DNA of 25,150 bases from a virus. A program made the translations under genes and the position numbers. The stretch lies in IMG/VR virus record IMGVR_UViG_3300023180_004611, positions 1-25,150 of that record; one strand, given 5' to 3'. Numbering within the stretch: position 1 is the first letter of the stretch; each line of letters begins with the position of its first letter. Positions 1-25,150 of this stretch are shown here, one piece after another. Below the pieces are notes generated by a model that saw only the letters and a program-made list of their open reading frames with translations, made no database searches and was not told the origin of the DNA.

Positions 1-1
1 C

Positions 2-559
2 AAGCCTGTAAGAGGTCGTGGATCAAAAAATCGTAATCCAAAAACTTATGACCCACGCAAAGCACTAGATAAAGAAGATGATCGTATTCAAGGTATGGTA
101 AAGAAAAAATTGAAAAAAGAAGAAGTAGAAATCGAAGAATCAACTTCTGTAGAACAAATTGATGAGAAGGCACCAAAAATTGGTGTTGATAGCGTAGCAC
201 AACAACGTAAGATGGATGCTGCCCATGCAAAAGCTATGGGACGCTCAGTAAGAACTGGACGTAAGCTTCCAAAGAAATCAATGACATCTACTCAAAAGTC
301 TTTAGCTTCAATGAGCGAAACTGTTTCTGAAGAAGAAACTCTAGCAACTAATGCTAATAAAGAATTGCAAGATCGTGAAAAGAAAGAAAAGATCGTAAAG
401 CGTTCTAAAAGAGAAATGAAAAAGAAAGACGATGCTGAGATTGAATCAAAGGCACGTCGTGATGGTGGTCCAGCTGATGTATCAGAAGAAGGTGGCGCAG
501 GCGACCAAGGTACTGATAAATTGGTGAACAAATATAAAAAGGATACACCAAATTGTTAA
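2..559 (+). CDS. C-terminal part of a charged phage internal/head-type protein (5' truncated)
   Basis: The reading frame is open from base 2 of the window, so the true start lies upstream; the first internal ATG is at 95. The product is very rich in Lys, Glu, Asp, Ser and Ala and has no recognisable enzyme motif. It contains IEE|S (in EVEIEESTSV), which fits the (I/L)xE|(A/G/S) rule for T4 prohead protease gp21. The tail has an Asp/Gly stretch and ends GTDKLVNKYKKDTPNC, a kind of ending I associate with head-packaged proteins of marine T4-like phages. It overlaps the next gene by 7 bases. A role as a capsid-internal or scaffold-associated protein is inferred from composition and from the following genes. 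The coding call is fairly sure; the function is not. Confidence 0.7.
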   Translation, partial: KPVRGRGSKNRNPKTYDPRKALDKEDDRIQGMVKKKLKKEEVEIEESTSVEQIDEKAPKIGVDSVAQQRKMDAAHAKAMGRSVRTGRKLPKKSMTSTQKSLASMSETVSEEETLATNANKELQDREKKEKIVKRSKREMKKKDDAEIESKARRDGGPADVSEEGGAGDQGTDKLVNKYKKDTPNC

Positions 560-846
560 GATTTACTCAGTATCTTGCTGAAGGTATCAAGCTTAAATTG
601 ATCCGAGGCAAAGATCAAGATGTACTTAAGATGTGGGATACGAAGGAAAAGAGTTGGGTCGAGCTGAGAGGTAAACCCGGTTTTGAAAGAAAATACGACG
701 CCAAAGATCCGTTACATAAAGCAATTGCTGCTTTGGGGAAGTCTGCTAATATATCTGACTTCGTAAATGGAGATGAGGTAAGTATTAATCCAAACCATCC
801 TGATGGTAAGAAGGCACTAAAAACAATAAAAGGTCTGATGAAATGA
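553..846 (+). CDS. Small protein with capsid-targeting-like N-terminus (97 aa)
   Basis: The start is a TTG at 553, overlapping the upstream stop; no ATG gives a sensible protein. The N-terminus MLRFTQYLAEGIK resembles the T4 internal-protein capsid-targeting sequence (MKTYQEFIAEA in IPIII, from memory): an aromatic residue at position 4, another at position 7, and LAE|G as a gp21-like cleavage site. The remaining residues form a compact basic domain ending in KKALKTIKGLMK, with no known catalytic motif. The gene is coupled to the next one by an ATGA overlap at 843-846. The likely role is a protein packaged in the prohead, trimmed by the prohead protease and possibly injected with the DNA. That role is inference. 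Confidence 0.65.
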   Translation: MLRFTQYLAEGIKLKLIRGKDQDVLKMWDTKEKSWVELRGKPGFERKYDAKDPLHKAIAALGKSANISDFVNGDEVSINPNHPDGKKALKTIKGLMK

Positions 847-1088
847 TTAGTTTTAAACAGTTTTTAGAAGAAGGCACACTAGATGAAGGCTCCGAATCAT
901 GGGAAGCCGGATATAAAAGACGTGTCGTAAAAACTACAAAACCTGAGCATAAAGCAAAAGGACACAATTGGCGTATCAAAGGTAAAGATCGTCCTGAGAT
1001 CTCAATTAAGCTTTATAAAGAAAAACCTTCACAGGCTGAGTTTAATAAACAGATGCGCAGAGTAGCGGGGCACGAGTTCGGTGGATAG
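843..1088 (+). CDS. Small protein with capsid-targeting-like N-terminus (81 aa)
   Basis: The start ATG at 843 overlaps the upstream TGA. The N-terminus MISFKQFLEEGTLDEG matches the T4 capsid-targeting pattern closely: aromatic at 4, aromatic at 7, then LEE|G as a prohead-protease-like site. After it comes a short basic domain (GHNWRIKGKDRPEISIKLYK, then QMRRVAGHEFGG) that I recall as a recurrent cassette in marine T4-like phage proteins. No catalytic residues are evident. It lies in a run of similar genes (553-2198), each with its own leader. The inferred role is a capsid-internal protein matured by the prohead protease; the function of the cassette itself is unknown. Confidence 0.68.
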   Translation: MISFKQFLEEGTLDEGSESWEAGYKRRVVKTTKPEHKAKGHNWRIKGKDRPEISIKLYKEKPSQAEFNKQMRRVAGHEFGG

Positions 1089-1437
1089 ATTTAGTAAATA
1101 TACAGAAGATCGTATCGATGCTATTTGCGAAGAGTGCGATCTATATGAAGATCTAGAGATTACAGAGTCAGAGTTTGAAGGAAAGAAAGTCAAACTCAAT
1201 GATCCTATTCGTACTTCTGAGAACCCTAATAAGAAATTTAAGGTTTACGTTAAGAACGACAAAGGTAACGTTGTGGTAGTTCGCTTCGGCGATCCAAACA
1301 TGGAGATCAAAAGAGATGATCCTGCTAGACGTAAAAGCTTTAGAGCTCGACACGGTTGTGACAATCCTGGCCCTAAGTGGAAAGCCAAGTATTGGTCATG
1401 TTACCAGTGGAGAGCCGGCGCAAGTGTCGATAACTAA
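1081..1437 (+). CDS. Small protein with conserved Cys/Trp-rich C-terminal cassette (118 aa)
   Basis: The start is GTG at 1081, overlapping the previous stop by 8 bases. The N-terminal part (MDRFSKYTEDRIDAI, then EITESEFEG) is acidic and contains ITE|S, a plausible prohead-protease site around residue 31. Residues from about 35 to the end form a conserved-looking cassette: VKLNDPIRTSENPNKKFKVY, GDPNMEIKRDDPARRKSFRA, then CDNPGP and YWSCYQW. Two cysteines near the end could pair or bind metal. I recall this cassette in head-associated proteins of marine T4-like phages, stand-alone or fused. It probably acts inside the capsid or after injection. A late box follows immediately at its stop codon. 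Confidence 0.68.
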   Translation: MDRFSKYTEDRIDAICEECDLYEDLEITESEFEGKKVKLNDPIRTSENPNKKFKVYVKNDKGNVVVVRFGDPNMEIKRDDPARRKSFRARHGCDNPGPKWKAKYWSCYQWRAGASVDN

Positions 1438-1443
1438 TAAATA
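1435..1443 (+). promoter_or_regulatory. T4-type late promoter box TAATAAATA
   Basis: TAATAAATA matches the T4 late consensus TATAAATA except for one base and overlaps the upstream stop codon. The same 9-mer recurs at 2196 and 8306. It lies 27 bases before the 1470 start. Confidence 0.6.
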
Positions 1444-1469
1444 TCAATAAAACTACAAAGGGTAAACCT

Positions 1470-2198
1470 ATGAGACGTTTCAAAAATCATATTGAGCTTG
1501 ACAAAGGTATGAAAGAAGAAGTTGAACTAAATGAAGCTTCTTTTTCTGCTGATGTTACTTCTGAACCAGGACCTTTAAAAAGATATGTTAACACTGCTTT
1601 GAAAAAAGGCTTAAAAACTAAAGTAGTTAGACACGGTGGTGCAACTGAAGTTATTTTAACTGGTGATAGAGATGTTATTACCAAGTTTTTGAAAAGTCAA
1701 AGATTTTCTGCTAAAGAAATCGAGCGCGGCTTTGCTAAAATGTCAGAAGCTTACAGACCTCCTACAGCAGCTGAAATCAAAAAAGATAAAGAGCGTGAAA
1801 ACGCTGGCAAAAAACGTCCAAGTATGGATCATAAATCTGTATCTAATAAGCTGTATGTAAACATGCGTCCAAAGCTTAAAGAAGAAGAAATTGCAGAAGC
1901 TATTAAGGCTTATTGCTTAGAAGAAAACATTTCTGCCGACGATTTGGCTGATATGAACGAAGAACAACTTGATGAAATCATCGGTAAAGTTGTAGGTGGC
2001 GCTGTTAAGATGGCAGCAAAAGGTGCTTATAGAGCAGCTGTGAATAAGCAAGGTAATTTTAGATTATCTAGTGCAGGCAGAGCAGATAGAGCTGAAAAAA
2101 GAGCTGCTGCTATGGAAAAGAAAAATAAAGATCGTGAACGCATTAGAGCAGCTCAAAAGAGATTACAAGCTGCTAAGCAAAAAGCACGACAAAAATAA
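1470..2198 (+). CDS. Basic internal-type head protein with protease-like sites (242 aa)
   Basis: The ATG at 1470 follows AAAGGG and a late box. The N-terminus MRRFKNHIELDKGMKEEVELN is leader-like, with LNE|A at about residues 21-24 as a candidate prohead-protease site; a second, IAE|A, lies near residue 138. Residues 28-91 form a small alpha/beta-looking domain. The middle is acidic and helical (ADMNEEQLDEIIGKVVGGAV), and the last 60 residues are a strongly basic helix (SSAGRADRAEKRAAAMEKKN and following) suited to DNA binding. This layout (leader, acidic helix, basic tail) recurs in capsid-internal proteins of marine T4-like phages as I recall them. The inferred role is a DNA-associated capsid protein or core component. 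Confidence 0.68.
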   Translation: MRRFKNHIELDKGMKEEVELNEASFSADVTSEPGPLKRYVNTALKKGLKTKVVRHGGATEVILTGDRDVITKFLKSQRFSAKEIERGFAKMSEAYRPPTAAEIKKDKERENAGKKRPSMDHKSVSNKLYVNMRPKLKEEEIAEAIKAYCLEENISADDLADMNEEQLDEIIGKVVGGAVKMAAKGAYRAAVNKQGNFRLSSAGRADRAEKRAAAMEKKNKDRERIRAAQKRLQAAKQKARQK

Positions 2199-2204
2199 TA
2201 AATA
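2196..2204 (+). promoter_or_regulatory. T4-type late promoter box TAATAAATA
   Basis: The box overlaps the end of the upstream gene and lies 29 bases before the ATG at 2234, which has a strong AAGGAG ribosome site. It is identical to the boxes at 1435 and 8306. Confidence 0.65.
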
Positions 2205-2233
2205 AACCATAAGAGCTTATAAGGAGAACAAAA

Positions 2234-2551
2234 ATGGCATCTTGGGGTAAAACTGACAGCGCAGCGGACGCACCAAAGTATTTGGAAGACGATGCGAACA
2301 ACACTAACAAGTCACATGACAAAGACAACGCAATCTTTGTAGACTTGACAGAGGCAGGAGTAGCAGCTAACCGTGCAAAAGGTATTAAAACACCTGGTTG
2401 GAACCTGTATAATACTTACACAACAGCTGACGGCCGTACACGTCACATTGTAGAACCATTGGTAACAATGAAAGTTTCTGCAACTGACGCAGGCGACGCT
2501 GGTGTAACAGGTAATACAGCGGTTGAAGATACTATCGTGGCTGACAGCTAA
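2234..2551 (+). CDS. Small probable structural protein (105 aa)
   Basis: A late box and a strong AAGGAG site (2220-2225) precede the ATG, so high late expression is likely. The protein starts MASWGKTDSAADAPKYLEDD and contains TPGWNLYNTYTTADGRTRHI, followed by a Thr/Ala/Val/Asp-rich beta-type C-terminus. It has no signal peptide, membrane segment or catalytic motif. Similar short proteins beginning MASWG occur in the structural regions of marine T4-like phages, as I recall. A virion role (head decoration or neck/tail-associated) is inferred from the promoter, the strong ribosome site and the neighbours. The product is mildly acidic with many Ala and Thr residues, unlike the Lys-rich proteins before it. 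Confidence 0.65.
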   Translation: MASWGKTDSAADAPKYLEDDANNTNKSHDKDNAIFVDLTEAGVAANRAKGIKTPGWNLYNTYTTADGRTRHIVEPLVTMKVSATDAGDAGVTGNTAVEDTIVADS

Positions 2552-2568
2552 TACTTGGTTGATATAGA

Positions 2569-2943
2569 ATGAAATTGACAGAATCAACCTTTCTGTTATT
2601 TGCTTCCAAATATTATGATAATCCTCACTGCTCTGATATTGTAGAGTTTGAGGAAGATCTGAAAAGATTTCAATATTTGCGCAAACTATTTGGAAGGTAT
2701 AGACAAGATAATGATTTAAAAGAAAGGTTGATTCTAAACCACTTAATAATCATTTATAATGTATTTGGACATGAAGCTACTAATATGTTGTTTATGAAGC
2801 TTCACGAGTATCATGAATATTTAAAACCATTCGTTGAGTATTTAAATTTTATGCCTCGTGAAATTATCTACGACGATATTCGTATTCATAAAGATAATAT
2901 TAAGAGCGATCAAATAATCAAGGATAAACTCGAAGGAATCTGA
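2569..2943 (+). CDS. Conserved T4-like phage protein of unknown function (124 aa)
   Basis: The protein begins MKLTESTFLLFASKYYDNPH and is mostly alpha-helical, with conserved-looking segments FEEDLKRFQYLRKLFGRYRQ and LKERLILNHLIIIYNVFGHE. I recognise it as a family widespread in marine T4-like phages, possibly the one catalogued as DUF7207 (from memory, unverified). It has no catalytic motif and no membrane segment. It lies 17 bases after the 2234 gene and 3 bases before the 2947 gene, so it is probably co-transcribed late. No strong ribosome site precedes the ATG, which may make it depend on coupling. The function is unknown; a morphogenesis role is suggested only by location. Confidence 0.7.
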   Translation: MKLTESTFLLFASKYYDNPHCSDIVEFEEDLKRFQYLRKLFGRYRQDNDLKERLILNHLIIIYNVFGHEATNMLFMKLHEYHEYLKPFVEYLNFMPREIIYDDIRIHKDNIKSDQIIKDKLEGI

Positions 2944-2946
2944 CCT

Positions 2947-4197
2947 ATGGTCGTTGACTTATTTTTAGTATACCAATTCATACGACGTCTCGCCACACCG
3001 TTTGATAAGTGGGATGCGTATAAGGAAGGTATCATTGACGATAAAGGTAAAGTCCTAATTAAAAAGAAAGACTTTACTAATAGCCGCCAGCGTAAAGCTT
3101 GGGGGATCTTTGATATTATGATTGCAAATCTTAAGAAGATTCTCGGTAAAGTTCCAGGCGGACAATCTCGTCTTGCCTCATACGCTGCAGCACTCTTTCT
3201 AATTAAAGAATACAAAGCATTTACTGATGAGTCTATGCTTACAGAAGATCTTACTGAAGAAGATCTAGAAGAATCATTACTATTATTTAATGACCGATAT
3301 GTCAATTATATCACAGAAGAAAGCGATGTCAAGGATTTATTGATAGAAAAGCTTAAAAAGTCTGATGATATGGGTACATGGATTAAAGATTTCTATGACT
3401 CAGATGCTCCTCAATTCAAAGGCAAATCAAAAGAAAAACGTCGTAAGATGGCGGTTGCTGCAAAGCTAGCTGCTATGGATGAAGAGATCCATCCAGATGT
3501 AGTAAAAGCTTATAAGAAAACTCGAGACGCTGAGCATAAGCACGGAGAGTATAGCACAACTGCTACTAAGAGAGCTGTTACAAGAACTGCAAATACTTTA
3601 TCTAAAAAGATTAAACAGCATCATCCAGGTCTTGATATGCAAGGTAATATTAAGCTTCGCACTCAATTGCAAAATATGAAAGAAGAAGCAGATTTAGATG
3701 AACTATCAATGTCACTTAAAGATATTCAAAAAACTGGCCTTAATAAAAAAGCATACGGCACTGATAAAGATAAGCTAAAGAAAGATCTTGAAAGACTTAG
3801 AAAAGGTTTGAAGAAAGAAAGTCTTGAAGAAGCTGCCGCACCTCGCTGGAAACGTGCAGGCCCTAACGGCGAGATTCAAGCTACCGTCAATGGTAAGAAA
3901 TATCAAATTGAAAAATCATTAGATCATAACGAGCGCCATAGAGGCGAGTGGAAAGTTATGGTGTGGGACAAGCGCAGAAGCAGCTGGGAATGGGAAACAA
4001 CTGAATACGGTAAAGCCAATGCTAAGGCATGGATTATGGATAGATTACAAGAAGAGCCTGCAAACAATGTAAGTTCTGGTAATATTGCAGGTATGGACGG
4101 ATCTGCATTTTCTAAGGAAGCGCAAAAGCGCTGGACATCACAAAATAAATCATCTAAAAAGAAAAGACTGAGAGATATAATGGGAGATCGTAAATGA
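2947..4197 (+). CDS. Multi-module head/structural protein (416 aa)
   Basis: The ATG at 2947 follows AAGGA (2932-2936). Residues 1-95 form a conserved N-terminal domain (MVVDLFLVYQFIRRLATPFD, WDAYKEGIIDDKGKVL, VPGGQSRLASYAAAL) that I recall from structural proteins of marine T4-like phages. After it come low-complexity acidic linkers with prohead-protease-like sites (LTE|D, LEE|S, LEE|A) joining recurrent cassettes: DFYDSDAPQFKGKSKEKRRK near residue 157, a basic helical stretch with TATKRAVTRTANTLSKKIKQ, a WKVMVWDKRRSSWEWE beta module near residue 338, and a tail with NNVSSGNIAG. The product therefore looks like a polyprotein-like head component that could be cut into pieces during maturation. 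It overlaps the endolysin gene by ATGA. The exact role is unknown. Confidence 0.7.
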   Translation: MVVDLFLVYQFIRRLATPFDKWDAYKEGIIDDKGKVLIKKKDFTNSRQRKAWGIFDIMIANLKKILGKVPGGQSRLASYAAALFLIKEYKAFTDESMLTEDLTEEDLEESLLLFNDRYVNYITEESDVKDLLIEKLKKSDDMGTWIKDFYDSDAPQFKGKSKEKRRKMAVAAKLAAMDEEIHPDVVKAYKKTRDAEHKHGEYSTTATKRAVTRTANTLSKKIKQHHPGLDMQGNIKLRTQLQNMKEEADLDELSMSLKDIQKTGLNKKAYGTDKDKLKKDLERLRKGLKKESLEEAAAPRWKRAGPNGEIQATVNGKKYQIEKSLDHNERHRGEWKVMVWDKRRSSWEWETTEYGKANAKAWIMDRLQEEPANNVSSGNIAGMDGSAFSKEAQKRWTSQNKSSKKKRLRDIMGDRK

Positions 4198-5051
4198 TTA
4201 CTTTAGAACAATTCAGTGCTATGATTCCTAAAAATAAAGATCCTGAATCATGGTACGAAGCTGCAACTGAACTATTTGAAGCTTATGAAATTAATACACC
4301 AAACCGTATTGCTGGTTTTATGGCACAGTGTGCTCATGAATCACTTGACTTTACTCGGTTGGAAGAAAACCTTAATTATAGCGAAAAGGCATTGAACTCA
4401 GTGTTTGGTCGTTACTTTGGCGCGGGGAAAAGAGATGCTAAAGATTATGCAAGGAATCCAGAGAAGATTGCGAACTATGTTTACCAAGATGAATTCAGAA
4501 GTAAGCGAGGAGCAATGGGTAATGTTCATGACGGCGATGGGTGGCTCTTCAGGGGCCGTGGAATCAAGCAGCTTACTGGCCGCAACAATTACACAGCGTT
4601 TGGCAAAACAGTCGGAATGTCAGCAGAAGAAGCAGCAGAATATGTAGCAACACCTAAAGGTGCTATCGAATCTGCATGTTGGTTCTGGAAAACAAATAAA
4701 CTTGAAAAATGGGCCGATAAGGGTGACAATGTAGGGTTGACAAAAAAGATTAATGGTGGTACTATAGGATTAGATGATAGAAATCGTCGTTGGGAAGAAG
4801 CATTGGCTATTCTTGGAGGTGAAGTACCAGCACCGGCACCAAAGGCTGCACCTAAGGCAGCAGGTAGCCGTACATTGCGCAAAGGCATGCAGGGTGATGA
4901 CGTTAAGCGCATGCAAGAAGTTCTTGGTATTGCTGCAGATGGAGACTTTGGTTTCGGCACATTGACAGCAGTAAAGAAATGGCAGAAGCTAAATGGTCTT
5001 GCAGCAGATGGGATCGTAGGTCCTGCAACACAAGCCAAGATGTTTGGATGA
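4194..5051 (+). CDS. Endolysin: GH19-type muramidase/chitinase-like domain plus peptidoglycan-binding domain
   Basis: The enzyme would cleave peptidoglycan glycan strands at lysis. Residues 1-205 match the GH19 lysozyme/chitinase-like family: AQCAHESLDFTRLEENLNYS holds the likely catalytic glutamates (E49 in HES and E57/E58), and GRGIKQLTGRNNY (121-133) is the family's substrate-cleft motif. An Ala/Pro linker (about 208-224) leads to a C-terminal PG_binding_1 domain (226-284) with GDDVKRMQ, DGDFGFGT and DGIVGP. No signal peptide is present, so release to the periplasm needs a holin or another exporter. The ATG at 4194 overlaps the previous TGA. Spanin genes follow 260 bases downstream, completing most of a Gram-negative lysis set. 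The C-terminal placement of the binding domain is less usual than N-terminal. Confidence 0.92.
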   Translation: MITLEQFSAMIPKNKDPESWYEAATELFEAYEINTPNRIAGFMAQCAHESLDFTRLEENLNYSEKALNSVFGRYFGAGKRDAKDYARNPEKIANYVYQDEFRSKRGAMGNVHDGDGWLFRGRGIKQLTGRNNYTAFGKTVGMSAEEAAEYVATPKGAIESACWFWKTNKLEKWADKGDNVGLTKKINGGTIGLDDRNRRWEEALAILGGEVPAPAPKAAPKAAGSRTLRKGMQGDDVKRMQEVLGIAADGDFGFGTLTAVKKWQKLNGLAADGIVGPATQAKMFG

Positions 5052-5058
5052 ATAAATA
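5050..5058 (+). promoter_or_regulatory. T4-type late promoter box GAATAAATA
   Basis: ATAAATA at 5052-5058 lies just after the endolysin stop and 31 bases before the gp67-like ATG, which has AAGGAG. The same 9-mer recurs at 6012 and 24754. Confidence 0.6.
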
Positions 5059-5089
5059 GATAAACAAATCACTAAAAAGGAGAGCTACT

Positions 5090-5293
5090 ATGGCTTTGGA
5101 AGATATTGTAAAAGCGGCTATGGAAAGAGAGCCACTTAAAATTAAAGAAGCGTTTGAGTCTGAAATGGAAACTCGCATCATGGCTGCTTTGGAAGAAAAG
5201 TACAAAACTGCTCTGAAAGAAGCAGATGAAGATGAGGATGAAGACGACGACGAAGATGATGAAGACGAAGATGAGGATGAGGACGACGACTAA
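5090..5293 (+). CDS. 67: gp67-like acidic prohead core protein (67 aa)
   Basis: The N-terminal half is a short amphipathic helix region (MALEDIVKAAMEREPLKIKE, then FESEMETRIMAALEEKYK), and the C-terminal 23 residues are almost only Asp and Glu. This matches T4 gp67 (PIP), an 80-residue prohead core protein with a helical head and a poly-acidic tail that gp21 cuts into internal peptides. LKE|A directly before the acidic run fits the gp21 cleavage rule and corresponds to LIE|G in T4 gp67 (from memory). An AAGGAG site at 5078-5083 and a late box precede it. In T4 the gene lies between 20 and 68/21; here it sits between lysis genes, so it is displaced or a paralogue. Assignment rests on layout rather than long identity. 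Confidence 0.6.
   Translation: MALEDIVKAAMEREPLKIKEAFESEMETRIMAALEEKYKTALKEADEDEDEDDDEDDEDEDEDEDDD
5224..5290 (+). repeat. GAT/GAA/GAC/GAG low-complexity tract encoding an Asp/Glu run
   Basis: The tract is a purine-rich imperfect trinucleotide repeat coding for the acidic tail of the gp67-like protein. Such tracts change length easily by slippage. Confidence 0.75.
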
Positions 5294-5302
5294 GTCTCCT
5301 TA

Positions 5303-5318
5303 CAAACATTGATGTTTG
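5303..5318 (+). promoter_or_regulatory. Inverted repeat covering the i-spanin start codon
   Basis: CAAACAT (5303-5309) and ATGTTTG (5312-5318) are perfect 7-base arms around TG. In RNA the hairpin would include the ATG at 5312 and could limit translation initiation. No clear Shine-Dalgarno sequence lies upstream of it. Confidence 0.4.
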
Positions 5319-5812
5319 CATCGATTAAAATTGCTATCGTAGTAGTGGTGCTAGCCACCGGCGGTGTTGGATATATGTATGTCCAAAAGTTACAATCAGA
5401 TTTAGAAACTGCACGCGCAAATGTTGCTAAAATGGAAGTAGCTGTACAAACTGCCGAGGCTAGCATTGCTACGTTAAGAGCAGATCAAGCACAAATGCAA
5501 CAATTAAATCAGACTCTGCAAGCCGATTTGCAGAAAGCAGAAGCATACGGCGATGATCTTCGTGGTAAACTTCAAAGACATAATTTAACAAACCTAGCTT
5601 TAAAAGAGCCAGGTAAACTTGAAGGAAAGATGAATGGCGCTACAGCAAAACTTTGGCGCGAGCTTGAGCAAGAAACTGGCGGCGATGGGTCTGACCCTCT
5701 TCCTAGCTGGTTGCGCCCTCGGGAGACCGGAACCGGAGATACAAGTGGTGACGGAAATCCAGAAGACGACGGTGCCGACAGTAGCTCGACCGAAGCCAAT
5801 CAATCTGACTGA
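5312..5812 (+). CDS. i-spanin (Rz-like inner-membrane lysis protein)
   Basis: The product has one N-terminal membrane segment (about residues 4-22, ASIKIAIVVVVLATGGVGYM) with no lipobox, then a long periplasmic coiled coil (about 25-85, LQSDLETARANVAKMEVAVQ onward), the usual i-spanin layout. With an outer-membrane o-spanin it would fuse or disrupt the outer membrane in the last step of lysis. The C-terminal 40 residues are a Gly/Asp/Ser-rich tail whose composition is probably shaped by the overlapping o-spanin frame. I chose the ATG at 5312; a TTG at 5309 is also in frame. The length of 166 residues is near that of lambda Rz (153). Its place after the endolysin supports the assignment. Confidence 0.8.
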   Translation: MFASIKIAIVVVVLATGGVGYMYVQKLQSDLETARANVAKMEVAVQTAEASIATLRADQAQMQQLNQTLQADLQKAEAYGDDLRGKLQRHNLTNLALKEPGKLEGKMNGATAKLWRELEQETGGDGSDPLPSWLRPRETGTGDTSGDGNPEDDGADSSSTEANQSD

Positions 5813-6017
5813 TACACGATTATACGTAGTTAATGAAGATAACTTAGAGGATTTCCTCAAAGAGTTTGAAGAAGTTAACGGCAATCGTGCATTTGTAGCA
5901 TTTAGTGTGAAAGATTATGAGAACTTAGCTTTAAACATAGCTGAGATGAGAAGATATATCCAACAGCAAGGCGAAATAATTGTATACTATGAAGGGGCTG
6001 TTACTAAGCCGGAATAA
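5634..6017 (+). CDS. o-spanin (Rz1-like outer-membrane lipoprotein), partly embedded in the i-spanin gene
   Basis: The N-terminus MALQQNFGASLSKKLAAMGL continues TLFLAGCALG, a type II signal with lipobox LAGC and the lipidated Cys at residue 27. No Asp follows the Cys, so outer-membrane sorting is expected. The first 179 bases overlap the i-spanin gene in another frame, the classic Rz/Rz1 arrangement. AAGGAAAG (5623-5630) supplies a ribosome site for the ATG at 5634. The mature part, about 100 residues, has a short Pro-containing stretch (TVPTVARPKPI) and then a conserved-looking module (LKEFEEVN, DYENLALNIAEMRRYIQQQG, IIVYYEG). It is longer than lambda Rz1, whose mature form is about 40 residues. 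A late box overlaps its end. Confidence 0.82.
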   Translation: MALQQNFGASLSKKLAAMGLTLFLAGCALGRPEPEIQVVTEIQKTTVPTVARPKPINLTDTRLYVVNEDNLEDFLKEFEEVNGNRAFVAFSVKDYENLALNIAEMRRYIQQQGEIIVYYEGAVTKPE

Positions 6018-6020
6018 ATA
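6012..6020 (+). promoter_or_regulatory. T4-type late promoter box GAATAAATA within a small inverted repeat
   Basis: The box overlaps the o-spanin stop and lies 21 bases before the ATG at 6042. It is embedded in GGAATA-AA-TATTCC (6011-6024), a perfect 6-base-arm inverted repeat. Confidence 0.55.
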
Positions 6021-6041
6021 TTCCAAAGTATACAAGAGGAC

Positions 6042-6530
6042 ATGCAGTTGGACGAATTAAGAACAGACGTCGCACTTATTAAAAAAGACATTAAAACTAT
6101 CGAAAGATATTTCGGTAAGTTTGATTCTGCATTAGAACAAATGGCAGAGATGTCTGAGCGAGTTGCAGTTCAAGGCGAGATGCTTAAGAATTGCCACGAC
6201 AAGATCGAAGATCTTGAAGAAAGAATAGATATTCACAAACAAGAAGATGTTGCTCGCGCCGCTGTAATGACAGATCGCTTGGAGCAATATCGCATTTCTT
6301 CTAAGGAAGATCATCAAAGATTATCTGACCAAAACGCTCTTAACAGGGCCGAACGTAATCGTGAGATTATGGAAGCTCTTGCTAAGCTAAACGGAGCGTT
6401 AGATCAAAGAATCAAAGATCAAGAAGGTCGAATCAAGACTCTTGAAAACTGGAAATATTACATGATGGGTATAGGCGCGGTCGTAATGTTTATTGCGATG
6501 AAAATACAGTGGCCTACACTTTTTGGTTGA
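6042..6530 (+). CDS. Coiled-coil protein with C-terminal membrane anchor; candidate lysis accessory protein
   Basis: The first 135 residues are predicted coiled coil (MQLDELRTDVALIKKDIKTI onward, then long Glu/Lys/Arg heptads). Residues about 141-156 (YYMMGIGAVVMFIAMKI) form a single C-terminal membrane segment, so the coiled coil most likely faces the cytoplasm or is membrane-tethered. There is no signal peptide or catalytic motif. The layout loosely resembles XhlA-type lysis helpers, which are shorter. It follows the endolysin and spanin genes and has its own late box, and no other holin candidate is visible here. A holin or lysis-regulator role is therefore possible but not proven; a virion or membrane scaffold role is an alternative. 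The ribosome site GAGG sits only 2 bases from the ATG. Confidence 0.65.
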   Translation: MQLDELRTDVALIKKDIKTIERYFGKFDSALEQMAEMSERVAVQGEMLKNCHDKIEDLEERIDIHKQEDVARAAVMTDRLEQYRISSKEDHQRLSDQNALNRAERNREIMEALAKLNGALDQRIKDQEGRIKTLENWKYYMMGIGAVVMFIAMKIQWPTLFG

Positions 6531-6554
6531 CATTGTGTTGCACTAGTATATAAT
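6527..6554 (+). promoter_or_regulatory. Sigma70-like promoter for the primase/nucleotide block
   Basis: A perfect TTGACA (6527-6532) and a perfect TATAAT (6549-6554) are separated by 16 bases. The -35 overlaps the stop codon of the upstream gene. The predicted transcription start near 6561 leaves a leader of about 22 bases to the ATG at 6583. This is a host-polymerase (early-type) promoter. Confidence 0.85.
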
Positions 6555-6561
6555 TATACTA
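6544..6561 (+). repeat. Inverted repeat over the -10 box
   Basis: Arms TAGTATA and TATACTA flank TAAT, covering the -10 region of the 6527 promoter. Related repeats sit at the other three host-like promoters (17768-17783, 21777-21791, 23107-23124). It could be an operator. Confidence 0.5.
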
Positions 6562-6582
6562 TACGTGAACACTGGATATATT

Positions 6583-7584
6583 ATGGTAGATTTTGTAGAC
6601 ATTCAATATGCTCAAATGTTGTCGGGCCGCCTCGACAACTTTCGAATACGGCATACTTCCCCTTATAAAATTAATTTTAGATGTCCAATTTGTGGTGACT
6701 CTCAAAAGTCCCGCTCTAAGGCCCGTGGTTGGCTTCTAGAAAAGGATAACAGGTTCACCTATTATTGCCATAACTGTGGCGCTTCACAGGGCTTCCAGTA
6801 CTTTCTAAAGTCTATCGATCCACTACTCTATAATGATTATGTTGCTGAGAAGTTTGTAAATAAAGCAAACAATACTATCAAAGATGACGTTACTCAGTTT
6901 CAAACTAAAAAGCCAGTCTTTCAGAAAGATCCTCTAAAAAAATTAAAAAAAGTGAGCCAACTCGCTCATAATCACGCGATCGTAAGATATATAAAGAAGA
7001 GGGGTATTCCACCTCATCATCATTATCGTCTTTACTATGCACCAAAATTCAAAACTTGGATTAATGAAATTATCCCAAATAAGTTTGAACATGTCGGTAA
7101 AGATGAACCCCGTCTGGTGATCCCTTTCTTAGATGAGAAAGGTAAAGTCTTCGGCGTTTCTGCTCGTGGGTTTAATCCTGACGGGATCAGATATATAACT
7201 ATTATGTTTGATGAAAGGCCAAAGATCTTTGGTCTCGACAAAGTCAATTTTAACGAGCCTTACTATATAGTTGAAGGTGCGATTGACTCTTTCTTTTTGT
7301 CTAATGCCATCGCTATGAATGGCGCAGAAGGAAACGGTAATGCTGCAAATGAACGTGCAATATACGTATTTGATGCTGAACCACGTAATAAAGAAATCCA
7401 TAAACGTATGGATAAAGTGATTAAGAACGGTCATAAGATTTGTATATGGCCAACCGATGTACCTGGCAAGGACATCAATGAAATGTATCTAAACGGTCTT
7501 AATGACATTGAAAAGATTATCGAAGATAATACTTATCAGGGTTTGCAAGCCGAATTGAAGTTTGCCGCATGGCGCAAAGTATAG
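6583..7584 (+). CDS. 61: DNA primase, T4 gp61 family
   Basis: The enzyme makes RNA primers for lagging-strand synthesis together with the gp41 helicase. The N-terminal zinc-binding domain has CPICGDS (Cys34, Cys37) and CHNCGAS (Cys62, Cys65), with KARGW between as in T4 gp61. The catalytic Toprim-like part shows EPRLVIPFLDEKGKVFGVSA, then IVEGAIDSFF, YVFDAEPRNKEIHKRM and PGKDINEMYLNG, all aligning by eye with T4 gp61 (342 aa). I prefer the ATG at 6583 over the GTG at 6565, because the promoter just upstream would leave the GTG with almost no leader. It heads an early replication and nucleotide operon. No helicase gene (41) is in the window. Confidence 0.93.
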   Translation: MVDFVDIQYAQMLSGRLDNFRIRHTSPYKINFRCPICGDSQKSRSKARGWLLEKDNRFTYYCHNCGASQGFQYFLKSIDPLLYNDYVAEKFVNKANNTIKDDVTQFQTKKPVFQKDPLKKLKKVSQLAHNHAIVRYIKKRGIPPHHHYRLYYAPKFKTWINEIIPNKFEHVGKDEPRLVIPFLDEKGKVFGVSARGFNPDGIRYITIMFDERPKIFGLDKVNFNEPYYIVEGAIDSFFLSNAIAMNGAEGNGNAANERAIYVFDAEPRNKEIHKRMDKVIKNGHKICIWPTDVPGKDINEMYLNGLNDIEKIIEDNTYQGLQAELKFAAWRKV

Positions 7585-7596
7585 GAGTATTGAATT

Positions 7597-8283
7597 TTGC
7601 ATGCACGACTTATTTCCCATAGCCAACCCGCAGGTCGTATCTACGCAGGAGAACCTGCATTCAAAGGATTGGAAAACATCCAGGACCTCATCGCATATTG
7701 CGCCCGTGTCTCGAATCCATCCAACCAAGCTAACACCAAGACAACTCCAAAGTTACTTGGATATCTCATCAAACACAAACACTGGTCACCATTCGAAATG
7801 GCAAGCGCCTGCATCGAAGTCGAAACAACCAGAGACATCGCAAGACAGCTCCTCAGACACCGTTCGTTTTCATTTCAAGAGTTTTCTCAGCGGTATGCTG
7901 ACGTTCGCGATCTTGGCGATGATTTTGTTCTAAGAGAGGCTCGTCTACAGGATACTAAGAATCGTCAAAATAGTATTGATGTAGATGATCCAAAGCTATC
8001 AGCAGAATGGAGAATGAGACAACAAGATGTAATCGACAAGGCAAAAGAACATTACAATTGGGCTATTGCAAATGGTATTGCAAAGGAACAAGCAAGAGCT
8101 GTTTTGCCAGAAGGATTAACTAAATCACGTTTATATGTTAATGGTACTATTCGTTCTTGGATTCATTTCATTGAATTGCGTTCAGGTAATGGAACACAAA
8201 AAGAACACATGGAGTTGGCTCGTGCAATTGCAGAAGCTATATCCAAAATTTATCCAGAAATAACCAATTTTGTTCAAGAATAA
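7597..8283 (+). CDS. thyX: Flavin-dependent thymidylate synthase ThyX
   Basis: ThyX methylates dUMP to dTMP using FAD, NADPH and methylene-tetrahydrofolate. The diagnostic motif RHRSFSFQEFSQRY is at residues 87-100, and the length of 228 is normal. C-terminal GLTKSRLYVNGTIRSWIHFI matches the family's substrate-binding region. The start is a TTG at 7597 with AGGAG (7583-7587) 9 bases upstream; the nearby ATG at 7601 is in another frame. It sits between primase and ribonucleotide reductase, fitting dNTP supply for replication. The first 270 or so bases are C-rich, with many C-ending codons (hand count for 7681-7740: 10 of 20 codons), while the second half is not (1 of 20 for 8041-8100). This hints at recombination within the gene. 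Confidence 0.95.
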   Translation: MHARLISHSQPAGRIYAGEPAFKGLENIQDLIAYCARVSNPSNQANTKTTPKLLGYLIKHKHWSPFEMASACIEVETTRDIARQLLRHRSFSFQEFSQRYADVRDLGDDFVLREARLQDTKNRQNSIDVDDPKLSAEWRMRQQDVIDKAKEHYNWAIANGIAKEQARAVLPEGLTKSRLYVNGTIRSWIHFIELRSGNGTQKEHMELARAIAEAISKIYPEITNFVQE

Positions 8284-8305
8284 CTACATATAGTTAAAAA
8301 ATACG

Positions 8306-8314
8306 TAATAAATA
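8306..8314 (+). promoter_or_regulatory. T4-type late promoter box TAATAAATA upstream of nrdA
   Basis: The box lies 30 bases before the nrdA ATG, and AAGGA (8331-8335) serves as ribosome site. It is identical to the boxes at 1435 and 2196. It would allow nrdAB-grx to be transcribed late as well as from the 6527 promoter. Confidence 0.6.
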
Positions 8315-8344
8315 CTACATGTTGAGAGAGAAGGAAAATGAAGC

Positions 8345-10642
8345 ATGCTGCAGGTCGTAAAGCGTGACGGGTCAAAAGAAGAATTAAATATCGAAAAACT
8401 ACACAAGGTTGTCTTTTTTGCTTGTGATGGAATTTCAGGAGTAAGCCCGTCAGAAGTTGAAATCAAAAGTCAAATTCAGTTTTTTAATGGTATGACGACA
8501 AAGGAAATTCAAGAAACCTTAATTAAAGCAGCAGCTGACTTAATTTCTGAAGAAACACCAAACTATCAATATGTTGGCGGTCGCTTAGTAAACTATGCGC
8601 TTCGTAAAGAAGTGTACGATCATTACGAGCCTTGTCACGTAAAAGAACTTGTCGAGCGTAATATTGAGATGGGATTTTACGATCCTGAATTGATTACATA
8701 TTACGATGATGATGAGTGGGACAAGATTAACGGATTCATCAAGCACCAGCGAGATGAGAATCTTACATACGTTGCTATGGAACAGTTGCGCGGCAAGTAC
8801 CTTTGTCAAAACAGAGTAACTGGCGAAATTTTTGAAACACCACAAATGTGTTACATTTTGATTGCTGCTACTCTTTTCAATAACTACCCAAAAGAAACCC
8901 GTTTGAAATGGATTAAGGACTATTATGACGCTATCTCTCTTCACGATATCAGCCTTCCTACTCCTGTTATGGCAGGTGTACGTACTCCTCAACGACAGTT
9001 TAGCTCCTGTGTTCTTATCGAGACTGATGACTCTCTTGACAGCATTAATGCTACTTCTAGTAGCATCGTTAAGTACGTATCCCAAAAAGCAGGAATCGGT
9101 ATTGGGGCTGGTTCAATCCGCGCTATTGGATCACCTATCCGCAAGGGCGACGCCTATCACACAGGAGTAATTCCTTTCTATAAGCACTTCCAATCCGCAA
9201 CCAAGTCTTGTTCTCAAGGCGGTGTTCGTGGAGGTGCTGCAACATTGTACTATCCAATCTGGCACTATGAAGTAGAAGATCTTCTTGTATTGAAAAACAA
9301 TAAAGGTACTGAAGATAATCGTGTTCGACATATGGATTACGGAGTACAGTTTAACAAGCTAATGTACGAGCGTTTGATTACAGGCGGCGAGATTACTTTG
9401 TTCTCTCCTGCAGATGTTCCCGGCTTGTATGAAGCCTTCTTTGCAGACCAAGATAAGTTCCGTGAACTATATGAAACTGCTGAGCGCAACACTCGCCTTC
9501 GTAAGAAGTCTATTCCTGCTGCTCAACTCTTTTCTATGTTTATGGAAGAACGTAAAAACACAGGTCGTATCTATCTACAAAACGTTGATAATGCAAACGA
9601 TCATGGATCATTTATTCCAGAAGTTGCACCTATTCGCCAATCAAATCTTTGTGCTGAGATCGACTTGCCAACTAAACCATTGAATGATATCAATGATCCG
9701 GACGGTGAGATTAGTCTATGTACATTGTCTGCAATTAACTGGGGTAACGTAAAATCTCCAGAAGATTTTGAAAAAGCATGTACACTTGCTGTCCGCGGTC
9801 TAGATGCTTTGCTTTCATATCAAAACTATCCAATCCTAGCTGCTCAGTTGTCTACTGAAAAACGCCGTCCTATTGGTGTTGGTATTATTAACTTTGCTTA
9901 TTGGATGGCCAAGCATGATCTATCCTATCAAGACATCACTCCAGAGGGGCTAGAATTGGTCGATGAGTACGCTGAGGCATGGTCATACTATTTAATTAAG
10001 GCTTCTGCTGATTTAGCTGTTGACATGGGATCTATTCCTGGTATTATGGAAACTAAGTATGGACATGGAATCACTCCTAACCAAACTTATAAGAAAGATC
10101 TTGACGAACTTGTTAAGCATAAAGAACGCATGGATTGGAAAGGATTACGTAAACAGCTCAAAAATACAGGTATTCGTAACTCTACACTTATGGCTCTTAT
10201 GCCTTCGGAAACATCTGCTCAGGTGGCAAATGCAACAAACGGTATTGAACCGCCTCGTAGTTTGATTTCTGTAAAACAATCTAAACACGGTGTATTGAAG
10301 CAAGTTGTGCCTCAGTACTTCCACTTTAAAAATAAGTATGATCTACTATGGGATCAAAAATCTCCTCAAGGTTATCTAAAGATTATGGCAGTATTGCAAA
10401 AGTATATTGATCAAGGTATCTCAGTCAATACTAGTTACAACCCACAATTCTTTGAGGACGAGAAAATTCCAATGAGTGTTCTTCTACAAGACCTACTTAT
10501 GTTCTATAAGTATGGTGGAAAGCAACTCTATTACTTTAATACTTATGATGGCCAAGGCGAGCTTGACGTTGACAAGATGACTGAAGAAGCTTTACCACAA
10601 GGTGAACTAGACGACGCAGACTGCGAAAGCTGCACTATTTAA
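8345..10642 (+). CDS. nrdA: Class Ia ribonucleoside-diphosphate reductase, large (alpha) subunit
   Basis: NrdA reduces ribonucleoside diphosphates to deoxyribonucleotides with NrdB and a glutaredoxin. All catalytic residues are in place at nearly E. coli spacing: C222 (SSCVLIE), N434/C436/E438 (QSNLCAEID), C459 (SLCTLSA), Y729/Y730 (QLYYFNTYDG) and the C-terminal shuttle pair C760/C763 (DCESC). The N-terminal 85 residues form an ATP-cone (VVKRDGSKEELNIEKLHKVV), so allosteric control by ATP/dATP is likely. The length of 765 is normal (E. coli 761). I chose the ATG at 8345; an ATG at 8338 opens only nine codons. nrdB follows after 23 bases. Nothing is missing, so the enzyme should be active. 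Confidence 0.97.
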   Translation: MLQVVKRDGSKEELNIEKLHKVVFFACDGISGVSPSEVEIKSQIQFFNGMTTKEIQETLIKAAADLISEETPNYQYVGGRLVNYALRKEVYDHYEPCHVKELVERNIEMGFYDPELITYYDDDEWDKINGFIKHQRDENLTYVAMEQLRGKYLCQNRVTGEIFETPQMCYILIAATLFNNYPKETRLKWIKDYYDAISLHDISLPTPVMAGVRTPQRQFSSCVLIETDDSLDSINATSSSIVKYVSQKAGIGIGAGSIRAIGSPIRKGDAYHTGVIPFYKHFQSATKSCSQGGVRGGAATLYYPIWHYEVEDLLVLKNNKGTEDNRVRHMDYGVQFNKLMYERLITGGEITLFSPADVPGLYEAFFADQDKFRELYETAERNTRLRKKSIPAAQLFSMFMEERKNTGRIYLQNVDNANDHGSFIPEVAPIRQSNLCAEIDLPTKPLNDINDPDGEISLCTLSAINWGNVKSPEDFEKACTLAVRGLDALLSYQNYPILAAQLSTEKRRPIGVGIINFAYWMAKHDLSYQDITPEGLELVDEYAEAWSYYLIKASADLAVDMGSIPGIMETKYGHGITPNQTYKKDLDELVKHKERMDWKGLRKQLKNTGIRNSTLMALMPSETSAQVANATNGIEPPRSLISVKQSKHGVLKQVVPQYFHFKNKYDLLWDQKSPQGYLKIMAVLQKYIDQGISVNTSYNPQFFEDEKIPMSVLLQDLLMFYKYGGKQLYYFNTYDGQGELDVDKMTEEALPQGELDDADCESCTI

Positions 10643-10665
10643 CATTTAAACATAAAGGAATTCAA

Positions 10666-11811
10666 ATGAGCGTTTTTGACGTACAAAACCGTGTTGACCA
10701 TACATCTGTCGCATCTTTTCTAGATCCCAGCGGTGGCCCAACGATTCAACGTTATGACACTTTGAAGTACAAACAGTTTGATCAGTTGACTGACAAACAA
10801 CTAGGATTCTTTTGGCGCCCTGAAGAAGTAGACATCTATCAGGATGCTAAGGATTTTAAAGCACTTACATCACACGAGCAACACATCTTTACTTCAAACT
10901 TGAAGCGTCAAATTTTGCTCGATTCTGTACAAGGCCGTGCTCCGGCTGAAAGCTTTGGTAGTATTGTTTCATTGCCTGAGCTTGAGAACTGGATCATTAC
11001 TTGGACATTCTCTGAAACAATTCATAGCCGTTCATACACTCATATTATTCGCAATGTATATTCTAACCCATCTAAAATCTTTGATGAGATGCTAGACATT
11101 CAAGAAATTATCGATTGTGCTGACGATATTTCTAAACACTACGACGATCTCATTCAGATGGCGGGGTGGTATAATCTTCTTGGTGAAGGTACCTTTGAAT
11201 TGAATCAAAAGGGTATGAAAGAAGGTACTGAAGTTAAGGTTGATTTGTATGAACTTAAGAAAAAGCTTTGGCTAACTCTTATGAGTGTTAACATACTAGA
11301 GGGAGTACGATTCTATGTCTCTTTTGCTTGCTCTTGGGCTTTTGCGGAACTTAAGAAGATGGAAGGAAACGCGAAAATTATCAAACTAATTGCTCGCGAT
11401 GAGAATCTACACCTTGCATCTACTCAAATGATGTTGAAACTACTTCGTAAGGAAGATCCAGACTTTGAGAAGATTGCTGCAGAAACAGAACAAGAATGTA
11501 TTCAAATGTTTGTAGACGCCGTAGATCAAGAGAAAGCTTGGGCAGAGTATTTGTTCAAAGATGGCTCAATGATTGGTTTGAATACGGAACTTCTAAGTCA
11601 ATACATTGAATTCATTGCATCAAAACGAATGACAAATGTAAAGTTAGAGTCTCCATACGGTAAACCTCAAAATCCGTTGCCGTGGACTCAAAAATGGATT
11701 TCAGGAGCAGAGGTACAGGTTGCACCTCAAGAAACTGAAATTACTAGTTATGTACAAGGTGGAACTAAACAGGACGTATCAACAGACACATTCAAAGGAT
11801 TCAGCTTATGA
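10666..11811 (+). CDS. nrdB: Class Ia ribonucleoside-diphosphate reductase, small (beta) subunit
   Basis: NrdB carries the di-iron centre and tyrosyl radical for NrdA. Visible ligands are D86 (LLDSVQGR), E117 and H120 (FSETIHSRSYTHI), E212 (LEGVRF), and E246 and H249 (DENLHLAST). Y124 is the radical tyrosine, at the same spacing from E117/H120 as in E. coli (E115, H118, Y122). The length of 381 is typical. AAAGGA sits before the ATG at 10666. It follows nrdA by 23 bases and overlaps the glutaredoxin gene by 4 bases (ATGA), so the three are co-translated. The C-terminus (TDTFKGFSL) is the likely tail that docks on NrdA. Iron demand links it loosely to the heme gene downstream. Confidence 0.97.
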   Translation: MSVFDVQNRVDHTSVASFLDPSGGPTIQRYDTLKYKQFDQLTDKQLGFFWRPEEVDIYQDAKDFKALTSHEQHIFTSNLKRQILLDSVQGRAPAESFGSIVSLPELENWIITWTFSETIHSRSYTHIIRNVYSNPSKIFDEMLDIQEIIDCADDISKHYDDLIQMAGWYNLLGEGTFELNQKGMKEGTEVKVDLYELKKKLWLTLMSVNILEGVRFYVSFACSWAFAELKKMEGNAKIIKLIARDENLHLASTQMMLKLLRKEDPDFEKIAAETEQECIQMFVDAVDQEKAWAEYLFKDGSMIGLNTELLSQYIEFIASKRMTNVKLESPYGKPQNPLPWTQKWISGAEVQVAPQETEITSYVQGGTKQDVSTDTFKGFSL

Positions 11812-12059
11812 TTTACATATGGGGAAAGGCAGCATGCCCTAGCTGCGAAAAAGCAAAACGTACACTAGATACGCATAACATCAAATATGAATATCGCCAA
11901 CTCGGTGTAGACTTTGAACGAGAAGATGTCATTGCAGAGTTTCCAGAAGCTCGTACATTTCCGCAAATTGTTATCAACGGTCAAAAGATTGGTGGCTATG
12001 AACAAATGGTGAAATATATCGAGGATACTGGATATACAGGAACTGGATATTCATTATAA
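11808..12059 (+). CDS. nrdC: Glutaredoxin, probable NrdC-type electron donor for ribonucleotide reductase
   Basis: The 83-residue protein has the redox-active CPSC (Cys10, Cys13) after a first beta strand (MIYIWGKAA), the cis-proline motif TFPQIVING, and GGYEQM near the end, as in glutaredoxins. The CPSC site differs from the CPYC of host glutaredoxins and the CVYC of T4 NrdC. The ATG at 11808 overlaps the nrdB stop, so it most likely re-reduces NrdA. A late promoter box overlaps its stop codon (12055-12062). A second, more diverged glutaredoxin lies at 21523. Confidence 0.93.
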   Translation: MIYIWGKAACPSCEKAKRTLDTHNIKYEYRQLGVDFEREDVIAEFPEARTFPQIVINGQKIGGYEQMVKYIEDTGYTGTGYSL

Positions 12060-12062
12060 ATA
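12055..12062 (+). promoter_or_regulatory. Perfect T4 late promoter box TATAAATA upstream of hemA
   Basis: The octamer is identical to the T4 late consensus, overlaps the glutaredoxin stop codon and lies 26 bases before the hemA ATG. A weak stem, AAATACT (12058-12064) with AGTATTT (12079-12085), overlaps it. Confidence 0.7.
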
Positions 12063-12088
12063 CTTAAAAACAATTAAGAGTATTTGTA

Positions 12089-13291
12089 ATGGACCGCGAC
12101 CTACTACATTATTTTGAGCAGACTATTGGTGACTTCAAAGAAGATGGTCGCTATCGTGTATTTAACGATATTATAAGAGAAAGGGGGCAGTTTCCAAAAG
12201 CCATTTGGTATGGGAAATATGCCCCTAAAAACATTGTGAACTGGTGTTCTAATGACTATCTTGGCATGGGCCAAAATGAATACGTCATTAGTGCAATGCA
12301 TACAGCATTAGATCAAACCGGCGCTGGTTCTGGTGGCACTCGTAACATTGGTGGTACATCTCAGTATCATGTTACACTTGAAAGAGAGCTTGCAACATTA
12401 CATAATAAAGAAGCAGCTCTCTTGTTTTCTTCGGCATATGTAGCCAACGAATGGGCCCTTGTTGCTCTGAGTAGAATAATTCCAAACATTTGTTTTATCT
12501 CTGATAATAAAAATCATGCTTCTATTATTATGGGAGTGAAACACAGCAGAGCTGACAAGATTATCTTTCCACACAATGATATGGATGAACTTGAGTTAGC
12601 TTTGCAAACCGCAACAATGTCTAATCAGACACCTGTTATTGTTTTTGAATCAGTTTATAGTATGGATGGAGACGTAGCACCAATTGAAGATATTTGCGAC
12701 CTTGCAGACAAGTATGGCGCAATCACCTATATAGATGAGGTACACGCAGTAGGAATGTATGGCGATACGGGAGCAGGATACTGCGAATGGTTAGGCGTAC
12801 AACATAGGATTGATATAATCAATGGAACATTGGGAAAAGCCTTTGGGGTTCAAGGTGGTTATATTGCTGGCAATAGCGCTGTTATTGACGCTATTCGGTC
12901 CGTGGCTTCTGGGTTCATCTTTACAACAAGTATCTCGCCCGTCCTCTGCGCAGGAGCAATCGCCGCCATCAAATATCTCCGTGACGCTACCGGATTAAGA
13001 AAACAGCACCAGAAAAAGGCGGAACAATTAAAATATATGTTAGGAGCTGCTGAGATTCCAGTTCATCAAAATGCTTGCACCCATATTGTACCAGTGATGG
13101 TAAATGATGCATTTAGATGTAAAACTGCGAGTGACCGTCTATTGAATGAGTTTGGAATTTATATACAACCTATAAATAGTCCGACAGTTGAAGTTGGTAC
13201 AGAAAGATTGCGTATAGCTCCTACTCCATATCATACTGATGTTATGATGGTAGAACTAGTGACAGCTTTAAAAAAGGTATTACATAAATGA
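12089..13291 (+). CDS. hemA: 5-aminolevulinate synthase (Shemin pathway, first step of heme synthesis)
   Basis: The enzyme condenses glycine with succinyl-CoA to give 5-aminolevulinate. Family landmarks are [17 protein letters not shown] (22-38), [12 protein letters not shown] (51-62), [13 protein letters not shown] (78-90), [14 protein letters not shown] (186-199), [11 protein letters not shown] (215-225, with D216 and H219 for PLP) and [13 protein letters not shown] with PLP-lysine K250. The length of 400 matches alphaproteobacterial HemA (about 400). These match ALAS better than the related KBL, BioF and SPT enzymes. No Cys-Pro heme regulatory motif is present. A perfect late box lies upstream, and the ribosome site is weak (AAGAG). 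It is coupled by ATGA to a DUF454-like gene. A C-rich patch at about 12899-13000 differs from the rest of the gene. It is a probable auxiliary metabolic gene from an alphaproteobacterial host. Confidence 0.9.
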
Positions 13292-13764
13292 ATCAACTTG
13301 AAGCCGCATTTTTCGGCAAAACATTATGGAAGAAAGAGAGTAAAATGACTAAATTGAAAAAAGCATTCTGGTTCGTATGTGGAATGCTATGTTTAGGTAT
13401 TGCATATCTAGGCGTAATTCTACCAGGTATTCCGTGGAGTACTCCGATCCTTGGCGCAGCATTCTGCTTTGCTAAGTCGAGCGAAAAGTTCCACAACTGG
13501 ATTATGAACCACAAAACATTTGGCCCATTCATTACAGAATGGCAAACATATAAAGTATATCCACAAAAAGCAAAGTATATTATGATGGCAGTCATGTCGA
13601 CATCGTTGGCTGTGATGTACTTTGGAACTGGCAATCCTATGGCAACATTATATTTGTTTATTTTGTTTGCTTTGATTGTCACTTGGGCATGGAGATTTCC
13701 AGGCTCGAAAGAAGAAGCACAGCGTCGTATTGATGCGGGAGAGAAGCTTGGCTGGTTAAAGTAA
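13288..13764 (+). CDS. DUF454 (YbaN-like) inner-membrane protein
   Basis: The protein has three likely membrane segments (about residues 27-46, 96-112 and 116-132 from the first ATG) and the family signature: [20 protein letters not shown], then [20 protein letters not shown] and a GPFITEW stretch. Its molecular function is not known. The ATG at 13288 overlaps the hemA stop (ATGA); an in-frame ATG at 13345 ([10 protein letters not shown]) has a purine-rich ribosome site, AGAAAGAGAG, and would remove 19 residues. Tight coupling to hemA suggests a shared purpose, perhaps in tetrapyrrole or membrane physiology, but this is inference. It overlaps the next gene as TAATG. Confidence 0.85.
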
Positions 13765-14330
13765 TGCATTGGACTCTAGATACACATAAGAACATGTACC
13801 CAAACAATTTCAATGATGGGATGAATCGTTGGGTAGTTGAAAATCTTAAACCGACAACGGTTTTAGAATTTGGCTGTGGAATTGGTTGGTATTGCGAGTT
13901 CTTTGCTAATCATGGAGTCCAAACAGTACATGGCATCGAACCGGCTCCTATGGATCCTGAGAAGTTTTCACATGAAAATGCTACTCAGTTTACTTGGGAT
14001 GCTACAGTAGATCCCGAACCAGAAGGTATCCTGCCAGAGTATGACATGATTTTTTCTGTAGAAGTAATGGAACATGTCGCTCGTCAGTATCATACAAAGA
14101 TTATCGATTGGATGCATTCTAAAAATCCTCGCGTAGTGGTTTTCTCGGCAGCAACACCAGGCCAAGGTGGTCACGGTCATATTGCTGAGAGACCACAGGC
14201 CGAGTGGGTAGGAGAATGGACCAGCAGAGGATATGCCGTAGATACTGAGCTTACGAAACAAATTAAGGCTTCTTGCAATAGAAGAAATATTAATCACGTT
14301 AAGAATTTACACGTGTACAAACCGATATAA
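13764..14330 (+). CDS. SAM-dependent class I methyltransferase
   Basis: Motif I is VLEFGCGIGWYCEFF (about residues 33-47), followed by an acidic strand end (GIEPAPMD) and motif IV-like DMIFSVEVMEHVA, all typical of Rossmann-fold methyltransferases of the Methyltransf_23/11 type. The substrate is unknown. It overlaps the DUF454 gene (TAATG) and lies next to sugar and glycan genes, so a small-molecule or glycan target is more likely than DNA; no DNA-methylase motif (DPPY/NPPY) is present. The start of the gene shares a 16-base identical string with the end of the neighbouring epimerase gene, both encoding HWTLD. The length of 188 is short but complete for a single catalytic domain. Confidence 0.82.
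   Translation: MHWTLDTHKNMYPNNFNDGMNRWVVENLKPTTVLEFGCGIGWYCEFFANHGVQTVHGIEPAPMDPEKFSHENATQFTWDATVDPEPEGILPEYDMIFSVEVMEHVARQYHTKIIDWMHSKNPRVVVFSAATPGQGGHGHIAERPQAEWVGEWTSRGYAVDTELTKQIKASCNRRNINHVKNLHVYKPI
13767..13782 (+). repeat. 16-base direct repeat, copy 1
   Basis: CATTGGACTCTAGATA occurs here and at 15354-15369, encoding HWTLD in both genes in the same frame. The copies bracket the methyltransferase-epimerase segment. Confidence 0.6.
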
Positions 14331-14333
14331 ATA
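14326..14333 (+). promoter_or_regulatory. Perfect T4 late promoter box TATAAATA upstream of the epimerase gene
   Basis: The octamer overlaps the methyltransferase stop codon and lies 33 bases before the ATG at 14367, which has AAGGAG (14356-14361). Confidence 0.7.
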
Positions 14334-14366
14334 AAAGTATATTATGACTTTGATGAAGGAGATATT

Positions 14367-15392
14367 ATGGCAAAGCGCATTCTCATTACGGGTGGCGGTG
14401 GTTTCATTGCGCACCACCTAATTAACCAAGTACTTATCCGAACAGACTGGGATGTTGTTACACTAGATCGTCTAGATTATAGTGGCAATCTAAATCGTTT
14501 GCATGATCTTCTTCAAGATCGTACCCCAGCTGAACGCAAACGAGTTCGTACAATTTACCACGATTTGAAAGCAGAAATCAACCCAATGCTCGAAGCAGAC
14601 ATTGGCCCAGTTGATATTGTTGCACACCTTGCAGCAGGTTCTCATGTGGATCGTTCTATTGAACGTCCTATGGAATTTGTAATGGATAACGTCGTAGGTA
14701 CATGTAATATTCTAGACTATGCTCGCCGTCAGGATAACCTAGAAAGATTCTTGTATTTCTCAACAGACGAAGTATTCGGTCCTGCCCCTGAAGGTGTCAA
14801 GTATGATGAGTATGATCGTTATAACTCAACAAACCCATACTCAGCATCTAAAGCAGGTGGTGAGGAACTCGCCGTAGCATATCAGAACACTTATAATATG
14901 CCAATCTATATTACGCATACTATGAACGTGTTCGGTCAACGTCAACATCCAGAAAAGTTTATTCCTCTATGTATTCGTAGAGCTCGTGATGGTGACACAA
15001 TTACAATTCACTCTGATGCTACTAAAACAATTCCAGGCAGCCGTCACTATATCCATGCTGAAGATGTAGCTGATGCAACACTATTCCTACTTGAAAACGA
15101 CCGCACACTGGATATGACAAACAACTCTGGAATCAAATGTCCTAAGTTCAATATTTGTGGTGCAACTGAATTGAATAACCTTGAACTTGCTCAAATGATT
15201 GCAGATGCTCAAGGAAAGGAACTCAAGTATGAATTTATGGATTTCCATAGCAGCCGTCCTGGTCACGATCTCCGCTATGCTTTATCTGGAGAAAGAATGG
15301 CAAATATGGGATGGACTCCACAACCAGTTGCCGATCGCATTGCAGAAGTAGTACATTGGACTCTAGATAATACAAGGTGGTTAGACATATGA
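14367..15392 (+). CDS. Extended SDR nucleotide-sugar enzyme, dTDP-glucose 4,6-dehydratase (RmlB)-like
   Basis: The NAD-binding motif GGGGFIAHH (residues 8-16) is followed by DRLDYSGNLNRL, AAGSHVDRSIERPMEF and the catalytic STDEVFG and YSASKAGGE motifs (Thr, Asp-Glu, Tyr-x3-Lys). The DE pair after Thr is the mark of 4,6-dehydratases such as RmlB rather than simple epimerases. HVDRSIERP and the later RHYIHAEDVADATLFLL and SSRPGHDLRYALS also match RmlB. The reaction would convert an NDP-glucose to its 4-keto-6-deoxy form. Substrate assignment (dTDP- versus CDP- or UDP-glucose) is open. GFIAHH instead of the usual GFIGSH is a small oddity. A strong ribosome site and a perfect late box suggest good late expression. 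Confidence 0.85.
   Translation: MAKRILITGGGGFIAHHLINQVLIRTDWDVVTLDRLDYSGNLNRLHDLLQDRTPAERKRVRTIYHDLKAEINPMLEADIGPVDIVAHLAAGSHVDRSIERPMEFVMDNVVGTCNILDYARRQDNLERFLYFSTDEVFGPAPEGVKYDEYDRYNSTNPYSASKAGGEELAVAYQNTYNMPIYITHTMNVFGQRQHPEKFIPLCIRRARDGDTITIHSDATKTIPGSRHYIHAEDVADATLFLLENDRTLDMTNNSGIKCPKFNICGATELNNLELAQMIADAQGKELKYEFMDFHSSRPGHDLRYALSGERMANMGWTPQPVADRIAEVVHWTLDNTRWLDI
15354..15369 (+). repeat. 16-base direct repeat, copy 2
   Basis: This copy is identical to 13767-13782, near the 3' end of the epimerase gene (peptide HWTLD). Confidence 0.6.
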
Positions 15393-15970
15393 GCTTTTTA
15401 CAAATGATTGATAAGGAATACGAAGATGCATGCAATACGTTTTCCGATATTAATGAACACTTACCAGTTCTATATGAACTAGGTATGGAGTGCGACAGCA
15501 TTACAGAAATGGGTACTCGTCGTGGAGCGAGTACTCGTGCTTTCTTAAGAACAAATGCAAATAAGATTAGAGCATATGATGTACGTATGTTTGACCATGT
15601 AGAAAATCTATTTGTGCATGCAAGAGAAGCTGGTAAGGACGCACAGTATATTAAAGCTAATGTGCTTGATATTGAGATCGACGAATGCGATCTATTGTTT
15701 ATCGATACTTGGCATGCTAATCATCAGCTTACTCAAGAGCTTAAACTTCATGGAAACAAGGCTCGTAAGTATCTTGTATTTCATGATACTCATACGTACG
15801 CAGTACGAGACGAAAAAGAAGATTGGCAACATTACAGAGATAAGCACTCAATTCCAGGTGAAGGATTGCTTCCTGCCATCATTAACTTCCTGATTGCAAA
15901 TCGTCACTGGCGATATAAAGAAATCAGAACAAATAACAATGGACTAAGTATTTTAGAGAGAGTTGGATAA
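15389..15970 (+). CDS. CmcI/rhamnosyl-O-methyltransferase-like protein
   Basis: Residues from about 36 show a Rossmann methyltransferase start (SITEMGTRRGASTRAFL), a later acidic strand (CDLLFIDTWHANHQLTQEL) and YLVFHDTHTYA, which match the cephalosporin-hydroxylase/rhamnosyl O-methyltransferase (CmcI) group of SAM-dependent, metal-using methyltransferases. His and Asp in FHDTHT could bind metal. The ATG at 15389 overlaps the previous stop (ATGA); a GTG at 15377 is an alternative. Its place between a sugar dehydratase and a glycosyltransferase suggests O-methylation of a sugar. The family assignment is by motif only, and the substrate is unknown. Confidence 0.7.
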   Translation: MSFLQMIDKEYEDACNTFSDINEHLPVLYELGMECDSITEMGTRRGASTRAFLRTNANKIRAYDVRMFDHVENLFVHAREAGKDAQYIKANVLDIEIDECDLLFIDTWHANHQLTQELKLHGNKARKYLVFHDTHTYAVRDEKEDWQHYRDKHSIPGEGLLPAIINFLIANRHWRYKEIRTNNNGLSILERVG

Positions 15971-17520
15971 TGCCTCAGATTGTAGATTGTTTTCCATTTT
16001 TTGCACCTTATAACGAAGAAATGCTCTATCTTAGAGTGAATCTTCTTAAGGATGTTGTTGATAAGTTTATTATCGTAGAGTCTAATAAGACTCATAGTGG
16101 TCAGCCTGTTGAAAGGAAATTCATGGAGATTGCTCGTAAGCAAGGTCTACCAATGGAAAAGATTATCTATGTAGAACATGATATTCCAGAAACTGATGAT
16201 ATCGAAGTTCTTAAACTAGACAGAAGAAATGCTGGTGAGAACGCAAAGAATGACGATTCTGTATATGCTCGCGCAAGAGAACGCCTACAGAAAGATGCTG
16301 TTATGTCAGTAATGGATCAGTTTAATAACGACGACATTTTCATTTATGGCGACTGCGACGAGATCATTAAACCTGAGAATGTAAAGTGGGTTGCAAGAAT
16401 GGCTCGAGCAAATCCTCAGGTTGTAATTAAAATTCCTCTTGCTTATTTGCAAGGTCGTGCTGATCTACGCATACATTATAAGAAAGAAAAAGGTCCAGTT
16501 GTTTGGTGGAAAGCTATGTTCTTTGCGCGTAAAGATGTAATTATGAAGTGGACAGTTAATCGTCTGCGCTGTGGTGCAGTTGAACTTCCAACAAGATGGC
16601 CTACACATGCTAACGTTGTTATTCAAGACATGGGTTGGCACTTTGCTTGGATGGGAAATGACAAACAAAGAACAATTAAAGCGCACTCGTTTGCTCATGC
16701 ACATGATAAATTTGCATGGATGGAACAGCAGGGCTTCAGCGGATTTGAAACATATGAAGCTCAAAGAGTTGCTGAAGAAGAAACGGCTCCTGATGGTAAT
16801 GAGAATCATATTCTTAAAAGACACCCTGTTGCAGATCTTCCCAAACTTATCTTTCAGGAGCAGTGGCTAAAAGATTTCTTCTTACCAGAAGAAGATATTA
16901 ATGGTGAATATTCTTTTAATAAGTGTAGATGTTTTTGGTGTACAAAGCTAGATTTCCCGTTACTATATAATCTAGATGGAAAACAATACTGGTTTGAAGT
17001 ACCTCGTAGCTGCTCTGTAACTATTAAGGAAAGCTTCCCAGATCGTAAGCAAGTGTTTAGAGATGATGATGAGTACGATGAAGCAGGTGTGCCAATTATG
17101 ATATGGACAGATCCAGTAGATCGATTCATCTCGTGCATTAATGCTTATGTGACACCAAAACAACGTTATTATGCTTATGGTCAAGATGTATTCTCATCTC
17201 TAGGATATAAGCTAGAAGAACTGGAAATAGAAGAAAAGGTAGATCTATTCTTTAAGAATCTGAGTAAGATAACATCTCAGCATCAGGTTCACCACTTCCA
17301 TCCTCAGTGTCAATTTGTCGACACTAAACGTTTTAAGAAGATTGAAGTTGTTAAACGAGAAGAAGTAAATGATCGTTTTGGAATCAACGAAGTCATGAAC
17401 GAGACAGTGAAAGAAATCACTCGTGAAACCTTCTCAAAAGAACAAATCGAATTTATAAAACGCATATATAAATCTGATTACGAATTCTTTGAGAAGTACC
17501 GTGGCAAAAAGAAGAGTTGA
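15970..17520 (+). CDS. Fusion of a GT17-type glycosyltransferase and a sulfotransferase
   Basis: Residues 1 to about 310 resemble glycosyltransferase family 17: VDCFPFFAPYNEEMLYLRVN, DVVDKFIIVESNKTHSGQP, and the nucleotide-sugar metal site GDCDEII (127-133). Residues about 320-512 look like a Sulfotransfer_2-type domain: a 5'-phosphosulfate-loop-like EVPRSCSVTIK (343-353), a 3'-phosphate-binding-like DPVDRFISCINAYV (381-394), HHFHPQCQFVD (441-451) and the typical end IYKSDYEFF. One polypeptide could therefore add a sugar and sulfate it using PAPS. The gene overlaps the previous one as TAATG. No signal or membrane segment is visible, so it acts in the cytoplasm, on a lipid-linked or small acceptor or a protein. 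The GT17 call is firmer than the sulfotransferase call. Confidence 0.78.
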   Translation: MPQIVDCFPFFAPYNEEMLYLRVNLLKDVVDKFIIVESNKTHSGQPVERKFMEIARKQGLPMEKIIYVEHDIPETDDIEVLKLDRRNAGENAKNDDSVYARARERLQKDAVMSVMDQFNNDDIFIYGDCDEIIKPENVKWVARMARANPQVVIKIPLAYLQGRADLRIHYKKEKGPVVWWKAMFFARKDVIMKWTVNRLRCGAVELPTRWPTHANVVIQDMGWHFAWMGNDKQRTIKAHSFAHAHDKFAWMEQQGFSGFETYEAQRVAEEETAPDGNENHILKRHPVADLPKLIFQEQWLKDFFLPEEDINGEYSFNKCRCFWCTKLDFPLLYNLDGKQYWFEVPRSCSVTIKESFPDRKQVFRDDDEYDEAGVPIMIWTDPVDRFISCINAYVTPKQRYYAYGQDVFSSLGYKLEELEIEEKVDLFFKNLSKITSQHQVHHFHPQCQFVDTKRFKKIEVVKREEVNDRFGINEVMNETVKEITRETFSKEQIEFIKRIYKSDYEFFEKYRGKKKS

Positions 17521-17734
17521 ACAAGGACTGCTTTATCTTAAAGCAGATGTAGAAAAACTAAGAAGGGAGAAGGCCGAACTCTATGAAGAGAACAACGGCC
17601 TTCGCCAAGAAAATATGATGCTAAAGGATGCGTTAAGCGCAATCGTAGAAGATGAAACTTTATGGTCTCAAGAAGCAATTCAAGGAGGATTGGTTTGGAG
17701 ATTGAAAAATGTTTTGCAACAAATTGCAAATTAA
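17501..17734 (+). CDS. Small coiled-coil protein (77 aa)
   Basis: Starting at the GTG at 17501 (overlapping the upstream gene by 20 bases), the product MAKRRVEQGLLYLKADVEKL is followed by a leucine-zipper-like helix (EKAELYEENNGLRQENMMLK) and a short C-terminal helix. A TTG at 17489 is an in-frame alternative. There is no DNA-binding signature beyond the basic N-terminus, which with a zipper recalls bZIP-like layouts, but that is weak. It is the last gene before the 17748 promoter. The function is unknown. Confidence 0.6.
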   Translation: MAKRRVEQGLLYLKADVEKLRREKAELYEENNGLRQENMMLKDALSAIVEDETLWSQEAIQGGLVWRLKNVLQQIAN

Positions 17735-17747
17735 TTGAAAAAAAGGG

Positions 17748-17776
17748 TTGACATTCACTGGTAAAAGTACTATATT
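17748..17776 (+). promoter_or_regulatory. Sigma70-like promoter upstream of the SleB-like gene
   Basis: TTGACA (17748-17753), a spacer of 17 and TATATT (17771-17776) lie in the 67-base gap before the ATG at 17802. The context GGGTTGACATT is nearly the same as at 21758 and 6527. An inverted repeat, TACTAT-ATTA-ATAGTA (17768-17783), covers the -10. Confidence 0.82.
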
Positions 17777-17801
17777 AATAGTATAACAATGAGGCAGTAC
17801 A

Positions 17802-18320
17802 ATGAAAAACCTAATCTCCGCAATCCTAACAGGATCTCTAATCCTAGGTAGTATCACAGTAGCATTCGCTGAAGTAGAAAAAAGAGCATCAGCAGAAGAG
17901 TTACGTTGTTTAGCACTTAATATCTATTATGAAGCACGTGGTAGTAACCTTGCAGATAAAGCAGGCGTTGCCGATGTAGTTTTGAACCGCGTGAATGACA
18001 CTCGTTACCCTAACACAATTTGCGAAGTAGTACATCAAGGAAAGCAAAAACCTTCTTGGAAAGATCCAAATGTAATGGTAATGGTCCGTAATGCGTGCCA
18101 GTTCTCTTGGTACTGTGACGGAAAAGCCGACAATCCTCAAGACGAAGATCGTTGGCAAGAAGCTCAACTTATTGCTTTCAATATGCTTGAGTATAACAAG
18201 TTTCGTGGTATTACCGAAGGTGCAACACACTACCACGCTACTTATGTTAAACCAAACTGGGCCAAAGATCTACAGCAAGTGGGTCGTCTTGGCGCTCACA
18301 TTTTCTATCGCTGGGAGTAA
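17802..18320 (+). CDS. Secreted SleB/CwlJ-type cell-wall hydrolase
   Basis: An N-terminal Sec signal peptide (MKNLISAILTGSLILGSITV then AFA|E, cut near residue 23) precedes a Hydrolase_2 (SleB-like) domain: EELRCLALNIYYEARGSN with the likely catalytic Glu, AGVADVVLNRVN, CEVVHQG, QFSWYCDGKAD and ATHYHATYVKPNWA. Such enzymes cut peptidoglycan (lytic transglycosylase or amidase type). It would act in the periplasm without a holin. GAGG (17790-17793) supports the ATG at 17802. It stands behind a strong host-like promoter, so it is made early, unlike the late endolysin at 4194. Early roles such as wall remodelling or altered superinfection are conceivable but unproven. The length of 172 is close to that of stand-alone domains of this family. 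Confidence 0.88.
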   Translation: MKNLISAILTGSLILGSITVAFAEVEKRASAEELRCLALNIYYEARGSNLADKAGVADVVLNRVNDTRYPNTICEVVHQGKQKPSWKDPNVMVMVRNACQFSWYCDGKADNPQDEDRWQEAQLIAFNMLEYNKFRGITEGATHYHATYVKPNWAKDLQQVGRLGAHIFYRWE

Positions 18321-18321
18321 T

Positions 18322-18465
18322 ATGTACCTCGTAAAAGCTTGGAATAAAGATAACAATCTTGTAGCAGAATATTATTTCGATAAACAAAAGGAGGCTCTTC
18401 TCTTTCATGATGGCTTGATAGAAGAAGGGTACTCCGTAGCATTGGAGACTCGTAATGTCAAATGA
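18322..18465 (+). CDS. Small hypothetical protein (47 aa)
   Basis: The ATG at 18322 follows GGGAG at 18313-18317, which lies within the end of the hydrolase gene. The product, MYLVKAWNKDNNLVAEYYFD and a further 27 residues, looks like a small alpha/beta domain and has no known motif. It overlaps the next gene by 11 bases, which supports it being translated. The same reading frame is open further upstream, but that part overlaps the hydrolase and has no ribosome site. The function is unknown. Confidence 0.6.
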   Translation: MYLVKAWNKDNNLVAEYYFDKQKEALLFHDGLIEEGYSVALETRNVK

Positions 18466-18820
18466 AAGATACGTAGTTGTAACCGCAGTAAGTCAATTCA
18501 GGCAGAGATATGCAATTCCTGTAAGCGCTTTGCAAGGCATGTCTCCCGATGTAAAGCTTGATGATAAAACATTGATTGAATACGCAAATGACTCCGTAAC
18601 TTGCGAAGAAGTAAATGAATTTTCTCAGAGTTGGATGGGTGAGCAAATTGTTGATACTTTTATCTTAGATGAGCCTCGTGTTCTTCAGTTGTTTGATCGT
18701 GATAATGACTATCTCAAAGACTGGACGAAAGAAAAGAAACTCGAACATATCCACGATTGGGAAGAAAAAAAAGATTCTGCTGGTATCTCTTCTCCGTTCC
18801 CTATTGAGTTTGATAAATGA
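18455..18820 (+). CDS. Hypothetical phage protein (121 aa)
   Basis: The ATG at 18455 follows GGAG at 18443-18446. The protein MSNERYVVVTAVSQFRQRYA begins with a likely beta strand pair and ends in an acidic and lysine-rich helix (DWTKEKKLEHIHDWEEKKDS). It has no membrane segment, signal or catalytic motif. It is coupled by ATGA to the dehydrogenase gene that follows. Proteins with this start (a short sensory or binding-like fold) occur in marine T4-like phages as I recall, without known function. Confidence 0.65.
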   Translation: MSNERYVVVTAVSQFRQRYAIPVSALQGMSPDVKLDDKTLIEYANDSVTCEEVNEFSQSWMGEQIVDTFILDEPRVLQLFDRDNDYLKDWTKEKKLEHIHDWEEKKDSAGISSPFPIEFDK

Positions 18821-19569
18821 AATTACAAATAGCGGGATACGGCTTTGTAGGTATGGCGCATGCTCTTGCTCTTGAAGGCGGAGATGTAAAAACTTATATC
18901 TACGATCCTGATAAAGGATATGGAAATTGGCGTAAAGACATGGATGCCATCATCGTATGCGTTAGTACACCAATGGATACAGATGGATCTTGTGGCATGT
19001 CGAATGTGTATTCCATCATAGAAGATGTACCTCCTGATGTGCCTATTCTAATTAAGTCCACGATCTCTCTAGAAGGCTGGAGATTAATGAAAAGGGCTTA
19101 TCCTAAGGCAAAGCTTACCTTTTCACCAGAGTTTCTTAGAGCCGAGCATGCAATGGAAGATTTTAAGAAACAAGAGTTTACCTATATTGGCGGTGGCGAC
19201 ACTGCATTCTGGGCTGGTATTCTCAGTATGAGACTTGGTACAACTGTAGTTACTCATGATCCCGAAGTTTTAATTTTGACTAAATACTTTAGGAATAGCT
19301 TCCTTGCGGCGAAGGTTGCTTTCTTTAATCAAATGTATGACGTGTGCGAAGCTACTGGTGTTGACGCAAATGAAGTGTTGACATATACGGCTTTAGATGA
19401 TAGAATAGGTACAAGTCATACAAAAGTGACAAAAGAAAGAGGATATGGAGGTCATTGCTTTCCAAAAGATGTATCTGCAATACTAAAAACTGTAGAACAA
19501 CTTGGTGGTGATCTATCTATTCTCGGAGAAGTTCAAAACTATAATAAAGATGTGAGAGGAAGAAAATGA
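18817..19569 (+). CDS. Short UDP-glucose/GDP-mannose 6-dehydrogenase family protein
   Basis: The enzyme family oxidises UDP-glucose (or a related NDP-sugar) to the uronic acid using NAD. Visible are GYGFVG (7-12, NAD loop), VCVSTPMDTDG (47-57), SPEFLRAEHAMEDF (103-116), K156 in TKYFRNSFLAAK, and the catalytic cysteine C214 in GYGGHCFPKD. The length is 250, against 390-450 for the usual enzymes: the C-terminal NDP-sugar-binding domain is absent and the middle is compact. The stop is followed directly by the next gene (ATGA), so this looks like a natural short form and not a frameshift. Activity and substrate are uncertain because part of the sugar-nucleotide site is normally supplied by the missing domain. 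Confidence 0.85.
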   Translation: MKLQIAGYGFVGMAHALALEGGDVKTYIYDPDKGYGNWRKDMDAIIVCVSTPMDTDGSCGMSNVYSIIEDVPPDVPILIKSTISLEGWRLMKRAYPKAKLTFSPEFLRAEHAMEDFKKQEFTYIGGGDTAFWAGILSMRLGTTVVTHDPEVLILTKYFRNSFLAAKVAFFNQMYDVCEATGVDANEVLTYTALDDRIGTSHTKVTKERGYGGHCFPKDVSAILKTVEQLGGDLSILGEVQNYNKDVRGRK

Positions 19570-19982
19570 AAGTCGGATTTACATGCAGTGCATTCGACCT
19601 TTTGCATGCTGGGCATATTCAAATGTTGCGTGAAGCAAAAGAACAATGTGACTATTTGATTTGTGGTTTACAAATTAACCCAGCCTTAGATCGCAAAGAA
19701 AAGAATGCACCTATTCAAACAGTGGTTGAACGCTATACTCAACTTAAAGCAGTATCTTACGTTGATGAGATCATTCCTTATTTGACAGAAGATGATTTAT
19801 GTGATATATTAGCTATGTATCATATTGATGTAAGGATACTTGGAGATGAGTATAAAGAAAAGGATTTCACGGGCAAGGATATTTGCAAGAAGCGGGGTAT
19901 CCAGCTATATTTCAACAAACGCGACCACCGCTTCTCGTCTAGCGATTTACGTAAACGGGTTGCAGAAAGGGAAATTAAATGA
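19566..19982 (+). CDS. Cytidylyltransferase, glycerol-3-phosphate cytidylyltransferase (TagD)-like
   Basis: The nucleotidyltransferase signature is clear: GFTCSAFDLLHAGHIQML, with HxGH at residues 14-17, the central ERYTQLKAVSYVDEIIPY, and the ending RFSSSDLRKRV, equivalent to the ISTS/xxSSS motif. The length of 138 matches TagD (about 130). The reaction would be CTP plus a phospho-alcohol or phospho-sugar giving a CDP-linked product; glycerol-3-phosphate, phosphoethanolamine and phosphocholine are all possible. It is coupled to the dehydrogenase upstream and the hypothetical gene downstream by ATGA overlaps. With its neighbours it suggests remodelling of envelope or capsid glycans or lipids. 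Confidence 0.85.
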   Translation: MKVGFTCSAFDLLHAGHIQMLREAKEQCDYLICGLQINPALDRKEKNAPIQTVVERYTQLKAVSYVDEIIPYLTEDDLCDILAMYHIDVRILGDEYKEKDFTGKDICKKRGIQLYFNKRDHRFSSSDLRKRVAEREIK

Positions 19983-20215
19983 GAGAACCGGTATTTGAAA
20001 AAGGCTATCCTTCCTACGAAGCTGTAAACGATATTTACGATACAACTGAAATCCGTTTACAAGATCAAGACATGCTTGTTACTTTGCATAACGTTGCTCG
20101 TATTATGGAAGAAGCAGACAACACTCTAGGTTCTGAGCTTAGAAAAATTGCTGATCGCTTTTCTGATCTTACTAACAAAGCACATAATCGTAAACATTGG
20201 ACAGGACGGGAATAA
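19979..20215 (+). CDS. Small hypothetical protein (78 aa)
   Basis: The ATG at 19979 overlaps the previous stop and the stop at 20215 overlaps the next start (TAATG). The protein is acidic and helical (MREPVFEKGYPSYEAVNDIY, then ARIMEEADNTLGSELRKIAD) with no membrane segment and no known motif. Tight coupling on both sides supports expression. The function is unknown. Confidence 0.62.
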   Translation: MREPVFEKGYPSYEAVNDIYDTTEIRLQDQDMLVTLHNVARIMEEADNTLGSELRKIADRFSDLTNKAHNRKHWTGRE

Positions 20216-20400
20216 TGGAATATCTTTGGGCTTTATACGTTGTAACTGCATTAGCTAGTGGCGATACTAAATATACTCGTGTATCTGATGTTCTATATGA
20301 ATCTCGAATGAAATGTGAAATCGAGGCAACAGTTTATGCCGCGGTTCATGAGCCTTGGGCAGACAACGAAACAGTTTGGTGTATAAAGGTAGATGAATGA
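20215..20400 (+). CDS. Small protein with signal-like N-terminus and two cysteines (61 aa)
   Basis: The product begins MEYLWALYVVTALASGDTKY, a hydrophobic stretch that could be a weak signal peptide or anchor, and then has two cysteines (Cys38 and Cys57) in an otherwise polar domain, which could pair in the periplasm. I chose the ATG at 20215, with GGGA just upstream and a TAATG overlap, over the in-frame ATG at 20197. It overlaps the phosphomannomutase-like gene by ATGA. The function is unknown. Confidence 0.58.
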   Translation: MEYLWALYVVTALASGDTKYTRVSDVLYESRMKCEIEATVYAAVHEPWADNETVWCIKVDE

Positions 20401-21092
20401 GAAAATTTGTGTTTGATGTGGATGGTACTTTGACACCAAGCCGTGGTAAAATTGATTCACAGTTTGAAGCTTGGTTTTCAAATTTTATTGAAAAAGAAAA
20501 AGTGTATCTTGTAACCGGATCTGATTATCCAAAAACCGCTGAGCAGCTTGGTAATGAGATTTGTGAAAGTGTTGTTACTGTTTACAACTGTCAAGGCAAT
20601 GATGTATGGTTTAAAGGTAAGCGTGTTAACTCAAAAGAGTTCACACCTCCAAAAGAATTGTATGATCTAATGAATGGCTGGTTACAGGCAAGCGGTTTCC
20701 CTCTTCGTACAGGTACTCATATCGAAGAACGCCGTGGTATGATTAACTTTAGTATCTTAGGTCGAGGTGCAACTAAGGAGCAAAGAGCTGAATATGTTGT
20801 TTGGGACAAAGAGCATCGAGAAAGAGAAAGTATTGCTTATCAAATTAATTCTGATTTTGATGGAATTACTGCAACTATCGGCGGTGAAACTGGTATAGAT
20901 ATACATAGGACTGGTGGAAACAAAGCTCAGATCCTAGAAGACTTTAACGAGGATGATCATGTGATTTTCTTTGGGGATGCAATGTATAAAGGTGGAAATG
21001 ATTATCCTTTAGCCAATGCAAACAAAAAAGGAACTAACCATCAAGTAAGTGGATGGGAAGAAACTTGGGAAATACTGAAAGGTTACACATGA
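20397..21092 (+). CDS. HAD-family phosphomannomutase of the eukaryotic (PMM1/PMM2) type
   Basis: The enzyme would interconvert mannose-6-phosphate and mannose-1-phosphate. The HAD nucleophile motif is FDVDGTLTPSR (D7 and D9), followed by YLVTGSDYPKTAEQLGNE (37-54), RTGTHIEERRGMINFSILGR (104-123), K176 in GGNKAQIL and FFGDAMYKGGNDYPLA (191-206). The order and wording match human-type PMM (VTGSDxxKxxEQLG; GTFIExRxGMLNxSPIGR; FFGDxxxxGGNDxE). This differs from the bacterial ManB/AlgC fold. The length of 231 is close to the family's about 245. The product could feed GDP-mannose synthesis for a glycan, fitting the GT17 and dehydrogenase genes nearby. An alternative is a related HAD sugar phosphatase. 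Confidence 0.8.
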   Translation: MRKFVFDVDGTLTPSRGKIDSQFEAWFSNFIEKEKVYLVTGSDYPKTAEQLGNEICESVVTVYNCQGNDVWFKGKRVNSKEFTPPKELYDLMNGWLQASGFPLRTGTHIEERRGMINFSILGRGATKEQRAEYVVWDKEHRERESIAYQINSDFDGITATIGGETGIDIHRTGGNKAQILEDFNEDDHVIFFGDAMYKGGNDYPLANANKKGTNHQVSGWEETWEILKGYT

Positions 21093-21298
21093 TAGAAATC
21101 TCTTTTGATCCAATGAATTTATGGTTATTAGCAACTGCGGTTATATTTACATTTTTTGGTCGTTGGATGTTCTGGAGAGAGAACATGTCAAGAATCATCG
21201 AAGAAACCATTGATAATTTAATTAAAGATGAGTTTATCAAAACAAAAGTAAACGATGATGGCGATATTGAGTTGTTAAAATATTGGGAAGAGCATTAG
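21089..21298 (+). CDS. Small single-pass membrane protein (69 aa)
   Basis: The ATG at 21089 overlaps the previous stop (ATGA). An N-terminal membrane segment (about residues 9-29, NLWLLATAVIFTFFGRWMFW) is followed by a charged cytoplasmic-type domain (SRIIEETIDNLIKDEFIKTK). In-frame ATG 21053 lies inside the upstream gene and is less likely. There is no catalytic motif. The stop at 21298 almost touches the next ATG (21299). The function is unknown. Confidence 0.6.
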   Translation: MIEISFDPMNLWLLATAVIFTFFGRWMFWRENMSRIIEETIDNLIKDEFIKTKVNDDGDIELLKYWEEH

Positions 21299-21526
21299 AT
21301 GTGGACAACAGAGTTTGATTGGGATGAAACTGCAATAACCATATTAGACGAGTCGGGCCAATATGAAGATGTGCAGGTTTTAATGTATGATGATATCGTT
21401 TATATAAGACAATGGTTTGAAGAAATGCAAAGATTTTCAGTCATTCAAATGACACCAAAACAGTTTAATGAAATGCATCTCGCTATGTCTCATACAGATG
21501 GCGCCTTTATAGTGGATTACCCATGA
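21299..21526 (+). CDS. Small conserved phage protein (75 aa)
   Basis: The product MWTTEFDWDETAITILDESG continues VQVLMYDDIVYIRQWFEEMQ, then a helix and GAFIVDYP. It is acidic, soluble and lacks a catalytic motif. Similar short proteins (a D-E-T-x-I-T-I-L-D-E pattern) occur in marine T4-like phages as I recall. It is translationally coupled on the downstream side (ATGA with the glutaredoxin gene). The function is unknown. Confidence 0.65.
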   Translation: MWTTEFDWDETAITILDESGQYEDVQVLMYDDIVYIRQWFEEMQRFSVIQMTPKQFNEMHLAMSHTDGAFIVDYP

Positions 21527-21753
21527 TTGAAATTTACGGAAAAAAGAACTGCCCAAACTGCAAGAAAGCAGTAGAAATTGCTCGTAAGAATAAGCGCGAA
21601 TACGAGTACAAAAATGTTGAGTACACTAAGTACAGAACTGAGCTTAACGAGAGACTTCAAAAAGAAGCTCGATGGGTACCACAAATTTGGATGGATGGCT
21701 ACTATATACAAGATATAGATGAATTAGAGGCTAGACTAAAATTTTTGCATTAA
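21523..21753 (+). CDS. Second, diverged glutaredoxin
   Basis: The CPNC redox site (Cys10, Cys13) after MIEIYGKKN, a central alpha/beta arrangement and VPQIWMDG with the cis-proline define a glutaredoxin-like fold of 76 residues. The usual GG before the last helix is replaced by YYIQDIDEL, so glutathione binding may differ from that of the nrdC-type protein at 11808. The gene overlaps the preceding one by ATGA and is the last before the 21758 promoter. It probably serves redox control or a reductase other than NrdA. The partner is unknown. Confidence 0.85.
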   Translation: MIEIYGKKNCPNCKKAVEIARKNKREYEYKNVEYTKYRTELNERLQKEARWVPQIWMDGYYIQDIDELEARLKFLH

Positions 21754-21757
21754 AGGG

Positions 21758-21786
21758 TTGACATTTGTTTTAGTTTAGTATAGTAT
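21758..21786 (+). promoter_or_regulatory. Sigma70-like promoter upstream of the 21818 gene
   Basis: TTGACA (21758-21763), a spacer of 17 and TAGTAT (21781-21786) lie in the gap before the ATG at 21818, with AAAGGTG as ribosome site. An inverted repeat, AGTATA-GTA-TATACT (21777-21791), covers the -10. Confidence 0.75.
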
Positions 21787-21817
21787 ATACTTATATGATG
21801 ATGAAAGGTGTAAGCTT

Positions 21818-22240
21818 ATGTCGATGCACATGATTAAAGGTGTTCAGGTCCACGGTAAATCTCATAAAAAGCGTAAGAAGCTTGATATGAAAAAGGTTGA
21901 GATTGAGTGGCGACAGTACAACAAAGACATGCGTCGTAAGAATATGCATAGTCTTCAATTTGACGAATTACAAGATTATGTGGATTACATATCTGGAAAT
22001 CTCAAGAGGAAGAAAAAGGAGTTAGACTATGCGCCAGCCAAACCGAATGTCCGCGACACAAAGAGCTATCCAAGCCTCAAGACGTCGGACACAATACCTA
22101 CAGGATCGACTGCCAGAAAAGAACCCCAGCAATACACAGGCGATCTCCTCGTCGGTATCGGCGTCATGCATAAGTCCAATCTCGTTCCGATTATGCGAGG
22201 AACAGACGAAGCAAAAGACATAGCAAATATGCGGAGGTGA
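21818..22240 (+). CDS. Conserved T4-like phage protein of unknown function (140 aa)
   Basis: The N-terminal half is strongly basic (MSMHMIKGVQVHGKSHKKRK) and probably disordered or nucleic-acid binding. The C-terminal 36 residues carry a conserved-looking motif, YTGDLLVGIGVMHKSNLVPI then EAKDIANMRR, which I recall from many marine T4-like phages. It stands behind a host-like promoter and so is probably early. Bases from about 22031 to 22200 are C-rich, unlike the first half. A second frame inside this stretch (22029-22223) has a good ribosome site. The function is unknown. Confidence 0.78.
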   Translation: MSMHMIKGVQVHGKSHKKRKKLDMKKVEIEWRQYNKDMRRKNMHSLQFDELQDYVDYISGNLKRKKKELDYAPAKPNVRDTKSYPSLKTSDTIPTGSTARKEPQQYTGDLLVGIGVMHKSNLVPIMRGTDEAKDIANMRR

Positions 22241-22241
22241 T

Positions 22242-22487
22242 ATGACGTTACCTATTGAAAGAACAAACGCAGTCTTAAACACTGAAAAGTTTCTTTTAAA
22301 ACTATGTATTCCTAGTCACTCTCCTCGAGTGCCAAAAGCTATTCGTGAAGAAGCTCGTAGATTACTCAAGCATTATCCTTCTCAATACAATATGCGGTAT
22401 ATTGAAGAAAGCTTTGAAGAGATTAAAGATCCACGGGCAGAGGCGCTTGATGAACTGTTTGAATTAAGTCAAGAAATGGAAAAATGA
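22242..22487 (+). CDS. BPSL0761-like small protein (81 aa)
   Basis: The sequence MTLPIERTNAVLNTEKFLLK then PRVPKAIREEARRLLKHYPS matches a small family found in proteobacteria and phages (pattern: P-x-E-R-T-x-A-V, then P-R-V-P-x-x-[IV]-R, then L-x-H-Y-P), which I remember as BPSL0761. It is helical and soluble with no known activity. A near-perfect Shine-Dalgarno sequence (GGAGGTGAT, 22233-22241) lies immediately before the ATG. It is followed by a tiny membrane protein after one base. Confidence 0.75.
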   Translation: MTLPIERTNAVLNTEKFLLKLCIPSHSPRVPKAIREEARRLLKHYPSQYNMRYIEESFEEIKDPRAEALDELFELSQEMEK

Positions 22488-22488
22488 A

Positions 22489-22620
22489 ATGAAAGAGCTT
22501 TTACAAGTAGTAGGTATCGTCGTAATCATAGGTGGTATCTCTATCTACACATACCACGTTTGGTCTGATTGCTTAAATGAAAATTCTGTATTTACTTGCA
22601 TGAGAATGCTTAACAAATAG
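22489..22620 (+). CDS. Tiny single-pass membrane protein (43 aa)
   Basis: The frame encodes a 43-residue protein: MKELLQVVGIVVIIGGISIY, TYHVW, then SDCLNENSVFTCMRMLNK. Residues about 5-22 form one membrane segment, and the tail has two cysteines nine residues apart that could form a disulfide in the periplasm. I recall a similar small protein (WSDCLEENSxxTC) from marine T4-like phages, which supports it as a real gene. The start lies just after the previous stop codon (TGA 22485-22487). A terminator-like hairpin follows 16 bases after the stop. The role is unknown; membrane modification or a lysis-related function is possible. Confidence 0.65.
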   Translation: MKELLQVVGIVVIIGGISIYTYHVWSDCLNENSVFTCMRMLNK

Positions 22621-22631
22621 TCTAATAAGTC

Positions 22632-22640
22632 CAATAAATA
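22632..22640 (+). promoter_or_regulatory. Possible T4-type late box CAATAAATA
   Basis: ATAAATA (22634-22640) lies 32 bases before the ATG at 22672, inside a region of overlapping inverted repeats, so it is less sure than the other boxes. Confidence 0.4.
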
Positions 22641-22669
22641 GTCCATTAAAACAATATTGGACTATTTTT
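22636..22669 (+). terminator. Terminator-like hairpin
   Basis: AAATAGTCCA (22636-22645) and TGGACTATTT (22658-22667) can form a 10-base stem with a 12-base loop, running into a T tract (22665-22669). An alternative 5' arm, AGTCCAATA (22628-22636), can pair with the same 3' side (22655-22663). The stem is AT-rich and the T tract short, so it could also act as an attenuator. Confidence 0.5.
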
Positions 22670-22671
22670 AT

Positions 22672-23109
22672 ATGTGGTATTATAATGGAGAGGAATTTAC
22701 CTCTGAGATGATTGAAGACTATGTCGGATTCGTGTACTTGATTACAAACTTATCTGACAACAAGAAATACGTTGGTAAGAAGACGCTTATTTCTAAACGC
22801 AGACTTCCTCCTCTCAAAGGTAAAACAAGACGTAGAACTAAGATCGTTGAGTCTAATTGGCAAGACTATTTTGGTTCTTCAGAAGAAGTTAACGCTTTAG
22901 TGGAAGAGCATGGACGAGACAACTTTAAACGCGAAATCTTACATCTGTGTAAGAGTAAAGGCGAGATGAGTTACCTCGAATTGAAAGAACAAATGGAAAG
23001 AGAAGTATTGCTAAACGACGAGTACTATAACGGCATACTTCAAGTAAAGATACATCGTTCTCATGTTCAATCACTAAAAAAAGTTGACAAAAAAGCGCAA
23101 CTGGTGTAA
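22672..23109 (+). CDS. GIY-YIG-like nuclease-fold protein (145 aa)
   Basis: Residues 19-37 hold GFVYLITNLSDNKKYVGKK, a variant of the GIY-YIG catalytic strands, followed by a basic segment (KGKTRRRTKIVES) and NFKREILHLCKSKG. A later Glu (about E111, in EREVLL) and N120 fit the family's metal-binding and active-site positions. I chose the ATG at 22672; the upstream in-frame TTG at 22657 falls within the terminator stem. No ribosome site is clear. Related proteins are stand-alone in marine T4-like phages; whether this is a homing or repair-type nuclease is unknown. The 23084 promoter lies in its last codons. Confidence 0.75.
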   Translation: MWYYNGEEFTSEMIEDYVGFVYLITNLSDNKKYVGKKTLISKRRLPPLKGKTRRRTKIVESNWQDYFGSSEEVNALVEEHGRDNFKREILHLCKSKGEMSYLELKEQMEREVLLNDEYYNGILQVKIHRSHVQSLKKVDKKAQLV

Positions 23110-23112
23110 TAT
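23084..23112 (+). promoter_or_regulatory. Sigma70-like promoter upstream of the 23141 gene
   Basis: TTGACA (23084-23089), a spacer of 17 and TAATAT (23107-23112) lie at the 3' end of the nuclease gene. An inverted repeat, TAATATA-TAAT-TATATTA (23107-23124), follows the same plan as the repeat at 6544. A perfect TATAAT at 23112 is too far from the -35 (22 bases). Confidence 0.72.
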
Positions 23113-23140
23113 ATAATTATATTAAGTGAAAGGTAAAACT

Positions 23141-23371
23141 ATGATTATTAAGCGCAAATCCGTGTTCTCAGGTGTTGAGCGTACTCGCAATATCAACATC
23201 GACCCTAGAGACTATGCTGAGTATCAAGCTGGATACGGCAGTCTTACAGAGCTTGCTCCTTATCTTGGGCAAGAAGATCGTGAATTTATTTTATCAGGGA
23301 TGACTCCGCAAGAGTGGAAAAATGCCTTCTCTGATGATATTATGAAGATTGTGTCGGATAGCTTTGCATGA
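23141..23371 (+). CDS. Small conserved phage protein (76 aa)
   Basis: The ATG at 23141 has AAAGG (23129-23133) upstream; an in-frame GTG at 23126 would leave almost no leader after the promoter. The sequence shows FSGVERTRNINI, then LAPYLGQEDREFILSGMTPQEW, a pattern common to small phage proteins (S-G-V-x-R-T, D-R-E-F-[IL], G-[IM]-T-x-x-E-W). The function is unknown. It is coupled to the P-loop gene by ATGA. It is probably early. Confidence 0.75.
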   Translation: MIIKRKSVFSGVERTRNINIDPRDYAEYQAGYGSLTELAPYLGQEDREFILSGMTPQEWKNAFSDDIMKIVSDSFA

Positions 23372-24027
23372 TTATACTTTTCAACGGCCCTCCTCGTGCC
23401 GGTAAAGACGAGGCTGCAGCTTTTTTTAAGGCGAAGGGTTTTAAACACCTTTCGTTTAAGTATCAGTTGTATAAAGAAACAATTAAATATTTTGATGTTC
23501 AAGAATCTTGGTTCATGGATAGGTATGACAACCGAGCTGAAAAAGAAGTTCCTTCTGCTCTATTAGGTCATATGTCTGTTCGTGAAGCAATGATATATGT
23601 GTCTGAAGAAGTGATAAAACCTAAACGTGGTTTAGACTATTTCGGTAAAGCAGTTGCTGATGAGATTGTAAATGGTAAGGACTATTGCATCTCAGATGGC
23701 GGCTTCATCGATGAGTTGGTACCAGTTATAAATAAAGTTGGTTCCGATAATTTCGTACTCGTTCAACTCACACGAGAAGGGTGCGACTATTCCACAGATT
23801 CACGACGCTATTTTGACGGTAACCTAATTCACGAATATGTGAATGAATTTAGAACGCCGGTTCATCAACAATATGTTCTACCTCAGAAATTTGATGTAAA
23901 GACATATCGTATCCACAACAATTCTAACATCGGAGCCTTTCATAGCGTCTTGCAAGAGATTTACGAAAAGGAAGGCAATGTCACAACAAATAAACAAAGA
24001 GAACTTCAAAAAGAAGATATTCTATGA
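23368..24027 (+). CDS. P-loop (deoxy)nucleoside monophosphate kinase-like protein
   Basis: Walker A is GPPRAGKDEAA (residues 7-17) directly after the first strand (MIILFN), as in phage dNMP kinases (T4 gp1 type) and adenylate-kinase-like folds. The GK-Asp ending is typical of phage dNMP kinases. Later, YCISDGGFIDELVPV (a Walker-B-like strand end) and LVQLTREGCDYSTDSRRYF (a likely sensor/lid with Arg) follow. The length of 219 is near T4 gp1 (241). The reaction would be phosphorylation of dNMPs to dNDPs, complementing ThyX and NrdAB. Sequence identity to gp1 is not obvious by eye, so the substrate is inferred. The next gene starts 50 bases before its end. Confidence 0.75.
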   Translation: MIILFNGPPRAGKDEAAAFFKAKGFKHLSFKYQLYKETIKYFDVQESWFMDRYDNRAEKEVPSALLGHMSVREAMIYVSEEVIKPKRGLDYFGKAVADEIVNGKDYCISDGGFIDELVPVINKVGSDNFVLVQLTREGCDYSTDSRRYFDGNLIHEYVNEFRTPVHQQYVLPQKFDVKTYRIHNNSNIGAFHSVLQEIYEKEGNVTTNKQRELQKEDIL

Positions 24028-24205
24028 AAATCCATATGATATCGAAACATTTCTTGAAGGTCTAGAGATTGCTAGCAAAAACAATAAAGAGCTCATTTTT
24101 ATGGACAGAGTTTTTGCTTACTTGAGATTAGACCCAACTCGTGAAATGACAGATATCGTTTTTGATATTCTTGATAAGGATTTAGATCTAGTAGTATACA
24201 AATGA
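23978..24205 (+). CDS. Small hypothetical protein (75 aa), overlapping the kinase gene
   Basis: The ATG at 23978 has AAAAGGAAGG just upstream, a good ribosome site, and begins 50 bases before the kinase stop. The product is a small soluble protein (MSQQINKENFKKKIFYENPY, then FMDRVFAYLRLDPTREMTDI) with no known motif. It is coupled to the oxygenase gene by ATGA. The start could lie further down, but no later ATG gives a sensible ribosome site. The function is unknown. Confidence 0.62.
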   Translation: MSQQINKENFKKKIFYENPYDIETFLEGLEIASKNNKELIFMDRVFAYLRLDPTREMTDIVFDILDKDLDLVVYK

Positions 24206-24759
24206 ATGAAGCACTTTTTAAGTATGTAAAAATATATGATAACGTAATTCCTGAGGAATACTGTAATCACCTGATTGAGAAGTTTCATGCAAACCCAGAT
24301 TGTTGGGAGTATCATGATAACGAAACTTTTATATTCAATCAAATCAATTTACCAAACCACAACAGCATATTCGAGGCAGAGATCGCTTTCTTGATGGAAG
24401 TGTTTGAACACTATGTTAATAGATATGCATATGACTGCAAGATGTCGCAGATTCAAATGCCGGAAAATTATGGATTTGAAGCGATACGAATGAAGTATTA
24501 TAAAGCAGATCATGGCGAGTTTAAACCACATATCGATGCATGTGATCTAGCAACTATTAAAAGGTTTCTTGTGTTCTTCTTATATCTTGATGAAGGTGAT
24601 GGCGGTGAAACCGCTCTCTACGATCAAGAGGTAGCGGTTCAAAGAAAGCCTGGAAGGTTGCTTATGTTTCCACCGATGTGGACATATCCGCATGCTGGTT
24701 TAATGCCGAAGGGAACTGATAAGCATATTATTGGAAGTTATCTACACTACGTTGAATAA
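24202..24759 (+). CDS. 2-oxoglutarate/Fe(II)-dependent oxygenase (prolyl-4-hydroxylase-like)
   Basis: The iron-binding triad is visible: H110 and D112 in FKPHIDACD and H164 in WTYPHAG; K174 (DKHIIGSYLHY) would bind 2-oxoglutarate. The surrounding double-stranded beta-helix strands (RFLVFFLYLDEGDGGETALY, KPGRLLMFPPMW) match the P4Hc group common in marine T4-like phages. The enzyme would hydroxylate a protein, nucleotide or small molecule; the substrate is unknown. The length of 185 is normal. The ATG at 24202 overlaps the preceding stop, and a late box overlaps its own end. All catalytic residues are present. Confidence 0.9.
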   Translation: MNEALFKYVKIYDNVIPEEYCNHLIEKFHANPDCWEYHDNETFIFNQINLPNHNSIFEAEIAFLMEVFEHYVNRYAYDCKMSQIQMPENYGFEAIRMKYYKADHGEFKPHIDACDLATIKRFLVFFLYLDEGDGGETALYDQEVAVQRKPGRLLMFPPMWTYPHAGLMPKGTDKHIIGSYLHYVE

Positions 24760-24762
24760 ATA
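24754..24762 (+). promoter_or_regulatory. T4-type late promoter box GAATAAATA
   Basis: The box overlaps the oxygenase stop codon; the next gene begins 13 bases later with GGAG as ribosome site. The distance is shorter than at the other boxes, so either the leader is very short or the box is fortuitous. Confidence 0.4.
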
Positions 24763-24774
24763 AACTTGGAGATT

Positions 24775-25041
24775 ATGATGAACATTGATAAAGAACAAAC
24801 TATAAAAGATCTTAAGAATGGTGTATGTAAAGTTGTTTTTACTAAAGCAAACGGTGAAAACCGTATCATGCACTGCACTCTAAACGAGTCTATACTTCCC
24901 GCGCAAAAAGATATTGAAGAAGAGATTCAGAAGAAAAAACCGAATCCAAATGCACTTGCAGTGTGGGATACAGACAAAGGTGGTTGGCGTTCATTTCGAT
25001 GGGATTCTATTAAAGAATTTAGCACGGAGTTTAATCTATAA
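24775..25041 (+). CDS. DUF2693-like (SH3-type beta-barrel) phage protein
   Basis: The pattern LKNGVCKVVFTKANGENRIM then HCTLNESILP, and later ALAVWDTDKGGWRSFRWDSI, matches a small phage family that I recall as DUF2693 with an SH3-like barrel fold. It has no catalytic motif; nucleic-acid or protein binding is plausible. GGAG (24768-24771) lies 3 bases before the ATG at 24775 and 6 before the ATG at 24778, so either could be used; an in-frame TTG at 24766 is less likely. It overlaps the next gene (TAATG). Confidence 0.78.
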   Translation: MMNIDKEQTIKDLKNGVCKVVFTKANGENRIMHCTLNESILPAQKDIEEEIQKKKPNPNALAVWDTDKGGWRSFRWDSIKEFSTEFNL

Positions 25042-25150
25042 TGAGTATGATTCATAAAGGACATGTTGTCGAAACAGAGCTATCTAAAAACTCTAAAGGT
25101 GGCACAGAGATGATGCGCAAGCGTCTTCTTGACAATGTTCCTTTCGACCT
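25041..25150 (+). CDS. Start of a probable glycosyltransferase (3' truncated by window)
   Basis: The ATG at 25041 overlaps the previous stop. Only 36 residues are visible: MSMIHKGHVVETELSKNSKG then GTEMMRKRLLDNVPFD. The GGTEMMRKRLL segment resembles the N-terminal Gly-rich, donor/acceptor-site loop (GGTE) of GT4-type glycosyltransferases that are frequent in T4-like marine phages. The frame is open to the window end. The assignment rests on this short motif only. Confidence 0.5.
   Translation, partial: MSMIHKGHVVETELSKNSKGGTEMMRKRLLDNVPFD

Follow-up and report, generated by a model that had tools for sequence, protein, structure and literature searches.

Probable modular head cargo behind T4-type capsid-targeting leaders in an uncultured marine T4-like virus

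The locus and its surroundings

The window, that is, the whole stretch of DNA analysed here, comprises 25,150 bases and makes up a complete IMG/VR record (IMGVR_UViG_3300023180_004611). It comes from an uncultured marine T4-like virus. Among its genes are thyX, nrdA, one matching phage nrdB, and those for a GH19-type endolysin and a primase-like protein, a content shared with marine T4-like viruses. Near its start lie four consecutive genes, named here by their first nucleotide (553, 843, 1081 and 1470; Table 1), the first three of which overlap end to start by a few bases. The first-pass annotation had described them as open reading frames with leader-like N-termini followed by (I/L)xE sites, and both coordinates and motifs proved correct. 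The pattern extends past positions 553-2198, to the giant protein upstream (2-559) and to the product of 2947-4197. A counterpart of the locus is found 3' of the primase-helicase in HTVC008M, C48C1 and P-TIM68, where it is followed, as far as these are annotated, by primase or nrdAB; HTVC008M and C48C1 have relatives of gene 1081 and of the module proteins.

Table 1. Features of the locus in window coordinates; a slash marks a predicted cut
Feature	Position	Strand	Remarks
Giant modular protein, C-terminal end	2..559	+	N-terminus outside the window; internal sites VEIEE/S, EQIDE/K
Gene 553, leader MLRFTQYLAE	553..582	+	ORF 553-846, TTG start; predicted cut after nt 582 (E10/G11)
Gene 553, predicted mature cargo	583..846	+	87 aa, pI 9.7; no database family
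Gene 843, leader MISFKQFLEE/GTLDE/G	843..887	+	ORF 843-1088, ATG start; two successive predicted cuts, after nt 872 and 887
Gene 843, predicted mature cargo	888..1088	+	SWEAGYKRRVV module, 66 aa, pI 10.2
Gene 1081, leader	1081..1167	+	ORF 1081-1437, GTG start; F4 and Y7 kept; conserved site ITE29/S30
Gene 1081, predicted mature cargo	1168..1437	+	89 aa, pI 9.9; phrog_7595 / weak DUF5754 module
Late-promoter-like box AATAAATA	1436..1443	+	26 nt before gene 1470
Gene 1470, leader MRRFKNHIELDKGMKEEVELNE/A	1470..1535	+	ORF 1470-2198, ATG start
Gene 1470, basic modules	1536..2198	+	Residues 23-93, 94-138, 139-242; sites MSE/AYRPP, LKE/EEIAE; predicted mature pI 9.9
Multi-module protein	2947..4197	+	N-terminal phrog_18642 domain, then SDAPQFKGKS and WKRAGPNG modules; sites LLIE/KLKK before the former, SLEE/AAAPRWKRAG before the latter
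Start-proximal WATAAATA boxes	1436, 2197, 5051, 6013, 8307, 12055, 14326, 22633, 24755	coding strand	

The coding strand of the window has 11 WATAAATA boxes, nine of which stand no more than 45 nt upstream of a start codon, where 0.8 would be expected, and such boxes are also enriched upstream of starts in three related contigs. Their placement makes the box a putative late-promoter-like signal. The number of exact boxes in the window is mildly above chance, and that of TATAAATA with one mismatch is not. We do not take the box as proof of late expression, because nrdA and the aminolevulinate synthase gene carry it as well. The latter gene (12089-13291) encodes a full-length 5-aminolevulinate synthase (TIGR01821, 565 bits against a cut-off of 339). 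Such a metabolic gene is unusual in a phage and suggests a host, perhaps an alphaproteobacterium, that uses the glycine route of haem synthesis. Elsewhere in the window, sugar-nucleotide genes stand in a row downstream of nrdAB at 14367-21092 (products resembling dTDP-glucose 4,6-dehydratase and nucleotide-sugar dehydrogenase, a HAD-IIB hydrolase and others), and 5090-5293 encodes a small protein whose long tail is acidic (Asp/Glu), similar proteins occupying the same place in relatives (G001:166561, G002:32943 and G003:43965).

The leader and its register

The N-termini of the four products were aligned with the T4 IPIII sequence, which served as the register reference. Genetic mapping has placed the capsid-targeting sequence of IPIII in its first ten residues, with positions 4 and 7 serving targeting and positions 8 and 10 processing, while the T4 prohead protease gp21 cuts after L/I-x-E and known T4 propeptides comprise 10-19 residues (PMC9026906). 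The products of genes 553 and 843 fit IPIII at all four mapped positions (F4, Y/F7, L8 and E10). That of 1081 fits with F4 and Y7 but not with T8 and D10, and that of 1470 with F4 and I8, its H7 replacing F/Y and its L10 not fitting; here an L/I-x-E site comes later, in LEITE/SEF after residue 29 of 1081 and in EEVELNE/ASF after residue 22 of 1470, so that the targeting half of the leader is kept and the cleavable site lies further on, close to or beyond the T4 propeptide range. The earlier view that 553 and 843 resemble the T4 leader best and that 1081 and 1470 are looser fits is thus borne out in this register. The predicted mature products have pI values from 9.7 to 10.2, the median in the related contigs being 5.4.

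F or Y at position 4 together with F, Y or H at position 7 is found in exactly these four genes among the 43 of the window, against a baseline of 2.8% of the 822 proteins of three related contigs of 195-221 kb, which formed the comparison set. Within this set a strict leader pattern stands at the N-terminus of 13 proteins, where 0.17 would be expected from internal positions, and the exact register F/Y4-F/Y7-I/L8-E10 occurs in 10 proteins at shift 0 and in 0-2 at each of 33 other shifts; these statistics, like those on the motif below, rest on kindred sequences, a purpose-made gene caller and a short motif. The shortness of the motif and the partial fit of 1081 and 1470 are what could be said for the view that unrelated small genes with similar N-termini stand side by side by chance. 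We regard this as having next to no probability, as exactly four adjacent genes out of 43 carry the pattern, the register test speaks against it and there is conservation in about 100 related loci; for 553 and 843 it is refuted by the persistence of the pattern across relatives.

Scans of viral contigs returned 126 relatives of gene 553 and 531 of gene 843. Alignment of 32 sequences from the 553 family shows M1, E10 and G11 to be invariant, with residues 2-9 varying within the pattern. Relatives of 843 come in two forms, one in which a leader M-x-x-F-K-x-F-x-E/G is followed directly by SETWEAGY, the other in which the module is the C-terminal part of a longer protein, with xxE/G at the junction in most cases; the window's own 843 product has a second site, LDE/G, five residues past the first. 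Structure models give low confidence to the leaders (residues 1-9 of 553, with an AF2 mean pLDDT of 41 over residues 1-10, and most of residues 2-17 of 843) and a fold directly after them, which for the mature part of 553 is a mixed alpha/beta model of moderate confidence. Neither 553 nor 843 has a match in annotated phages or a relative among solved structures by sequence and fold searches, and 553, 843 and 1470 match no significant Pfam or PHROG family. TAL-effector matches obtained with one profile (A1) were rejected as the summed match of a 21-residue repeat in which no stretch passed.

It had further been suggested that the bodies behind the leaders are all different, and a comparison of homologues had been proposed to see whether leaders are conserved and bodies vary. 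This holds between gene families, but within a family the situation is reversed: with identities of 70-97% between relatives and the window protein, the body shows strong conservation, and it is the leader that varies more, its pattern residues excepted.

Modules in series and varied cargo

The proteins of the locus are mosaics of short modules. Gene 1081 carries a single one, whose family match, phrog_7595, has no annotated function; its relatives mostly keep E/A or E/S before the module (EITE/A, VVEE/A, LTE/A; MKKFKQYIDE/G in the C48C1 version), and the residues between leader and site vary. The product of 1470 is a chain of three modules, each of which recurs in other protein contexts. The giant protein that ends at position 559 closes with KKDTPNC, its relative G001:158485-161748 with KKDTPNA; members of this family combine a nucleotidyltransferase or 'cytidyltransferase' with many modules, and one of them (L179:14146-17307) matches the phrog_3041 cytidyltransferase and DUF5824.

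The motif [IL]xE[AGS] is present at 6.4% of 1,728 non-redundant module boundaries and at 1.3% of other places in the same proteins, whereas the D and K controls are flat and the reversed motif gives 2.2% versus 1.4%. Furthermore, 52 leader-borne mature N-termini recur inside other proteins in 278 contexts, and in 111 of these [ILVMF]xE stands at the aligned P1 offset of 0 or +1, each other offset having 5-25. The SDAPQFKGKS module illustrates this: it is found behind a leader (MQGFKKHLEE/KLKASDD), internally behind LSE/, LDE/, MNE/ and LGE/KLK, and with a bare start (M-PLKVSDG). A second leader-borne module that recurs internally is AEKSGM. When proteins are grouped, [IL]xE[AGS] counts are 35 against 10.5 expected for the locus, 28 against 10.9 for the head genes and 355 against 306 for the other 783 proteins; the reversed motif is at 13 against 11.6 in the locus, and it too is raised in the head genes (19 against 10.4). 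Only the grouped test was used, because counts in single proteins scatter too much for a gene to be classified by its own count. An unbiased ranking by motif excess places the known prohead proteins gp22 and gp21, together with proteins of the locus, near the top of the 822 proteins, mixed with others.

The recurrence of modules in long proteins behind [ILVMF]xE makes some of these genes look like polyproteins cut by the prohead protease, and since a site precedes each module in series, one gene may yield several head-borne products. The first-pass annotation had missed these sites between shuffled modules, which make such genes look like more than one tag plus one cargo. Two observations count against a cargo role, namely that in 1081 and 1470 only the targeting half of the leader stands next to the initiator methionine, and that P1' at internal sites is often K, D or E and not A, G or S.

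The variety behind the leader goes beyond the window. Among 159 sequences it is found on 19 body clusters, some of which are probably spurious frames, and family searches identify DUF6267, an HD_4 hydrolase, an NT5C nucleotidase and a zeta-toxin-like AAA kinase among the bodies; a further leader-bearing protein, L069:1069-1965, has a borderline ADP-ribosyltransferase match (E 9e-5, just below the Pfam cut-off), and others contain the GRMNPPTIGH motif of nucleotidyltransferases. When the HD enzyme is compared by tblastn with BcepSauron, Vibrio phage pv27 and others, the alignments start at query residue 18-19, behind the leader, as expected for an added tag. The HD protein L098:694-1251 and those of five similar loci are RelA/SpoT-like (HD_4) and have a second site after the leader (FIAE/ETLNE/SALK); from its family match, this protein is a possible head-delivered (p)ppGpp hydrolase. 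The first-pass proposal is thus partly borne out: a T4-type leader and prohead-protease site on modular, unrelated cargos are supported by the pattern, its register and the body clusters, while cleavage, delivery and an anti-defence role would be predictions.

Head genes, virion proteins and related systems

The window ends short of the head-gene region, and all five related contigs encode a prohead protease of the gp21 type (PF03420) together with gp23, which in the three fully read contigs has SLL[SQM]E/[AT] at the place matching the T4 cut. In these three, between gp20 and gp21 and thus in the place of T4 gp67/68, lies a gene with similar leaders (MKSFKQKLAE/, MKTFKTLVSE/, MKTFSKLLSE/) that shares a module with the cargo locus.

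Virion data from cultured relatives allow the leader to be compared with packaging. In the cyanophage S-SCSM1, whose virions were analysed by mass spectrometry (PMC9602691), the record gives seven ORFs of the syntenic locus as virion proteins, namely 89, 90, 91 (NMNAT), 92, 93, 95 and 97, and the NMNAT starts with MKSFLQFLKE/A. Virions of S-SM1 contain a cytidylyltransferase (PMC3037559). For S-CREM2, 52 virion proteins were identified by mass spectrometry (Table 3 of PMC10665884). There the leader pattern matches five of 219 proteins, gp6 (SAM hydrolase), gp13, gp14 (APH-like kinase), gp154 (cytidylyltransferase) and gp175 (55 residues), and all but gp175 are in the virion list (4/5; Fisher p = 0.012); the pattern was fixed before the count, and as some of the N-termini had been seen by then, this is a fixed-pattern test and not a blind one. 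The neighbouring gp8 and gp11, which are not virion proteins, are without the pattern. Leader-like starts also occur on two proteins absent from the virion lists, S-SCSM1 ORF30 (MKTFKQFMSE) and S-CREM2 gp175, and the S-CREM2 authors consider carry-over through CsCl possible and do not exclude contamination (PMC10665884).

Further virion proteins drew our attention for other reasons. S-CREM2 gp12 (L209:7704-10313), annotated as a Cas9-like nuclease, has a long low-complexity start and near its N-terminus a displaced leader-like LRFASFMAE/AA; the annotation deserves a check. S-SCSM1 ORF97 (L205:43121-43306) and S-CREM2 gp160 (L202:10343-11236) contain a stretch resembling the N-arm of their own gp23, located just past the predicted cut (GGFTGSSAAEGPTAGYDPLMK versus DGFQGGSADAGPTAGFDPVLI), as if mimicking gp23.

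The main rival to a cargo role is that the proteins are solely parts of the prohead core or scaffold like T4 gp22, gp67 and gp68, in which case the leader would join them to the core, where they would be cut up and for the most part lost from the head, without a function in the host. The several sites per protein recall gp22, the head-operon protein in the gp67/68 place has a similar leader and shared modules, and T4 core proteins are indeed cut into multiple fragments that are mostly removed (PMC9026906). Nevertheless, the bodies at the locus show good conservation and appear folded, enzymes are found as other leader-bearing bodies, and relatives are present in mature virions, and we therefore judge a scaffold-only role to be unlikely. 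Less likely still is that the leader is a short amphipathic helix with another use, such as docking to a host protein or a membrane, on proteins that act in the infected cell and are never packaged, [IL]xE being no more than a common feature of acidic linkers. The leader is predicted as a short helix, and the linkers between modules are acidic and rich in E; however, the D and K controls are flat at module boundaries, the reversed motif is flat in the locus, a similar leader is found on the core gene beside gp21, and the S-CREM2 virion data point to packaging.

We consider it likely that genes 553, 843, 1081 and 1470 encode T4-type modular head cargo that is targeted to the prohead, trimmed by a gp21 homologue and probably delivered to the host. 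The leader pattern, its register, the shuffling of modules, the site enrichment and the presence of gp21 in relatives come from the present analysis; the occurrence of homologous or leader-bearing proteins in virions of relatives comes from the data of others. As we envisage it, the N-terminal capsid-targeting sequence would carry the four products into the prohead core, where a gp21 homologue would trim the leader after L/I-x-E and the mature cargo would stay packed with the DNA. Behind the leader there may be one folded module directly, or several in a row with a protease site before each. By analogy with T4, the products would probably reach the host together with the DNA and work at an early stage, in DNA binding, host take-over or perhaps anti-defence. 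For marine T4-like viruses more widely, we give about even odds to a view in which shuffled modules and whole enzymes, among them a (p)ppGpp-hydrolase-type HD hydrolase, a nucleotidase, a zeta-like kinase, a SAM hydrolase and an ADP-ribosyltransferase, travel behind one tag or as polyproteins that are cut in the head into effectors released into the host as infection begins. With a readable address tag, head cargo would become predictable from sequence alone, also in uncultured marine viruses, and the module junctions provide exact and testable predicted cleavage sites.

T-even heads are known to carry varied proteins behind a conserved targeting sequence (PMC3012670), the T4 internal proteins are basic, and use of the targeting sequence by other T4-like phages has been suggested (PMC9026906). 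With T4 IPI, IPII and IPIII the window genes share the ten-residue leader with aromatics at 4 and 7, I/L8 and E10 (in full in 553 and 843), basic mature products with varied bodies behind one tag, and a gp21 homologue, here in relatives. They differ in that their bodies fall into no database family of T4 internal proteins, that the kinds of cargo are many more and that modules stand in series with a site before each. The T4 Alt ADP-ribosyltransferase is a packaged enzyme with a short N-terminal propeptide (PMC9026906), to which the borderline ADP-ribosyltransferase match behind a leader may be compared, although Alt is no homologue of the window genes. In the giant phages phiKZ and SPN3US, many head proteins are cut by gp21-like proteases after a short Glu-ending motif, and their propeptides have several sites, as here, in a head system that differs (PMC9026906).

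A parallel in position is the NMNAT/cytidylyltransferase that mass spectrometry detected in virions of S-SM1, S-SCSM1 and S-CREM2, phages of cyanobacteria. In the latter two its gene precedes primase and nrdAB, which matches the order in the window's locus, and its leader is MKSFLQFLKE/ or MKNFSSFLTE/; the accessible parts of the three papers give no loading mechanism. As NMNAT, kinases and hypothetical proteins are repeatedly found in cyanophage particles by mass spectrometry, a readable tag would explain how they enter. In the literature searched, mostly outside subscription journals, we found no description of multi-module internal proteins cut by the prohead protease in marine T4-like viruses. 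While the principle of tag plus cargo is established for T-even phages, its extent in marine T4-like viruses, the way it accords with virion proteomics, and the shuffled modules in series, each behind a site, thus appear to be new.
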